DNA of 64,000 nt, from NCBI GenBank assembly GCA_900112915.1, contig FONK01000002.1, forward strand, positions 1 to 64,000, read 5' to 3'. The notes under the pieces are model-generated. The model was not told the DNA's origin, made no database searches, and worked only from the letters and a program-made list of their open reading frames with translations. Positions 1-64,000 of the stretch are shown piece after piece. Source of the DNA: Peptostreptococcaceae bacterium pGA-8 (GTDB taxonomy: Bacteria; Bacillota; Clostridia; Peptostreptococcales; Anaerovoracaceae). The position numbers were made by a program, and so were the translations under genes. Position 1 is the first letter of the stretch; each line of letters starts with the position of its first letter.

Positions 1-94
1 TCACACCTGTTCCCATCTCGAACACAGTAGTTAAGCTCCTCTGCGCCTATGATACTTGGTGGGTGACTGCCTGGGAAAGCGGGTCGTTGCCGGT
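1..94 (+). rRNA. rrf: 5S ribosomal RNA, 3' part
   Basis: The first ~94 bases match the conserved middle and 3' part of bacterial 5S rRNA: the CCCATCTCGAACACAG block, the GTTAAGCTC stretch and the GGTGGGTGACTGCCTGGGA loop E/helix IV region. The 5' end lies outside the window, so a 16S-23S-5S operon should lie immediately upstream. The 3' end is approximate because the partner strand of helix I is not visible. Two tRNAs follow within 90 bases, as is common at the tail of rRNA operons. Confidence 0.92.
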
Positions 95-103
95 TTAAAT
101 TTT

Positions 104-178
104 GGCTCCATGGTCAAGCGGTCAAGACACCGCCCTTTCACGGCGGTAACCCGAGTTCGATTCTCGGTGGAGTCACCA
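104..178 (+). tRNA. tRNA-Glu (anticodon TTC)
   Basis: A cloverleaf can be folded. The acceptor arm GGCTCCA pairs with TGGAGTC (one G-T), the anticodon stem CCGCC/GGCGG encloses the loop CTTTCAC with anticodon TTC, and the T-arm contains GTTCGATTC. CCA is encoded. It lies about 10 bases after the 5S gene and is probably cotranscribed with it. Confidence 0.96.
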
Positions 179-181
179 TAT

Positions 182-264
182 GCGCGATTGGCGGAATTGG
201 CAGACGCACTAGATTTAGGTTCTAGCGGGCGACCGTGGGGGTTCAAGTCCCTCATCGCGCACCA
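182..264 (+). tRNA. tRNA-Leu (anticodon TAG)
   Basis: The acceptor arm GCGCGAT pairs perfectly with ATCGCGC, followed by ACCA. The anticodon stem CTAGA/TCTAG encloses TTTAGGT (anticodon TAG). The long variable region typical of class II tRNAs is present. It starts 3 bases after tRNA-Glu and is part of the same transcript. Confidence 0.96.
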
Positions 265-267
265 GAG

Positions 268-293
268 AAACGACCATTGGGTCGTTTTTTTCA
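268..293 (+). terminator. Rho-independent terminator of the rRNA/tRNA operon
   Basis: The stem AAACGACC / GGGTCGTTT around a short ATT loop is followed by a T-run. It lies 3 bases after the tRNA-Leu CCA end, and the next gene starts at 312 with its own ribosome site. Confidence 0.85.
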
Positions 294-311
294 TATATAG
301 GAGGAGGTTAT

Positions 312-806
312 ATGATTCAAGGTAAAAAGCTGGACAAATCAATTATTTCAAGCTGGCGTGTGGGAAGAAGCATTTTTACTTTATGTGTAATTATTGCTCT
401 ATGTATTGCAGCATTTTTCCCTGTGGATACTGTTATGGGAAATCGAGTGAAAATCGGAGTAATTGTAGTCTTCTCATTGATTTTGCTATATAGTATATTA
501 AATGTAACTGTATTTCCGATAATCCAATATAAGCGCTGGAGCTATTTCATTGATGATGAAAAAATTGTTATAAATGAAGGTCTTCTATTTATTTCAACTA
601 TTGTAATACCAATAATAAGAGTTCAAACTATAGAGCTTGAAAGAGGGCCCATAGATAAAAAATTTAGCCTTGCAACGCTTAATATATCTCTTGCAAGCGG
701 CTCTCACTCAATCCCGGGGATTTTAGAGGATGAAGCTAATGAGCTGGTTGAAAATCTTCGACTCAAACTTAAGCACAGAACAGAAGTGAAGGGCATTTTG
801 GAATAG
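312..806 (+). CDS. bPH2 (YdbS-type) membrane protein
   Basis: A 164-residue protein with two N-terminal membrane segments (about residues 19-38 and 47-70), then a cytoplasmic bacterial PH-like domain (bPH2, formerly DUF304) from about residue 75 to the end. It pairs with the next gene in the manner of Bacillus ydbS-ydbT: a short single-domain protein followed by a long multi-domain one. In Bacillus the YdbST pair is linked to resistance to a linear antimicrobial peptide produced by a relative. That is family knowledge, and the role here is unknown. The ATG at 312 has an AGGAGGAGG-like site 5-8 bases upstream. The next ATG is 2 bases after the stop, so the two are probably translationally coupled. 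Confidence 0.8.
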   Translation: MIQGKKLDKSIISSWRVGRSIFTLCVIIALCIAAFFPVDTVMGNRVKIGVIVVFSLILLYSILNVTVFPIIQYKRWSYFIDDEKIVINEGLLFISTIVIPIIRVQTIELERGPIDKKFSLATLNISLASGSHSIPGILEDEANELVENLRLKLKHRTEVKGILE

Positions 807-808
807 GT

Positions 809-2398
809 ATGACAGATAAAACTAATAAGACGGCTAATTTGGAAAGCCGTGAAAAAACGACTGTTTTTGGACCTGTTAGAGGTCATATTGCCACTATTTT
901 TAATGGAACTCTTCGAGATGCAGGCGTCTTTGGTGTTGGAGCATTGATAGCCTTCCTGCTCGGTAAAAATTTAGATTTAAAAAATGCAATACCGATTCTG
1001 ATTATTGCAGCAGTTGTAATTTTAGAGAAGGTATTCAACTTTTTATTTACCTTTTATGAAATTTCAGATGAAAATTTAATCTATACCCAAGGACTTTTTA
1101 ATAAGAAGGTTCGTCATATTCCGCTGGCAACTATTTCCACGGTGGATATTACACAGCCATTTATATGTAGGCTTCTTGGTGCCTATATTATAAATATAGA
1201 TAATTATTCCAGCATTGCAGCTAATTCAAAAGAAATTCCCCTGGTTTTAAATAGAAAAAATGCTGATTTGTTTAAGAGCATTGTCATAAAGGAACAGGTT
1301 AAAAAGGCAGATGGCTATGTGGATACTGATGAGTCCGTAGACTCCAAGCATAGTTCTGAGCAGATTAAAAAAAGCCGGAGTGACGGGGCTGATAGGACAT
1401 TGATATACAGCTGTTCATTTTTTGATTTATGTAAGCAGGGGCTGCTTAAGAGCCGATTGTTGCTAATGTTTCAAGGATTGCTCTTAGCTTTTCCCATTAT
1501 AAATCAACTGGAGGAATGGAATTTGGTTTCAAGGCAAGATTGGAACAACACAAAAGATTTTGTTGCAGGTCGTATAGATAGTCAGCTTCTTGTGGATAAT
1601 ATACTTTTACTGCTGGCTATATTTATATTCTTTGGACTTATTGGAGTCGTTATGAGCTTAGTTAAATATTTTGACTTCAAGGTTGAAAAAAGAGTAGATA
1701 TGCTACATATTTCCTACGGTCTGTTTACAAAGAAGCATTTTACCATAGCAAAATCTAAAATTGCAGGCTTCCAGTGGGAGTCAAACCGCATGATGGAACT
1801 GTTCGGATATTGTACGGTAAAAGTTTCCGCGGTAGGTTATGGTATCGGGGATGATGAGAACTCCAAGGAAGAGGCTGTTTTGTGCCCAATACTGCCTATA
1901 CAAGAGCTTACATTGCTTGATAATTTTATTGACGAATTTTCTATGGAAGAAGTAAAGGGCACTGAAGCTTTTATCCCTGTAAAGCACAGCTTAAAGTATT
2001 TCTTAATAAGACCACTGCCTTTGTTCTGGTATTGCACGGCAGCGGCTGCAATTTGCATGATAATATTTTTGAAGCTTAACCCATATATTTATTTATTGGT
2101 AGGGGCAGCAATTTTATTGGGGACAGCTTTGGCTGTCTTGAATAAAAAGCATAATTTGTGTAAGGTTAAGGACAATTTCGTGCTTATTTCAACAGGAAGC
2201 TTTAAGAGGTGCACAATGATTATAAAAATGTCCAAGCTTGAGAGTGTAAAGCGTTCTGCAAGTGTGTTTAAAGCAAAAAAAGGCTGCTACAACATAGAAT
2301 TAGGCTATATTGCAGCAGCGGCAGCACCATTTGAGACAAAATGCTATAACATGCCCGGTAGGGTATATGATGAAATAAGGGCGAGGCTCATCTTCTAG
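809..2398 (+). CDS. Multi-domain bPH2 (YdbT-type) membrane protein
   Basis: A 529-residue protein of alternating membrane pairs and bPH2 domains, the architecture of YdbT. The hydrophobic stretches fall near residues 38-75, 215-285 and 395-435. The three PH-like regions are near residues 80-165 (after IYTQGLF), 290-365 (after ISYGLFTKK) and 440-529. It starts 2 bases after the stop of the single-domain partner and has no strong ribosome site of its own, which fits coupling. The 3' end overlaps the convergent exonuclease gene by 11 bases. Function is inferred only from the family: a membrane-associated complex with the preceding gene. Confidence 0.78.
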   Translation: MTDKTNKTANLESREKTTVFGPVRGHIATIFNGTLRDAGVFGVGALIAFLLGKNLDLKNAIPILIIAAVVILEKVFNFLFTFYEISDENLIYTQGLFNKKVRHIPLATISTVDITQPFICRLLGAYIINIDNYSSIAANSKEIPLVLNRKNADLFKSIVIKEQVKKADGYVDTDESVDSKHSSEQIKKSRSDGADRTLIYSCSFFDLCKQGLLKSRLLLMFQGLLLAFPIINQLEEWNLVSRQDWNNTKDFVAGRIDSQLLVDNILLLLAIFIFFGLIGVVMSLVKYFDFKVEKRVDMLHISYGLFTKKHFTIAKSKIAGFQWESNRMMELFGYCTVKVSAVGYGIGDDENSKEEAVLCPILPIQELTLLDNFIDEFSMEEVKGTEAFIPVKHSLKYFLIRPLPLFWYCTAAAAICMIIFLKLNPYIYLLVGAAILLGTALAVLNKKHNLCKVKDNFVLISTGSFKRCTMIIKMSKLESVKRSASVFKAKKGCYNIELGYIAAAAAPFETKCYNMPGRVYDEIRARLIF

Positions 2399-3389
2399 AA
2401 ATATACTCCGGAAGGTATGAGAAAAATTCCATAATGAAGGCGTTAATTGACATATAGTCGATTACTTCCTTGTTTTTCAAGATTAAGTATCCATTGACAT
2501 AAGATGGATACTTTTCCAGTTTTTGAGCATTAGGCAAGAGCTGCTCCAAATCAATATATGTGGCCTCCTGTGCCCGTTCAGCATTTATTGAAACGGAAAA
2601 TTTGTTCGGCGACTGAGACATTTCAATGTGAGCAGCAATTTCATCAGAAGGAAAGCAAATATAGTTTTGAGCATTGATTGTTTTCCTGCCTTCAAGGATT
2701 AACTGATTGTTGAGTATTCTGAGCTTAGTGACAAAAAATTCGCCGGATATAATTCCCATGCTCCCCATAGCACTATGGAAGTCAATATAATTGATGACCG
2801 GCAGTATCTTATATAGCTGAACCACGTCATCGTGGTTGTGAAGGAGAATTTTCTCTTTTAAAGCTTCATTGCCGGTTCTTAAATACTCATTATACATGTT
2901 AACGCTTTCTCCGCCGGAAATCTCATCATCACGGGTAGAAGCAACGCCCATAAACTTTTCAATAGATTTTTGTTTAAGATTAGGTAAGGTTTTGTCAAGA
3001 GTTGAAAAGCCCTTAACGGCGACATATAGATCCAGGTTGAATTTATTCTCAAGCTCCCAAGGAATTCCTAGAGCAATTGCTCTTTGTTTTATGAAAGGAA
3101 GGTCAAAGGATCTGCCATTGTAGGTGACCAAATAATCTGAAGAAGCCAAGTGCTCAAGGGTTTTTTCAATAACCTCTTTTTCATCATCCAGGGTTTCGGC
3201 AAAGTATTGAGTTATGGTTGCGTTATCATCTTCAACAGTTAGTATGGCGGTCAAAATAATTTTTGCAAAGGCAGGGCTAAGACCGGTAGTTTCTATATCG
3301 AATACTGCCGGTTCCCCATGATTAAAATATTGTTCAAGTAATTTGTTATTGACTTTTTCTAATTTTATTTTGTCGATTATCGTTTTCAT
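2388..3389 (-). CDS. YprB-like RNase H-fold 3'-5' exonuclease
   Basis: A 333-residue protein with a DEDD-superfamily exonuclease domain in its first ~210 residues. Exo I is AVFDIETTGL (D31, E33), exo II is the YNGRSFDLPF block, and the C-terminal motif is HNHDDVVQLY. This matches the YprB ribonuclease H-like family of Firmicutes (pfam RNase_H_2). The remaining ~120 residues resemble nothing I recognise. A role in RNA or DNA end processing is a family inference. It is monocistronic and convergent with the bPH2 pair. Confidence 0.8.
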   Translation of the reverse strand: MKTIIDKIKLEKVNNKLLEQYFNHGEPAVFDIETTGLSPAFAKIILTAILTVEDDNATITQYFAETLDDEKEVIEKTLEHLASSDYLVTYNGRSFDLPFIKQRAIALGIPWELENKFNLDLYVAVKGFSTLDKTLPNLKQKSIEKFMGVASTRDDEISGGESVNMYNEYLRTGNEALKEKILLHNHDDVVQLYKILPVINYIDFHSAMGSMGIISGEFFVTKLRILNNQLILEGRKTINAQNYICFPSDEIAAHIEMSQSPNKFSVSINAERAQEATYIDLEQLLPNAQKLEKYPSYVNGYLILKNKEVIDYMSINAFIMEFFSYLPEYISRR

Positions 3390-3648
3390 ACCAGTTTTTT
3401 ACCACAATTTTGCTAGTATTAACTAACAAGTTAATTTAGATTAAGGTTTGTAAACAAAAAGTATCCGTATAACAAAATAGACTGCAGGGGAGCAGTCTAC
3501 TTTGTTCAAAAGGGGTATTGGGATGAGGCTATCAGGGGAGATAACCTCAAGCACATTATAACCTAAAGTATCAATAAAAACAATAGCAAAGATTTAATTT
3601 TACATCTCCATCACAAATAGTGGATTTAGATGAATAAATCTTTAAATA
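3390..3648. other. Intergenic region with two stem-loops that share one loop sequence
   Basis: This 259-base gap holds two imperfect-to-perfect inverted repeats. At 3478-3499 TAGACTGC/GCAGTCTA encloses AGGGGA. At 3524-3549 a 10-bp stem with one mismatch also encloses AGGGGA. Read on the minus strand, the first hairpin is followed by TTTTGTT and could end the lysE transcript about 150 bases after its stop codon. The identical loops are not explained by a terminator; see findings. Confidence 0.7.
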
Positions 3649-4266
3649 TTAAAGACCTTGCACTAGATGTACGAAGCTTATTAACAGCTTGATTCCGTAA
3701 AAGAATATTATTCCGCCACAAATTATATTGATGACTCTAAGTGTTTTGTCGTTAATCTTATTGCTGAACAGCCTTACTACAGTTGCAAGAAGCAGCCACC
3801 AAATTGCAGAAGCTAAACATACACCTGCAATGAACAGAAGCCCCATATTCCCGGGTATACTAACTTTAAAAGCACCCAGCATCATTGAGCCATCTATTAT
3901 TGCTTGGGGGTTGAACCATGTTACAACACAGGCGGTTCCTATTACCTTGAGAAGGGGCATGTCTACATTGGTGCTCCTGTCCAAGGTGTCTTTAGATTTG
4001 AAAATACTGAAGCCTATCCACATTACTATAAGAGAGCCAATGCCGAGTACGACGATTTCCAGCCATTTTGAAGCTGACATTATAGCACCGATGCCAAAGA
4101 AACAGGCAACAGCAAGGGTAATGTCAAAAAACATAATTATAAATGCTGTGGCATAGGAACGTTTTTTGGATTGAGTCAGAGCTGTGTTAATCATAAAAAG
4201 ATTTTGAACACCTATGGGCATTACATAAGCAAAGCCTACGACAAGTCCGTTAATTAAATATTGCAT
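3649..4266 (-). CDS. LysE/ArgO-family amino-acid exporter
   Basis: A 205-residue hydrophobic protein with about six membrane segments and the LysE-family signature near the N-terminus (GFAYVMPIGVQNLFMINTAL). LysE-type proteins export basic or other amino acids, or related small molecules, by proton exchange. Substrate cannot be told from sequence. The ATG has a GGAGG-like site upstream (read on the minus strand). It is divergent from an HxlR-type regulator across a 170-base promoter region, which suggests the regulator controls it. Confidence 0.85.
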   Translation of the reverse strand: MQYLINGLVVGFAYVMPIGVQNLFMINTALTQSKKRSYATAFIIMFFDITLAVACFFGIGAIMSASKWLEIVVLGIGSLIVMWIGFSIFKSKDTLDRSTNVDMPLLKVIGTACVVTWFNPQAIIDGSMMLGAFKVSIPGNMGLLFIAGVCLASAIWWLLLATVVRLFSNKINDKTLRVINIICGGIIFFYGIKLLISFVHLVQGL

Positions 4267-4319
4267 ATATCCTCCGAATTTTAGTATTAAGTAATAAAAA
4301 GTGATTTACTATTTTTCAA

Positions 4320-4386
4320 TTACCTAGTATAATTATATACGTTGCAATAAGAGTTTGCAATAAGGCAGTTTTTTATTATTAGGTAA
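4320..4386. promoter_or_regulatory. Divergent lysE/hxlR promoter region with repeats
   Basis: On the minus strand TTGCAA (4355-4360) and TATAAT (4332-4337) are 17 bases apart, a near-consensus sigma-A promoter for the exporter. A 10-base direct repeat TTGCAATAAG occurs at 4342-4351 and 4355-4364 (period 13), overlapping the -35. An inverted pair TTACCTA (4320-4326) / TAGGTAA (4380-4386) brackets the whole block. These are candidate operator elements for the HxlR regulator; that part is inference. Confidence 0.6.
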
Positions 4387-4440
4387 GAAATTTGTTACAT
4401 AAGTTAACCAAATAGTTGAAAGATTAAGGATGGAATGGAA

Positions 4441-4791
4441 ATGATTGAAACTCATTACGACTGCCCATGTATGGAAAAATGCCCATTAAATCAAGGGATG
4501 AATTTAATCGGCGGCAAGTGGAAAATGCAGATAATTTGTTCATTGAACAGTGGAGGACCCACCAGGTATAACAACCTGAGGAAGCGTCTTGACGGTATAT
4601 CTAATACAGTTTTAGTTAAGGCTTTGAAGGAGCTGGAGGAAGACGGCTTAGTTATTCGAAGGGAATATCTTGAGGTTCCTATTAGAGTGGAATATGAGAC
4701 TACAGAAATGTGCGACAGGCTTATTCCCATCTTAGAGCAGCTTAGCGACTGGAGCGAAGAAATGCAAAGCACTTTAGGGAATAGAAAATAA
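4441..4791 (+). CDS. HxlR-family transcriptional regulator
   Basis: A ~116-residue winged-helix protein of the HxlR type (CPLNQGMNLIGGKWKMQIICSL, then RYNNLRKRLDGISNTVLVKALKELEEDGLV in overlapping pieces). Three cysteines in the first 15 residues (DCPCMEKCP) would suit redox or electrophile sensing, as described for some HxlR proteins. I take the ATG at 4441 because the AAGGA site sits 10 bases before it; an in-frame ATG at 4435 is only 4 bases from that site. It is divergent from the LysE exporter, its likely target. Confidence 0.87.
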   Translation: MIETHYDCPCMEKCPLNQGMNLIGGKWKMQIICSLNSGGPTRYNNLRKRLDGISNTVLVKALKELEEDGLVIRREYLEVPIRVEYETTEMCDRLIPILEQLSDWSEEMQSTLGNRK

Positions 4792-4818
4792 GTACTGAGA
4801 AGACATAAGGAGTAAAAA

Positions 4819-6105
4819 ATGATTCCATTATCGACAAGAATGAGACCGGATACTCTTGATGAATTCATTGGGCAAGAGCATTTTATGGGTAAGAATTCTT
4901 TGCTGTACAATGCGATTAAAAATAAGAATTTTGATTCCGCTATATTTTACGGAAAATCCGGAACAGGAAAGACTACCTTAGCACGAATTATTGCTAAGGA
5001 AATGGACAGCGATTTTGTTGAAATTAATGCCTCAACTACAGGCACCGCTCAACTAAAAGAAATCTTGAGTAGAGCCGATCTTGGATTTTTTGGATTAGAA
5101 AAAAAATCGACATATTTGTATATTGACGAGTTTCACCGTTGGAACAAGCTGCAACAGGATTCTCTTTTGAAGTCCCTTGAGGAGGGAAGCATAAGGTTTA
5201 TAGGAAGCACCACGGAAAATCCATATTTTGCAATTAATAATGCGATTTTAAGCAGGGTAAGGCATATATATGAGTTTAGGAGCCTGGGAAGATCACAGCT
5301 TGTCTCTGTTTTGCTCAGGGCCATTAATGACAAGGAAAAGGGTCTAGGCAATATTGATGTTTCTTGGGATGAAGAAGCATTGGATATTTTAGCTGAGCTT
5401 TCAAGTGGAGATGCACGGGTTGCCCTCGATACATTAGGTTTCATAGTGCAGAATTTACCTGAAGGCGGTGCTGTTACAAAAGAGAGGGTATCCGAGGCCT
5501 TGCAAAGAAAAATAGGGTTCTATGAAAGGGGAGATGACAGATATAATTTGCTTTCTGCCCTGCAAAAATCCATAAGAGGCAGTGACCCTGATGCTGCAAT
5601 GCATTATTTTTGCAGGATGGTAGATGGTGGTGCCGATTTACAGATGATTGGAAGGCGCTTAATGGTTATGGCATCTGAGGATGTGGGAATGGCATATCCA
5701 AGTGCAATTTCAATTGTTACATCCTGCGTGCAAGCCGCTTTGATGGTTGGAATGCCGGAAGCGGGGATAATTCTCAGCCAGGCAATTGTTTTGTTGGCAT
5801 CATCTCCAAAGTCAAACTCAGCATGTAAGGCGTATTATGGTGCCTTGGGAGACGTTAGAAAAATGGATATTTCCGAGGTTCCTGATCATTTAAAGGACAG
5901 TCATTATAAAGGGGCGGCGGATAAGGGATATGGAGCTGAATACTTGTATCCACATGATTTCGGTGGATATGTGAAGCAGCAATATTTACCTGATAGTTTG
6001 TATAAAAAAGCCGTTAAGTATTACCAGCCGACGGATAATGGTTCTGAAGGCAGTTTTAAGCGCTTTTTAGACGAATTGGAGAAGAAATATGGCAGAGATA
6101 ATTAG
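4819..6105 (+). CDS. rarA: RarA/MgsA-type AAA+ recombination factor
   Basis: A 428-residue AAA+ ATPase of the RarA (MgsA/WRNIP1) family, acting at stalled replication forks and in recombination. Walker A is GKSGTGKT at residues 45-52, Walker B is YLYIDEFHR at about 99-107, and sensor 1 is FIGSTTENP. The C-terminal half carries the tetramerisation region (SEDVGMAYPSAISI, ASSPKSNSA). Length is near the usual ~430-440. Its last 17 bases overlap the start of ispH-rpsA, so the two genes are coupled. Confidence 0.92.
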   Translation: MIPLSTRMRPDTLDEFIGQEHFMGKNSLLYNAIKNKNFDSAIFYGKSGTGKTTLARIIAKEMDSDFVEINASTTGTAQLKEILSRADLGFFGLEKKSTYLYIDEFHRWNKLQQDSLLKSLEEGSIRFIGSTTENPYFAINNAILSRVRHIYEFRSLGRSQLVSVLLRAINDKEKGLGNIDVSWDEEALDILAELSSGDARVALDTLGFIVQNLPEGGAVTKERVSEALQRKIGFYERGDDRYNLLSALQKSIRGSDPDAAMHYFCRMVDGGADLQMIGRRLMVMASEDVGMAYPSAISIVTSCVQAALMVGMPEAGIILSQAIVLLASSPKSNSACKAYYGALGDVRKMDISEVPDHLKDSHYKGAADKGYGAEYLYPHDFGGYVKQQYLPDSLYKKAVKYYQPTDNGSEGSFKRFLDELEKKYGRDN

Positions 6106-8113
6106 GAGTGAGCATTCCGGCTTTTGTTTTGGTGTTAAAAGAGCAATGGAAAAGACCCAAAGCAAGGTTTTTGAGCAGAAATCAGCCGGAAAGGAAAGGT
6201 CTTCTAAAAGAATTTATACCTTTGGACCGTTAATACATAATAAAATAGTTATTGATGACTTGGCCGAACAGGGGGTTGAAATAATAGACAGTCTCAGAGA
6301 TACTAAGCCGGGAGATACTGTAATTGTAAGGTCTCATGGAGAAAGTGCCGAGTTTTATCAATTGGCAAAGGCTGCAGAGGTGGAAATTGTAGATGCCACC
6401 TGTCCTTTTGTGGAGAGAATTCATAAGCTGGCAGCGGATGCCGGCCGGCAGGGAAAGCAGGTAGTTATCGTTGGAAATAAAAATCATCCTGAGGTTATTG
6501 GAATAAACGGGTGGTGTAGTAATACAGCCATCATCATAAACTCACAGGAAGAGGCGGAGAAAATTCAGGGCAGTAACTTTTTTGTTCTATGTCAGACAAC
6601 CTTGAGGAAAGAAACCTTAGATGAAATTTTATCTGTTTTTGATAAAAACGAAGTGGGCTATGAAGTGGTAAACACAATATGCAATGCCACAAAAGAGAGA
6701 CAGGATAGTTGCATGGAGCTGTCAAGGCAGGTAGAGGCCATGGTGGTAATTGGCGACAAAAAAAGCAGTAATAGTAAAAAATTGTTTGAGATAGCCAAAA
6801 AATATTGCAAAAATGCGTATTTTATTGAAAATATTAGCGATTTACCATTGCACGAAGTGCAAAAATATTATAAAATAGGTGTTGCGGCAGGTGCATCGAC
6901 GCCTGAACCCGTAATTAAGGAGGTTATTGCTAATATGAGTGAAAGAGCACTTGAGGCTAATGAAAAAAATTTAATGGAAGATTTCATGGATGAAATTGAT
7001 GCATCTTTGAAATTGCCTAGAGCCGGTGAAATCGTTGAAGGTAAAATTCATATGATCACTGACAACGAAGTCATTGTTAATCTAGGATGCAAGAAGGATG
7101 GAATACTACCTAAAACAGAGATTTCTTTAAAAGAAGGAGATTCCCTGAAGGATCTATTTAAGGAAGATGACGTTATTACTGCCAAGGTTATTAAGACCGG
7201 CGATGATGACGGTGGAATTCTGCTTTCAATGAATAGCTTGGAAGTTCTAAAGCATTGGGATGAGCTGGCAGCTGCAAGCGAAAACCATGAGTCAGTTAAT
7301 GTTAAGGTAGTTCGTGCTATAAATAGCGGTGCAATTGCATCATATAAAGATGTTGACGGATTTATTCCAATGTCTCAGCTTGCAAATAAATATGTTGAGA
7401 ATGCACAGGAATTTATTGGTCAGGAATTCGAAGTTAAGGTTATTAGGGCGGATAAGAAGAAGCAGAGAGTTATTTTCTCAAGAAAGTCTGTTCTTCGTGA
7501 AGAAAGAAAGAAGCTTGTTGAGGAGCGTTGGTCAAGCCTTCAGGTTGGCGATGTTGTTGCCGGTAAGGTGATGAGATTTGCTGAATTCGGTGCTTTCATT
7601 GATCTTGGCGGAATTGATGGACTTCTTCATATTTCAGAGATTTCTTGGGGTAAATTAAGACATCCGAGTGAAGTTCTTACTCTCGGTGAAATCGTAAATG
7701 TTAAGATTCTCAGCATGAATGAAGAAACCGGCAAGATTTCTCTTGGACTTAAGCAGATTACTCCTGAACCATGGTCAATTATCGATGAAAAGTTCGTTGT
7801 TGGCGATGTGGTAACAGGCAAGGTCGTTCAGCTTAAGGAATACGGTGCATTCGTAGAGCTTGAGCCGGGTCTTGACGGTCTTGTACATATTTCAGAAATC
7901 GTTGACAGAAGAATCGAAGAACCATCTGAAGTTCTTAAGATTGGACAGGTTGTCAATGCTAAGATTATCGGTGTTGATAAGGAGAGAAAGAGAATCAGCT
8001 TAAGCCTTAAGGAAAATTCTGAAGAGGTTGCAGAACCGACTGAAGTTTCTGAAGAGCCTGCGGTAGAAGAAGCCGCTGAAGAAGTTGCTCCTACTACTAC
8101 TGAAGAGGCTTAA
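6089..8113 (+). CDS. ispH: Bifunctional IspH (HMBPP reductase) - ribosomal protein S1 fusion
   Basis: A 674-residue fusion. Residues 1-282 are IspH (LytB), the last enzyme of the MEP isoprenoid pathway. It reduces HMBPP to IPP/DMAPP with a [4Fe-4S] cluster; the ligands are C13 (GFCFGVKRA), C105 (DATCPFVER) and C198 (NTICNAT), and the HPEV motif is present. Residues ~311-383, 400-466, 487-556 and 571-642 are four S1 RNA-binding domains, the last two being canonical, followed by an acidic Glu/Val-rich tail. Such fusions are known in Clostridia. At residue 283 there is an ATG (6935) preceded by AAGGAGG, so a free S1 protein may also be made. The codon mix appears to shift towards highly expressed codons in the S1 part. 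Confidence 0.93.
   Translation: MAEIIRSEHSGFCFGVKRAMEKTQSKVFEQKSAGKERSSKRIYTFGPLIHNKIVIDDLAEQGVEIIDSLRDTKPGDTVIVRSHGESAEFYQLAKAAEVEIVDATCPFVERIHKLAADAGRQGKQVVIVGNKNHPEVIGINGWCSNTAIIINSQEEAEKIQGSNFFVLCQTTLRKETLDEILSVFDKNEVGYEVVNTICNATKERQDSCMELSRQVEAMVVIGDKKSSNSKKLFEIAKKYCKNAYFIENISDLPLHEVQKYYKIGVAAGASTPEPVIKEVIANMSERALEANEKNLMEDFMDEIDASLKLPRAGEIVEGKIHMITDNEVIVNLGCKKDGILPKTEISLKEGDSLKDLFKEDDVITAKVIKTGDDDGGILLSMNSLEVLKHWDELAAASENHESVNVKVVRAINSGAIASYKDVDGFIPMSQLANKYVENAQEFIGQEFEVKVIRADKKKQRVIFSRKSVLREERKKLVEERWSSLQVGDVVAGKVMRFAEFGAFIDLGGIDGLLHISEISWGKLRHPSEVLTLGEIVNVKILSMNEETGKISLGLKQITPEPWSIIDEKFVVGDVVTGKVVQLKEYGAFVELEPGLDGLVHISEIVDRRIEEPSEVLKIGQVVNAKIIGVDKERKRISLSLKENSEEVAEPTEVSEEPAVEEAAEEVAPTTTEEA
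6917..6937 (+). promoter_or_regulatory. Internal ribosome binding site and ATG at the IspH/S1 boundary
   Basis: AAGGAGG at 6917-6923 is followed 11 bases later by an in-frame ATG (6935-6937, residue M283). This falls exactly between the last IspH residues and the linker into the first S1 domain. Starting here would give a 392-residue S1 protein. Confidence 0.55.
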
Positions 8114-8197
8114 GAGTTGGTTAAAACTTTATATAGTTGATAATTCAGCATTCATGTCAAATTTTGGTGTGGAGCGGAATTAAAAGGTGATTACTGG

Positions 8198-8226
8198 AGC
8201 CGGGTGCAAAGATGCATCCGGCTTTT
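8198..8226 (+). terminator. Terminator after ispH-rpsA
   Basis: AGCCGGGTGC / GCATCCGGCT pair over 10 bp (one G-T) around a 6-base loop and are followed by TTTT. It is 85 bases after the rpsA stop and marks the left edge of the accessory island. Confidence 0.85.
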
Positions 8227-8316
8227 AACGTAAATTAGCCGGTTAGGAGAAGATAAATTGGTTCTTTGTCAACCGTTGGGGTGAATGCCCAATTGTTTGA
8301 TCAAATCTACCTGTAT

Positions 8317-8359
8317 AGCCTATGATATTTAACTAAAAAGTAGTATCATAGGCTTTTTT
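8317..8359 (+). terminator. Rho-independent terminator within the IS remnant
   Basis: A perfect 11-bp stem AGCCTATGATA / TATCATAGGCT (8317-8327, 8344-8354) encloses an A/T-rich loop and is followed by TTTTTT. It would stop plus-strand read-through from ispH-rpsA into the island. Confidence 0.8.
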
Positions 8360-8432
8360 CTTTTGTATTCACCTAATTTGACAAATTGATATGTTTTGTT
8401 GCACGCTAATAAAAGCCTTGTGCCCAAATTTT

Positions 8433-8795
8433 CTAAATATTTTGCCAGAGCTGCATTCTTCTCTTCACAAATCTTTCGTAATTCATAAGTCCATAGGATA
8501 CTCGTTTCAGTACCTTGCTTTTGTTATTGCATCTCTCGGTATACCCATTTGTTATCTCATACCTAAATATGTTCATTATCTCATGTCGCCAATTTTCTAG
8601 AGCTTTTATGCAATCTTTAAACTCATCTATCTTGCTAACAGAGGCTTCCAGCTCCCAATTGCTGAATTTATTATTTCCATACTTTATGCAAATACCTCCA
8701 CAAACCGGACAAATAACCTTCTTCATAATATCTTCCTCCGAAATTCCTATTTCTAAAGAAGATATAACACCGTTTCGCATTGAATTTGCAAGCAT
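8433..8795 (-). pseudogene. ISL3-family transposase, internally deleted
   Basis: The 120-codon frame joins two parts of an ISL3-type transposase. A zinc-ribbon-like N-terminal piece (CPVCGGICIKYG) is fused to the characteristic C-terminal piece (W-x2-EI-x-N-x-F, then ITNGYTERCNNKSKVLKR and YGLMNYERF). In full-length members several hundred residues containing the DDE catalytic core lie between these, so the gene carries a large internal deletion and cannot be active. The reading frame stays open upstream of the first ATG to about 8825, so the ATG is not necessarily meaningful. Confidence 0.6.
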
Positions 8796-9209
8796 TTTAA
8801 GAGTTTTTACCAGCTCTTTTTGTCCATCTTATATCTTGTTTAAAACAACTTAAAACCGCCATGCATAATGAAATTTCAATGTACATAGCGGTTTTTACCA
8901 ACTCTTTTTGTCCTATAAGCCCCAACGGATATTATAGAACCAATAAAAAAAGGCAAGTCTCCGAGCTAGTCAAAACCAGCATAAGTAAGGAACAACTACC
9001 TTTCAATATAGTAGATGATACTACTTCAAGTAGCAAAAGTCAAGAGTTTTCTTTTTCCAAAGATGAGGAGTTTTCTAGGATTGTCACATATGTTTGACAA
9101 TCCTAGACTTGACACCATCCGGAATGAGTTAGACCTATACAACTAAGTGAAAAAATGGTACAATATCATAAATATCGAGTTAAACAAATTTGAATTTAAG
9201 TAGGTCATA
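8796..9209. other. Non-coding stretch between IS remnant and hypothetical gene
   Basis: It contains the two copies of the 23-base motif described for the IS remnant and a perfect 13-bp inverted repeat at 9074-9107 (TCTAGGATTGTCA / TGACAATCCTAGA, 8-base loop). A 78-codon plus-strand frame at 8861-9097 ends inside that inverted repeat, overlaps the transposase-derived DNA and has no recognisable homology; I do not call it a gene. Confidence 0.5.
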
Positions 9210-9701
9210 ATGAAAACTTATGAGTTGTATCCATGGAAAATAAGAGTTGATAAAGAAAAAAGTAAATATTACTATTTGGAACATGATCTGTCTGAGAATA
9301 AGGCGATTAATGATAGTTTTTTCGAAATTTTGGACAAATCAACATCAAATTTCCTTTTAGAGTTTGGTATTAAAAAGGATAAGATAAAAGTGAAAATAAT
9401 GCCAGCTTTTCAAGGTGCTGATGAAGCCTGCTATATTGTAGAGTTCATGTTTTGTGGGGAAATCTATGAAATTCCTTCTGATCAATGGGATTTTTATTTT
9501 ACACAGATTGATGACGGGGAGCCTATTTTTAGAGTTGATGAAAGCACACCTAAAAAAGTACTTGTAAGTGAAGGGCTAAACTCATATCAACAAGAAGATA
9601 AAATGGGCGTTTATAGGTTTAGTCCAGGAGCCGCCTATGATGAAAATCTTAAAAACTGGAACTCAGGATATATCTATTGCAAGGCGATTTTTAAAATTTG
9701 A
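9210..9701 (+). CDS. Hypothetical protein, 163 residues
   Basis: I do not recognise a family. The protein is soluble, acidic and rich in aromatics, with no signal peptide or membrane segment. It starts MKTYELYPWKIRVDKEKSKYY in two overlapping pieces, and the middle has a GADEACYIVEFMF strand-like block. The ATG at 9210 is preceded by a weak AAGTAGG. It stands alone between an IS remnant and a recombinase remnant. Size, composition and position in an island with SMI1/KNR4 and DUF1877 genes would fit an orphan immunity-type protein, but that is speculation from context only. Confidence 0.55.
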   Translation: MKTYELYPWKIRVDKEKSKYYYLEHDLSENKAINDSFFEILDKSTSNFLLEFGIKKDKIKVKIMPAFQGADEACYIVEFMFCGEIYEIPSDQWDFYFTQIDDGEPIFRVDESTPKKVLVSEGLNSYQQEDKMGVYRFSPGAAYDENLKNWNSGYIYCKAIFKI

Positions 9702-9803
9702 GTTTATGTTCTAAATAGAGCCGGGGGTGAAAAAATCTCTGTAAATTAAACAATGCAAGCCTTAAAACGCATTCCACCACTTAATAAAACAAAAACAGTT
9801 AAT

Positions 9804-9837
9804 GCGATTAGAAAGTAAAAAATCTAATCGCTTTTTT
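9804..9837 (+). terminator. Rho-independent terminator
   Basis: A perfect 9-bp stem GCGATTAGA / TCTAATCGC (9804-9812, 9823-9831) is followed by TTTTTT. It lies about 100 bases after the hypothetical gene that ends at 9701. Confidence 0.85.
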
Positions 9838-9891
9838 AATAAAATAGGGTTTACTTAGAGAACTTCCAAAGAATATAAGTAAAATATATAC

Positions 9892-10266
9892 TTGAAAATT
9901 TTACTTAAAACAGTTATGCTTGAGGAACAGGTTTTAGCCCTTATTAAAGAAAGATATGGCGAGGCTAAATCTGAGCAAAAAGATAAGACAAGCATTAAAG
10001 ATTTGGAAAAACAAGTCGCAAGGCTTGAAGCTAAAAAGACTTCAGACTTTGAAAAATACAAACTCGGAAAGATAACAAAGCTCAAATTCATAGAAAGTAA
10101 AAAGAGCATCGACAAGGAACTTGAAAGCCTATCGGAAAGAATAGATGAACTTTCTAAGCAAGATGAGGTTGTCAAGGGTAACGAGCTTACAAGGGAGTTA
10201 ATGGAAAAGTACATCGACTCTGTTCTATGTGAGGGAAGCATCGTTCAGAAAATTATATGGAAATAG
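9892..10266 (+). pseudogene. Large serine recombinase, C-terminal remnant
   Basis: About 115 codons match only the C-terminal end of large serine recombinases (Tn/ICE type). There is a coiled-coil segment rich in Lys/Glu (DLEKQVARLEAKK) and then the terminal ELTRELMEKYIDSV...IVQKIIW block that closes such proteins. The N-terminal resolvase domain with the catalytic serine and the zinc ribbon are absent, and the upstream DNA in this frame is broken by stops. It is a fossil of an integrated element; similar cargo remnants follow. Confidence 0.7.
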
Positions 10267-10349
10267 ACGCAAGAGGGAGTGAGAAATCACTCTCTTTTAG
10301 CATGATTCAATTGTTTATACACATCTTTGGGTTTGAACAAAATTATAAA

Positions 10350-10453
10350 ACTCGAAATAAAAAGGCGGAAATCCACCTGATTTTTTTATCTATTATTGAA
10401 TGGTTTACCGATTTATGATAAAATAAACTCGAAATAAAAAGGTGGAAATCCAC
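10350..10453 (+). repeat. 27-bp direct repeat pair upstream of the DUF4143 ATPase
   Basis: Two copies (10350-10376 and 10427-10453) begin ACTCGAAATAAAAAGG and end GGAAATCCAC, with a single C/T difference, 77 bases apart. Each copy has a small inverted repeat at its 3' end (GTGGA/TCCAC type). The second copy ends 26 bases before the ATPase start codon, so it lies in the promoter or leader of that gene. Confidence 0.8.
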
Positions 10454-10479
10454 TTAAATTATTCTTGTGAGGTAGTTAT

Positions 10480-11775
10480 ATGATAATTAAACGAGATTAT
10501 TATCTAAAGAAAATTATAGATAAAAGAGAAAATGGTAGGATAAAGATTATTACAGGTATAAGAAGATGTGGGAAATCATACCTGTTATTTAATTTGTATC
10601 AAGAGTACTTATTATCTAAAGGAGTTAAAGAAAATCAAATTATATCCATTGCACTTGATGAAATAGATAATCTTGAATATAGAAATCCATTCAGATTGAA
10701 CGAATATATCAAGGAAAAAACTAAAAACAGAAATACAAAATACTATATTTTCATTGATGAAATTCAATTATCTATAGCAGTAAGTAATCCTTATGTGGAT
10801 AGTAAAGAAGAAAATGTAACTTTTGTCGATGTGCTTCTGGGACTTATGAAGCGTAGCAATTTAGACATTTATGTAACCGGCAGTAACTCTAAAATGCTTT
10901 CATCTGATGTGCTTACACAGTTTAGAGATCGTGGTGATGAGATACATGTAAATCCTCTGTCATTTGCAGAAGTTTACGACTTGTATGAAAACAAAGAGTT
11001 GGCTTTTGAGCATTATACCGTATATGGAGGTATGCCATATATCTATAGTCTGAAAAGCGATGAGGAACAGAATCAATACTTGAAGGACTTATTTCAAGAA
11101 ACATATATAAAGGATATTCTTGAAAGGAATAACATACAAAATGAGAAGGAGATACTTGAATTACTACTTGACTTCACATCTTCCGCCATTGGCTCATTAA
11201 CTAATCCAACTAAACTTTCAAGAAGATTTTTGTCAGAGAAGCAGATAAAAATATCTTCCAACACAATTTCCAAATATCTTAGTTTTTTTGAGGAGGCATA
11301 TGTTATATACCATGCCAACAGATATGATGTTAAGGGTTCAAGATATTTCTCGACACCACTAAAATACTATTTTGCGGATATAGGTCTTAGAAATGCAAGA
11401 TTAAATTTTAGGCAAGTAGAAGATACACATATTATGGAAAACATCATCTATAACGACTTGCTTCGTAGGGGATACAATATAGATGTCGGTGTGGTAGAAC
11501 ACGATTTTAAGAAAGACGGAAACAGAAGAAAGGTTCAGCTTGAGGTTGATTTTGTTATAAACAAAGGGCATCAAAGGTACTATATACAATCAGCTTTGAA
11601 TGTAGACAGTACAGAGAAAAGAGAGCAAGAAACGGCATCACTTAAGAAAATAGATGATTCATTTAAGAAGATTGTGATTGTAAGGAAGCACATGATTCCT
11701 AAACACGATAATGATGGTATTTTATACATTGGAGTAGAGGATTTTTTGCTTAATGAATCAATCATAGATTTATAA
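10480..11775 (+). CDS. AAA_14/DUF4143 ATPase
   Basis: A 431-residue protein of the archaeal-type AAA_14 plus DUF4143 family. Walker A is GIRRCGKS (about residues 26-33), Walker B is YYIFIDEIQ (near 90), and there is a central sensor-like VTGSNSKML. A C-terminal DUF4143 part contains a PD-(D/E)xK-like QLEVDFVINKG...YYIQSAL segment. These proteins are common and patchily distributed in anaerobes, often in variable islands, and their function is not established. The ATG at 10480 follows a GAGGTAG site. The gene is intact, unlike most neighbours. A 27-bp direct repeat lies just upstream. Confidence 0.85.
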   Translation: MIIKRDYYLKKIIDKRENGRIKIITGIRRCGKSYLLFNLYQEYLLSKGVKENQIISIALDEIDNLEYRNPFRLNEYIKEKTKNRNTKYYIFIDEIQLSIAVSNPYVDSKEENVTFVDVLLGLMKRSNLDIYVTGSNSKMLSSDVLTQFRDRGDEIHVNPLSFAEVYDLYENKELAFEHYTVYGGMPYIYSLKSDEEQNQYLKDLFQETYIKDILERNNIQNEKEILELLLDFTSSAIGSLTNPTKLSRRFLSEKQIKISSNTISKYLSFFEEAYVIYHANRYDVKGSRYFSTPLKYYFADIGLRNARLNFRQVEDTHIMENIIYNDLLRRGYNIDVGVVEHDFKKDGNRRKVQLEVDFVINKGHQRYYIQSALNVDSTEKREQETASLKKIDDSFKKIVIVRKHMIPKHDNDGILYIGVEDFLLNESIIDL

Positions 11776-11795
11776 AAATATTTTGTGTCATTCGC

Positions 11796-12278
11796 TTGAC
11801 ACGAGAGGGGCCAGGGCAACTGTCGTTTAGTCTTTCAAAGTATACCAAAAGTTGGATTGGAACAGATTTTTCTGAACAAATGATTCTGGAAGCAAGGAAG
11901 CGTGGAGAATACGAAAACCTTACATTTAAAATAGCCGATGCAACATCATTATCTTTTGCAGCTGAAAATTTTGATTGTGTGGTAATCGCTAATGCGCTTC
12001 ATGTTATGCCTAAGCCATATAAGGCAATGAAAGAAATATATAGGGTATTAAAACCCAATGGTATTTTGTTTGCTCCTACTTTTCTATGGAAAGAGGGAAA
12101 GCGAAGGAAAATTATAAAAAAGATGATGTCTATTTTGGGATTTAAGATGTATCAAGAATGGGATAAAAAACAATTTGAAGATTTTATTGAGAAATATGGA
12201 TTTTCAGTAATTGAAATGAAATTGGTACATGGAGGGCTTGCACCAGTTGGTGTAATAATTGCCAAAAGAGTAGTATAA
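11796..12278 (+). pseudogene. Class I SAM-dependent methyltransferase, 5'-truncated
   Basis: The 160 codons begin inside SAM-binding motif I: GPGQLSFSLSKY, which would normally be preceded by a VLELACG-type strand. They continue with motif II-like WIGTDFSEQMI, the IADATSLSF acidic loop, VVIANALHV and the EIYRVLKPNGILF block. About 40-50 N-terminal residues are missing and replaced by unrelated DNA, so the encoded protein should not bind SAM properly. The break lies just after a small inverted repeat (GTGTCA/TGACAC, 11785-11802) that follows the ATPase gene. Confidence 0.75.
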
Positions 12279-12332
12279 CAGATTTTGTTATTGTGAATAA
12301 AAAATTCATCCAAAAGGTTATCAAAGTAGTAA

Positions 12333-12536
12333 ATGCATATATTTTCACTTATCGATGAGGGCTTTGTATATAATCCAAAGAAGATAATAAAAATTATAGT
12401 GGCAAATGAAGATGATTTAAAAATCTTAATTATAAAAGGTTTTGTAATCCTCCTTGAAAAAGGGATTATTGTAATTACCCATTGGAAGATAAATAACTTT
12501 ATTAGAAAAGACAGATATAAGTCATACGAGTTGTGA
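12333..12536 (+). pseudogene. Phage replisome-organizer N-terminal fragment
   Basis: The 67-codon frame matches the N-terminal winged-helix region of phage and ICE replisome organizer/DnaD-like proteins. The telling parts are FVYNPKKIIKIIVANEDDLKI, read as two overlapping pieces, and the HWKINNFIRKDRY signature. Both ends of the family are missing and there is no ribosome site. This is a remnant of a prophage or conjugative element between the truncated methyltransferase and the TetR gene. Confidence 0.6.
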
Positions 12537-12586
12537 ATTTATTAGAAATATTATAGCATAAATCGGCTGTTTTGGATAGAGGGTAC

Positions 12587-12638
12587 TTGACAAATATTGA
12601 ATTAATGTTTATTATTAAATAGAAATTCAATATTGAAT
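12587..12638 (+). promoter_or_regulatory. tetR promoter with palindromic operator
   Basis: TTGACA (12587-12592) and TATTAT (12610-12615) are separated by 17 bases. Just downstream lies a perfect 14-bp palindrome ATTCAATATTGAAT (12625-12638), centred at about +10. The same TTCAA-NN-TTGAA core recurs before the ABC genes (13339-13350), so this is the probable autoregulatory operator of the TetR protein. Confidence 0.78.
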
Positions 12639-12653
12639 AGAAAGAGGTGCATT

Positions 12654-13226
12654 ATGGCACAAGTATTAAAAGAAGAGGTGAGAAATAGGATACTCGTTGT
12701 GGCGGAAAAAGTGTTTTATGAAAAGGATTATAGAGGAGCAAAGCTGACAGATATAGCAGAGGAGGCAAATATTCCCGTTGCCTTAATCTATACATATTTC
12801 AAAAATAAGGAAGTTTTGTTTGATGCGGTAATAGGATCGGTATATATCAATTTTGAATCCGCTTTTAATGATGAAGAATCCTTAGAAAAAGGGTCTGCTT
12901 CTGAGAGATTTGATGAAGTGGGCGAGAACTATATCCATGAGCTGTTAAAGGAGCGTAAGAAGTTAATTATTTTAATGGATAAAAGTTCAGGTACAAAACA
13001 CGAAAAAGCTAAACAGAAACTTATTTCACAAATGCAGGTTCATATTGAAGTGAGCTTGAAAAGGCAATCGGAAAGACAATATGATCCGATGCTTGCTCAT
13101 ATCTTAGCGAATAATTTTACAGAGGGTCTGCTTGAGATAGCAAGACATTATCAAAATGAAAAGTGGGCGAAAGAAATGTTGAAACTGATAGCGAAATGTT
13201 ATTACAAGGGAGTAGAATCCTTATAA
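12654..13226 (+). CDS. TetR/AcrR-family regulator of the transport cassette
   Basis: A ~190-residue TetR-type repressor. The N-terminal helix-turn-helix spans about residues 10-55 (KLTDIAEEANIPVALIYTYF and NKEVLFDAVIGSVY). The rest is the helical ligand-binding and dimerisation region. I choose the ATG at 12654, which follows an AAGAGGTG site; an in-frame ATG at 12633 has none. It reads in the same direction as the transporter genes that begin 138 bases downstream. Matching palindromes sit in front of both units, so it very likely represses itself and the transporters. The inducer is unknown. Confidence 0.88.
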   Translation: MAQVLKEEVRNRILVVAEKVFYEKDYRGAKLTDIAEEANIPVALIYTYFKNKEVLFDAVIGSVYINFESAFNDEESLEKGSASERFDEVGENYIHELLKERKKLIILMDKSSGTKHEKAKQKLISQMQVHIEVSLKRQSERQYDPMLAHILANNFTEGLLEIARHYQNEKWAKEMLKLIAKCYYKGVESL

Positions 13227-13262
13227 CATAATGAGAGGATACATTCTACAACTTATAGATAG

Positions 13263-13350
13263 TTGACTCAAAAAATAGACTTTGCATAATAGCGAAGTCT
13301 TACTTTAAACCTTAATACTGAATTAAAATTCAATATTATTCAATTTTGAA
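13263..13350 (+). promoter_or_regulatory. Promoter and operators of the ABC/ECF transport operon
   Basis: TTGACT (13263-13268) and CATAAT (13285-13290) are 16 bases apart. Downstream are two palindromes: TGAATTAAAATTCA (13319-13332) and TTCAATTTTGAA (13339-13350). The second shares the TTCAA-NN-TTGAA pattern of the tetR operator and overlaps the ribosome site. A hairpin GACTTTGC/GCGAAGTC lies at 13278-13299. Confidence 0.7.
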
Positions 13351-13363
13351 AGGAGAGTTGTTT

Positions 13364-15103
13364 ATGACAGAAAAAGAGTTAAGGGGAAAAGCGGTAGGTA
13401 ATAATTTGAAGTCAAATATATTACTTACTTTGAAAATACTGTTTGATTTAATACCGCAGGTATTACTTGTTTATGTAATCAGTTCCTTGATTACACAGAA
13501 TACAGAAACGGGAAAACTGAAGTATATTTTTTTCGCTATGCTTACATCATTTGTTCTAAAAGGCGTGTTTTATTATTTTTCTACCAAGATTGCTCATGAA
13601 AAGGCTTACGAAAAACTGACAGAACTCAGACTCTCTATCGTAGAACACTTAAAAAAATTAAGTTTAGGGTTTTTCAAAGAACACAATACAGGCGAACTTA
13701 CCAATATTATGCAGCATGATGTGGAGCAAGTGGAAGTATACCTTGCTCATGGTCTTCCTGAAATAATGGCAGTTACGCTTCTGCCTACCATTATTTTCAC
13801 AGCTATGATTTTTGTAGACTGGCGTCTTGCTCTTGGAATGATTGCCGGAGTTCCACTCATGTATTTGGTAAAAGTTCTTTCACAGAAAACAATGAATAAG
13901 AACTTTGCTATTTACTTTAACCATGAAAACAAGATGAGAGAAGAGCTAATGGAATATGTAAAAAATATCTCTGTGATTAAGGCTTTTGCTAAAGAAGAGG
14001 AGATTAGCGAAAGAACATTAAAGACAGCAAGGGAATATGTTTATTGGGTGAAAAAGAGCATGGGAGCAATTACAATTCCAATGGGACTCATTGACATATT
14101 TATGGAAATTGGAGTAGTTATTGTCATGATTTTGGGAAGTATATTTCTTTACTATGGAAATATTACAACACCTAATTTTATACTTGCCATTATTTTATCG
14201 TCTGCTTTTACTGCATCTATAAGTAAGACTGCTACATTGCAACATTTTTCTATTGTGTTTAAGGAAGCTCTAAAGGCGATTGGAAAAGTTTTAACAGTTC
14301 CGCTTCCAAGCAAAAAGACAGAACAGGATTTAGACTTTGGAAATATAGAGTTTAAAGATGTGAATTTTGCATACGGAAAAGATAGCTTTGAGCTTAAAAA
14401 TATCAACTTGATTTTTAAGAAAAATAGCTTAAATGCTTTTGTGGGAGCAAGCGGTTGTGGGAAAAGTACCGTATCTAATTTGCTTATGGGATTTTGGGAT
14501 GCAGATGAAGGACAAATACTGATAAATGGAAAAGACATAAAAGAATATAGTCAAGAAAACATCTCAATGCTGATTGGTAGTGTCGGGCAAGAAGTTATCC
14601 TTTTTGATTTAAGCATTTTTGAAAATATAGCAATTGGAAAATTAAATGCAACAAAAGAAGAAGTAATAGAAGCAGCTAAAAAAGCAAGATGCCATGATTT
14701 TATTTCAGCATTGCCAAATCAATATGAAACACGAGTAGGTGAAATGGGAGTTAAGTTATCCGGTGGAGAAAAACAAAGAATCTCCATTGCGAGAATGATA
14801 CTTAAAAATGCACCGATTTTAATATTAGATGAAGCAATGGCAGCTGTTGATAGTGAAAATGAAAGACTAATCGGCGAAGCAATTGACGATTTAAGCAAGG
14901 ATAAAACCATCATTACAATTGCTCATCATCTAAATACGATTAGAGATTCAGACCAAATTATAGTTATGGATAAGGGTGTTGTTCTTGATGCAGGAAGCCA
15001 TGAAGAGCTGATGAAAAGATGTGATTTTTATAAGGATATGGTTGAAGCACAGAACAAGGTAGATAGATGGAATTTGAAAGAGGTGGTAACAGAAAATGTT
15101 TAG
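13364..15103 (+). CDS. ABC transporter half-molecule 1 (membrane + ATPase)
   Basis: About 579 residues: a six-helix ABC type 1 membrane domain (residues ~20-310) followed by an ATPase domain. The ATPase has Walker A GASGCGKST, signature LSGGEKQRISIARM and Walker B ILILDEAMAAVD. The ATG at 13364 follows AAAGGAGAG; an upstream TTG (13346) is less likely. The stop overlaps the start of the next half-transporter by 8 bases, so the two most likely form a heterodimer. The pair resembles YbtP/YbtQ and IrtA/IrtB-like proteins, which are exporter-fold importers of metal chelates. That resemblance and the linked ECF genes make import possible, but direction cannot be settled from sequence. Confidence 0.9.
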   Translation: MTEKELRGKAVGNNLKSNILLTLKILFDLIPQVLLVYVISSLITQNTETGKLKYIFFAMLTSFVLKGVFYYFSTKIAHEKAYEKLTELRLSIVEHLKKLSLGFFKEHNTGELTNIMQHDVEQVEVYLAHGLPEIMAVTLLPTIIFTAMIFVDWRLALGMIAGVPLMYLVKVLSQKTMNKNFAIYFNHENKMREELMEYVKNISVIKAFAKEEEISERTLKTAREYVYWVKKSMGAITIPMGLIDIFMEIGVVIVMILGSIFLYYGNITTPNFILAIILSSAFTASISKTATLQHFSIVFKEALKAIGKVLTVPLPSKKTEQDLDFGNIEFKDVNFAYGKDSFELKNINLIFKKNSLNAFVGASGCGKSTVSNLLMGFWDADEGQILINGKDIKEYSQENISMLIGSVGQEVILFDLSIFENIAIGKLNATKEEVIEAAKKARCHDFISALPNQYETRVGEMGVKLSGGEKQRISIARMILKNAPILILDEAMAAVDSENERLIGEAIDDLSKDKTIITIAHHLNTIRDSDQIIVMDKGVVLDAGSHEELMKRCDFYKDMVEAQNKVDRWNLKEVVTENV

Positions 15104-16805
15104 AGGAATGTTAAAACTACTTACAAAAACCGGAAAGAGAGATTTGATTATATCAAGTGTATTCTTTGCCCTTTATGGACTAAGCTCCATAGCTATGATT
15201 GTTATTGTCTTTTCTATACTATTTCAGATATTTGATGGAACAAGTATAGAGAGTCTATATAAATATTTTATTGCGGTTGCACTCCTTGTTGTATTCAAAG
15301 GCATCTGTAATATGGTTGCAGATATGAAAAAGCATAGTGCTGGTTTTGATATTGTTCAGCAAATCAGAGAACGCATGATTATTAAATTAAAGAAATTCAG
15401 TTTGGGATTTTATACCAATGAAAGACTGGGAGAGATCAATACAATTTTACACAAAGATGTTGATAATATGTCCCTTGTTGTAGGACACATGTGGTCGAGA
15501 ATGTTTGGTGATTTTTTGATAGGTGCAGTCGTATTTGTTGGTCTTGAAAGTATTGATTTCAAACTTTCTATTATTATGGCTGTATCTGTTCCGATTGCAC
15601 TTATCTTTCTATATCTGACAATTAAGCAATCTGAAAAAATAGAAAATCAGAACAACTCAGCACTTCTTGATATGGTTAGCTTATTTGTTGAATATGTTAG
15701 AGGAATACCTGTACTAAAGAGTTTTTCAAACAATAAGAGCTTGGAGAATGAGCTTATGAATAAGACAAAGAAGTTTGGAGAAACAAGTAAATCAGCTTCA
15801 AGATTTAAGGCAAAACAATTATCTATATTTGGGTTTTTACTGGATATTGGATATTTGGTTCTTTTAATTGCAGGAGCAATACTTGTTATAAAAGGAAGTC
15901 TTGATGTACTTCATTTTATTATCTTTGCGGTAATTTCAAAAGAGTTTTATAAGCCGTTCGCTTCTATGGAACAACACTATATGTATTATGTTTCGGCGGT
16001 GGACAGTTATGAAAGACTTTCAAGAATTTTATATGCAGATGTAATACCGGATAAAGTGGATGGGATTGTTCCGAAAGATAATGATATAGCTTTTGAAAAC
16101 ATAGATTTTTCTTATGAAAAAGATGAATTTAAAATGGAAAAATTGAGCTTTTCTATTGCTGAAAAAACAATGACAGCCTTAGTTGGAGAATCAGGTAGTG
16201 GAAAGACTACTATAACCAACTTACTTCTAAGATTTTATGATGTGCATAAAGGGGAAATTACACTTGGAGGAACTGATATAAGGGATATTCCTTATGATGA
16301 GCTTTTAGATCGTATCAGCATTGTTATGCAGAATGTTCAGCTGTTTGATAATACGATTGAGGAAAATATCAGAGTAGGAAAAAAAGGGGCAACAAAAGAA
16401 GAAGTCATAGAAGCTGCAAAGAAAGCAAGAATCCATGATTTCATTATGAGTTTACCAAAAGGTTATGAAACTGATATTGGCGAAAATGGAGGAATTTTAT
16501 CAGGTGGACAAAGACAAAGAATATCTATTGCAAGAGCCTTTCTGAAAGATGCACCGATTTTAATTCTTGATGAAATGACAAGTAATGTTGATCCTATAAA
16601 TGAATCTTTGATACAAGATGCTATTACAGAGCTTGCAAAGAATAGAACTGTACTTGTAGTGGCTCACCATTTAAAAACAATTCAAAAAGCTGACCAAATT
16701 CTCGTATTTCAAAAAGGAAATTTACTTGAAAAAGGAAAGCATGGGGAACTTTTAGAGAAAGATGGGTACTACAAAAAATTATGGAAAGCTCAGTATGGGG
16801 TATAA
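15096..16805 (+). CDS. ABC transporter half-molecule 2 (membrane + ATPase)
   Basis: A 569-residue partner of the preceding protein: a six-helix membrane domain, then an ATPase with Walker A GESGSGKTT, signature LSGGQRQRISIARAF and Walker B ILILDEMTSNVD. Both Walker B motifs keep the catalytic Glu, so neither half looks like a degenerate site. It overlaps the preceding gene by 8 bases and its stop is 2 bases before the next ATG, so translation is tightly coupled through the cassette. Function is the same heterodimeric transporter as above. Confidence 0.9.
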   Translation: MFRGMLKLLTKTGKRDLIISSVFFALYGLSSIAMIVIVFSILFQIFDGTSIESLYKYFIAVALLVVFKGICNMVADMKKHSAGFDIVQQIRERMIIKLKKFSLGFYTNERLGEINTILHKDVDNMSLVVGHMWSRMFGDFLIGAVVFVGLESIDFKLSIIMAVSVPIALIFLYLTIKQSEKIENQNNSALLDMVSLFVEYVRGIPVLKSFSNNKSLENELMNKTKKFGETSKSASRFKAKQLSIFGFLLDIGYLVLLIAGAILVIKGSLDVLHFIIFAVISKEFYKPFASMEQHYMYYVSAVDSYERLSRILYADVIPDKVDGIVPKDNDIAFENIDFSYEKDEFKMEKLSFSIAEKTMTALVGESGSGKTTITNLLLRFYDVHKGEITLGGTDIRDIPYDELLDRISIVMQNVQLFDNTIEENIRVGKKGATKEEVIEAAKKARIHDFIMSLPKGYETDIGENGGILSGGQRQRISIARAFLKDAPILILDEMTSNVDPINESLIQDAITELAKNRTVLVVAHHLKTIQKADQILVFQKGNLLEKGKHGELLEKDGYYKKLWKAQYGV

Positions 16806-16807
16806 CC

Positions 16808-18325
16808 ATGATTTTGTTAAAAGATGTTTCTTATGAATGGGAAGATGGGGAAGTTGCTTTAAAAAATATCAATCTTGAAATTAAAAAAGGTGAATTTGTT
16901 TTAATTTCAGGGAAAAGTGGAAGTGGTAAAAGTACTCTTGGAAGTGTAATGAATGGTCTTATTCCACATTATTATAAAGGCAAAATGCAAGGAGAAGCCT
17001 TTGCGTCCGGAAAAGATATAAGCAAATTATTACTTCATGAAGTAGGGCATATTGTAGGGACTGTATTTCAAGATCCAAGAAGTCAGTTTTTCACGACAAC
17101 GACAGATGAAGAAATAGCTTTTGGGCTTCAAACTATCTGCAAATCAAGAGATGAAATCAAACAGAGAGTAGAAGAAGTATATGTGGAGTTGGATATTGAG
17201 GAACTGAAAGGAAAATCTGTTTTTGAATTATCAAGCGGGCAGAAACAAAAGATAGCTATTGCAAGCATCTATGCAATGAATCCGAAAGTTTTAATTTTAG
17301 ATGAGCCTTCAGCAAATTTGGATATGAAAGCAACATTTGACCTATTTTTAATTTTGGAAAAATTAAAGAAAAAAGGAACAACGGTTGTTCTAATTGAACA
17401 TCGTTTGTACTATGTAAAATCTTTATTTGACCGTTTTCTTTTGGTGAAAGATGGAGAAATTGCACAGGACTTGAGTCGGGAAGAAGTTATCCATCTTGAA
17501 GGGGAGTTTTGGGATGATAATGGACTAAGAACTCTTGAATTAGAAGAATACAGGATAAGTGAGAAGAAAGATTTATATCAATTAAATGATGAAAGTATCA
17601 GTGGGAAAGGCTTGAAATTTTGTTACCCAAGTGCAACTAAGGTTGGAAATAAGCAAAACCAATACATCTTAAATCATCTTGATTTCAATATGGAGTCCGG
17701 AAAAGCCATTGGTCTTATTGGGTTAAATGGTACCGGGAAAACTACTTTTGCAAGGGTAATTTCAGGACTTGAGAAGATAAAAGAGGGGAAAATATGGGTG
17801 GAAAAAGATAAAGAGTTGAATCGTAAAGATTTAATGGATATGTCATATTTTGTATTTCAGGATTCAGACTATCAGTTGTTTTCGGAAAGTGTACTTGATG
17901 AAATGCTGCTTGGTATTTCAAGTAAAGATAAAAAAGAAAATACCCAAAAGGCAAAGTCTATTTTGAATGTACTTGGCTTAGATAAATACATTGATAAGCA
18001 TCCATTTGCTTTATCAAGAGGAGAAAAACAAAGGCTGACAATAGCTTGCGGAATGATGAAACAGGCAAAAGTTTTTATCTATGATGAACCAACATCAGGT
18101 TGTGATAAAGACTCAATGCTTTCAGTGGCAAAACTGATTGAAGAACAATTAAAAAATGGGACAACAGTTTTGGTGATAAGTCATGATTTTGAGTTTTTAG
18201 CGAACACAGTGAGCAAGCTCTGGGTAATGGGAGATGGAAAAATAGAAGATGTTTTGAATATGAGTGAAAGTAATAAATTTCTCATATTAGACAAGATGAG
18301 AGGAGGTAGAGAGCTTGATAGATAG
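16808..18325 (+). CDS. ECF transporter energising subunit, fused A-A' ATPases
   Basis: About 505 residues with two complete ABC ATPase domains in one chain. Domain 1 has GKSGSGKST, ELSSGQKQKIAIA and VLILDEPSANLD. Domain 2 has GLNGTGKTT, ALSRGEKQRLTIA and VFIYDEPTSGCD. This is the fused EcfA-EcfA' layout that powers energy-coupling-factor importers. The ATG at 16808 is 2 bases after the previous stop; the longer frame from 16781 has no ribosome site. The 3' end overlaps ecfT by 11 bases. Confidence 0.88.
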   Translation: MILLKDVSYEWEDGEVALKNINLEIKKGEFVLISGKSGSGKSTLGSVMNGLIPHYYKGKMQGEAFASGKDISKLLLHEVGHIVGTVFQDPRSQFFTTTTDEEIAFGLQTICKSRDEIKQRVEEVYVELDIEELKGKSVFELSSGQKQKIAIASIYAMNPKVLILDEPSANLDMKATFDLFLILEKLKKKGTTVVLIEHRLYYVKSLFDRFLLVKDGEIAQDLSREEVIHLEGEFWDDNGLRTLELEEYRISEKKDLYQLNDESISGKGLKFCYPSATKVGNKQNQYILNHLDFNMESGKAIGLIGLNGTGKTTFARVISGLEKIKEGKIWVEKDKELNRKDLMDMSYFVFQDSDYQLFSESVLDEMLLGISSKDKKENTQKAKSILNVLGLDKYIDKHPFALSRGEKQRLTIACGMMKQAKVFIYDEPTSGCDKDSMLSVAKLIEEQLKNGTTVLVISHDFEFLANTVSKLWVMGDGKIEDVLNMSESNKFLILDKMRGGRELDR

Positions 18326-19019
18326 AAAAACAGTCGATCCGAGAATAAAACTTACTCTGCTTCCAATTGTTGGATTTACTAGCTTTTTTATAAGCGATAC
18401 AATTCTACTTTTCGGACTGATTGCCTTTGCCTTTTTTCTGTATGTATACAGCAGTATGTGGAAAAGAGCATTACGCTTTATTTTGTTTTTTGTGCTTTTA
18501 TACTGCATAGAGTTAGGGCTTGGAAAGTTCCTAGAAGCAAACATAGCATTTGCGATATATATGTTTATTTACTTTGCATCAAGAATGACATTAATCGCTA
18601 TGTTTGGTGGATATATAACAAAGACTACAAGTGTAAGTGAAATGCTTGAAGCATTAAATAGAATGAAAGTACCCAGAAGCATTGGTATCCCTTTTAGTGT
18701 TTTGCTTAGGTTTGTTCCAACTATAAAAATAGAAATTAAGGCATTAAAAGAGAATATGAAGATTCGAGGAATCGTAACAAGCAGATTTTTCCCGTTGCTA
18801 CATCCAATTAAATATATTGAATATACGCTTGTTCCGCTTTTAATGAGAATGATTAAGATTTCAGATGAATTGTCAGCTTCAGCACTCATTAGAGGACTTG
18901 ATAGTGGTGAGAATAGGGTAACATTAACAGAATTGCGGTTTAGATGGGCAGACTTAATGATTGGACTATTAGGAGCTTTGATAATTGCTCTTGTGATAGT
19001 AATACAGAGAACTTATTAG
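18315..19019 (+). CDS. ECF transporter transmembrane subunit EcfT
   Basis: A 234-residue membrane protein (cd16914/EcfT type) with 4-5 membrane segments in the first ~110 residues. It has two coupling motifs that contact the ATPases: KENMKIRGIVTS and SASALIRGLDSG (the paired RG motifs). The TTG at 18315 is the start, since AGGAGGTAG lies 6-9 bases upstream inside the end of the ATPase gene. It couples the dual ATPase to the S-component that follows. Confidence 0.87.
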   Translation: MIDRKTVDPRIKLTLLPIVGFTSFFISDTILLFGLIAFAFFLYVYSSMWKRALRFILFFVLLYCIELGLGKFLEANIAFAIYMFIYFASRMTLIAMFGGYITKTTSVSEMLEALNRMKVPRSIGIPFSVLLRFVPTIKIEIKALKENMKIRGIVTSRFFPLLHPIKYIEYTLVPLLMRMIKISDELSASALIRGLDSGENRVTLTELRFRWADLMIGLLGALIIALVIVIQRTY

Positions 19020-19029
19020 GAGGACTTTT

Positions 19030-19614
19030 ATGAAAAACAAATTAAATGGTCGTGATTTTATTACAATCGGAATTTTTAATGCAATTGGAATTGTCATATA
19101 CATGGCAGCCAGCTTTGCTATGGCAACAACAGTTATAGGAGGATTTATTGCTTCAGGAGTTAGCTTTATGGTAGCTGCCACCGTTTATATTCTTATGGCT
19201 GTAAAAGTTAAAAAGAAGGGTGTATTTACAATATCAGGAACGCTTCTTGGTTTAATTGCATTGTCAGGAGGACATTTGCCTCATGCAGTCTTTGCTGTAA
19301 TCGGTGGAATTATATGTGATTTGATTATAGGAAATTATGAGAGCAAGGGACGAATGATTATTGGATATGGGACATTTGCATTAGCAGATTTTTTAGGGAC
19401 AGTAATTCCTGTGATTTTATTCGGGACAGCTTCTTTTGTGGAAAGAGCATCAAAATGGAAAATGAGCGAAGCACAAATAAATGAAGCATTATCTTATTTC
19501 AAAGTTTCGTGGGTAGTAGGCTTTGCCTTAATAACCTTTGTTCTTGCTTGCATAGGAGCATTAGTTGCGACAAGGATACTTAAAAAACATTTTGAGAAAG
19601 CAGGAGTGATTTAA
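19030..19614 (+). CDS. ECF S-component, Trep_Strep (MptS-like) family
   Basis: A 194-residue protein with about five or six membrane segments, matching the Trep_Strep conserved membrane family (TIGR02185) of ECF substrate-binding subunits: GRDFITIGIFNAIGIVIYM, GGHLPHAVFAVIGG, YGTFALADFLGTVIPVILFG. Substrate of this family is not established. It completes a dedicated ECF transporter (AA', T, S in one operon) directly behind a heterodimeric ABC pair. The ATG follows TAGGAGG with good spacing. Confidence 0.85.
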   Translation: MKNKLNGRDFITIGIFNAIGIVIYMAASFAMATTVIGGFIASGVSFMVAATVYILMAVKVKKKGVFTISGTLLGLIALSGGHLPHAVFAVIGGIICDLIIGNYESKGRMIIGYGTFALADFLGTVIPVILFGTASFVERASKWKMSEAQINEALSYFKVSWVVGFALITFVLACIGALVATRILKKHFEKAGVI

Positions 19615-20181
19615 ATAAAATTTAAAACATATTGAAAGAACAGCTTTCTTTCATTTAAGAAGACTTTTTATGCCGATGTGCAGAAATATAAAGTATATTG
19701 GCGAGAAAAAGAACACGAAAAGTATTTGGAGCAGGTGGACAAAAAAGCTACTTGCTCTTTTTTCATCATTGGATCATGATGAACATTTTATAGATAGCAT
19801 CGTTGATGTAGAAAAGATTGTTAAAAGAATTAACGAAGGAATTAATTTGCTTGATAAGGATGAGATTCAATCTGTTTGATGAAAAATACGGCATGGTTAT
19901 TGTCAATAATTCTTGGTATAATATAAGCATCACATCCTTGCAGTATTTCATAAAAGGCTCATTTAATTTAATCAGATGCAATATGTTGTGTGTCGCAATC
20001 AATCCGAAGGCAGTTTGTAGAAAACAGTGTAGCAGAGCAGGCTGCTACTACGATTAGCATCAGAAATTTAAGTAACTTATCACTTATTTTAACAAAAAGG
20101 CAAAAAACTGTGGAAACCAAGCAATTCAAGGAGTGAAAGTATTATAGATAGATAGATTTGAATTTGTGGAGGTATTCGTTT
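19615..20181. other. Decayed stretch after the transport cassette
   Basis: A hairpin TGAAAGAA/TTCTTTCA (19633-19653) with a nearby T-rich run is a weak terminator for the cassette. Beyond it, short frames in different phases (for example codons reading VYWREKEHEKYLEQVDKKA from about 19655, and LDHDEHFIDSIVDVEKIV near 19775) look like pieces of one or two frameshifted genes. I cannot name their family. No ribosome site fits any of them. Confidence 0.4.
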
Positions 20182-20307
20182 ATGAAGTGGTACGATGATA
20201 TGAATCAACAGGAAAAACGAAGCTTTAAAAAAGTAATTACAATATGCGCAGTAGGTGCGATTTTAATTCTGCTTATTCCTGTGTTTTTTCATGCTATTTT
20301 TAAATAA
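20182..20307 (+). CDS. Small single-pass membrane protein, 41 residues
   Basis: ATG at 20182 has GGAGG 10-14 bases upstream. The product has a charged N-terminus (MKWYDDMNQQEKRSFKKV) followed by one hydrophobic segment (TICAVGAILILLIPVFFHAIF). No family is recognised. It sits just before another small membrane gene and a broken SMI1/KNR4 gene. The ribosome site and clean topology favour a real gene, but length keeps confidence modest. Confidence 0.5.
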   Translation: MKWYDDMNQQEKRSFKKVITICAVGAILILLIPVFFHAIFK

Positions 20308-20382
20308 GAGACAACTTTCAGTTCCATACAGTCAAATCCCGGTTTGTAGGAATAAAAAATTTGAATTTACACAGGTGAGGAA

Positions 20383-20583
20383 ATGAAAAGAATGAGGGAA
20401 ATGTCAGTCTGTTTAATAGTGAACACTTTTGCTTTTTATGTGTTACCTTTTTGCATTAAGGATACAGGAAGTGGTATTTTTTTCTTATTGATTTTTATTC
20501 CGATTATTTGTTTTTTTATTTCCCTTATTTATGGAATTAAGCATTCTTTTAGGGAGATATATTTAGAACGATTATTCCGCTGA
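20383..20583 (+). CDS. Small membrane protein, probably 3'-frameshifted
   Basis: A 66-residue frame with an AGGTGAGG ribosome site, two hydrophobic segments (about residues 8-25 and 31-52) and a charged end. The last residues (YLERLFR) look like a frame change: the alternative frame continues as IIPLKKIATQ towards the SMI1/KNR4 remnant. The intact protein was therefore probably longer. No family identified. Confidence 0.45.
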   Translation: MKRMREMSVCLIVNTFAFYVLPFCIKDTGSGIFFLLIFIPIICFFISLIYGIKHSFREIYLERLFR

Positions 20584-20584
20584 A

Positions 20585-20794
20585 GAAGATAGCAACGCAA
20601 AAAGTAGTTGGAGGAAAGGACTCTCGAAATGTCCCTCAAGACATAAAAAGTATTGAAGAAGTATTGAGGAAGAACTGGGATATAAATTAACACAGTCTTA
20701 TATTGAGCTTATAAAGCATAATAATGGTGGAACCCTTATATATGATGTTTTTGGTCCGGACCATAGAGAGTTTTGTATAATTGTAATGAGGTGA
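20585..20794 (+). pseudogene. SMI1/KNR4-type (SUKH) protein remnant
   Basis: The reading frame contains VPQDIKSIEEV and, after a frameshift near 20680, EEELGYKLTQSYIELIKHNNGGT. This is the start of the SMI1/KNR4 (SUKH) fold, found widely as immunity proteins of polymorphic toxin systems and in other roles. It then stops after a short tail. The frameshift and missing C-terminal half make it non-functional. Confidence 0.6.
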
Positions 20795-20800
20795 AAAGGC

Positions 20801-21307
20801 ATGGGAATGATAGCTAATTATCAGTATTTAAGCGATAAGAATTTAAAAGAACTGAAATCTTTTAATGCAGAAGATGGGGAAATTTTTGATGCAGTTGAAG
20901 AGTGGAATGAAGAAGCTGAGATGCTGCTTGATATAGATAAGATGTGGGATGTACTTCATTTTGTCCTTACAGGGATTGACAGCAGTGCGCCAATTGAAAA
21001 CAACCCCCTTAGTGAAGCTGTTATCGGAGTATCTTCTATCGATGATATTGAAGAGTTTATAGCTTATACAGAAAAAGAAAGAATTGCTGATATTGTTTCG
21101 GCTTTGGAAAGCTTTGATATAGAAAGAGCATTGGAAAATTTCAGTATGAGAAAGTGCAAAGAAGCCGACTTATACCCGGACATTTGGGATTATGAGGAAG
21201 AGGCAGATGAAATCAAAGAAGAGATAAGAGAATGTTTTAGGAATATGAAAGAGTTTTATAAAAATATACTTGAAGCTAATGGTAATGTGATGGTTACGAT
21301 TTACTAG
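20801..21307 (+). CDS. DUF1877 (YfbM-like) protein
   Basis: A 168-residue acidic soluble protein of the DUF1877/YfbM family. It opens MGMIANYQYLSD, has the family core IDKMWDVLHFVLTG, and includes the ENNPLSEAVIGVSSIDD block. GAGGTGAAAAGG precedes the ATG. Its function is not established; DUF1877 genes often lie near SMI1/KNR4 and other immunity-type genes, as here. It is the last gene of the accessory island before rnr. Confidence 0.8.
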   Translation: MGMIANYQYLSDKNLKELKSFNAEDGEIFDAVEEWNEEAEMLLDIDKMWDVLHFVLTGIDSSAPIENNPLSEAVIGVSSIDDIEEFIAYTEKERIADIVSALESFDIERALENFSMRKCKEADLYPDIWDYEEEADEIKEEIRECFRNMKEFYKNILEANGNVMVTIY

Positions 21308-21389
21308 GTCGGGTGAATATAGGGAAGCAACTTTCATGAGATAATAGTGGAGCAATGAAACCCGTTGCAAAATATGTAATTGGTTTTAA

Positions 21390-21398
21390 TGGTATAAT
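21390..21398 (+). promoter_or_regulatory. Extended -10 promoter for rnr
   Basis: TGGTATAAT (TATAAT at 21393-21398) is a perfect extended -10 element. No good -35 is seen at the usual spacing. Transcription would start about 21405, giving a leader of roughly 37 bases before the rnr ATG. Confidence 0.6.
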
Positions 21399-21441
21399 GC
21401 AGGCTCATCGGAGCTTAAATGATATATAGATTGGATAAAAA

Positions 21442-23382
21442 ATGGCAAAAAATAAGAATAAGGCTAGAGGCAAGGTTATTTCCGGCAAGGTTATAAAAAC
21501 CAGAGGGGGCTGTGGATACCTGACGCCTGCCGAAGAGTTTGGCATGGCAGGCCAGGTATACATCGCCGGACAACATATGAAAGACGCAATGTCCGGCGAT
21601 GTGGCAACAGCGGAGCTGTTGCCACAGCCCCTCTGGGCGAAGGGCCCTGAGGCCTTCATTACACAAGTGACAGAACGGGCCTTCGCCACAGTGGTAGGAA
21701 CCCTCGAAATAACAGGACAAAGCGGGTTCCTAATTCCTATCAGCAGAGAGCTGAAGGAAGATATTTATGTACCTAAAAACAGGCTTTTCGGTGCGAAAAA
21801 CGGTGATAAGGTTAGAGTTGAAATTAAAAAATATCCTAAGGATGGGAGATTAGCCGAGGGAGCCGTTGCGGAAATAATTGCAAGAGCTAATGACCCGGAA
21901 GCCCTGGTAAAATCTGTATTAGCAGATAATAATATTATTGAGGAGTTCCCGGCAGAGGTATACAAGGAAATAAATTCTTCAGCTTGGGTTTATGATGAGG
22001 TTAATCGTTTAGATCTCAGGAATGAGCATATCATAACAATAGATGGTGCTCATTCCAAGGATTTGGATGATGCAATATCCTTGAAAATCTTGGAAAACGG
22101 CAATTATCAGCTGGGAGTTCATATTGCGGATGTAAGTTTTTTTGTGGACAATAATTCGGCTTTGGATGAAGAGGCTCTTAGGAGAGGAAACAGCATTTAT
22201 TTAATTAATTATGTGGTACCAATGCTGCCTAAAATTTTATCCAACAACCTGTGCAGCCTTGCAGAGAACGAAGATAAATTTACTTTAAGTTGTATTATGG
22301 AAATTGATAAGGAAGGGAATGTACTTAACAGCAGCTTTTCAGAAACTATAATCAGATCCTCCGGAAGACTGGTATACGATGATGTTTCAGACTTAATCGA
22401 ATATAACCTTTGTAATAAAGGTCTTGAACCCCATAAAGAGATGATTATGGAAATGGCAAGGCTTGCAGCTGTGTTGAGGAGAAAGAGAGAAGGGTCAGGC
22501 AGCATTGATTTTGATCTTGATGAAGCTGAATTTGAAATCGATGAAAAGGGAATTCCGGTTGAGGTATTTCCTTCTGAAAGAAGGACTGCAAACCGTTTAA
22601 TTGAAGAATTTATGTTATGTGCTAATAAGGCCGTAGCTGAGCATTTCTTCTGGATGAATTATCCGTTTATCTACAGGGTTCATGAGAAGCCAAGCCCTGA
22701 GAAGATCGTTGAACTTAAGTCTTTTTTGAGGGGTGTAGGTATCTCACTTCCTTTAAATGAAGGTAACTTGCATCCTACGGCACTGAACAAGGTTTTAGAT
22801 GAGGCTGAAAAGCTGGGGAAGCTTTCCTTAGTAAATTCGGTAATGGTTAAGGCTATGCAGAAGGCATATTATTCGCCGCAATGCCTTGGTCATTACGGAC
22901 TTGCATTTAAACACTATTGCCACTTCACTTCACCTATAAGGCGTTATGCCGACCTGTTTATTCACCGCGTAATTAAAAGGAGCATTAAGGAGGGATTTTC
23001 AGAACAGGAAATGTCTTCTTATTTCAATAAGGCAGCCTTGGCATCCCAAGTAATTTCTTTAACTGAAAGAAAGGCCCTTCAGATGGAACGCCGTGTTGAA
23101 AAAATTATGAAGGCAAGATTTATGGAGCAATGGATAGGTTGTGAAGCAAAGGGAACTATAAGTGGAGTAATGAGCTTTGGATTTTTTGTTCGACTGGAGA
23201 ATACTGTGGAAGGGCTTGTGTCGGTAGATAGCTTATATGATGATTATTATATTTTAGATAAAAATAACTATAGGCTCCAGGGAGAATCCACCGGAAAAAC
23301 CTATAGTTTAGGCGATAATGTCAATATAGTTGTAGTAGGTGTAGATGCCGCTTCCGGAGAGATTGATTTTAAAATGGCTTAA
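21442..23382 (+). CDS. rnr: Ribonuclease R (RNase II family 3'-5' exoribonuclease)
   Basis: 646 residues: OB/cold-shock-type domains (~1-155), the RNB catalytic domain with the Asp cluster D201, D207, D209, D210 (DGAHSKDLDDAI), the FTSPIRRYAD motif, and a C-terminal S1 domain (~560-640). It is shorter than E. coli RNase R because the N-terminal helix-turn-helix is missing, as in many Clostridia. It degrades structured RNA. The ribosome site is weak. The first 250 bases are clearly richer in GC than the surroundings and can fold into strong hairpins (21600-21651). It converges on the trk operon with only 9 bases between stop codons. Confidence 0.92.
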   Translation: MAKNKNKARGKVISGKVIKTRGGCGYLTPAEEFGMAGQVYIAGQHMKDAMSGDVATAELLPQPLWAKGPEAFITQVTERAFATVVGTLEITGQSGFLIPISRELKEDIYVPKNRLFGAKNGDKVRVEIKKYPKDGRLAEGAVAEIIARANDPEALVKSVLADNNIIEEFPAEVYKEINSSAWVYDEVNRLDLRNEHIITIDGAHSKDLDDAISLKILENGNYQLGVHIADVSFFVDNNSALDEEALRRGNSIYLINYVVPMLPKILSNNLCSLAENEDKFTLSCIMEIDKEGNVLNSSFSETIIRSSGRLVYDDVSDLIEYNLCNKGLEPHKEMIMEMARLAAVLRRKREGSGSIDFDLDEAEFEIDEKGIPVEVFPSERRTANRLIEEFMLCANKAVAEHFFWMNYPFIYRVHEKPSPEKIVELKSFLRGVGISLPLNEGNLHPTALNKVLDEAEKLGKLSLVNSVMVKAMQKAYYSPQCLGHYGLAFKHYCHFTSPIRRYADLFIHRVIKRSIKEGFSEQEMSSYFNKAALASQVISLTERKALQMERRVEKIMKARFMEQWIGCEAKGTISGVMSFGFFVRLENTVEGLVSVDSLYDDYYILDKNNYRLQGESTGKTYSLGDNVNIVVVGVDAASGEIDFKMA

Positions 23383-23391
23383 GCTAAATTG

Positions 23392-24855
23392 TTATCTAAC
23401 CTGATCAGGTTTCCAGAAGGATCTGGAAAATAGTACAGCTACAGCATATAGTTCAAGCCTTCCCAAAAGCATTAGAATGGCAGAAATTATTTTTCCGAAA
23501 TCAGAGAAGACTCCATAATTACCATCAGAAATTTCTCCAAGACCACTTCCGTTGTTTGAAATAGCTGAAAGGGCGGCAGTCAATGTAGTGGTCATATCTT
23601 TGTTTTCAAGAGAGAGCAACAATATGCCTCCGGCATACATTGTAAAGAACAGCATGATATAAACAGTTACAGCCGTTGCTGTGGAAGCCTTGACCGGGTT
23701 TCCTCCTAAAAGCACCGGCTTTATTGCTCTTGGATGAATTCTTTTATAAATTCCTCTAACTATAAGTTTAAATGATATCATTACTCTTATAGCCTTAAGA
23801 GAGCCTGAGGTTGAAAGGGAACATCCTCCCATTATCATTAAGAAGATTAAAACCGCCTGACATATTGTTGGCCATGTTGATATATTTGAGACTGAAAAGC
23901 CCGAAGTTGAGCCGAAGGAAACCACCTGAACGGTAGCAGCTCCAAGGGCATTAAATATATTGGTATAGGTTCCTGAATACCACAGTGCTCCACCACAAAT
24001 CAAAGAGCAAATCAGCAATATTAAAAGATAGCTTTTAACCTCAATATCCTTAAATGCTCTGGAGAATTGCCCTATATACATGAGAAAATACACCTTGAAG
24101 TTAATTGAAGCAAGTATTGAGAATAAGGTAATTACAGTCTTTGTATAAGGTGAGAAATTAAGAATAATTTCCCCTCTGGTATCGAAAATTCCGGAAGTGC
24201 TTACGGTACTCAATGTGTTAAGCAAGGCTTCAAAAAATCCCATATCACCTAAATTAAGCAAAATAAGTTCAATTAATGTCATTATAAGGTATATTTCGTA
24301 GGCAATCTTTGCAGTATCACTGATCCTTGCAGACATCTTAGTAAGCTCAGGGCCGGTAAGTTCAGAGGAAACAATGTTTTTTCCACCGACACCTAAAGCA
24401 GGGAAGATGCTTATTGTAAGCACTAAAATACCCATGCCTCCAAGCCAATTTGTTGTTGCCTTCCAAAGCATTAGAGATTTTGTCATTGAGCATGATGGAA
24501 TTACGTAAGAGCTTGTTGTAGTCCAGCCGGCAACGGACTCAAAGAAACAATCAGCCAAGGAATATCCTTCAATGGAAATTAAATAAGGAATTGATCCAAG
24601 CATAGACACGATTATCCAGCTTAAAAGGGCAATGATAAATCCTTCCCTTGAGGTTAGCTTGCGATTGTAATCTCTGAGCTTCTTAAAGAAAAAGATTCCA
24701 AAAGAAATTGAAACAAGTGAAAGCAGTATAAGAGGCCACATTACTTCTGTTTCATGGTACTTAAAGGCCGCAAGCCAGGAAGGAATCATGGCTACACCTT
24801 CAAATAACAATATGAAAGATATGGTTTTTAATATGATTTTGTAATTAAAGTTCAT
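23392..24855 (-). CDS. trkH: TrkH-type cation transporter with Ser in filter position 1
   Basis: A 487-residue protein with the four-fold M1-P-M2 architecture of TrkH/KtrB. The filter regions read TTTSSY (S115 instead of Gly), STSGIF, STSGFS and NNGSGLG. The first filter Gly is therefore Ser while the others keep Gly; the upstream paralogue has Gly at the same residue number. Ser at this position marks Na+-permeable class 1 HKT proteins in plants, so ion selectivity may differ. It is the last gene of trkA-trkH-trkH, 19 bases after its paralogue. TrkH channels are gated by TrkA. Confidence 0.88.
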   Translation of the reverse strand: MNFNYKIILKTISFILLFEGVAMIPSWLAAFKYHETEVMWPLILLSLVSISFGIFFFKKLRDYNRKLTSREGFIIALLSWIIVSMLGSIPYLISIEGYSLADCFFESVAGWTTTSSYVIPSCSMTKSLMLWKATTNWLGGMGILVLTISIFPALGVGGKNIVSSELTGPELTKMSARISDTAKIAYEIYLIMTLIELILLNLGDMGFFEALLNTLSTVSTSGIFDTRGEIILNFSPYTKTVITLFSILASINFKVYFLMYIGQFSRAFKDIEVKSYLLILLICSLICGGALWYSGTYTNIFNALGAATVQVVSFGSTSGFSVSNISTWPTICQAVLIFLMIMGGCSLSTSGSLKAIRVMISFKLIVRGIYKRIHPRAIKPVLLGGNPVKASTATAVTVYIMLFFTMYAGGILLLSLENKDMTTTLTAALSAISNNGSGLGEISDGNYGVFSDFGKIISAILMLLGRLELYAVAVLFSRSFWKPDQVR

Positions 24856-24874
24856 AAATATCTCCCCTTAAACG

Positions 24875-26338
24875 CTAGGCCTTATTAGAATTATAGTAAT
24901 GAGGTGAAAACAGCATAAACAGAGTGAAAAGCTCCAATCTTCCGGCAATCATTATGATGCTTAGAACAAGCTTTGAAAAATCTGAAAAAATACTGAAATT
25001 CATTGTAGGTCCAACAAGGTTAAATCCGGGACCTATATTTCCAATACAGGTTAAAACTGCAGAAAATGAAGTCAGTATATCGAAATTATTCAGGCTGACA
25101 AGGAGTGTTCCCACAATAATGGTGGCAATATACATAAAAATGAAATTAGCTATATTGGAAGCGGTTTCCTGCTGGATTTCTCTGTCTCCGATGCTGATTT
25201 CGTATAGTCTGTTAGGGTGAAGTATTTTATTAATTCCCTTTTTGATAAATTTAGCAGCTACAACAATTCTTATAACCTTGACACCACCCCCGGTGGAGGA
25301 AGATGACGCACCGACAAACATGAGCAGAAAAATTAAAATCTTCGCAAAGGTTGGCCAAATATCAAAATCATAGGTCATATATCCTGTAGTTGTAATCACT
25401 GCAACAACTTGAAAGGTTGCATCGGTTACAGCCTTAAATATACTGTGCTCATATCCGATGATCAGAATATAAGCTGCAATTGCCAGTGAGAATATGGCAA
25501 TAATGCTTAGATAGGTTCTCAGCTCTATATCCTCCAGGGCGGCTTTAATGCTTTGTTTAAAGGCAATAAAATACAAGTTGAAGTTAATTCCGCAAAGGGT
25601 CATAAATATAATGATAACCCAGTGAATGTAAGGACTACGGAAGTGGGCAATACTGTTATTGTAGTTTGAAAAACCACCGGTTCCAACTGTTCCAAAGGTT
25701 TGAACAAGGGCATCATATAACGATAAGCCACCCAGCATAAGCAAAACAGCTTCTATTATAGTAAAAACAAAATAGAGAACATAAAGGTTTCTTGCTGTAT
25801 CAGAAAATCTGGGCGTCAATTTATCTAAGGTAGGACCGGGAGTTTCTGCGCTGGCGATTAGCTGTCCCTTAACGCCGCTTTCTAAAAATATCATAGCAAA
25901 AACTATAATTCCCATACCACCAAGCCAGTGAGTAAATGAACGCCAAAAAAGCATTGATTTAGGCAAACCTTCAATTTCTGTTAATATGGTCGAGCCGGTA
26001 GTTGAATAGCCTGAGCACATTTCAAAGAAAGCGTCAAAGTAATTTGGAATTGTACCTGAAATAACAAAGGGAAGTGCAGACACCAAAGAAGAAATGATCC
26101 ACGTTAAAGATACAATAAGAAATCCGTCTCTGGCCTTAAGCTTGGTCAGTGAAGGATTTTTTAAGTGAAACAAAACCACACCTAAAATTAAGCAGGGGAT
26201 AATAACCTTGAAAAATGTTTTAATTTCAAAGATTTCCTTATAGTAAAAACCGACGATAACCGGCAGTAGCATAGCCACAGCCAGTATCATCAGCATTATT
26301 CCCAGTACTTTAATTACACCATGAAAATTTATTGTCAT
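24875..26338 (-). CDS. trkH: TrkH-type potassium channel subunit
   Basis: A 487-residue TrkH/KtrB-family protein with four P-loops and intact Gly filters: TTGSTI (G115), TGGFSN, TTTGYM and NIGPGF. It should be the K+-selective subunit. The WLGGMGI segment after the first P-loop is shared with the second copy. It lies between trkA and the second trkH with gaps of about 20 bases, so all three are one transcript. It is equal in length to its neighbour, and the two are clearly a duplicated but diverged pair. Confidence 0.92.
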   Translation of the reverse strand: MTINFHGVIKVLGIMLMILAVAMLLPVIVGFYYKEIFEIKTFFKVIIPCLILGVVLFHLKNPSLTKLKARDGFLIVSLTWIISSLVSALPFVISGTIPNYFDAFFEMCSGYSTTGSTILTEIEGLPKSMLFWRSFTHWLGGMGIIVFAMIFLESGVKGQLIASAETPGPTLDKLTPRFSDTARNLYVLYFVFTIIEAVLLMLGGLSLYDALVQTFGTVGTGGFSNYNNSIAHFRSPYIHWVIIIFMTLCGINFNLYFIAFKQSIKAALEDIELRTYLSIIAIFSLAIAAYILIIGYEHSIFKAVTDATFQVVAVITTTGYMTYDFDIWPTFAKILIFLLMFVGASSSSTGGGVKVIRIVVAAKFIKKGINKILHPNRLYEISIGDREIQQETASNIANFIFMYIATIIVGTLLVSLNNFDILTSFSAVLTCIGNIGPGFNLVGPTMNFSIFSDFSKLVLSIIMIAGRLELFTLFMLFSPHYYNSNKA

Positions 26339-26362
26339 TTTAATATCGTCCTATGGTTTACA

Positions 26363-27724
26363 TTATAGAAGATTCTTATTCTTCTTCTTTAAAATCTTCT
26401 CCAAATCGCCTATTTCGCTAAGCAGGCTCAGAATAATCACCTTATCACCGGGCAAAATATTAGTATCGCCACTTGGAATAATTACCTTATTTCCACGGTG
26501 AATAGCTGCAATCAGCACGCCTTCAGGAAGGGGAAGCTTACTAATTGGAGTGTTAACCATGCACATATAGGGTTGAGCTATTATTTCCATAATCTCCGCC
26601 TGTCCCTGAATAAGAACCGTAGAAATGATTTTTTTGTTACCCTGTATAAAGGTAAGAATATTGCTTGCAGTAATATCAAGAGGGTTAAGGACCATGTCAA
26701 CACCCATAGCCTCAATCAGACCGGAGTAGCTATTGTGGCTAACCTTGGATATAACATCTTTAATCCCACGCTGTTTAGCTGTCAATGCCAACAAAAGATT
26801 TTCTTCGTCATAGCCTGTAGCTGTTACAAAAGCGTCCATGCTGTCCATGTTTTCATCTTCAAGAAGAGCTACATCAGTACCATCACCATGAAGAACCATA
26901 ACATTTTTCAAATGAGTAGCAAGGTAGTGACAGCGTTCTTTGTCCTTCTCGACAATCTTAACAGATGCTCCGAATTCAGAAAGCTTATGAGCCAAGTAAT
27001 AACCGGTTTTACCACCGCCAATCAGCATTACCTTCTGAAGATTGGTAAATTCACCTTTTTCATGAACCTGTTCATTTAAAGCAAAAATTTCCTCTTTTTC
27101 ACCTGCTACATATAGAAAGTCATCAGCATCTACGATATCTTCCCCATGGGGAATAATAATCTTTCCTTTTTTAGACAGGGCGACTACCAGCATATTGGGC
27201 AGCTGCTCTCTAACCTGAATCATATTTTTTCCAACCAGCTTCGGATATTTGATGCCTTTAAATTCAAGAAGTGAAAACTTCCCGGTAGTAAAAATACCAT
27301 TGCTTAAAGTGTATTTTTCTGCAAGATATTTGTAAATTTCATTTGTAATTGCCAAATCAGGATTAACTACCATGTCAATGCCAAGCTTTTCTTTAATAAA
27401 TCCAAGCTGATTCATATGCTCAGGGTCACGTACTCTTGCGATTACATTTTTGCAGCCAAGGTTTTTAGCAAACATGGAAATCATAATATTGGTTTCATCG
27501 CTATCGGTTGCCGCAATCAAAAAATCAAAGCTTTGGATTTGAATATCATTTAAGACTTTAATAGCTCTGGCATCTTCGTTTACGGTCATAACATCAAGAT
27601 GCTGGCTAAGCCTGTTCAGAACTACGGGATTCTTATCTATAATCGTAATGGCGTAATCGCCCTCCATGAGAGCCTCAGCCACTCTAAGTCCCAGCTTGCC
27701 GGCGCCTATAATTGCAACATTCAT
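26363..27724 (-). CDS. trkA: TrkA, K+ uptake regulatory subunit with two RCK units
   Basis: 453 residues with two Rossmann RCK_N domains, GAGKLGLRVAEAL near the N-terminus (with acidic IIDKN after strand 2) and GGGKTGYYLAHKL near residue 236. Each is followed by an RCK_C domain. It binds NAD(H)/nucleotides and gates TrkH. It is first in the operon, ahead of two trkH genes, so a single TrkA could serve both channels. The ATG at 27724 (minus strand) has an AAGGATG site. Confidence 0.93.
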   Translation of the reverse strand: MNVAIIGAGKLGLRVAEALMEGDYAITIIDKNPVVLNRLSQHLDVMTVNEDARAIKVLNDIQIQSFDFLIAATDSDETNIMISMFAKNLGCKNVIARVRDPEHMNQLGFIKEKLGIDMVVNPDLAITNEIYKYLAEKYTLSNGIFTTGKFSLLEFKGIKYPKLVGKNMIQVREQLPNMLVVALSKKGKIIIPHGEDIVDADDFLYVAGEKEEIFALNEQVHEKGEFTNLQKVMLIGGGKTGYYLAHKLSEFGASVKIVEKDKERCHYLATHLKNVMVLHGDGTDVALLEDENMDSMDAFVTATGYDEENLLLALTAKQRGIKDVISKVSHNSYSGLIEAMGVDMVLNPLDITASNILTFIQGNKKIISTVLIQGQAEIMEIIAQPYMCMVNTPISKLPLPEGVLIAAIHRGNKVIIPSGDTNILPGDKVIILSLLSEIGDLEKILKKKNKNLL

Positions 27725-27752
27725 ACTTTATCATCCTTTTAAAATTAACTAA

Positions 27753-27823
27753 ATTATACAAGAGGTTGTACATTCAATATTCTAATCTAATGGATTGGAT
27801 TTTGCAAGGACTTTTGATATAAT
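27753..27823. promoter_or_regulatory. Divergent promoters for trk operon and MBL-hydrolase gene
   Basis: On the plus strand TTGGAT (27795-27800) and TATAAT (27818-27823) are 17 bases apart, serving the MBL gene at 27874. On the minus strand TATAAT (27753-27758) suits the trk operon, but I see no convincing -35 for it. Confidence 0.6.
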
Positions 27824-27873
27824 GTAATATATTGAGAAGCCCATAATTTAGGGGAAAAGGAAAGATAGGTAAA

Positions 27874-28524
27874 ATGGAAATAAAAAGAATAATCGGTGGC
27901 AGTTTAATGTCAAATTGCTACATAATATATCAAAAAAGTGGCGGCTCATGCTTTGTCATAGACCCGGGCTACAGTCCAAAGCAATACAGCGACTTTGTCA
28001 AGGAAAAAGAGTTATTTTGTAAGGGAATAATATTAACTCACCTGCACAGTGACCATACAGGAGGAGCAGAAGCTTTGGCAAAGTGTCTGTCATGCCCCGT
28101 TATGATGCACGAAGACGACTATTTTGTGTACAAGGGACTCGTAGACATCAAGCTGAAGGATGGAGATAGCCTTGATCTTGACGGGGAACGGCTGGAAATT
28201 CTCCATACTCCCGGACATACCAAAGGAGGAATATGTATATATTCTGACAAAAGCAAGGTAGCCTTTACCGGAGACACAATTTTTGATACTGACCTGGGTA
28301 GAACGGATTTGTCCGGCGGATCCGAAGATGAGCTTAAGCGGTCAATCAGACAGGTTATTGACAAGTGGGGTAATGATGTTATGATTTATCCCGGTCACGA
28401 CATGAATGCCAATATGAAATTTGTCAGGAAGCACAATCAGGAATTTATCGATATAGTTTCAGGAAAAGATAGAGAGCAGATAGAATACCAGGAGGAATAT
28501 AATTGGAACATAAGATTAAAATGA
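27874..28524 (+). CDS. MBL-fold metallo-hydrolase (glyoxalase II-like)
   Basis: 216 residues of the metallo-beta-lactamase superfamily. The HxHxDH metal motif is THLHSDHTGG, the second metal region is LHTPGHTKGG, then FTGDTIF with the bridging Asp, and YPGHD near the C-terminus. The size suits the small YqgX/GloB-like hydrolases (thioesterase or lactonase type). The substrate is unknown. The next gene starts inside its last codons, with its ribosome site AGGAGG within this gene. Confidence 0.87.
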   Translation: MEIKRIIGGSLMSNCYIIYQKSGGSCFVIDPGYSPKQYSDFVKEKELFCKGIILTHLHSDHTGGAEALAKCLSCPVMMHEDDYFVYKGLVDIKLKDGDSLDLDGERLEILHTPGHTKGGICIYSDKSKVAFTGDTIFDTDLGRTDLSGGSEDELKRSIRQVIDKWGNDVMIYPGHDMNANMKFVRKHNQEFIDIVSGKDREQIEYQEEYNWNIRLK

Positions 28525-29336
28525 TAGCATTAGACCTTGATGGGACTACCTTAAAGGATGAAAACAATTTCTCACAGAGAACCATAGATACCCTTTCAAA
28601 GGCCACCGAGAAGGGAATACATGTGGTCATCTCCACAGGCAGAACATTCAAATCACTTCCTGAGCAGCTTTTCGACATCAAAGGAATAGAATACGTCATT
28701 ACCTCCAATGGAGCTCATATAACAAGGCTGGAGGATAGAGAGATAATATATGAGAATATCATAGGCCCTGAGGCTGTAGAAAGGGTTGTTGAGACAATTG
28801 GAAAAACTCATTATACAATGGAAGCCTTTGTAGACGGCACTGCCTATATGACAGGGTGTATTTATGATGATATTAAAGAAAACGGTTCAACATACAGGGA
28901 TGCCAAGTATGTAGTTGAAACCAGACATAAGGTTGATGATATATTTAACTACACCTTGAATAATAAACATCAAATAGAAAATATAAGTATAACCTTTCCA
29001 ACTCAAGAGGACAGGAGACTTATTATGTCCATGATTGAAGACATTCCTGATATCACCATAACTTCCTCATTTGATTACAATATAGAAATCGGTGGAGCTA
29101 CAACCAGCAAAGGAGAGGCTCTTAAGCATCTCATGAAGGAGGTTGGAGTTACACCAAAAGAGCTGATGGCTGCCGGAGATAGTCCTAATGATTTGGCAAT
29201 GATTAGGCTGGCAGGACTTGGTGTAGCTGTTGCTAATGCTAAGGATGAGGTGAAGAGAGAGGCTCAGTATATTACAGACCCTCATTACGAGGATGGAGTT
29301 GCAAAGGCGATTGAATTGAAGGTTTTAAATTTATAG
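28503..29336 (+). CDS. Cof-type HAD-IIB phosphatase
   Basis: 277 residues of the Cof/HAD-IIB family. Motif I is ALDLDGTTL (nucleophile D11, acid D13), motif II is STGRTF, and motif IV is GDSPNDLAM. These enzymes dephosphorylate sugar phosphates and similar metabolites; substrate unknown. The TTG at 28503 is preceded by AGGAGG with 7-base spacing, so I keep it as start although an ATG lies 6 codons on. It overlaps the preceding gene by 22 bases. Confidence 0.88.
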   Translation: MEHKIKMIALDLDGTTLKDENNFSQRTIDTLSKATEKGIHVVISTGRTFKSLPEQLFDIKGIEYVITSNGAHITRLEDREIIYENIIGPEAVERVVETIGKTHYTMEAFVDGTAYMTGCIYDDIKENGSTYRDAKYVVETRHKVDDIFNYTLNNKHQIENISITFPTQEDRRLIMSMIEDIPDITITSSFDYNIEIGGATTSKGEALKHLMKEVGVTPKELMAAGDSPNDLAMIRLAGLGVAVANAKDEVKREAQYITDPHYEDGVAKAIELKVLNL

Positions 29337-29378
29337 TCATTCGACAAAGAAATTGACAAAGAAATACAGTTTTACTGC

Positions 29379-29407
29379 TTGCAATAGTCTGCAAACTGTG
29401 ATATCAT
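29379..29407 (+). promoter_or_regulatory. rplS promoter
   Basis: TTGCAA (29379-29384) and TATCAT (29402-29407) with a 17-base spacer. Transcription would begin near 29414, giving a leader of ~65 bases before the rplS ATG. Confidence 0.65.
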
Positions 29408-29479
29408 ATTGTGGTTATTACGGACGGTCCTCTAGTTGAAGCGCTACGAACGTCTTGGAGGGAAGGAGGAATTTATACA
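29408..29479 (+). promoter_or_regulatory. Candidate rplS leader (L19-leader type)
   Basis: The untranslated leader contains ACGG-GTCCTCTAG and a downstream AACGTCTTGGAGGGAAGGAGG in two blocks. GACG can pair with CGTC, and TCCTC can pair with the GAGGGA/GAGGA of the ribosome site. This would let the leader hide the ribosome site. L19 leaders are a described Firmicute autoregulatory class; matching to that family needs a covariance-model search. Confidence 0.45.
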
Positions 29480-29824
29480 ATGAATATTTTAGATTCAATT
29501 GCACAGGATTACCTAAAGAAAGAAATCCCTGCTTTTGGCGTGGGTGACACAGTTAAGGTTCACGTTAAAATAAAAGAAGGCTCAAGAGAGAGAATTCAGA
29601 TTTTTGAAGGCTTCGTTCTGAAGAGACAGAACGGTGGAATTGCCGAAACATTTACAGTTAGAAGAATTGCTTCCGGCGTAGGTGTTGAAAAGACTTTCCC
29701 ACTACACTCACCATGGGTTGAGAAAATCGAAGTCGTTAGAAAAGGTGATGTTAGAAGAGCCAGACTTCACTACATGCGTGGTAGAACAGGTAAAGCTGCC
29801 AAGATTAAGACTAAGAGTGAATAA
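29480..29824 (+). CDS. rplS: 50S ribosomal protein L19
   Basis: 114 residues with the L19 hallmarks [47 protein letters not shown] in pieces, and [20 protein letters not shown]19 sits at the 30S-50S interface. I start at the ATG at 29480 with GGAAGGAGG 9 bases upstream; the longer frame from 29411 runs through the leader. Ancestrally this gene is followed by lepB, rbgA and rnhB. Here a pilus locus lies in that interval. Confidence 0.95.
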
Positions 29825-29833
29825 GAAATGTGA

Positions 29834-29874
29834 AAAAAGAGACCTTCAGGGTGACCTGAGAGGTTTCTTTTTTT
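29834..29874 (+). terminator. Terminator after rplS
   Basis: GAGACCTTCAGG / CCTGAGAGGTTTC form a stem with a GTGA loop followed by a T7 run. An A-run precedes the stem, so it may work in both directions. Confidence 0.88.
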
Positions 29875-29933
29875 GTATCAACATATTTATGTTGATAGAC
29901 ATTTGATAAATATCGGTGCAAAATATCAAGATG

Positions 29934-30073
29934 TGTTCTTTCACAGTAAAATGAAAGAACAAAATGTTAATAAGCAGTTAACTTTTTCATAAAACTTCTA
30001 CGAGCCTGTTATTATGTGATACAATGAGGGAGAAATATTTAAAGTCACTGATAATAAATTTATCTATTATCAG
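29934..30073 (+). promoter_or_regulatory. Pilus locus promoter and leader inverted repeats
   Basis: Three elements precede the signal-peptidase-like gene: a perfect 10-bp inverted repeat TGTTCTTTCA/TGAAAGAACA (29934-29943, 29952-29961), an extended -10 TGATACAAT (30017-30025), and a perfect 9-bp stem CTGATAATA/TATTATCAG in the leader (30048-30056, 30065-30073). The first could be a regulator site upstream of the promoter. The last would form a hairpin about 15 bases before the ATG. The roles are inference. Confidence 0.55.
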
Positions 30074-30088
30074 CTTTATGGAGAGATA

Positions 30089-30613
30089 ATGAAAGGTTGT
30101 GAAGGTAAAGAAACAGATAAGGGATGTTTCAATAAAATTAAATCTCACAGAAATAGATACATAACTATAGCTTTGATTTTGATAATCCTGGGTATGGCAA
30201 ATCTGTTATTTGCATTCTGCAGGATTACCGGTGATTCTATGGATCCCAATTATAAAACCGGAGATTATGTCTTAGTCTTTAGGACGGGAAGTCTTTATAG
30301 GGATGATGTTATCGTATTTAAACATAGGGATAAAACTTTATGTAGAAGAATTATTGGTATAACTGATGATGTTGTAGATTTAGATGAGAACGGCAATGTG
30401 TTTCTAAACGGACAATTTAAACAAGATAACCATCATATAATTAAAAGCTATGAACCCTGCGATATTGCTTTTCCGATAAAGGTAGTTGGTAAAGGGTTTT
30501 TTGTTATGGGTGACAATCGTCAGATTTCCTTGGACTCAAGGATAGGAGACTTAGGATTGGTGGATCCGAATAAAATTATTGGAAAGGTAGTGTTTAGAAT
30601 ACATTTATTTTAA
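30089..30613 (+). CDS. Pilus-linked signal peptidase I homologue, catalytic Lys replaced
   Basis: 174 residues with one N-terminal membrane segment (~25-45) and the S26 fold. Box B is ITGDSMDPNYKTGDY (S50 present) and box E is FFVMGDNRQISLDSR. In box D the usual KR-V/I-IG motif reads CRRIIG, with Arg86 where the general-base Lys is expected. It is the first gene of the pilus locus. In Streptococcus pyogenes the pilus gene sipA encodes a signal-peptidase-fold protein without catalytic residues that aids pilus assembly; this protein could act likewise. Alternatively it is the descendant of the lepB normally found between rplS and rbgA. Confidence 0.82.
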   Translation: MKGCEGKETDKGCFNKIKSHRNRYITIALILIILGMANLLFAFCRITGDSMDPNYKTGDYVLVFRTGSLYRDDVIVFKHRDKTLCRRIIGITDDVVDLDENGNVFLNGQFKQDNHHIIKSYEPCDIAFPIKVVGKGFFVMGDNRQISLDSRIGDLGLVDPNKIIGKVVFRIHLF

Positions 30614-30622
30614 GGTTTTGAT

Positions 30623-33600
30623 ATGAAACAGATTTTAGAAAAGATGAAATTTTACAAAAATTTGTTCACTGCGATTATTTCAATTTTATTGATTGTTGCT
30701 ATGTCAGTGCCAACAGTTTATTTTGTTGCTGCTGAAGGTGGACAGGATTTTTCCAATCAGATAAAAAAGGTAACCATAAGCAAACAGGTAGGAAGCCAAT
30801 GGCAGGAAACTACCAGGATAAGCGATGGAGATAAAGTAAAAATCAATATTGAATATTCTTTGCCTAAAGGTTATCTTACCGAGGAAAAAAATAAAATTTA
30901 CTATAACCTTCCCGGTGGAGTTAAGGTAGCCGGGGAGCAATCAGGTCGAGTTTCCTCTAATGGGAAAGAAGTGGGAACCTATAGAATAGGCACCGATGGG
31001 AAGATAGAAATTACCTTTGACGACAGCTTTATTGAAAGTGATGTAGGTATTGAGGGAACAGTTACATTTGATGGTGCTGCATCCTTTGATGGCACAGGCG
31101 GCTCAGGAAAAATTAATTTCCCAGGCTCCGGCTCAACTGTTACAGTTATAAAGCCTGAGGTTGATAACAGCGATATTAGCACAAAAAAGACAGGTACAAT
31201 AAACGATGCGAAGAACAAAGTCAAATATACTGTCGAAGTTTCAACTGTCCGTGGGACCGCCGAAACGGTGTTTGTCAGCGATTTTATAAACAGATACGGA
31301 AGTAAGAATGTAGAATACAACTATGAACAATCCAGCTTAAAAGTATATAAGGTTTGGCCAAATGGCGGAAAAGCTACCGTAAATCCAAGCGAATACAATC
31401 TGAAATGGCATAGCAGTTCCCTGGATCTGACAGGTTTTGAAATAACAGGTTTACCTAAGCTGGAAGGACAATATAAATACAGTGTTGAATACGATGTTAA
31501 TGTAACAAACAAGCTTGATTCAACGCATGAGTATGAAGCAAGTGTATCAAACAACGTAACTGTATCCAGCGGCAAGAAAACTGACAGTGGAAATTCATAT
31601 ATAAGCTGGCACAAGGAGGTTTCCAAATCAGGAACCTACGATCAAACCAGAAATTTAATAAAGTGGACAATTAAAGTAAACCCTGACCATAATCAGATTA
31701 ACGGATGGACCCTTATTGATAAGCTTAAAGGAAAGCCTGTCGGAAAAGTGAAGCTAATTAGAAATAATCCATACAGTGAAGAGGAGATAGATGCTTCCGG
31801 TGGCGAAATTTATTATCGTTTTAATAAATATAATGATACATCAGATTACACAATTGAATACTATGTAGAAGCTACGGGGGATGAAAAGGCCGGCAGCAAG
31901 GCTGAGAATACAGTTGAAGTTTGGACGAAGGAAAAGAAAGTAACCGTAACAGGAACCGTCATAATTGAAAAGAGAAAATTTGATGTAAGTAAGGTATCAA
32001 ATGGTAGCAAGCTGATCGAAGATAAAAATCTTGTTGAAAACGCCTGGTATGCAAATATAACCCTACCGGAAGGAAGTGTTGGAGAATTTACCTATGAAGA
32101 TACAATAAAGAATGCAACTTCGCCTGACGGAAAGCTTGACTATGGTGACGACAGCCATTATGCCATTGCCAATGAGCTGGAAGCGGCTTTTAAAAACAGC
32201 TTAGTAGTCTACGACAAAGATACGGCTTTATATGTCTATAGAGGGAATGGAAAGGTAGACAAATTTGCTAACGGTAACTATTCCCAGACTGATGACATGC
32301 GCTTTGACATTAAATACTTCGATAAGGCCGGTCATGAAATAAATAAAGCTGATGATAAAACAAAAATTAAGAGCTTTAAGATTGCCTTTACACCCGGATC
32401 AGGCTTTGAACTAAGGGCTACCTTACTTAGCCTTGGAATATATAAAACCTATACGGATATTTCCGCTGTTGATAGCGGAGATACTGTAAAATCCGTTAAT
32501 AGCGGTAGGTTAAAGGATCTCATAAAGGATGCAGAAACAACCCATAAGGTTTCAAAAAATCAAAGACTCGAAAAAGGCTCCTTTGTTAGCAATGTAAATG
32601 GTGCTGATATCTTTAAATCTAAATCTGAAACAGATTTTGACGGTTCAAAAGGAAGAATCAGATATAGACTTATGTTGACTACAAATGATAGTGATAATGG
32701 TGATATTGTAATAACAGACCTATTACCAAAGGGGGCAAAATTTATTCCAAGTTCTCTAAAGGCACGATTCTATCATAATGAATATTACGAAAGCGAAACT
32801 AATTACAATGGAACCACTTTTATAGACGGTTCTAATCCATCCTATACGTTAGAAAATAAGGATGGCAGTCAGATCTTGAAAGTTCGCATATCCGGATATA
32901 GGTACTCCGACAACAGCTCTAAAATATCGATTAAGTACGAATTGGATATAAATGAGGATGAATTTTGGACGAATCCGGAAAACAAGGAAAAGTTATATAA
33001 GAATGATGTTACCTGGGGGAATGATAAGGCTTCATCCGAAACTAAGGTAATTAAAAGATATAAGAAGCTGGATAAAAAGGGGCAGCAGCTCGATATAAAC
33101 GGAAATCCATTATTAAAGCCTGATGGTAGCGTTAATACGGGTGCTAAACCATCAAGTAACATTAAATATTCCGTTGTAATTAATCCGGAAGGAGCAGATT
33201 TAGATAAGAGTTCAGAGCACTTAACCTTAGTTGATGAATTAAATGGTGGTGAGGCCATGCATCAGGCTCTTGACCTTGATACCCTTAAGCTATATAAATA
33301 TGACCCTACAAAGGCGGACAATAAGGGGTTTGAAATAGACAGCAGTAATTATTCAATGCAGTATGATTTGAAAAACTCAAGGCTTACTCTTAAAATTCCT
33401 GATGAAAGGCCATATGTTCTGGAATACATTTATAGATTAAATCCCAATTTTGCCGATGGCTTGACCTTGAACAACAAAATCAATTTAAGCGGAGAATGGG
33501 ATTCACAAGACAATCTCGTTTTAAAGGATGTGGGTTCATCAGCAACTGCAACTAAAAAACTGATTCGTATATACAAGGTAGATGAAGATAATTACAAAAA

Positions 33601-34678
33601 AGTTTTACCGAACACCGAGTTTAAATTAGAAAGCTATGATAAAACTCGAAAAACATGGATTTTAAAAAGCAGCCTCATCAAAGTAAATAAAGACGGCTAC
33701 ATCCAATGGAGCTTAAGTGGAGGAGATTCTGAAATTTCCGCAGATACATTGTATAGACTGACAGAAACTAAACCGGTAGACGGTTATGGCAGGCCGGATA
33801 AGCCAACTTATTTCATTTTAAACAGCGGGGAAAATGAGAATGCATCCTATGATGCATCAGGTGCAATTGATGCAGGCATAACAAAATATGACCTCACATT
33901 CTTCTCGAAAAATGGCGGTATTTACTATATAACAAATAAGTACACTCGCCTTACTGTTAATAAAATTTGGCAGGATCAAAGCGGTAAGAAGATTGACAAT
34001 CCGGTAGGCTTGAAAGCGAACCTTCAGCTATACCGGAGCATAAAGAAACCGGATGGTTATGTTGTAAAGGTTATACTTCACAGTACAGCAAGCTGGGTTC
34101 AGGGAGATAAAGCTTTCACCGCATATGTCAATAGGAGTACAAATAGGGGAATTACAATAGCATTTCAGGGATGGATGGGAGAGCCAAAGTATGAATATGA
34201 AGGCCGCAGCGGAAGTCTGGAAAGCAATAATGCTCGACTGGAAATTCCTCTTATAAACAAGGATACTACGGTTACAATTACACACAGTAATAACCATGTG
34301 GACCCGGTATTCTCAAACTATGACAAGGCAGCAATGAAATTAAATGATAAGCAGTCGGTGCAAGGCGGCCATATAACCCTGCCTAATGAAGGCAGATGGA
34401 GCTACAGCTGGATGAACTTAGCTCCGAAAGACGCTTATGGCAACGATTATTATTACTTTGTTGAGGAAGAACCTGTAGACGGTTACATTACGACATACAC
34501 TAATAACGAAGGAGTGTTAACCGGAGACATAAATGTTATTAATACTGCTGAAAGCACGTTCCCGGAAACAGGTGGAAGTGGTAGAAGAAGAATTTATATG
34601 GTTGGTTTAATTCTCATCAGTGCATCACTGATTATGCTGAACATAAAAAAGAAAAAGTTCAAAGGCAATAAACCATAG
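30623..34678 (+). CDS. Large LPXTG-type pilus adhesin with isopeptide-type domains
   Basis: 1351 residues. There is a signal peptide (~1-37, hydrophobic LFTAIISILLIVAMSVPTVY), an adhesin-like N-terminal domain, and several repeated beta-sandwich regions of the isopeptide-forming type. Near the C-terminus are a SpaA-type domain (IRIYKVDEDNYKKVLPNTEF, then YRLTETKPVDGYG) and a CnaB-type domain (LTVNKIWQDQSG, then YYYFVEEEPVDGY). The sorting signal is FPETGG (residue 1313) with a hydrophobic segment and a Lys-rich tail. This should be the tip or ancillary pilin, joined by the sortase to the major pilin. The ATG at 30623 is 9 bases after the previous stop. Confidence 0.85.
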   Translation: MKQILEKMKFYKNLFTAIISILLIVAMSVPTVYFVAAEGGQDFSNQIKKVTISKQVGSQWQETTRISDGDKVKINIEYSLPKGYLTEEKNKIYYNLPGGVKVAGEQSGRVSSNGKEVGTYRIGTDGKIEITFDDSFIESDVGIEGTVTFDGAASFDGTGGSGKINFPGSGSTVTVIKPEVDNSDISTKKTGTINDAKNKVKYTVEVSTVRGTAETVFVSDFINRYGSKNVEYNYEQSSLKVYKVWPNGGKATVNPSEYNLKWHSSSLDLTGFEITGLPKLEGQYKYSVEYDVNVTNKLDSTHEYEASVSNNVTVSSGKKTDSGNSYISWHKEVSKSGTYDQTRNLIKWTIKVNPDHNQINGWTLIDKLKGKPVGKVKLIRNNPYSEEEIDASGGEIYYRFNKYNDTSDYTIEYYVEATGDEKAGSKAENTVEVWTKEKKVTVTGTVIIEKRKFDVSKVSNGSKLIEDKNLVENAWYANITLPEGSVGEFTYEDTIKNATSPDGKLDYGDDSHYAIANELEAAFKNSLVVYDKDTALYVYRGNGKVDKFANGNYSQTDDMRFDIKYFDKAGHEINKADDKTKIKSFKIAFTPGSGFELRATLLSLGIYKTYTDISAVDSGDTVKSVNSGRLKDLIKDAETTHKVSKNQRLEKGSFVSNVNGADIFKSKSETDFDGSKGRIRYRLMLTTNDSDNGDIVITDLLPKGAKFIPSSLKARFYHNEYYESETNYNGTTFIDGSNPSYTLENKDGSQILKVRISGYRYSDNSSKISIKYELDINEDEFWTNPENKEKLYKNDVTWGNDKASSETKVIKRYKKLDKKGQQLDINGNPLLKPDGSVNTGAKPSSNIKYSVVINPEGADLDKSSEHLTLVDELNGGEAMHQALDLDTLKLYKYDPTKADNKGFEIDSSNYSMQYDLKNSRLTLKIPDERPYVLEYIYRLNPNFADGLTLNNKINLSGEWDSQDNLVLKDVGSSATATKKLIRIYKVDEDNYKKVLPNTEFKLESYDKTRKTWILKSSLIKVNKDGYIQWSLSGGDSEISADTLYRLTETKPVDGYGRPDKPTYFILNSGENENASYDASGAIDAGITKYDLTFFSKNGGIYYITNKYTRLTVNKIWQDQSGKKIDNPVGLKANLQLYRSIKKPDGYVVKVILHSTASWVQGDKAFTAYVNRSTNRGITIAFQGWMGEPKYEYEGRSGSLESNNARLEIPLINKDTTVTITHSNNHVDPVFSNYDKAAMKLNDKQSVQGGHITLPNEGRWSYSWMNLAPKDAYGNDYYYFVEEEPVDGYITTYTNNEGVLTGDINVINTAESTFPETGGSGRRRIYMVGLILISASLIMLNIKKKKFKGNKP

Positions 34679-34744
34679 AAGTTTTTCATTAAGAATAGAT
34701 TTTTAATATTTTGTATGTTTTGTATATTTTTTAGGAGGAAAAAG

Positions 34745-36223
34745 ATGAAAGGATTAAAAAAATTAACTAGCTTGATGCTGGCTATTGCATTGGTATTAAG
34801 CATATCTGTTCCCAGCTTTGCGGCACAGGATACTAATTCCCTAACTGTAAAGAACACCGGCAAAGCAGATCACACATTTGAATTGTATCAGATTTTTACA
34901 GGCGATGTTGTAAAAGGTAAGAAGAGCATTTCCAATATTAAGTGGGGTAATGGTGTTACTAATCCTACCGGCTCTGCTGAGGAAGCGGCAAAAAAAATGA
35001 CAGATGAGAAAGCTGCCTTAGATTTAGTTAAAACCTTGACTTTGAATAATTCAAATGCAACAAAATCGGAAGCGGTAAAACCTCAGCAATCACACAAGTT
35101 CACAGGATTAAAAGCGGGTTATTACCTTGTTAAGGATGTGGATAAGTCTCAGAACAAGGATAAGCTTGAAGACGGTGCATATACATTATATATACTCAAG
35201 GTCGTTGGGGAAGTAGAGGCTGAAACCAAGCTGGATGTTCCAAAGGTAGAAAAGAAGGTTAAGGATATTAATGACTCGGAAAGCCAAGCAGAAGGAGAAT
35301 GGGCAGATACAGCTGACCATGACATTGGCGATAAGGTCAGCTTCAAGCTGGAAGGAACATTACCTACCAATTTGGATAAATACACCACATATAAGTATGT
35401 ATTCCATGATGAATTATCAGAGGGATTGACATTTGAGGAAAATACGGTAGTTGTTAAGGTAGATGGCGCTACAATTACAAACGGATTTACAAAAACTAAA
35501 ACTGCCAATGGCTTTGACATTACCTTTGACGATTTAAAGAAGGTTTCACCAACTGTTAACCATACAAGTAAAATAACTGTTGAATATAAGGCAACTTTAA
35601 ATCAAAAGGCTAAGCTTGGCTCAGCAGGTAACCCTAATGAGGTTTATCTTGAGTATTCCAACAACCCTAATAAGGGCGGAGAAGGAGATACGGGAAAAAC
35701 TCCTAAGGATAAGGTAATAGTTTTTACATACAAGGTTGTTGTAAATAAGGTTGATGGTAATGCCGCCGCAAATAAGCCACTTTCCGGCGCTCAATTCAAG
35801 CTGGAAAAATGGGATGCTAAAACCAATGCATATAAGGATGCAGCTACAGCAGTTACAGGTACCGGCGGTACAACCTTTGAGTTTAAAGGCTTAGATGATG
35901 GTAAATACAGATTAACGGAAACTGTTACACCTGACGGATATAACACAATTAACCCCATTGAGTTTAATGTTGTAGCTAAACACAAAGATGATAATCTTAC
36001 ACTGGAATCTTTGAACGGTAATGCATTAACCGGCTCCATAGATTTAAACTTCACCCCTAAGCTGCAGGAAGGTGCCCTTGAAACAACAGTTGTAAATAAG
36101 AGCGGTCCTGAGCTTCCGGAAACCGGTGGAATGGGTAGAACAATTTTATATGTAGTCGGTGCGGCACTCATCATAGGTGCAGGAGCAATTTTGTTGTCCA
36201 ATAGAAAAAAAGCCGGCAAATAA
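34745..36223 (+). CDS. Major pilin, SpaH/EbpB family, LPXTG-anchored
   Basis: 492 residues from the ATG at 34745 (TAGGAGG 7 bases before; the frame from 34715 is not preceded by a site). There is a signal peptide ending near SFAA (residue 27). A Lys-bearing pilin-type motif VPKVEKK (165-171) is a candidate for the sortase-linked Lys. A D2 domain follows, and a CnaB/SpaA D3 domain starts VFTYKVVVNKVDG and has the E-box YRLTETVTPDGY. The sorting signal LPETGG (457) precedes a membrane segment and RKKAGK. It polymerises covalently into the shaft through the adjacent class C sortase. Confidence 0.9.
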   Translation: MKGLKKLTSLMLAIALVLSISVPSFAAQDTNSLTVKNTGKADHTFELYQIFTGDVVKGKKSISNIKWGNGVTNPTGSAEEAAKKMTDEKAALDLVKTLTLNNSNATKSEAVKPQQSHKFTGLKAGYYLVKDVDKSQNKDKLEDGAYTLYILKVVGEVEAETKLDVPKVEKKVKDINDSESQAEGEWADTADHDIGDKVSFKLEGTLPTNLDKYTTYKYVFHDELSEGLTFEENTVVVKVDGATITNGFTKTKTANGFDITFDDLKKVSPTVNHTSKITVEYKATLNQKAKLGSAGNPNEVYLEYSNNPNKGGEGDTGKTPKDKVIVFTYKVVVNKVDGNAAANKPLSGAQFKLEKWDAKTNAYKDAATAVTGTGGTTFEFKGLDDGKYRLTETVTPDGYNTINPIEFNVVAKHKDDNLTLESLNGNALTGSIDLNFTPKLQEGALETTVVNKSGPELPETGGMGRTILYVVGAALIIGAGAILLSNRKKAGK

Positions 36224-36236
36224 ATTAATAAAATTA

Positions 36237-36279
36237 TGATATAATATGGGGGAGGAGCTTTTCTTCCTCATATTGTTTT
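36237..36279 (+). promoter_or_regulatory. Extended -10 and hairpin between major pilin and sortase
   Basis: TGATATAAT (TATAAT at 36240-36245) is a perfect extended -10. It overlaps a bulged hairpin AATATG-(GGGG)-AGGAG / CTTCCT-CATATT (36243-36274) followed by GTTTT. The hairpin could reduce read-through from the abundant pilin message while the promoter gives the sortase and rbgA their own start. Confidence 0.5.
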
Positions 36280-36292
36280 ATAGAGAGATTAT

Positions 36293-37156
36293 ATGAAAAA
36301 ACATAAACTGATTAACCTCATTGCTCTGTTGATTCTTATAGCAGGCATATCATTTGTGCTGTATCCTACCTTCAGCGATTGGTGGAATTCTATGCACCAA
36401 TCGAAGGCCATTGCAACCTACATAGAAAGAAGTCGAGATGTTTCTCTTGAAAAGAAAAATGAAAGCATTGAAGCGGCCAGGGAATATAATAAAACACTTC
36501 TTGAAAAAAACGGCAGCAGATTTATTTTAAACGAGGAAGAGAGAGTACGATACGAATCAATTTTGGATATTACCGGTACCGGAATCATGGGCGTTGTAGA
36601 AATTCCGGTCATTAATATTAAGCTGCCGATATATCATGGAACTGATTTAGCGGTACTGCAAATAGGCATCGGACATATGCCGGGCACATCAATGCCTGTT
36701 GGGGGTCCGGGAACCCATAGCGTTATAGCGGGACATACAGGTATGCCGTCTGTGAAGCTGTTTACAGACATTAGAGATTTAAAAAATGGCGATGTTTTTC
36801 GTATCAAAGTTTTTGATAAGATTTTTACATACAAGGTAGACGCCATTAGCACCGTATTGCCGACGGAAACTGATGGGATTGCCATAGAAAATGATAAAGA
36901 TTATGTTACATTGCAAACCTGTACCCCATACGGCTCAAATACTCACAGACTTCTTGTAAGAGGTCGGCGTGTAAAAGATTTGGCAGGTGATGTAGGTCTT
37001 CATTCCGATGTTAAAGAATATCATCACATAATTTTCAGTGGCATTATATTAGGTTTTATTGCTATAATTATATTAATTATTAAACTGTTGACAAAAGCGA
37101 CAGGAAGGCTGGTATATCCAACATTAACAAAAGGAGGTAGCCTTGAAGAACATTAA
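36293..37156 (+). CDS. srtC: Class C (pilin-polymerising) sortase
   Basis: 287 residues: an N-terminal membrane anchor (~7-25), a sortase core with IPVINIKLPIYHGT, H148 (VIAGHTG), C210 (TLQTCTPYG) and R219 (HRLLVRG), and a second membrane segment near the C-terminus (~248-270) typical of class C. The Asp-Pro-aromatic lid usually present before the core is absent; the region reads NGSRFILNEEE. It joins pilin subunits by transpeptidation. Its last 14 bases overlap the TTG start of rbgA, whose ribosome site lies inside this gene. Confidence 0.92.
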   Translation: MKKHKLINLIALLILIAGISFVLYPTFSDWWNSMHQSKAIATYIERSRDVSLEKKNESIEAAREYNKTLLEKNGSRFILNEEERVRYESILDITGTGIMGVVEIPVINIKLPIYHGTDLAVLQIGIGHMPGTSMPVGGPGTHSVIAGHTGMPSVKLFTDIRDLKNGDVFRIKVFDKIFTYKVDAISTVLPTETDGIAIENDKDYVTLQTCTPYGSNTHRLLVRGRRVKDLAGDVGLHSDVKEYHHIIFSGIILGFIAIIILIIKLLTKATGRLVYPTLTKGGSLEEH

Positions 37157-37991
37157 CTGGTATCCGGGTCATATGAAGAAAACCAGAGAGCTGATTGCTG
37201 CAAATCTAAAAATGGTAGATTTGGTAATAGAGGTTGTGGACCTCAGAATACCTATTTCAAGCAGAAACCCGATAATAGATGAACTTATTAAGGATAAGCC
37301 TAGAATTATAGCTTTAAATAAATGTGACCTGTCAGACGCGAGGGCAAATGAGCTTTGGCAAAACCATTATAAATCTATGGGATATGGCACTGTCCTTTTA
37401 AATTCCAATAGTGGAGCAGGTGTCAAAGCTCTTTTGTCTGCTCTGTCAAAAGAGGAGAAGATAAAGAACAAAGATCAGGCTCGCCATAAGGCACTGCGCA
37501 TTATGATTGTCGGAGTTCCCAATGTGGGCAAGTCATCCCTCATCAATCGTCTAACGGGTAGAAAAAGCACTCAAACCGGTGACAGACCGGGTGTTACCAA
37601 GGGCAAGCAATGGCTCAGTCTATCCAACGGCATGCAGCTTTTAGATACACCGGGCATACTTTGGCCAAAGTTTGAGGATCCGAAGGTAGGAGTGAATTTG
37701 GCTTTTTGCGGTTCAATTAAGGACGAAATTATGGATTTAAATACCTTGGCATTTGAGCTTATTAAGCTTCTGGGCAATAATTATCCTAAGCTCCTGCAAG
37801 AAAGGTATAAGCTGGATAAGATTTCTGAGGATGCCCTTGAGAATATGGATGCCATAGCCTTAAAACGAGGATTTATATTGCCGGGGAAGCGAATTGACTA
37901 TGACAGATGTGCAAAAATTGTAATAGACGAATTTAGAAGTGGAAAAATCGGAAATATAACTTTGGAATATCCTGAGGTGGACAATGACTAA
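37143..37991 (+). CDS. ylqF: Ribosome biogenesis GTPase RbgA (YlqF)
   Basis: 282 residues, a circularly permuted GTPase. G4 ALNKCDLSD precedes G1 GVPNVGKSS and G3 DTPGILWP, followed by the RNA-binding C-terminal domain. It starts MKNINWYPGHMKKT, the family signature NWFPGHM with Tyr for Phe. It acts in late 50S assembly. The start is TTG at 37143 with AGGAGG 6 bases upstream, within the sortase gene. It overlaps rnhB by 8 bases, as in other Firmicutes. Confidence 0.93.
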   Translation: MKNINWYPGHMKKTRELIAANLKMVDLVIEVVDLRIPISSRNPIIDELIKDKPRIIALNKCDLSDARANELWQNHYKSMGYGTVLLNSNSGAGVKALLSALSKEEKIKNKDQARHKALRIMIVGVPNVGKSSLINRLTGRKSTQTGDRPGVTKGKQWLSLSNGMQLLDTPGILWPKFEDPKVGVNLAFCGSIKDEIMDLNTLAFELIKLLGNNYPKLLQERYKLDKISEDALENMDAIALKRGFILPGKRIDYDRCAKIVIDEFRSGKIGNITLEYPEVDND

Positions 37992-38667
37992 GACAGAACG
38001 AGAAGAGAGACTCAAGAAAAGGCTAATGGAGCTTAAATCCTATGACTGTCAGGTTAAGTCAAGAGGCTACAAATACATTGTCGGCATAGATGAAGTCGGT
38101 CGTGGCCCCTTGGCAGGTCCTGTAGTATCGGCGGCAGTCGTTTTGCCGGAAGAATTTTCAGCCTTAGGAATAGACGACTCTAAGAAGATATCAGAAAAAA
38201 AGAGAAATGAATTGGCTGCTGTAATCAAAAAAGAGGCTTTAGCCTATGGCCTCGGCTGGAGCGACAACCGTAGAATTGATGAAATCAATATTAGGGAAGC
38301 CACAAAAGAAGCTATGTTCAAGGCCTTCTCTGAATGTATGGCTATGCTGGAGAAAAAAAGAACTGATGATGTAGGCAGCCTCGACGGCGTCTCTTTTGTT
38401 CTGGTAGACGGGGATATGATTTTCAGCGATGAAGTAAAAAATGTCGAGCCGGTGGTTAAGGGTGACAGTAAATCTCTTTCCATTGCGGCAGCTTCAATTT
38501 TAGCCAAGGTTGCCAGAGATAATTATATGATTGAGATGGATGAAAAATATAAAGGCTATGATTTCGTCAGCAATAAGGGTTATGGAACCAAGAAGCATTA
38601 TGAAGGTCTTAATGAACTTGGTATAACTGATATACATAGAAAGTCATTTTTGAGAAACTGGAGGTAA
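37984..38667 (+). CDS. rnhB: Ribonuclease HII
   Basis: 227 residues with [15 protein letters not shown] (first Asp-Glu pair), the VLVDGD Asp and a later [18 protein letters not shown] block with conserved residues. It cleaves the RNA strand of RNA-DNA hybrids and single ribonucleotides in DNA. It begins inside the end of rbgA. The next gene, fhs, starts 2 bases after its stop and has a GGAGG site, so one-carbon genes may be cotranscribed with it. Confidence 0.94.
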
Positions 38668-38669
38668 AA

Positions 38670-40346
38670 ATGAGTTTTAAAAGCGATATTGAAATTGCAC
38701 AGGAGGCTAAGCTCATCCCAATTGGCAAAATTGCAGAGAAGGTAGGAATTGCAGAAGATACTCTTGAGCTTTATGGTAAATATAAGGCAAAGGTTGATTA
38801 CCGCATTTTAGATGAGCTGTCTGAGAAAGAAAACGGAAAGTTAATTTTGGTTACCGCAATTTCCCCAACACCGGCAGGGGAAGGTAAAACAACCACTTCT
38901 GTGGGTCTTGCAGATGGACTTGCAAGGCTTGGAAAAAATGTTATGTGTGCGTTAAGAGAGCCATCCTTAGGTCCGGTTTTTGGAATTAAAGGAGGAGCTG
39001 CAGGCGGTGGCTATGCTCAGCTTGTACCTATGGAGGATATAAATCTTCATTTTACAGGTGATATGCATGCTATCGGGGCTGCAAATAATCTTATTGCCGC
39101 TATGGTAGATAATCATATTCAGCAGGGTAACGAGCTTGGTATAGATGTTAAGCAAATCACATGGAAAAGAACCGTGGATATGAATGACAGACAGCTCAGA
39201 AGCATTGTAAGTGGACTTGGTGGAAAGGTAAATGGAGTTCCTCGTGAGGATGGCTTTGAGATTACCGTTGCCAGTGAGATTATGGCTATTTTGTGCCTCG
39301 CTTCTGATATAGACGATCTCAAGCTGCGACTTGCCGATATCGTTATTGGATATAACTATGATGGAGAGCCTGTAACTGTTGGTATGCTAAGAGGGCAGGG
39401 AGCGGCAGCGGCACTTCTGAAGGACGCTTTAAAGCCTAATTTAGTTCAGAGCTTGGAAGGCACTCCGGCCTTTGTTCACGGCGGACCCTTTGCCAACATT
39501 GCACATGGTTGCAATTCTATTATGGCCACCAAGATGGCATTGAAATTTGCAGATTATGTGGTTACTGAGGCAGGCTTTGCAGCTGACCTTGGAGCTGAGA
39601 AATTTCTGGATATAAAATGCAGAAAAGCAGATTTAAAACCGGATGCTGTTGTTCTGGTAGCCACTGTTAGAGCTTTAAAATATCACGGAGGAGTTTCTAA
39701 GGCAGATTTAAATGAAGAAAATTTAGATGCCTTGACTCTTGGCATGTCCAATCTGATGAGGCATATTGATAATCTTAAAAATATTTATGGACTTAATGTG
39801 GTAGTTGCAATAAACGAGTTCCCGACAGACACTAAGGCGGAAACCGACCTCGTGGAGAAGCTTTGCAAGGATGTTGGTGTAAATGTATGCTTGAGTCAGG
39901 TTTGGGGCAAAGGTGGAATCGGTGGTGAAGAGCTGGGTAAGGAGGTTGTGAGGCTATGTGAATCTCACTCTGAGCTTAGATTTCCATATGAAATGACTGA
40001 TTCAGTTAAAGAAAAAATTGAAGCAATCGCTAAGAAGATTTATAGAGCCTCAGATGTAGAGTATGACAAAAAAGCCGAAGCCCAGATTAAAAAGTTAACT
40101 GAGCTGGGCTTTGACGGTCTTCCTGTATGTATGGCAAAGACCCAATACAGCTTTTCAGATAATCCTGATTTGAAGGGTGCCCCTGAAAATTTCAAAATTA
40201 CAATTAGAGATGTGGTGGTTAAGGCAGGTGCCGGATTTATCGTAGTAAAAACCGGTGAAATAATGACGATGCCGGGCTTACCTAAGGTGCCTGCGGCAGA
40301 AAACATAGATGTAGATAAGGAAGGCAGAATCACAGGTTTATTCTAA
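38670..40346 (+). CDS. fhs: Formate-tetrahydrofolate ligase
   Basis: 558 residues, full length for the family. The ATP site is [14 protein letters not shown]. Other signatures include [22 protein letters not shown] in pieces, [21 protein letters not shown] in pieces, and the C-terminal [13 protein letters not shown]. It makes 10-formyl-THF from formate, ATP and THF: the entry step of the methyl branch of the Wood-Ljungdahl route, or the reverse ATP-yielding reaction in purine and amino-acid fermenters. It leads an fhs-fchA-folD operon. Confidence 0.97.
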
Positions 40347-40354
40347 CAGGTTAT

Positions 40355-41008
40355 ATGATGAAAAATGGTAAATATATTGAAAAATCAATTATTGAGTATT
40401 GCAATGAGCTTTCAAGCTCAAAACCGATTCCTGGCGGTGGCAGCGTTTCCGGTATAGTAGGCGCTTTGGCGGCATCTCTCGGTTCCATGGTGGCTAATCT
40501 TACCATTGGAAAGAAAGCCTATGAGGATATTGAAGATGAAATGAATGATTTGGCTAAGTCTGCCAATACCTTGAAAAAGGATTTATTGGATTTAGCTGAG
40601 GAGGATATTAGAGCCTTTGAACCCTTATCTAAGGCATATGGACTTAAGGCGAAGACGGAGGAGGAAATTGCATACAAGAATGAGGTAATGGAGGCGGCTC
40701 TATTGCGAGCATGCTCGGTGCCTATGCTGATATTAAAAAGGTCAGCCAGGGTAATCAAGCTTCAGAAAATCGCAGCCGAAAAGGGAAACAGACTGGCCTT
40801 AAGCGATGCAGGTCTTGGTGCTCTTTTAGGAAAGGCGGCAGTGGAAAGTGCAATCCTAAATGTCTATATAAATACGAAATATATGAAAGACAGAGAAACT
40901 GCCCATAAACTTAATAGAGAAGCAGAGACATATCTGGAGTCTTCCATTGCACTTGCCGATGAAGTATATGAAATGACAGTGAAGCAACTAAGGAGAACAG
41001 ATGGCTAA
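40355..41008 (+). CDS. fchA: Methenyl-THF cyclohydrolase / cyclodeaminase family protein
   Basis: 217 residues of the FTCD_C (formiminotransferase-cyclodeaminase C-terminal) family: PGGGSVSGIVGALAASLGSMVANLT in pieces, then helical bundle residues to the end. In Clostridia FchA hydrolyses 5,10-methenyl-THF to 10-formyl-THF or deaminates formimino-THF. Its position between fhs and folD matches the first role. The need for a separate cyclohydrolase is supported by the loss of cyclohydrolase residues in the adjacent FolD. Its last 8 bases overlap folD. Confidence 0.88.
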   Translation: MMKNGKYIEKSIIEYCNELSSSKPIPGGGSVSGIVGALAASLGSMVANLTIGKKAYEDIEDEMNDLAKSANTLKKDLLDLAEEDIRAFEPLSKAYGLKAKTEEEIAYKNEVMEAALLRACSVPMLILKRSARVIKLQKIAAEKGNRLALSDAGLGALLGKAAVESAILNVYINTKYMKDRETAHKLNREAETYLESSIALADEVYEMTVKQLRRTDG

Positions 41009-41840
41009 AATAATTGACGGAAAAGAGTTTGCTAAGGCTTTCGATGAAAAGCTGATTAATAAAATAGAAAATTTGTATTTGAAGGGGATTATGCCTACTA
41101 TTGGGATTTTAAGGGTTGGTGAAAATCCCGGAGATTTGGCCTATGAACGAGGAGCTGTTAATAAGGCAAATAAGCTCGGCATTAAAGTAGAGAAATATAT
41201 ATGCGAAAATGACATAAGCATGGAGGATTTAATAGCGGTTATAAAATCCATAAATGAAAATGATGAGATTCATGGCTTGTTGATGCTCAGACCTTTACCG
41301 CCACACATTGATGAAGATTTGGTAAGAAATCAATTAGATTTCAGAAAAGACCTGGACTGCATCACAGACCTGTCATTAGCCAATGTTTTTACAGGGGCGG
41401 AGGGTGGATTTCCGCCATGTACGGCAGAAGCCTGCATAGAGCTTTTGAAACATTACAATATAGAGATTGTAGGGAAGAATTGCTTGGTAATAGGCCGAAG
41501 TACCGTTATCGGCAAGCCAGTTGCGATGATGCTGTTAAAGGAGAACGGGACCGTTACCATATGCCATAGCAGGACACCTAAGGATATCCTAATTGAGATG
41601 TGCAAAAAGGCTGACATTGTCATTGTAGCGGCAGGAAAAAGAGCCATATTCACTAAGGAAATGGCTCATAAAAATCAAGTTGTTATTGATGTAGGTATAA
41701 ATGTCAACGACGAGGGTAAACTATGCGGAGATGTGGACTACAAGGAGGTAGAGCCTATTGTAGCAGCCATCACTCCTGTACCGGGTGGCGTAGGCAGTGT
41801 AACTACATCTATGCTTATGTCGCATTTAATTACTGAGTAA
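41001..41840 (+). CDS. folD: FolD-family methylene-THF dehydrogenase, cyclohydrolase residues lost
   Basis: 279 residues with the FolD fold: N-terminal catalytic domain, GRSTVIGKPVAMMLL nucleotide-binding segment, and the ITPVPGGVGSVT signature. Aligned to E. coli FolD, the motif Y-x3-K reads Y48-ERG-A52, so the catalytic Lys is Ala. The VQLPLP Gln is L96 (LMLRPLP). The active-site Asp (KDLD) remains. Mutations at the Lys are known to remove cyclohydrolase but spare dehydrogenase activity in the human enzyme. I infer a monofunctional dehydrogenase working with FchA next door. It overlaps fchA by 8 bases. Confidence 0.9.
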   Translation: MAKIIDGKEFAKAFDEKLINKIENLYLKGIMPTIGILRVGENPGDLAYERGAVNKANKLGIKVEKYICENDISMEDLIAVIKSINENDEIHGLLMLRPLPPHIDEDLVRNQLDFRKDLDCITDLSLANVFTGAEGGFPPCTAEACIELLKHYNIEIVGKNCLVIGRSTVIGKPVAMMLLKENGTVTICHSRTPKDILIEMCKKADIVIVAAGKRAIFTKEMAHKNQVVIDVGINVNDEGKLCGDVDYKEVEPIVAAITPVPGGVGSVTTSMLMSHLITE

Positions 41841-42972
41841 GCATCATAGATAAGGATTCGTCATTAGCGAGGGTATTAGCGTTATACAAGAACAATGTTT
41901 GCGTTATGCCCTCCCTTTTTATGATTTCATCAAGGCTTCCAAAGAAATATCTTGGGTCAACTACGACAATTTCTCTATAGCCCTGAGTTAAAAAGGGGAT
42001 AAAGCAATTGGCATATGAATCCTTAACCAGCAACAATTTTTCAGTAGAATTGGTGGGTGTTTTTATGGTGTAGTACGGATGATTCCAACCACCAAAAACA
42101 GTATATGCATCCTTCTTATCAAGATTATCAAATTGATAATAGGATGTAGTTTTCATTCGATCTTCAGAAAAGAAGATCACCGACTGCAGCTCTTCCTCAG
42201 GTTTATCAGGCACATAGATTTCCATAGTATCTTCGGTAACATCGGGGAAACCGCTTTTTGATGCCAGAGTTCCTCTAAAATCATTCCTTACAGGGAGCTT
42301 TTTATATTGAAGTTTATTATCTATGGACATTGTTTCCTTTGCTTTATTAAAGGCAATATATGCTCCGGTAGTAGTCCAGTGATGATCTGTGTGATAATAT
42401 AGCTGGACACTGTTTTTATTTGCCATAAATTCCTCACGGACATCAATCGGGGTTATGCCTGCATTTGAAATATCCTTGAACATTTGATCCATATAAGCAT
42501 TTTGATCCTTTAGCTTTACGGATAGAGGCAGCTTGTGCTTCATTATATTTCCAACAGTAGGAGCAATTAAGAAATATGACTTAATATGAGGATAGTTTCT
42601 ACTAAAGGATTTAAGGGAGTCGGTAATAACCTTCTTATTCTTAGCTGAGGGAATTTCAATTTCATCAATTAAATATCCGCTGCCGCTCTTGTATACACCG
42701 CCGGAATTCAGCTTGCCTATAGTAAGATCCAGTGCTGTTTTACATTTAACAAAAAAGCTTCTGAGCACAAATTGGTCGTTGACATAGGTTTCAGCCTTCT
42801 TCTCAAAGCGTCCCTCGATATATGTAGCAGGTGTGAGTGTAGGACGCTGCTCCAGGACTCTGTTTTCCACGGCAGAAAATCCTTTGTCAGGAATTATAAT
42901 GCTGCCAAATGAAAATACCACTATGAAAGCAATGAAAATGACTGCTAATTTTTCTTCAAAAGATTTAAACAT
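41830..42972 (-). CDS. DHHW-family (AlgX/AlgJ-like) polysaccharide O-acetylation protein
   Basis: 380 residues, with an N-terminal membrane anchor and an extracytoplasmic SGNH-like domain containing YYHTDHHWTTTGAY, the DHHW motif of the AlgX/AlgJ/DltD-like class. A late LLLVKDSYANCFIPFL block carries the D-S pair typical of the family. Such proteins transfer acetyl groups to cell-surface polysaccharide using acetyl moved across the membrane by an MBOAT protein. It is the last gene of a four-gene operon and overlaps folD by 11 bases tail to tail. Confidence 0.85.
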   Translation of the reverse strand: MFKSFEEKLAVIFIAFIVVFSFGSIIIPDKGFSAVENRVLEQRPTLTPATYIEGRFEKKAETYVNDQFVLRSFFVKCKTALDLTIGKLNSGGVYKSGSGYLIDEIEIPSAKNKKVITDSLKSFSRNYPHIKSYFLIAPTVGNIMKHKLPLSVKLKDQNAYMDQMFKDISNAGITPIDVREEFMANKNSVQLYYHTDHHWTTTGAYIAFNKAKETMSIDNKLQYKKLPVRNDFRGTLASKSGFPDVTEDTMEIYVPDKPEEELQSVIFFSEDRMKTTSYYQFDNLDKKDAYTVFGGWNHPYYTIKTPTNSTEKLLLVKDSYANCFIPFLTQGYREIVVVDPRYFFGSLDEIIKREGITQTLFLYNANTLANDESLSMMLTQ

Positions 42973-42986
42973 TTGGTCACCATTTC

Positions 42987-44381
42987 CTAAAATCTGAAGT
43001 ATAAAAATGGGTTGTACGAGCTATATACCAGATAAGCAGTAGACAGCACAAGGACAAGCATAAGCATTATAAGTGCAATGACCTTATTTCTGCTAATCAG
43101 CGTTTTGTATTGCTTAATAACCTCCGGAGTCGAAGCGAGAATACCGATAGCAAATAGAACTAAATTGGTTCTAATCAAATAAAGGGCGGAACTGTTTATA
43201 AGGGATTTTCCGCTTAGGAAAAACATTCCTTGTAGAGAACCGATTACTTCATTTAATGAGTCGGAGCTGAAAATAACCCAGCCTATTACAACAAAAAACA
43301 TGGTATAAAATGACTGAATCCGTGGACTCAATGTGTTTATACGATCTCCCCATAAATATTTTTCCAGGATAAGAAGGATACCGTAATACATTCCCCATAT
43401 AATAAAATTCCAGCTTGCTCCATGCCACATACCGGTAAGAGCCCAGACGATCAGGAGATTAATGATATGTCTCGATACTCTAACTCGGTTTCCTCCTAAT
43501 GGGAGATAAAGATAATCTCTAAACCAAGAGCTTAATGAGATATGCCATCTTCTCCAAAATTCTGTAATACTTTTTGAAATATATGGATAGTTAAAGTTTT
43601 CCACAAATGTAAAGCCAAACATCTTTCCGAGGCCTATTGCCATGTCGGAATAACCGCTGAAATCAAAATAAATTTGAAGAGTGAAGGCAAAGGCGCCTAT
43701 CCAAAGTCCCGCTACTGACTGGTCATCTGAAGAGAGGGAAGATACATAGCTGTAAACGGCTCCGAAATTATTGGCCAAAAGCACCTTCTTGCCCAGTCCT
43801 AAAATAAATCTTTCTGCTCCGATTCCAAATTCGGAAAGAGTAATTGTTCTATTGTGAAGCTGATCTTCAATATCCTTATATTGAACAACAGGTCCTGCAA
43901 TAAGCTGAGGAAACAGAGCTAAATACAGGGTAAAATCTAAAAGATTTTTTTGAACTCCTACCTTTTGCCTATATACATCAACTATGTATGATAGAGCTTG
44001 AAAGGTGTAGAAGGATATTCCTATAGGAAGTGCCAGGGCTGTATATTTAATATCAGTACCCAGTATACCGTTAACAGTATCCATAAGAAAGCCATAGTAC
44101 TTAAAGAATCCCAAGATAAACAGGTTTACTACAACTGTAAAAATAAAGGTTCCGCGCCCACCTCTACCGGTGGATGAATCCCTGTGAATATCAATAGCCA
44201 TAGAATAGTTAAATATTGCACTGAAAATCATGAGAAAAACATATACAGGCTCGCCCCAGCTGTAGAAAATTAGGCTGAAAATAAGCATTACAGTATTTCT
44301 GTATTTATCAGGTGCTATGAAATATAGTGCCAATAAAATAGGCAGGAAGTAATAGATGAAATATATACTGCTAAATAGCAT
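42987..44381 (-). CDS. MBOAT-family O-acyltransferase (AlgI/DltB-like)
   Basis: 464 residues with many membrane segments and the MBOAT signatures FWRRWHISLSSWFRDYLYLPLGG in pieces and LTGMWHGASWNFIIWG, which holds the catalytic His. It probably moves acyl groups across the membrane for O-acetylation of a surface glycan by the downstream DHHW protein. The start overlaps the DUF4358 gene by 11 bases. The target polymer is not encoded here. Confidence 0.92.
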   Translation of the reverse strand: MLFSSIYFIYYFLPILLALYFIAPDKYRNTVMLIFSLIFYSWGEPVYVFLMIFSAIFNYSMAIDIHRDSSTGRGGRGTFIFTVVVNLFILGFFKYYGFLMDTVNGILGTDIKYTALALPIGISFYTFQALSYIVDVYRQKVGVQKNLLDFTLYLALFPQLIAGPVVQYKDIEDQLHNRTITLSEFGIGAERFILGLGKKVLLANNFGAVYSYVSSLSSDDQSVAGLWIGAFAFTLQIYFDFSGYSDMAIGLGKMFGFTFVENFNYPYISKSITEFWRRWHISLSSWFRDYLYLPLGGNRVRVSRHIINLLIVWALTGMWHGASWNFIIWGMYYGILLILEKYLWGDRINTLSPRIQSFYTMFFVVIGWVIFSSDSLNEVIGSLQGMFFLSGKSLINSSALYLIRTNLVLFAIGILASTPEVIKQYKTLISRNKVIALIMLMLVLVLSTAYLVYSSYNPFLYFRF

Positions 44382-44829
44382 TCTTAAATACCTCCGCTAC
44401 CTTATCCGGCTTTTTTGAAACGCAAAAGAAAACATAGTTGCCCTTGTTGAAAATCTTTGCGTTTTTCAGTTGAGCAACCTGTTCAGGTCCGTATCCGTCG
44501 AATATTTTTATTTGAGACGCTATTCGTTCGTCGATAGCATCATTTACAATTTGAGTTTGAGACTTATCCTTCAGCTTAACTATTAACAGCTCGTCAACCC
44601 TCAGCGCTTCCTGATTTTTGTAGTATAAAACTTCAGAGAAGCTGGAGGCAGACAGCTTAATAAACTGATTCAACTGCCTGTCATTACATTTTTCCATGAC
44701 CTGGATCTGCTCATTGGCTACCAGGCTTTTTTCAACGGATTTCAGGGAAATGTCTTTCGCATTTCCGCTATTATATACAAAAGCTAAAAAAGCGAACAAA
44801 ATCACTAAAAATATTGTTTTTTTCAGCAT
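44371..44829 (-). CDS. DUF4358 secreted/membrane-anchored protein
   Basis: About 152 residues with an N-terminal hydrophobic signal/anchor (KTIFLVILFAFLAFVY) and a DUF4358 domain (EVLYYKNQEALRVDELLIVK, ending YVFFCVSKKPDKVAEVF). I start at the ATG overlapping the SGNH stop (TGATG at 44827-44831) rather than the longer frame from 44868. DUF4358 genes are commonly found with MBOAT/SGNH genes in Clostridia. The biochemical role is unknown; an accessory part of the acylation machine is inferred. Confidence 0.78.
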   Translation of the reverse strand: MLKKTIFLVILFAFLAFVYNSGNAKDISLKSVEKSLVANEQIQVMEKCNDRQLNQFIKLSASSFSEVLYYKNQEALRVDELLIVKLKDKSQTQIVNDAIDERIASQIKIFDGYGPEQVAQLKNAKIFNKGNYVFFCVSKKPDKVAEVFKNAI

Positions 44830-45608
44830 CACTTCATATCTGCCTTTTCTATCATATTTTCTATCCAAAGAGGGTAGAATGCAGCATTTACATGTATGCC
44901 ATCGGCAGCATAGAGTTCAGGATTTTTTTCTATAATAGAGCTGTTATCTATAAATTGATATTTCTCACTCTTACACATAGACTTGATAGCTGTATTAAAC
45001 TCCTTGTAATTGCCGATAATCGGTTTGTTTGCAATGGCCGCTTCAGTAGGGGGAAGAATACCGTTAATGTGAATCTTGGTTTTCGGACACTTCTTTTTAA
45101 ACTCCTTCAGAAGGTCTTTATATGCCTTTATAAACAGTTTAGAATCTCCTGAATAATTTCCCATGTCATTAACACCGAAGGTAAAGAAGGCGTGCTTCGG
45201 ATTGGCTGATGCGGCATCATCGAAAAGCTCTTCACCGTTAATAATAGAGGCGCCGATTTTACTGAAAACCTGTTCATCTGTAAGGAATTTGTATGCAGTA
45301 AGTCCCTCCGTTATTGAGTCACCGACAACTATGGAATTGGTAAAGATTTTTTGGTACCTTAAGCCGGGGTTGCTATCCTGACCTGACCCGTCAGCGGAAG
45401 GGGCCTTTTTTTCAATTTCAGTAAGCATATTTTCCACCTCTTCAACTGTCGGCTTTTGTATAGATTCAAGATATTCCTTATTTGATTCAATCACCTTGTC
45501 TTTTTTGTTCTTAGAGAATACTCCTAAAATTAAATGTGAAAGAAAAATTACTGTAATTAACAGTATTGTAATAATAAAAATTGTGTATTTTTTGTTTCTG
45601 ATTTTCAT
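44829..45608 (-). CDS. SGNH/GDSL-type esterase, membrane-anchored
   Basis: 259 residues with an N-terminal membrane segment (~8-30) and a GDSL/SGNH hydrolase domain: block I VVGDSITEG, the FGVNDMG block with its Asn, and C-terminal DGIHVN with Asp and His of the triad. It may act as O-acetyltransferase or esterase on the same glycan as the MBOAT and DHHW proteins. It is first in the operon; the next start overlaps its stop by 3 bases. Confidence 0.88.
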   Translation of the reverse strand: MKIRNKKYTIFIITILLITVIFLSHLILGVFSKNKKDKVIESNKEYLESIQKPTVEEVENMLTEIEKKAPSADGSGQDSNPGLRYQKIFTNSIVVGDSITEGLTAYKFLTDEQVFSKIGASIINGEELFDDAASANPKHAFFTFGVNDMGNYSGDSKLFIKAYKDLLKEFKKKCPKTKIHINGILPPTEAAIANKPIIGNYKEFNTAIKSMCKSEKYQFIDNSSIIEKNPELYAADGIHVNAAFYPLWIENMIEKADMK

Positions 45609-45763
45609 AGGGATATGATAGCAAAAAAGCCTATTAATTACAAGGGGATACTTGACCTTTTGAACAAAATAATATAAACTTTTTTAGATAGGCATATATG
45701 GCTTTTTTAACTCGTTTGCCTATGGAAAATCAGCTATAAAAACAGAAAGAAGAGGACTGCAAA
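45609..45763 (+). promoter_or_regulatory. valS upstream region with weak promoter
   Basis: TTGACC (45652-45657) pairs with a TATAAACT region (45673-45680); the exact -10 is uncertain. The leader can fold ATAGGCA/TGCCTAT (45688-45694, 45717-45723). There is no T-box: the region is too short and lacks the GGTGG-type T-box sequence. Regulation by uncharged tRNA-Val is therefore not supported. Confidence 0.4.
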
Positions 45764-48493
45764 TTGGAAAAGAATTTAGCAAAAACATATAATCCGAAGG
45801 ACTTTGAAGAACGCATTTATGATATGTGGGAAAAATCAGGAGCCTTTAAAGCTTCTGTGGATAAAAACAAGAAGCCCTACACAATAGTAATGCCACCACC
45901 AAATATTACGGGGCAGCTTCATATGGGTCACGCTCTGGATCAGACTCTTCAGGATGTTCTTACAAGATGGAAGAGAATGGAAGGCTATAGCGCTCTTTGG
46001 CTTCCGGGCAGCGATCATGCCAGTATTGCAACTGAGGTTAAGGTTGTTGAGAAAATAAGAGATGAAGAGGGCTTAACAAAAGAAGAGCTGGGCAGAGATG
46101 AGTTCCTGAAAAGAGCTTGGGCATGGAAAGAAGAATATGGTGGAAGAATCACCAGGCAATGTAGAAAGCTGGGGGATTCCTGCGACTGGAGCAGAGAAAG
46201 ATTTACTATGGATGAAGGATGTAATAAGGCTGTTAAGGAGTTCTTTGTTCATCTATATAAAAAGGGCTTAATCTACCGTGGGAACAGGCTGATCAACTGG
46301 TGCCCTGATTGTGGCACATCCTTGTCAGATGCCGAGGTTGAACATGAGGACAAAAACGGAATGTATTGGTATTTCAGATACCCGGCAGCTGATGAAAAGG
46401 GCAAAGACATTATTGTCGCTACATCAAGGCCTGAAACCATGTTTGGAGATGTGGCAATTGCCGTACATCCCGGTGATGAACGTTACAGGGATATTGTTGG
46501 TAAGAAGGTTCTTTTACCAATAGTTAACAGAGAAATTCCTGTAATTGCAGATATATATCCGGATCCGGAAAAGGGCACGGGAGCTGTTAAAATTACACCG
46601 GCTCATGACCCTAACGATTTTGAAGTTGGTGGAAGACACGATTTAGAGAATATTTCATGTATCAACGATGATGGTACCATGAATGAGCTTGCCGGCAAAT
46701 ATGAAGGTATGGATCGTTTCGAATGTAGAAAGGCGTGGGTTGCAGACCTTGAGGCAGCCGGATTTTTAATTAAGACTGAAGAAAAGGTAATTCCCGTGGG
46801 AACCTGCTATAGGTGCCATACTGTAGTTGAACCTATGCTTTCAGACCAGTGGTTTGTAAAGATGGAAGAGCTGGCTAAGCCTGCAATTGAGGCGGCAAAG
46901 TCAGGAGCGTTGGCCCATGTGCCTGAAAGATTTGAAAAAACATATTTACATTGGCTGGATGAAATTAGGGACTGGTGCATTTCAAGACAGCTTTGGTGGG
47001 GACACAGAATTCCTGCATGGTACTGTCAGGACTGTGGTGAGATTATTGTTGCAACAGATGAGCCGCAGACTTGTCACAAGTGCGGTTCAGCTAATTTAAA
47101 GCAGGACGAGGATGTTTTGGACACTTGGTTCTCATCAGCCCTATGGCCCTTCTCAACCCTAGGCTGGCCTGAAAAAACTCCGGAGCTTGACTACTTCTAT
47201 CCTACCGATGTTTTGGTAACAGGCTACGATATTATCTTCTTCTGGGTAGTAAGAATGGTATTTTCAGCATGTGAAGCTATGAAGCTTCCACCTTTCCATC
47301 ATGTTTATGTTCATGGCTTGGTTCGTGATGCTCAAGGCAGAAAGATGAGTAAGTCTCTTGGAAATGGCATTGATCCATTGGAAATAATAGAAAATGTCGG
47401 TGCGGACGCTCTTCGTTTCATGCTTACAAACGGTATAACGCCGGGCAATGACATGAGATTTAAAGAAGACAAGCTGGAATCTTCACGAAATTTTGCCAAC
47501 AAGCTTTGGAATGCATCAAGATTTGTAATAATGAATCTTCTCGATGAAAATGGAGATTTTAAGCCTATTGCCGAGGCACAGGTCAAAGATGGAAATTTTG
47601 TATTTGATGGACTTGAGCTTAAGCCGGAGGACAAATGGATTATTTCAAAGACAAATGATGCAACCGCATATGTAACCGGAAGCCTTGAAAAATACGATCT
47701 TGCTTTGGCAGGTCAGAGAATATATGACTTAATTTGGAATGAGTACTGTGACTGGTACATCGAGCTTGTTAAGAAAAGACTTTGGGGTGAGGATGAAGCG
47801 GACAAAGAAGTCGTACGTCTTGTGTTGATTACCTGCTTAAAGGATATGCTTAAGCTGCTACATCCGTTTATGCCTTTTATCACTGAAGAAATATGGAGCT
47901 TCTTACCTCATCATCAATGTGAAATCGGCAGTGAAAACGAAGAAGAATATTTGATTAAGGCAAAGTGGCCGGTATATTTGGAAGAAAGACATTTTGTAAG
48001 TGAAACGGCAATTCTTGAAAAGTCCATGGAGACAATAAGAGCCATAAGAAATATAAGGGCTGAAGCAGATGCCGCTCCATCTAAAAAGCTTAAGGCCATT
48101 ATTATTGCTTCAGGGGATGAGTTTGATAATATTTCCAAAGGTGAAAGATACATTAGGGATTTAGCTAACATTGAAAAGCTTACAATTTCAACAGATAAAT
48201 CTGCTGCAGAAGGTGAGGAGTCCATGTCTGCAGTAATTTCAGGAGCAGAAATATATATTCCGCTGGATGATTTGGTCGATTATGAAGCTGAATTTGCCAG
48301 ACTTTCAAAGGAAAAGAAAAGACTTGAAGGTGAAGTCAAGAGAGTTGTTTCAAAACTTTCAAATGAAGGCTTCATTTCAAAGGCTCCGGAAAAGGTAATT
48401 GAGGAAGAAAGGGCTAAGCAGGTTAAATATGAAGAGATGCTTGAAAAAGTTCTAAACCAGCTGGTCATTGTAGAGGGAAGGTTAAACAAGTAA
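45764..48493 (+). CDS. valS: Valine-tRNA ligase
   Basis: 909 residues, class I synthetase. The HIGH motif is PPPNITGQLHMGHAL, the KMSKS motif is GRKMSKSLGNG, the editing (CP1) domain includes ATSRPETMFGDVAIAVHP, and a C-terminal coiled coil (~845-905) contacts tRNA. The start is TTG at 45764 with AGAGGA 7 bases upstream. The stop overlaps the folC start (TAATG), so the pair is coupled. Confidence 0.96.
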   Translation: MEKNLAKTYNPKDFEERIYDMWEKSGAFKASVDKNKKPYTIVMPPPNITGQLHMGHALDQTLQDVLTRWKRMEGYSALWLPGSDHASIATEVKVVEKIRDEEGLTKEELGRDEFLKRAWAWKEEYGGRITRQCRKLGDSCDWSRERFTMDEGCNKAVKEFFVHLYKKGLIYRGNRLINWCPDCGTSLSDAEVEHEDKNGMYWYFRYPAADEKGKDIIVATSRPETMFGDVAIAVHPGDERYRDIVGKKVLLPIVNREIPVIADIYPDPEKGTGAVKITPAHDPNDFEVGGRHDLENISCINDDGTMNELAGKYEGMDRFECRKAWVADLEAAGFLIKTEEKVIPVGTCYRCHTVVEPMLSDQWFVKMEELAKPAIEAAKSGALAHVPERFEKTYLHWLDEIRDWCISRQLWWGHRIPAWYCQDCGEIIVATDEPQTCHKCGSANLKQDEDVLDTWFSSALWPFSTLGWPEKTPELDYFYPTDVLVTGYDIIFFWVVRMVFSACEAMKLPPFHHVYVHGLVRDAQGRKMSKSLGNGIDPLEIIENVGADALRFMLTNGITPGNDMRFKEDKLESSRNFANKLWNASRFVIMNLLDENGDFKPIAEAQVKDGNFVFDGLELKPEDKWIISKTNDATAYVTGSLEKYDLALAGQRIYDLIWNEYCDWYIELVKKRLWGEDEADKEVVRLVLITCLKDMLKLLHPFMPFITEEIWSFLPHHQCEIGSENEEEYLIKAKWPVYLEERHFVSETAILEKSMETIRAIRNIRAEADAAPSKKLKAIIIASGDEFDNISKGERYIRDLANIEKLTISTDKSAAEGEESMSAVISGAEIYIPLDDLVDYEAEFARLSKEKKRLEGEVKRVVSKLSNEGFISKAPEKVIEEERAKQVKYEEMLEKVLNQLVIVEGRLNK

Positions 48494-49797
48494 TGACTGA
48501 TGCCATTGCAACTATTTCAGCGTTTGAGCGGTTTGGAAGTATACTGGGTCTCGAACGAATGAATGAACTTTTAGAACGACTGGATAACCCGCAAAAGGCT
48601 CTTAAAGTAATCCATGTTGCAGGAACCAATGGAAAAGGTTCTGTATGCAGATTTGTTTACCATAGCCTAATGGAAGCCGGGTACAGTGTAGGAATATATT
48701 CATCTCCATTTCTGGAATGCTTTAACGAAAGAATTGAAATGGATGGCGCCATGATTTCCGATGAGGATTTGGAGAAATATACCGACATAGTTACGGCAGC
48801 AGCAAAGGAAATGGTTGAGGGAGGATTTGATTCTCCTACAGAATTTGAAGTGGTTACCGCCATTGCAATTTTATACTTCAAAGAAAAGCAATGCGATTAT
48901 GTGATATTGGAAGTTGGCTTAGGTGGCAGAGGTGATTCTACCAATGTAATAGATTTGCCGCTTATTACAGCAATAACATCCATTTCTTTCGATCATACGG
49001 ACAGATTGGGAGAAACCATAGAAGAAATAGCCGAAGAAAAGGCAGGCATAATAAAGGCTGACGTGCCTGTAATAACAGGGACCTTAGATGAGGCTGCCGA
49101 TGAAGTCATTTCCAAGGTTGCCTTAGAGAAAAAATCTCCGGTAATAAATACTGATAATTTTGATTACGAGATAATCAGTCAAACATTAGAGAATACATCC
49201 TTTAAAGCTAAGATACTAAATGAGGAGTATTTGGTTAAAATTCCGTTATTAGGTACACATCAGGTGGGAAATGGAATTATTGCATTAACTATACTGGAAT
49301 ATTTAAGAGCAAATGATATTGTTAAAATTACAAAAAAAGATATTTTAAAGGGATTTGAACATACAAAACACAAAGGTCGCTTTGAAATTATATCCAAAAA
49401 TCCAACTATAATTCTCGATGGAGGGCATAATCTTGCAGGCTCTCTGACTGTTGCAAAGACCTGCAATAAACTGCTTCAAGATAAAAAACTCTTACAGGTT
49501 GTAGGAATTCTTAAAGACAAGGATGTTAATGGCATAGTTGAAAATTTATTAAAGGTCGGGCCTGACTTTATTGTTACTGAAATCGACAATCCCAGAACTA
49601 TGACCGGTCCGGAGTTGAAGGAAGCGGTAGATAGCCTGGGGGGCAACTCTTTTGTGGCGGCAGACCCTATTGAAGCTGTGAAGCTGGCTATTTCCAAGAC
49701 CGATGAATATGATGGGATTGTAATTTCAGGCTCACTGTATTTGATTGGACAGATTAGGAGGGAAATTCAATTAATACTTCAGAAATCATGCAAGTAA
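48493..49797 (+). CDS. folC: Folylpolyglutamate / dihydrofolate synthase
   Basis: 434 residues of the Mur-ligase-like FolC family: P-loop AGTNGKGSVC, GLGGRGDSTN, SFDHTDRLGETIEEIAEEKAG in pieces, and C-terminal ILDGGHNLAGSL. It adds glutamates to folates and often also makes dihydrofolate. This complements the C1-folate genes at 38670-41840. It overlaps valS by one base and the lipid kinase gene by 10 bases. Confidence 0.94.
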   Translation: MTDAIATISAFERFGSILGLERMNELLERLDNPQKALKVIHVAGTNGKGSVCRFVYHSLMEAGYSVGIYSSPFLECFNERIEMDGAMISDEDLEKYTDIVTAAAKEMVEGGFDSPTEFEVVTAIAILYFKEKQCDYVILEVGLGGRGDSTNVIDLPLITAITSISFDHTDRLGETIEEIAEEKAGIIKADVPVITGTLDEAADEVISKVALEKKSPVINTDNFDYEIISQTLENTSFKAKILNEEYLVKIPLLGTHQVGNGIIALTILEYLRANDIVKITKKDILKGFEHTKHKGRFEIISKNPTIILDGGHNLAGSLTVAKTCNKLLQDKKLLQVVGILKDKDVNGIVENLLKVGPDFIVTEIDNPRTMTGPELKEAVDSLGGNSFVAADPIEAVKLAISKTDEYDGIVISGSLYLIGQIRREIQLILQKSCK

Positions 49798-50720
49798 ATA
49801 ATTTAATACGAAAAAAGATTTTGCTGGTATATAATCCCAATTCCGGCAACGGGCTGTTTATAAACAATTTGGATTATATTATTTCCAGATGTCAGAAGGC
49901 GGGATACAGGGTGATTCCACTCAGGGCCACCGGGGATTTCTCCATGGATGAGGTGTTTAGGGAAATTAAAGAATCAGGCAGGCTGAGTGAATACAGAGAG
50001 GTTATTGCAGCAGGTGGTGACGGAACTATCAATATCTGTGTAAATGCCATGGTTAAAAATGACATACATATGCCATTGGCTATTTTCCCCGCCGGAACTG
50101 CCAACGATTTCGCCCAATATTTCAATCTTAGCGACGATATTGAAAAGATGGTGGATATTGCGCTGTCTGATAATTTAGTAGCAGCTGACATTGGTAAAGT
50201 TAACGATAAATATTTTATTAATGTAGCAGCTATAGGACCTGTTGTTGACGTAAGTCAAAAAACAGATCCGACCTTAAAAAATACCATTGGAATATTCGCA
50301 TACTATCTAAAAGGCCTCACGGAAATTCATAATCTCAAGCCTAAAAAGGTTGTAATAACAACACCTGGAAGAGTCTATAGAGAAAAGATGTATTTCATGG
50401 TCGTTATGAATGGAACCTCTGCAGGTGGGTTTAGAAATTTGTCTCCGTCATCTGATGTAGGGGACGGGAAGCTGGATGTGGTTCTTTTCAGAAATATGAA
50501 CATATTTGAAATGCCAGCGCTATTTATTAAGATTTTACAGGGGAAGCATCCCAGCAGCAAAAGGGTGTTACACCTTCAAACCAATTCTCTGAAAATTGAA
50601 TCTGAGGAAAACCTGCCTACAGATATTGATGGAGAACATGGAGAAGCATTTCCATTGGAATTTACAGTAATCGAAAAACGCCTGAAAGTGTTTGCAGCTC
50701 CTGCAGATGCAAAGGAGTAG
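49788..50720 (+). CDS. Diacylglycerol kinase-type lipid kinase (YegS/DgkB family)
   Basis: 310 residues with a DAGK catalytic domain: KKILLVYNPNSGNGLF at the start, the nucleotide-binding AAGGDGTINICVNAM, and LAIFPAGTANDFAQYF. The C-terminal part (GFRNLSPSSDVGDGKLDVV) is typical. It phosphorylates diacylglycerol or a related lipid at the membrane. The start lies in the last codons of folC. The true substrate is unproven. Confidence 0.9.
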   Translation: MQVNNLIRKKILLVYNPNSGNGLFINNLDYIISRCQKAGYRVIPLRATGDFSMDEVFREIKESGRLSEYREVIAAGGDGTINICVNAMVKNDIHMPLAIFPAGTANDFAQYFNLSDDIEKMVDIALSDNLVAADIGKVNDKYFINVAAIGPVVDVSQKTDPTLKNTIGIFAYYLKGLTEIHNLKPKKVVITTPGRVYREKMYFMVVMNGTSAGGFRNLSPSSDVGDGKLDVVLFRNMNIFEMPALFIKILQGKHPSSKRVLHLQTNSLKIESEENLPTDIDGEHGEAFPLEFTVIEKRLKVFAAPADAKE

Positions 50721-50723
50721 AAA

Positions 50724-51506
50724 ATGTCGGACTCTAAGAAAAATGATTATGAGAAAATTTTACAATGTATTTTGGATATTGGCGAAGAGATGTTGGTATG
50801 CGGTGGTGAAGTCTCCAGAGTTCAGGACAGCATTTTCCGTATGTGTGAAAGCTATGGGGCAGACCCGACAAGAATTAATGTTTTCATCATAACTTCAAAT
50901 ATTCAGGTTACAATTCAGGCTCCGGATGGGAAGATAATTACACAAATCAGATGTGTTGTCAGAAATAATCCTAATTTTGCAATGATGGATAAACTGAACG
51001 ACCTGTCAAGATATGTTTGCAGTGTCAATCCGACAGAGGAGGAGCTTAGAGCCGCAATAGACAAAATAATACATGGTGCATATCAAAAAAGATGGCTTAA
51101 GTACTTAGGCGGTGCCATGGTTACTGCCGGCTTTACACCATTCTTCGGCGGTACATTAAGAGACGCCATGTGTGCAGGAATAATCGGTGTACTGATTATA
51201 TTTTTGGAAAGATTTTTGGCAAATAAGGAAAAGAATGAAATTGTATTCATATTTTTCATTTCTGCGGCAGCAGGTATGGCTGCCATCGCTTTGGTTAAGC
51301 TGGGGCTTGGAAATAATTTGGACAAGATAATGATAGGAAGTATAATGCTTATGATTCCGGGTCTTCATATGACAAACTCAATCAGAGATATGCTCATTGG
51401 AGACTTAGGCTCAGGATTGTTGAGACTTACCAATGCTTTGCTGGTGGCAGGTGCCATTGCATGTGGCATGGCTGCAACTATTATCGTCTTTGGAGGTTTG
51501 CTATGA
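50724..51506 (+). CDS. Threonine/serine exporter, ThrE N-terminal-type subunit (DUF1212)
   Basis: 260 residues. A soluble N-terminal part (LVCGGEVSRVQDSIFRMCESYGAD in pieces; the family's signature G-E-x-x-R-V-x-D) is followed by about five membrane segments from residue ~130. It forms a split ThrE exporter with the next gene, which begins in its final codons. It could relieve serine or threonine excess, in line with glyA immediately downstream and a homoserine dehydrogenase at 55281. Confidence 0.88.
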   Translation: MSDSKKNDYEKILQCILDIGEEMLVCGGEVSRVQDSIFRMCESYGADPTRINVFIITSNIQVTIQAPDGKIITQIRCVVRNNPNFAMMDKLNDLSRYVCSVNPTEEELRAAIDKIIHGAYQKRWLKYLGGAMVTAGFTPFFGGTLRDAMCAGIIGVLIIFLERFLANKEKNEIVFIFFISAAAGMAAIALVKLGLGNNLDKIMIGSIMLMIPGLHMTNSIRDMLIGDLGSGLLRLTNALLVAGAIACGMAATIIVFGGLL

Positions 51507-51976
51507 TAATACAATTAGTCGGCGCCTTCATCGGTTCCCTAGGATTTGGAATAGTTGTTAAGATAAAAGGAAAGCAGATTTTATATGCCGGAATAGGCGG
51601 AATGATCACATGGTATATTTATCTGATGAGCTACAATGCAGTTGAAAGCTACTTCATTGCAAATTTTATAGCATCCGTATTCGTGGGATTCTTTGCAGAG
51701 GTAATGGCCAGAGTCAATAAAACTCCGACTACAATTTTTTTGACGGCGGCTGCCATTCCTTTGTTCCCGGGTGGCAGACTCTACTACGCAATGTATGGTC
51801 TTGTTACTGAAAATAATCAGCTTTTTGTTCAAAGCGCAACGACGGCGGCTACTATCGCCATTGCCATATCTATTGGATTTATGAGTGTTACCGTATGTAT
51901 GAAGTATGTAAATAAATTCATAAGACTGAGACAGACTCAAATGGAAAAGAAACTGAAGGACACCATAGATAAATAG
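51503..51976 (+). CDS. Threonine/serine exporter, ThrE C-terminal-type subunit (DUF3815)
   Basis: A 157-residue membrane protein with about four or five segments (IQLVGAFIGSLGFGIVVKI, YAGIGGMITWYIYLM, TPTTIFLTAAAIPLFPGG). It is the second half of the split ThrE exporter. The ATG at 51503 follows GGAGGTTTG and overlaps the preceding stop (ATGA). The longer upstream frame is not used. Confidence 0.88.
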   Translation: MIIQLVGAFIGSLGFGIVVKIKGKQILYAGIGGMITWYIYLMSYNAVESYFIANFIASVFVGFFAEVMARVNKTPTTIFLTAAAIPLFPGGRLYYAMYGLVTENNQLFVQSATTAATIAIAISIGFMSVTVCMKYVNKFIRLRQTQMEKKLKDTIDK

Positions 51977-52032
51977 TTCCTACAAAACATACCTAAACAT
52001 ATTAAATTATAGAAAATCAAGGGAGGAAGAAT

Positions 52033-53268
52033 ATGTTCAACAAAAAAGGTGCAGACTCAAATACTTACAATGTGGATAATATTGAGTTTATTAAGAAGGC
52101 ATCACATAAGGTCGGTGAGCTGATTGAGAAGGAATATCTAAGACAAAAGAACAATGTAGAGCTGATAGCTTCAGAAAACTACTGCTCGGAGGCTGTTTTG
52201 GCGGCTTGTGGCAGCTGTCTGTCATGGAAATATGCAGAAGGCTACCCCTATGTCAGGACATCGGGTAATACAGGCAGATACTATGGCGGTACTGAGTTTG
52301 TTGACCTTTTGGAGGAATACGCTTGTGATAAGTGGAGAGAGGTATTCAAAACAGATTATCATGTAAATGTTCAGCCTCACAGTGGTTCACAGGCAAACTT
52401 CTCAGGGTATAAGGCATTATTAAATCCCGGCGATACAATTTTATCACTTACTCTTGATAATGGCGGGCATTTGACTCATGGCTCGTCAGTCAATTTCAGT
52501 GGTAAACTCTATGATATGCATTTTTATGATGTTGATGATAGAGGCTTTATTGATATGGAGGATGTTAGAAATAAGGCTCACGATATTAAGCCTAAATTGA
52601 TTATGACAGGAGCCAGCGCATATTCAAGAATAATTGACTTTGAAGCCTTTGCGGAGATTGCCAATGAAGTTGGAGCATATTTTATGGTAGATATGGCACA
52701 TATTGCCGGTCTTGTAGCTGCAGGAGAGCACCCGTCACCATTCGGACTTGCTGATATAATTACAACTACAACTCACAAAACCTTGAGAGGTCCAAGAGGG
52801 GGTCTGATTTTCTCAAAACCGGAATTTGCTAAAAAGGTGGACAGCGCAGTATTCCCATATGCTCAGGGCGGTCCTTTAGAGCATGTTATTGCAGGAAAGG
52901 CTGTCTGTGCAGAGGAAGCCTGCTCGGATGATTATAAAAAATACATCCATCAGGTTGTGGTAAATTGCAAGGCCTTTGCCGATGAATTTTTGAAGCTGGG
53001 CTACAAAATTGTAACAGGCGGCACAGACAATCATTTGTTTATGTTGGACCTGTCCGAATTTAACTTTAGCGGCAAGGATCTCCAGGAAAAGCTGGACGAA
53101 AACGGTATCACTTTAAATAAAAATTGCATTCCTTGCGATAAAAAAAGCCCTAAAGAAACCAGTGGCGTAAGAATTGGAACTGCACCGATGACCACCAGAG
53201 GTTATGTTGAAGAAGACTTTAGGGAAGTGGCAAGAAGGATAGATAGCATCATTAAAGCTATGAAATAG
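52033..53268 (+). CDS. glyA: Serine hydroxymethyltransferase
   Basis: 411 residues, PLP enzyme. Folate/active-site signatures are ELIASENYCS, KYAEGYP, QPHSGSQANF and the PLP-lysine motif TTTTHKTLRGPRGG. It moves the serine hydroxymethyl group to THF, giving glycine and methylene-THF, the substrate of the FolD dehydrogenase. The usual YPGKRYYGG segment has an extra stretch (YPYVRTSGNTGRYYGG), a variant I recall from spirochaete and clostridial enzymes. GGGAGG precedes the ATG. Confidence 0.95.
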   Translation: MFNKKGADSNTYNVDNIEFIKKASHKVGELIEKEYLRQKNNVELIASENYCSEAVLAACGSCLSWKYAEGYPYVRTSGNTGRYYGGTEFVDLLEEYACDKWREVFKTDYHVNVQPHSGSQANFSGYKALLNPGDTILSLTLDNGGHLTHGSSVNFSGKLYDMHFYDVDDRGFIDMEDVRNKAHDIKPKLIMTGASAYSRIIDFEAFAEIANEVGAYFMVDMAHIAGLVAAGEHPSPFGLADIITTTTHKTLRGPRGGLIFSKPEFAKKVDSAVFPYAQGGPLEHVIAGKAVCAEEACSDDYKKYIHQVVVNCKAFADEFLKLGYKIVTGGTDNHLFMLDLSEFNFSGKDLQEKLDENGITLNKNCIPCDKKSPKETSGVRIGTAPMTTRGYVEEDFREVARRIDSIIKAMK

Positions 53269-53270
53269 TA

Positions 53271-53930
53271 CTAAATAGACTTTCTTATTATGGAGTTGCT
53301 CATGTGTTTTTCCATTGCAGCGGCTCCATTTTTTATATCCCCGGCTAAAATCGCATGGTAAATTTCTTCATGCTCTGCGAAAACTCTTTCTATATAGTCA
53401 TCAGAATAGATTTTAGACGGTCTTAAAAAAACTAAATATCGCTCTATGGTTTTTAAGTTTTGCATGAGCATGGTATTCTTGGATGCCTTGTGTATTACAT
53501 TGTGAAATGCCACATTTACATTCAATAGTCTACCAATATCGTTTTTTTCGGTATAGTATTTCATATATCCGAAAATTTTACTGAGCTTTCGCCGCTCAAG
53601 GGGAGTAATTCGTTCAATTGCCCACTTTACAGCCTGAACCTCATAAATTTTTCTAAGCTGAAGCATATCTTCAGCGGCAGTGTCGGAAATGCCCACGACA
53701 AAATAGCCACGATTTGGGATTTTCTTGGCCAGCCCGTCGGTTTCAAGCTGTCTGAGAGCTTCACGGACAGGGGTTCTACTCACATTATAATCTTGGCAGA
53801 TTCTTTGTTCTACTATCCAGTCCCCGTCAGAAAGCTTTCCTGATAAGATTTCAAGCTGAATTTTGTGGTAAATATCAGGAACGAGAGGTTTTACTTCTTT
53901 TTTTGAATTAGTTTTTTTCATAGCCTCCAT
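53271..53930 (-). CDS. GntR-family (FadR-type) regulator
   Basis: 219 residues. The N-terminal winged helix is VEQRICQDYNVSRTPVREALRQLETDGLA, read in pieces, followed by a helical FCD effector domain (residues ~95-215). The effector is unknown. It is convergent with glyA (2 bases between ends) and divergent from nth, so its target could be itself or a distant locus. Confidence 0.88.
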   Translation of the reverse strand: MEAMKKTNSKKEVKPLVPDIYHKIQLEILSGKLSDGDWIVEQRICQDYNVSRTPVREALRQLETDGLAKKIPNRGYFVVGISDTAAEDMLQLRKIYEVQAVKWAIERITPLERRKLSKIFGYMKYYTEKNDIGRLLNVNVAFHNVIHKASKNTMLMQNLKTIERYLVFLRPSKIYSDDYIERVFAEHEEIYHAILAGDIKNGAAAMEKHMSNSIIRKSI

Positions 53931-54017
53931 AGTTAGAACCTTTCTAAATGTAATAAATAAAAATTGTATACAATAGTATAGTATGAAGGAAAACTTTTAT
54001 CAAGTAAGGGAGCTGAA

Positions 54018-54644
54018 ATGATTAAAAAAAGTTATATTAACAATATTTTAGATATACTGGATGAGGAATATCCGGAGGCTGAATGTGCATTGGATTATCA
54101 GAATGTATTTCAGCTTTTAATTGCGGTAGTACTGTCTGCCCAAACTACAGATGTAAGCGTAAATAAGGTTACACCTAAGCTGTTTGAAACATATCCCTGT
54201 CCTGAAGACTTGGCTGAGGCTGAAAGTAAAGCTGTAGAGGCTATTTTGAAAACAATTGGTATGTATCGAACCAAGGCTAAGAATATAATAAATTTAAGCA
54301 GGGATTTGGTTTATAAATTCGGCTCAAAAGTTCCGGAGGATTATGATCTGTTAATCAGCTTGCCAGGAGTAGGAAGAAAGACGGCTAATGTGGTTCTTTC
54401 CGTTGGCTTCGGTCATGAAAGAATAGCTGTGGACACCCATGTATTTAGAGTTTCCAATAGAATAGGCCTGGTAAAGGAGAAGGATGTATTGGCGACAGAG
54501 CTTTCTCTAATGAAAAGGATAGATGAAACTAGGTGGTCCAAAACTCATCACAGTTTAATTTTCCATGGCAGGAATTGCTGCACTGCAAGGAACCCTAAAT
54601 GTGACAGTTGCCCGATTTTAGAATTATGTGAGAGAAATCTTTAG
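54018..54644 (+). CDS. nth: Endonuclease III (DNA glycosylase/AP lyase)
   Basis: 208 residues. The helix-hairpin-helix LPGVGRKTANVVL carries the catalytic Lys, the catalytic Asp is in AVDTHVFRV, and the C-terminal [4Fe-4S] motif C-x6-C-x2-C-x5-C is in CTARNPKCDSCPILELC. It removes oxidised pyrimidines in base-excision repair. Length is normal. It is followed by a strong bidirectional terminator. Confidence 0.95.
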   Translation: MIKKSYINNILDILDEEYPEAECALDYQNVFQLLIAVVLSAQTTDVSVNKVTPKLFETYPCPEDLAEAESKAVEAILKTIGMYRTKAKNIINLSRDLVYKFGSKVPEDYDLLISLPGVGRKTANVVLSVGFGHERIAVDTHVFRVSNRIGLVKEKDVLATELSLMKRIDETRWSKTHHSLIFHGRNCCTARNPKCDSCPILELCERNL

Positions 54645-54653
54645 ACATAAAAT

Positions 54654-54690
54654 AAGGATGCAAACCTGTATTTTCGGGTAGCATCCTTTT
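54654..54690. terminator. Terminator between nth and SEC-C gene
   Basis: AAGGATGC / GCATCCTT (54654-54661, 54681-54688) with an inner ACCTG/CGGGT stem and T-rich flank on the plus strand. The minus-strand flank is TTATTTTA, so it may serve both convergent genes. Confidence 0.8.
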
Positions 54691-54754
54691 CTTTTCCTTC
54701 ACATCCAGTGGATAGAACTTTAAGATTATACTTTATGGGCGATATAATTTTATA

Positions 54755-55252
54755 TTATTTATTGCCACAGCATTTTTTATATTTTTTACCACTGCCACAT
54801 GGACATGGGTCGTTTCTGCCCGGCTTCTTTTCTACATGAACAATCTGAGAACGTTTGAAGTCCTTGTATATTGTACGCCTTTCATCAGGAGTTAAAACAT
54901 TATCCCATTCTTCAAGTCCGAAAAGGTAATCCGCATCAGCCTTAAGCATATTGAAGAAAAGCTTGCTGAAATCAATTTTTAAATCAATTGTGCTGTCAGC
55001 GGTAAGGGCTTCAACATTTAACTCCTCTGTTAATGAAGTGCCGATGCCGTCAAGAAATCCCATGAAGATAACTTCTCTAACCTGATATTTTTCAGCCAAA
55101 TCAGCGATTTTACCTGTAAAAGCCGAATCCTTATTAGCTAAAATATCTTTATATATTTTTGTTTCAGCATCTGAATACTCCTTCCAGAATTCGTCAAAGC
55201 TTTCTTCGCTCTGATTATCTATTAGGTTTCTCCATTCTTTAAATAGTGTCAT
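54755..55252 (-). CDS. SEC-C zinc-binding-domain protein
   Basis: 165 residues. A helical N-terminal region of unknown family is followed by a C-terminal SEC-C domain ([21 protein letters not shown], four metal-binding cysteines), similar to the tail of SecA. Proteins of this layout are common in Firmicutes without assigned function. The SEC-C module may bind zinc and ribosomes or SecB-like partners by analogy. It is 28 bases after hom in the same direction. Confidence 0.82.
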
Positions 55253-55280
55253 TTATAATTCTCCTTTTTACATTATTATT

Positions 55281-56261
55281 TTATAAACTCCTTGCAATGG
55301 ATAATAAATCCCCAAGCACGGCACTGCCGGTAGGCAGGGGACCGGCACCGGAGCCATAGAACATTAATTGGCCTACAGCATTGCCATTAATATAAATGGC
55401 ATTGTATTCATTGTCAACACCGAATATAGGATGCTCCGATGTAAATTTCATAGGCTTTACATGATATTTCAGAATTTCCTGACCGTTCTCGTCCGCTTCC
55501 CAATATCCGTGGCCTATTAATTTTATTTTTTCGCCATGTTTTTTTGCATTCTCAATATCCTTGAGAGTTATTTTTGAAATGCCTTCTGTCGGAATCTTCT
55601 CAGGGTGAACATAGACATGGAATGCCAAAGCCATTAAAATTGAAAGCTTATTAGCTGCATCTATTCCCTCTACATCAGCAGTCGGGTCAGCCTCTGCGAA
55701 TCCTTTCGCTTGGGCATCTGCTAAAACCTCATCATAGGATAAGCCTTCATCCCACATCTTAGAAAGTATATAATTGGTTGTGCCGTTTAGAATTCCCATA
55801 ACCTCGGTGAATTCATTACCCTGTAACGGATTGGAAATAGCTGTCAATGCAGGAATACCGCCGCCGACGGAGGCTTCAAATAAAAGCTGACGATTGTTTT
55901 CTTGGGCTTTTTCCAAAAGGGCAGGATAGTTTGCCGCCAAGGCTGCTTTATTGGCTGTTACGACATGCTTTCCGGCTTCAAGAGCACTCCTCATATATGA
56001 GGCTGCCGGTTCAATTCCTCCTAAGGCTTCGATAACAATTTCAATGGAATTATCATTGACTATTTCATCAAACGAGTCGGTTAGCTTAGCACCGAGAGTT
56101 GGCCAAGGTCTTTCTTTTGTCACGTTATTAACGAGAATATATGAAACATGGATTTTTCTCTCAATTCGTTCTTCAATTAGCTGCCTGTTCATCTGCAGTA
56201 TTTCACAGAGGCCGCCGCCTACATTTCCGTGGCCTAAAATTGCTATTTTTACAGTTTTCAT
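55281..56261 (-). CDS. hom: Homoserine dehydrogenase, short form without ACT domain
   Basis: 326 residues: Rossmann ILGHGNVGGGL, the EALGG segment, VTANKAALA and FEASVGGGIPALTAISNPLQ in pieces, and the catalytic LNGTTNYIL. It reduces aspartate semialdehyde to homoserine for Thr/Met synthesis. Many Firmicute enzymes are ~430 residues with a C-terminal ACT regulatory domain, which is absent here. The ATG at 56261 follows GGAGGGAG; a TTG four codons upstream has no site. Confidence 0.92.
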   Translation of the reverse strand: MKTVKIAILGHGNVGGGLCEILQMNRQLIEERIERKIHVSYILVNNVTKERPWPTLGAKLTDSFDEIVNDNSIEIVIEALGGIEPAASYMRSALEAGKHVVTANKAALAANYPALLEKAQENNRQLLFEASVGGGIPALTAISNPLQGNEFTEVMGILNGTTNYILSKMWDEGLSYDEVLADAQAKGFAEADPTADVEGIDAANKLSILMALAFHVYVHPEKIPTEGISKITLKDIENAKKHGEKIKLIGHGYWEADENGQEILKYHVKPMKFTSEHPIFGVDNEYNAIYINGNAVGQLMFYGSGAGPLPTGSAVLGDLLSIARSL

Positions 56262-56364
56262 GACTCCCTCCAAGTGTATTATCTAAAAAGTATATACCAT
56301 TTTTAAAAATTTGTCTTTAAGTTTTTATAAAAAAATTGTATCATAACAGCTGGAGGTATTGATT

Positions 56365-56835
56365 ATGTCGTTACATATAGTTTTTGTAAATCCGGAAATT
56401 CCACCGAATACGGGTAATATTGCTCGAACCTGTGCTGCAACAGATACGGAGCTGCACCTGGTAAAACCCTTGGGATTTAATATAGATGATAAAGCTGTAA
56501 GAAGGGCAGGGCTTGATTATTGGCCCTTTGTTAAGCTTACCGTATATGAAAGTTTGGAGGACTTTTTAAGACAAAACAGTCATAGGCGCAAGTTTTTGGC
56601 AACCACCAAGGGGGGAACACGGTATACGGATATTGAATTCAAGGATGAAGATATGATTCTTTTCGGAAGGGAAACTGCCGGATTGCCAAAGGATTTTATT
56701 AAAGAAAATGAAGATATGGCAATCAGAATTCCAATGAGCAGAGATACAAGGCTTCGTTCATTCAATTTATCCAACTCGGCAAACATTATTTTGTTTGAGG
56801 CCTTAAGGCAGCTGGGATTTCCGGGGCTGCTGTAA
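56365..56835 (+). CDS. trmL: tRNA (cytidine(34)-2'-O)-methyltransferase
   Basis: 156 residues, SPOUT fold of the SpoU/TrmL type: NPEIPPNTGNIARTC near the N-terminus, FGRETAGLP, IRIPM, and SFNLSNSANIILFEA forming the SAM-binding knot. It methylates the wobble nucleotide of certain tRNA-Leu species; a tRNA-Leu gene is at 182. The ATG at 56365 is preceded by GGAGGTATT. Confidence 0.93.
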   Translation: MSLHIVFVNPEIPPNTGNIARTCAATDTELHLVKPLGFNIDDKAVRRAGLDYWPFVKLTVYESLEDFLRQNSHRRKFLATTKGGTRYTDIEFKDEDMILFGRETAGLPKDFIKENEDMAIRIPMSRDTRLRSFNLSNSANIILFEALRQLGFPGLL

Positions 56836-56923
56836 TAATTTTGAATTTGTTAATGTGTTGAAACAGTATAAATCAGAGTTTTGACGATACAGGATTTCTT
56901 ACAAAATATAAGCAATAATAAAC

Positions 56924-56951
56924 TTGAAAAAAGTCGCCTAAATGGTATAAT
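56924..56951 (+). promoter_or_regulatory. rpoN promoter
   Basis: TTGAAA (56924-56929) and TATAAT (56946-56951) with a 16-base spacer and an extended TGG before the -10. The first start codon, GTG, is at 56985, giving a leader of about 27 bases. Confidence 0.78.
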
Positions 56952-56984
56952 AATTGCATAGTAAATTTATTTGGGAGACATGTA

Positions 56985-58343
56985 GTGAAAATCGGATATG
57001 AGCTTACAATAGAACAATCTCAAAAGCTGGCTATGACACCAGATTTAATTCAGGCTATCCAGATTTTGCAGTTTACCAACTATGATCTAATAGAATATGT
57101 GAAGAATGAGCTTCTGGAAAATCCGCTTTTAGAATCTGAAAGCAATTTGGATTTAGAGGCTGTTGACATAAGAGAGAAAATAATAAGCGATAGTTATTAT
57201 GAAGGAAGCTTTAAGCACTGGGAACATGACAACGAGGAAGAGAATGATTATTCCTTCGAGCAATTTGTTTCTGAAAATAAGACCCTTCATGATTTTATGA
57301 TGGAACAATTATCAATTTCTTCTATTGATGAAGAGTATAAACGGATAGCTAAATATATAATTGAGGCTATAGATGATAACGGTTATTTGACTTCCGACAG
57401 TAAGGAGATTTCGGAAGAATTTGGCGTGTCGGAAAGTAAAATTGAAGAGATAATCGACCTTATTCAAACCTTTGAACCACCGGGCGTTTGTGCCAGGAGC
57501 CTTTCAGAATGCTTGTTAATACAGTTAGCGGCTAAGGGTATTTTGTCAGATGAGATGGAATATGTTGTAAACAACATGTTGGAAGAGGTTGCTAAAAATC
57601 ACATCGCTCAGATCGGTAAGCAGCTTAACATAAAGCCTGAGCAGGTTCAGGAGATTATCGACGTTATTAAAAAGTTGGAGCCGAAGCCGGGGCAAATGTT
57701 TTATTCCGGAGACAGCACAAAATATGTAATTCCCGATGTTATTGTGGAAGAGGTCGGGGGAGAGTATGTAATTTCAAACAATGACGCTTCTGTGCCTCAT
57801 CTGATGGTTAGCTCATACTACAATAAGCTTTCTAAGGATGCTCAGAATGACGAACAGCTGAAGAAATATCTATCAGATAGGTTTAATTCTGCTGTTTGGC
57901 TTATTAAAAGCATTGAACAAAGAAAGCATACAATATATAATGTTGCTGAAGCCATTGTAAGATATCAAAAGGATTTTTTTTCAAAGGGTGTAAGGTATCT
58001 TAAGCCGCTTACTTTAAAGCAGATTGCTGATGAGATCGGTGTCCATGAATCTACTGTCAGCAGGTCCATTAACGGAAAATATATGCAAAGTCCAAGGGGA
58101 CTTTATGAGCTTAAATACTTCTTTGCCAGCGGTGTAAGTCTTGGAAAGGAAGGAATTTCATCAAATAGCGTTAAAGCGCTGATTAAATCCTATATTGAAA
58201 AGGAAAATAGTAAGAAACCTCTTTCTGATAGCGCCATAGTAAAAATGCTGAAAGATGAAAATATTGAAATTTCGAGGCGAACAGTGGCAAAATACAGGGA
58301 AGGCATGGGCATTGCCTCATCTTCCCATAGAAGACGATATTAA
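56985..58343 (+). CDS. rpoN: RNA polymerase sigma-54 factor
   Basis: 452 residues. Region I is Gln/Leu-rich (LTIEQSQKLAMTPDLIQAIQIL, in pieces, and ELLENPLLE). The core-binding region is in the middle, the helix-turn-helix is TLKQIADEIGVHESTVSRSI, and the C-terminal RpoN box is RRTVAKYRE (usually ARRTVAKYRE). It recognises -24/-12 promoters and needs an AAA+ activator, none of which lies in this window. The GTG start at 56985 has GGGAG upstream. It is followed 59 bases later by gap. Confidence 0.94.
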   Translation: MKIGYELTIEQSQKLAMTPDLIQAIQILQFTNYDLIEYVKNELLENPLLESESNLDLEAVDIREKIISDSYYEGSFKHWEHDNEEENDYSFEQFVSENKTLHDFMMEQLSISSIDEEYKRIAKYIIEAIDDNGYLTSDSKEISEEFGVSESKIEEIIDLIQTFEPPGVCARSLSECLLIQLAAKGILSDEMEYVVNNMLEEVAKNHIAQIGKQLNIKPEQVQEIIDVIKKLEPKPGQMFYSGDSTKYVIPDVIVEEVGGEYVISNNDASVPHLMVSSYYNKLSKDAQNDEQLKKYLSDRFNSAVWLIKSIEQRKHTIYNVAEAIVRYQKDFFSKGVRYLKPLTLKQIADEIGVHESTVSRSINGKYMQSPRGLYELKYFFASGVSLGKEGISSNSVKALIKSYIEKENSKKPLSDSAIVKMLKDENIEISRRTVAKYREGMGIASSSHRRRY

Positions 58344-58399
58344 TTTAAATTAATATAAATAATTACATTTAACTAATTTTTAATTCACAGGAGGAATAG

Positions 58400-59419
<1,020 letters not shown>

Positions 59420-59431
59420 TCGGAGGCTTAA

Positions 59432-60616
59432 ATGAAAAAGACTGTTAAAGACATAGCTGTTACGGGGAGGACTGCTGTTGTAAGATGTGATTTCAACGTG
59501 CCGCTTAAGGACGGTGTGATTACCGATGACACGAGAATAAAGGCAGCCATTCCTACAATTAAGTATTTAGTAGATAATGGAGCTAAGGTGGTTTTATTGT
59601 CCCATCTCGGCAGACCTAAGGGAGAGCCTAAAGAAGAATTTTCTCTCAGACCTGTTGCTGTAAGACTTAAAGAGCTTTTAAAGTCTGATGTTATGTTTGT
59701 AAAAAGTGACAGAGTTGTAAATGATAATGTGAAGAGCCTTGTTAAGCAGCTTGGAATCGGCCAGGTTATGCTTCTCGAAAACGTCAGATTCAGAAAGGAA
59801 GAAACTGAAAACGATACAGAGTTTGCAAAAGCTTTAGCGTCATTAGGCGACTTTTTTGTTCAGGAAGCATTTGGGACCTCTCACAGAGCTCACGCGTCAA
59901 CTGCCGGGATTGCAGAATTTTTGCCGGCTGTATCAGGTTTTTTAATTGAGAAAGAAGTTAAGTTCTTAGGTGATGCTTTAGATAATCCTGAAAGACCTTT
60001 TGTTGCAATAATGGGAGGTGCAAAGGTTGGCGATAAAATTAAGGTGATTGAGAATCTTATGGAAAAGGTGGATTCTTTAATCTTAGGCGGTGGAATGACC
60101 TATACATTCTATAAGGCTATGGGTTATGAAATCGGGACATCAATTTTAGATGTAGATAGTATCGAGCTTGCCAAGGAGCTTTTAGAAAAGGCAAAAGCAA
60201 AGGGAGTAGCCCTAGAATTTCCTGTGGATGTGGTCGTTGCCGATAAGTTTGATAATGATGCAAATCGAAAGATTTGTCCCGTTACTGAAATACCTGCGGA
60301 CATGATGGGAATGGATATCGGACCTGCCAGCATTGAAAGATTCGATAAAATTCTGAGCGAAGCTAAAACTGTCGTTTGGAATGGGCCTATGGGAGTTTTT
60401 GAAATGGATAATTTTGCTGTTGGAACCAAGGCTATCGCAGAAAAGCTTGTGGAATCTGAAGCGGTAACAATCATCGGAGGCGGCGATTCAGCAGCTGCAG
60501 TTGAACAATTTGGCTTAGCTGATAAGATGTCACATATTTCCACCGGAGGTGGTGCTTCTCTGGAGTTTTTAGAGGGCAAGGTTCTTCCCGGTATTGATGT
60601 AATTGAGGATATTTAG
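59432..60616 (+). CDS. pgk: Phosphoglycerate kinase
   Basis: 394 residues. N-domain substrate motif [23 protein letters not shown], nucleotide-domain [18 protein letters not shown] and the [10 protein letters not shown] signature are all present. It makes ATP and 3-phosphoglycerate in glycolysis. It lies 12 bases after gap and 8 bases before tpiA, as part of one glycolytic operon. Confidence 0.97.
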
Positions 60617-60624
60617 GAGGAGCT

Positions 60625-61374
60625 ATGAGAGTACCATTTATTGCAGGAAACTGGAAAATGTTCAAAACAATAGCTTCTGCTAAGGTCTTTGCTGATGAAT
60701 TCAAGGATTTAAAGGCTAACAAGGAGATTAAGGTGGCAATTTGTGCTCCTTATACTCAGTTGGCTGCTCTGGTAGAAGCGTTTAAAGATACCGAGATCGG
60801 TGTCGGTGCTCAAAATGTTCATTATGAAGCGGAAGGGGCATTTACAGGTGAAATTTCTCTTCCCATGCTTAAGGAAATAGGTGTGGATTATTGTATAATT
60901 GGACATTCAGAGCGCAGAGAGTATTTTAATGAAACAGATGAAGCAGTTAACAAGAAGGTAAAAATGCTTCTTGAAGACGGTTCAATTACACCGATTTTGT
61001 GCGTTGGAGAGTCTCTGGAGGTCAGGGAAGCCGGAGAGGAAGCCTCTTTTGTTGAAGAACAAATCGAAAAGGATTTTGCAGGGATTTCGGCAGACAAGGC
61101 TGGAAATGTTGTAATTGCCTATGAGCCTGTTTGGGCAATTGGCACTGGAAAAACAGCGACTCCGGATCAAGCAGATTCAATGTGCAAAACAATTAGAGAA
61201 AAAATTAAAGCTTTGTATGACGAAAGTGTAAGCGAATCAATTATCATTCAGTACGGCGGAAGTGTAAAGCCTGCCAACAGTAAGGAAATTTTGACTATGG
61301 GTGACATTGACGGAGCATTAGTTGGTGGTGCAAGCCTAAAATCTGAAGATTTTAAGGGTATAATTAACTTTTAA
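60625..61374 (+). CDS. tpiA: Triosephosphate isomerase
   Basis: 249 residues with NWKM near the N-terminus (Lys of the active site), YCIIGHSERR (His), AYEPVWAIGTGKTAT (catalytic Glu and loop 6) and the phosphate-binding YGGSVKP. Length is standard. GGAGGAG is 5 bases before the ATG. No phosphoglycerate mutase or enolase gene follows, unlike in many Firmicutes. Confidence 0.97.
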   Translation: MRVPFIAGNWKMFKTIASAKVFADEFKDLKANKEIKVAICAPYTQLAALVEAFKDTEIGVGAQNVHYEAEGAFTGEISLPMLKEIGVDYCIIGHSERREYFNETDEAVNKKVKMLLEDGSITPILCVGESLEVREAGEEASFVEEQIEKDFAGISADKAGNVVIAYEPVWAIGTGKTATPDQADSMCKTIREKIKALYDESVSESIIIQYGGSVKPANSKEILTMGDIDGALVGGASLKSEDFKGIINF

Positions 61375-61456
61375 TGCTTGATTTTAAATGGTCGATATGG
61401 TAGAGTTAAATGGTTACAGATAAGTGTAATTTGGCAAAACCAGAAGGAGGGAAGTT

Positions 61457-61690
61457 ATGAATACTGCTTTAATGATTTTGTTAGCAATTTCGAGCGTTAT
61501 CTTAATTATCAGTGTGCTGATGCAATCCGGTAACAGCGATGGACTTTCAGGGTCTATTGCAGGTGGTGCAGAGCAGCTTTTCGGAAAAAAGAAAAGCAAT
61601 GCTTATGAAGCGCTGCTTGAAAGAATTACCGTTGTAGCGGCAGTGCTGTTCATAGTTTTATCGTTAGTGCTCGTTGCTATAGCTAAATAG
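61457..61690 (+). CDS. secG: Preprotein translocase subunit SecG
   Basis: 77 residues with two membrane segments, the connecting loop LMQSGNSDGLSGSIAGGAEQL (in pieces), and LFGKKKSN. It is a small component of the SecYEG channel. The ATG follows AGAAGGAGG. In many Firmicutes secG precedes rnr; here it closes the glycolytic cluster and rnr is elsewhere. Confidence 0.9.
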   Translation: MNTALMILLAISSVILIISVLMQSGNSDGLSGSIAGGAEQLFGKKKSNAYEALLERITVVAAVLFIVLSLVLVAIAK

Positions 61691-61723
61691 CTTATAATTT
61701 AATTTTATTTTATTATTTTAAAA

Positions 61724-61787
61724 TTCGCTAATAGGGAGGTGCTTTTGGAGTGCCTCCTAATATATGTTGGCGAAAAGGAGGTATTAT
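61724..61787 (+). promoter_or_regulatory. hppA leader with alternative pairings around the ribosome site
   Basis: An inner hairpin pairs GGAGGTGC (61735-61742) with GTGCCTCC (61750-61757), including two G-T wobbles. An outer stem pairs TTCGC (61724-61728) with GCGAA (61770-61774). The same CCTCCT (61753-61758) is perfectly complementary to the AGGAGG ribosome site (61776-61781). The two pairings exclude each other, so the leader could switch translation. The trigger is unknown. Confidence 0.5.
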
Positions 61788-63794
61788 ATGTTGATGTGGG
61801 TTGCTCCCATTACTGCTGCAGTAGGTCTGCTTGTTGCATTTATTCTTGCTTCATGGATCGCTAAGGCAGATGAAGGAACAGAAAGAATGAAGGAATTGGC
61901 AGGCTTCATTAGAGAAGGTGCTATGGCTTTCTTAAAGAGAGAGTATAAGACAATGGTTATCGTTGTCGCTGCACTTTTCGTAGCAATTGGCTTTGGAGTA
62001 GGCTGGATTACTGCTGTTCTATATTTGGTTGGTGCCGGTTTTTCAGTGCTGGCAGGCTTCTTCGGCATGAAGGTTGCTACTCTTGGAAATGTGAGAACAG
62101 CTTGGGCTGCTAAAGAAGCAGGAATGCCTAAGGCTCTTAAAATCGCTTTCAGAAGTGGTGCTGTAATGGGTCTTTGTGTATCAGGACTTGGTCTGCTGGG
62201 TCTTGGTGTTGTATGTGTCGTACTTGATCTTGCTACTGTTGTTCAGTGCATTACAGGCTTTGGACTTGGTGCTTCATCGATGGCTCTATTTGGAAGAGTT
62301 GGCGGTGGTATTTACACTAAGGCTGCAGACGTTGGTGCCGACCTTGTGGGTAAGGTTGAAGCCGGTATTCCTGAAGACGACCCAAGAAACCCTGCAGTTA
62401 TTGCAGACAATGTAGGTGACAATGTAGGTGACGTTGCCGGAATGGGTTCAGACCTTTTCGAATCATATGTCGGTTCAATTATTTCTTCCATCACTCTTGC
62501 TGCAGTTGCTGTTGTAAATCAACCAATGACTACAAACTTTTCTGAGTCTACAGCTGCCTTATTCCCATTAATCCTATCAGGTATCGGTATTATGGCATCT
62601 GTAATCGGAATTTTAATGGTTAAGGGTAAGGATGGTTCAAATCCTGCTACCGCTTTAAATCTTGGTACATATGTAAGCGGTATAATCGTTATCATTGCTT
62701 CTATCGTATTAAGTAAGCAGATGCTTGGTAGCCTTAACTATGCTTGGGCGATTATCTCCGGTCTTTTAGCCGGTATTGCTATCGGTAAAATCACTGAAAT
62801 TTATACTTCAGCTGACTACAAACATGTTAAGAAGATTGCGGAACAGTCTCAGACAGGTGCTGCAACTACAATAATTAGTGGACTTGGTGTAGGTATGATG
62901 TCCACATTCTGGCCAATTATTTTTATTGGTATAGGTATATTCGTTGCATTCCAGTTTGCCGGACTTTATGGAATCGGTCTTGCAGCTGTAGGTATGCTTT
63001 CAACTACAGGTATGACTGTTGCCGTTGACGCTTACGGTCCTGTGTCTGATAATGCCGGTGGTATTGCTGAAATGGCTGAGCTTCCGGAAGAAGTTAGAGA
63101 AATTACAGATAAGCTTGATTCAGTTGGTAATACAACTGCTGCTATTGGTAAAGGCTTTGCAATTGGCTCAGCTGCTCTTACAGCTTTAGCATTATTTGCT
63201 TCATATGCTACAGTTGCTAAGCTGGACATGGTAAGCTTACTTGACCCGATTGTTATTATCGGACTATTCATCGGAGCTATGCTACCGTTCCTATTCTCTG
63301 CTATGACAATGAATTCAGTAGGCAGAGCTGCTAATCAGATGATTGAAGAGGTTAGAAGACAGTTCAGAGAAGATTCCGGAATTATGGCAGGAACTTCAAA
63401 GCCTGATTATGCTAGATGTGTTGACATCTCAACCGGTGCCGCTCTTAAAGAAATGGTAGCTCCAGGCTTAATGGCAATTGTAGCTCCACTTGTTGTAGGA
63501 TTTGTTCTAGGTGCCGCTGCTCTTGCAGGAATGCTTGCAGGCGCACTTTCTGCAGGTGTACTTCTTGCAGTAATGATGGCTAATGCCGGTGGTGCTTGGG
63601 ATAATGCTAAGAAATTTATTGAAGTTGGTAATTACGGTGGAAAAGGATCCGATCCTCATAAAGCTGCTGTAGTTGGTGACACAGTAGGTGACCCATTCAA
63701 GGATACATCAGGACCTTCAATCAATATTCTTATTAAACTTATGACTATTGTTGCAGTGGTATTTGCTCCACTGTTCGGATCAGGCTTACTGTAA
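61788..63794 (+). CDS. hppA: Membrane-bound ion-pumping pyrophosphatase, K+-dependent type
   Basis: 668 residues with about 16 membrane segments. The pyrophosphate-binding acidic loops are [22 protein letters not shown] (in pieces) with [12 protein letters not shown], and near the C-terminus [15 protein letters not shown]. The motif [10 protein letters not shown] has Ala where K+-independent pumps carry Lys (GNTTKA), so this is a K+-dependent type, which includes H+- and Na+-pumping members. Start at ATG 61788 after AAGGAGGT. It recovers energy from biosynthetic pyrophosphate. An antiporter gene follows. Confidence 0.95.
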
Positions 63795-63820
63795 GTTGAT
63801 AATATTAAGATATGAAGTGA

Positions 63821-63853
63821 AATGGGCACAGGCATTGCTTGTGTCCATTTTTT
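63821..63853 (+). terminator. Terminator after hppA
   Basis: AATGGGCACAGGC / GCTTGTGTCCATT pair over 13 bp (with wobbles) around ATT, followed by a T-run. It lies 26 bases after the hppA stop. Confidence 0.88.
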
Positions 63854-63869
63854 CCAAATAGGAGATTTT

Positions 63870-64000
63870 ATGGAAAAAGGAAATTGGAAAGCCCTCTGTC
63901 CAATAGGAGTGTTTTTAGTTCTTTACTTAGGCTTGGGGATATTATTTGAATATGTTATGAAAATCCCAATGGGATTTTACAACATACCAATTGTCGTTTC
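63870..64000 (+). CDS. NhaC-family Na+/H+ antiporter, N-terminal part
   Basis: The first 43 codons run off the window edge: [20 protein letters not shown] followed by [20 protein letters not shown] and IVVS. This matches the opening of NhaC-type antiporters. GGAG lies 6 bases before the ATG at 63870. If complete, it would exchange Na+ and H+ next to a pyrophosphate-driven ion pump. Confidence 0.65.

Follow-up and report, generated by a model that had tools for sequence, protein, structure and literature searches.

In V. parahaemolyticus, the TrkH-TrkA system (PDB: 3pjz, 4j9u, 6v4j-l) has one TrkH per system, whose selectivity filter carries a glycine in each of its four P-loops (GGGG). TrkA residues Asp44, Asp286 and Glu293 pair with Arg177, Arg379 and His377 of TrkH, the contact between the D3-D4 loop and TrkA is intact in the ADP-bound as well as in the ATP-bound structures, and the dimer interface is formed by D3M2b with D4M1 (PMC6987127). 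Even with its GGGG filter, TrkH was found to have only a slight selectivity for K+ (PMC6987127). E. coli has two channels of the TrkH type, TrkG and TrkH. TrkG mediates Na+-activated K+ uptake and also Na+ uptake, and its Na+ dependence was tied to acidic residues beside the filter, with a filter serine not involved (PMC9898762).

The KtrAB systems belong to the same superfamily and share the filter glycine positions, with one RCK domain per KtrA chain. In the class I HKT proteins of plants (SGGG, e.g. AtHKT1;1) the first filter glycine is replaced by a serine, which is fixed in whole clades, and the other three glycines are conserved. We know of no TrkA or RCK partner for HKT in plants. The Ser/Gly filter rule of plants has exceptions (PMC7918770).

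The trkA-trkH1-trkH2 operon

The locus lies within a window of 64 kb, by which we mean the whole stretch of DNA that was analysed, and consists of three genes on the minus strand in the operon order trkA-trkH1-trkH2. The trkA gene (26363..27724) encodes an RCK regulator of 453 aa with two TrkA_N/TrkA_C repeats (Pfam: PF02254, E=1.7e-55; PF02080; NCBIfam: TrkA), and its product matches the TrkA of 4j9u in a PDB search. The trkH1 gene (24875..26338) begins 24 bp past trkA and trkH2 (23392..24855) begins 19 bp past trkH1. Both encode proteins of 487 aa that match the TrkH family (Pfam: PF02386) and the solved V. parahaemolyticus TrkH (3pjz) over their full length. TrkH1, a canonical TrkH with a GGGG filter, does so with E=1.9e-61 and E=4e-85, respectively, and TrkH2, a diverged paralog with an SGGG filter, with E=7.5e-40 and E=6e-67. 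Both pass the PF02386 cut-off but do not reach that of the NCBIfam subfamily TIGR00933. Their common length is uninformative, as relatives span about 480 to 520 aa.

The genome (1.78 Mb in 24 contigs, 99.96% complete) contains no further TrkH or KtrB besides TrkH1 and TrkH2, and no KdpA, Kup or two-TM K+ channel (Ion_trans_2) genes were detected in it. KimA proteins are about 600 aa long; the sole amino-acid-permease-type gene of the genome is too short for such an importer (469 aa from stop to stop), which is excluded by ORF length only. The operon is the only K+ uptake system detected in this genome, and TrkH1 is therefore very likely its main K+ channel. No known riboswitch was found near the operon within the window, and promoter and terminator scans of the operon gave signals near background. 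Elsewhere in the window (13346-19614), genes for two ABC exporter half-proteins and, behind them, for an ECF-type ATPase, a CbiQ-like T component and a Trep_Strep membrane protein appear to make up another operon.

The locus resembles the V. parahaemolyticus system in fold, in the four P-loops, the intramembrane loop and the gate arginine, and in a TrkA with conserved contacts, but it has a second TrkH in which the first filter glycine is missing and the filter flanks are altered. Unlike in E. coli, trkA is immediately followed by both channel genes in a single operon, and these stem from an old, family-wide duplication. TrkA has two RCK domains per chain here, in contrast to the single one of KtrA, and TrkH2 is nearer to TrkH in sequence and fold.

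Filter, gate and TrkA contacts of the two channels

As described in the earlier note, the two 487-residue proteins align without a gap at the first P-loop. Residue 115 of both falls on Gly113 of the V. parahaemolyticus protein (Vp). In TrkH1 this residue is Gly115 (codon at 25994..25996, minus strand) within the motif STTGST, and in TrkH2 it is Ser115 within TTTSSY, encoded by AGC on the complement of 24511..24513, exactly where the earlier note had placed it. The alignment to 3pjz likewise bears out the assignment of GGGG and SGGG filters and puts no glycine at the filter position of loop 1 in TrkH2. An alignment slip hiding a glycine was ruled out, with loop 1 ungapped against 3pjz as well as across 128 full-length rows.

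The remaining filter glycines, 222, 319 and 436 in both proteins, correspond to Vp 222, 322 and 439, so that TrkH1 has glycine in all four filter loops and TrkH2 in loops 2-4. In TrkH2, Gly222 (24190..24192, minus strand, as for all following codons) is preceded by Ser and not by Gly, Gly319 is encoded at 23899..23901, and at Gly436 (23548..23550) the Pro of the GPG is lost. The gating arginine, Vp Arg468, is present as Arg467 in TrkH1 and Arg466 in TrkH2 (23458..23460), and the S-T-x-G intramembrane loop is found in both. Judged by the sequence, the serine in loop 1 weakens the label of a canonical K+-selective TrkH for TrkH2, not its membership in the family.

TrkA of the window keeps the contact residues Asp44, Asp286 and Glu293 of Vp TrkA. 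On the channel side, TrkH2 has both canonical residues of the TrkA HN2 contact (His374-Pro-Arg376, 23728..23736; Vp His377/Arg379), and TrkH1 has His374 together with Asn376. Binding of TrkH2 to TrkA is thus predicted by sequence comparison, from the shared operon and the conserved contact residues.

The AlphaFold model of TrkH2, built from six sequences (mean pLDDT 70.6, pTM 0.78), is too imprecise for filter geometry. In a Foldseek comparison with the PDB it ranked closest to TrkH (TM up to 0.83), followed by KtrB and then by plant HKT with about 0.5. The predicted fold of TrkH2 is that of an ordinary TrkH.

TrkH1 (24875-26338) has a Glu at P1+6 and an Asp at P3+5, like the Na+-activation residues of E. 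coli TrkG, and TrkH2 has neither. By analogy, TrkH1 itself may be Na+-activated.

Age and variation of the second copies

The search covered 61 relatives and 198 genomes from the order, and about 80 loci were read. Most members of the family (f1) have the gene order trkA-trkH-trkH, and the other families of the order have mostly one trkH. In a tree of 68 proteins that was built without the filter columns, TrkH1 belongs to the H1 group and all second copies, including TrkH2, form one clade (H2; UFBoot 100 / SH-aLRT 98). A quick tree of 128 rows agrees with this single clade. The recurring gene order and the single second-copy clade indicate that the duplication is old, and a recent duplication in this species was ruled out by the age of the clade. 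We infer that trkH was duplicated once, close to the base of the family, and that either copy was later lost in some lineages. An H2-clade gene is found alone beside trkA in four genomes (G018, G156, G024 and G005) and an H1-type gene alone in one (G151).

Outside of the family-wide pair there are small separate trkH duplications. One example is G177, from another family of the order, which has an independent tandem duplication. In its downstream copy and in a relative from G059 (loci L138:565-2055 and L031:1289-2911) an Ala replaces the third filter glycine (STTALN, SSTAMT), so again one filter glycine is lost in a second copy. The second copy of G167 (L106:4486-5733), with 415 aa, directly abuts trkH1, sits on a branch as long as 3.3 changes per column and may be decaying. 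In G266 (L241:2893-7254), a distant member of the phylum, three tandem KtrB-like genes are present as separate ORFs of 455-461 aa, adjoining a gene which resembles a glycine-betaine (ProV-type) ABC ATPase.

The earlier note had proposed a survey of residue 115 among TrkH proteins. Among the 53 proteins of the second-copy clade, 41 have Gly at this first filter position, 8 have Ser, 3 Asn and 1 Tyr. The position is Gly in all 45 paired first copies, in all 29 single or other copies and in 99/99 readable sequences of a phylum survey, a sample which leans towards well-scoring matches. A residue other than Gly is therefore found in 12 of 53 second copies versus 0 of 74 other TrkH proteins (Fisher p = 1.2e-5), or versus 0 of 173 with the phylum survey added (p = 1e-8), both values being indicative only for such related sequences. 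Within our sample, loss of the first glycine is confined to the second-copy clade, where it arose at least 6-7 times; the trees require 7-8 changes, all of them inside this clade. Since the second copies of the same genus (L062-L065) keep Gly in 4/4 cases, Ser115 is lineage-specific. The literature searched contained nothing on G113S or G70S and no paper describing the trkA-trkH1-trkH2 operon or variation at the first filter position.

The other functional positions are kept in the second-copy clade: Vp Gly222 in 52/52 (one row gapped) and Gly322, Gly439, Arg468 and His377 in 53/53 each. Changes are found in the filter flanks, where Gly221 is lost in 33/53, mostly for Ala or Ser, Thr321 is mostly replaced by Ser and Ile/Val438 mostly by Thr or Asn, and none of the 53 proteins has Pro440. 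When both copies are compared in the same 45 genomes, the ratio of H2 to H1 divergence is highest in P2 (1.61x), P1 and D1M2 (1.49x) and P4 (1.31x) and lowest in D3M2b (0.92x) and the TrkA-binding D3-D4 loop (0.93x). Overall the second copies evolve faster, with a mean between-genome identity of 37% vs 46% for H1, and H2 is deeper in 43 of the 45 genomes. P1+6 is acidic in 37/45 H1 vs 11/53 H2 proteins and P3+5 in 35/45 vs 28/53; H1 is thus the more TrkG-like copy at these sites, which speaks against a simple scheme in which H2 alone is linked to Na+.

The dN/dS of second copies in close pairs is 0.04-0.09, similar to that of first copies, and amounts to 0.05 and 0.04 in two pairs of Ser-type second copies. 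The second copies are thus under strong purifying selection. A pseudogene or frame error was ruled out for trkH2 by its intact ORF and the low dN/dS. The fixed glycines 2-4, gate arginine and TrkA-contact histidine, together with the low dN/dS, suggest that TrkH2 is a working channel and not a pseudogene or a dead subunit, and so does the presence of such genes alone beside trkA in several genomes. It appears to be retained for a function which needs TrkA, the gate and the pore.

In G018 (L242:7084-9944, G018:C4), the only trkH gene behind trkA belongs to the second-copy clade and encodes a Ser at the first filter position, and no first-copy remnant is present at the locus. No other K+ importer was detected in this genome, which is only about 90% complete and in which a KimA-type importer is excluded by ORF length only. 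Because the only detected K+ importer of G018 is of the Ser type, it can be argued that Ser-type proteins still carry K+, and G018 offers a naturally occurring test of the Ser filter.

Possible roles of TrkH2

On balance, TrkH2 is probably a further cation channel gated by TrkA, less selective for K+ or of lower K+ affinity, and its gene goes back to an old duplication within the operon. A single trkH duplication, close to the base of the family, would have given rise to it, and the copy would have been retained as an additional channel of this TrkA, which, closed with ADP and open with ATP, would gate both TrkH1 and TrkH2. TrkH1 would be the main K+ pathway. In the second copies the first filter position would tolerate Ser, Asn or Tyr as well as Gly, and the filter of TrkH2 may bind K+ less tightly or separate K+ from Na+ less well, so that the protein could serve as a TrkA-gated path of low affinity or low selectivity for bulk K+ uptake and control of the membrane potential. 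Ser115 would be one lineage-specific step in this relaxation of the filter rather than a change to a channel specific for Na+, although a permeability of TrkH2 to Na+ beside K+ is possible.

The earlier note had proposed that one TrkA gates a K+ channel and a diverged, perhaps Na+-conducting, channel. Its first part agrees with our analysis, as one TrkA appears to serve two TrkH-type channels, the second diverged in the pore with contacts, gate and three of four glycines kept. A TrkA-gated Na+ channel paired with a K+ channel, as a bacterial counterpart to the class I HKT of plants, is however unlikely. Residue and position are both as in plant class I, only the first filter glycine varies with P2-P4 fixed, as in plants (PMC7918770), and E. 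coli TrkG shows that a Trk paralog can be capable of Na+ uptake (PMC9898762). The serine fails as a marker of a Na+ class, since the first glycine was replaced at least 6-7 separate times, by Ser, Asn or Tyr, in a clade which mostly has Gly, and the same-genus proteins all have Gly; in plants, by comparison, the serine is fixed in whole clades. Furthermore, the only detected K+ importer of G018 is of the Ser type, K+ selectivity is slight even in a TrkH with a GGGG filter (PMC6987127), E. coli TrkG takes up Na+ too (PMC9898762), and exceptions to the plant rule exist (PMC7918770).

It is likewise doubtful that TrkH2 is mainly a structural or regulatory subunit, which would conduct little by itself and would modulate gating as part of a heterodimer with TrkH1 on a single TrkA ring. 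Such a role would fit the shared operon, the best conservation relative to H1 in D3M2b (part of the dimer interface and the gate) and in the D3-D4 TrkA loop with the strongest divergence in the pore loops, and the occurrence of Asn or Tyr at the first filter position. The last of these, together with the faster evolution of H2, counts against a second channel, as both could also fit a subunit in which conduction is less important. Three invariant filter glycines and an invariant gate arginine would nevertheless be unexpected in a non-conducting subunit, and pairing is not obligatory in the genomes with H2 or H1 only. These genomes rule out an obligate TrkH1/TrkH2 heterodimer; as either paralog occurs alone in some relatives, TrkH homodimers are likely, and mixed dimers are possible. 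Very improbable, finally, is an ordinary redundant paralog that has no particular ion preference and whose changes, Ser115 included, reflect near-neutral drift. Faster evolution of H2 and the restriction of Ser to this species within its genus would be expected from drift, but the gene is kept across most of the family with low dN/dS, the flanks changed in concert across the clade (Gly221 to Ser or Ala, Thr321 to Ser, loss of Pro440) and the first glycine was lost in the second-copy clade only.

Going back to the second TrkA-gated channel of weaker K+ selectivity or affinity, the observation is more interesting than a single substitution because a whole clade of second copies repeatedly loses the same filter glycine, at the position thought to set the choice between Na+ and K+ in plant HKT. 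The result is a natural series of TrkH proteins with Gly, Ser, Asn or Tyr at this position, with the same kind of TrkA partner and mostly with the canonical paralog alongside as a control. It makes testable whether Ser at the first filter position sets selectivity in bacterial TrkH, and it also bears on why a cell keeps two channels under one regulator. A bolder and rather unlikely possibility is that the family has evolved a TrkA-gated pair of different ion preference, with the second channel repeatedly converging on SGGG and conducting Na+ as well as K+. If this were true, a single nucleotide-sensing regulator would control K+ uptake and, alongside it, the entry of Na+ or the membrane potential.
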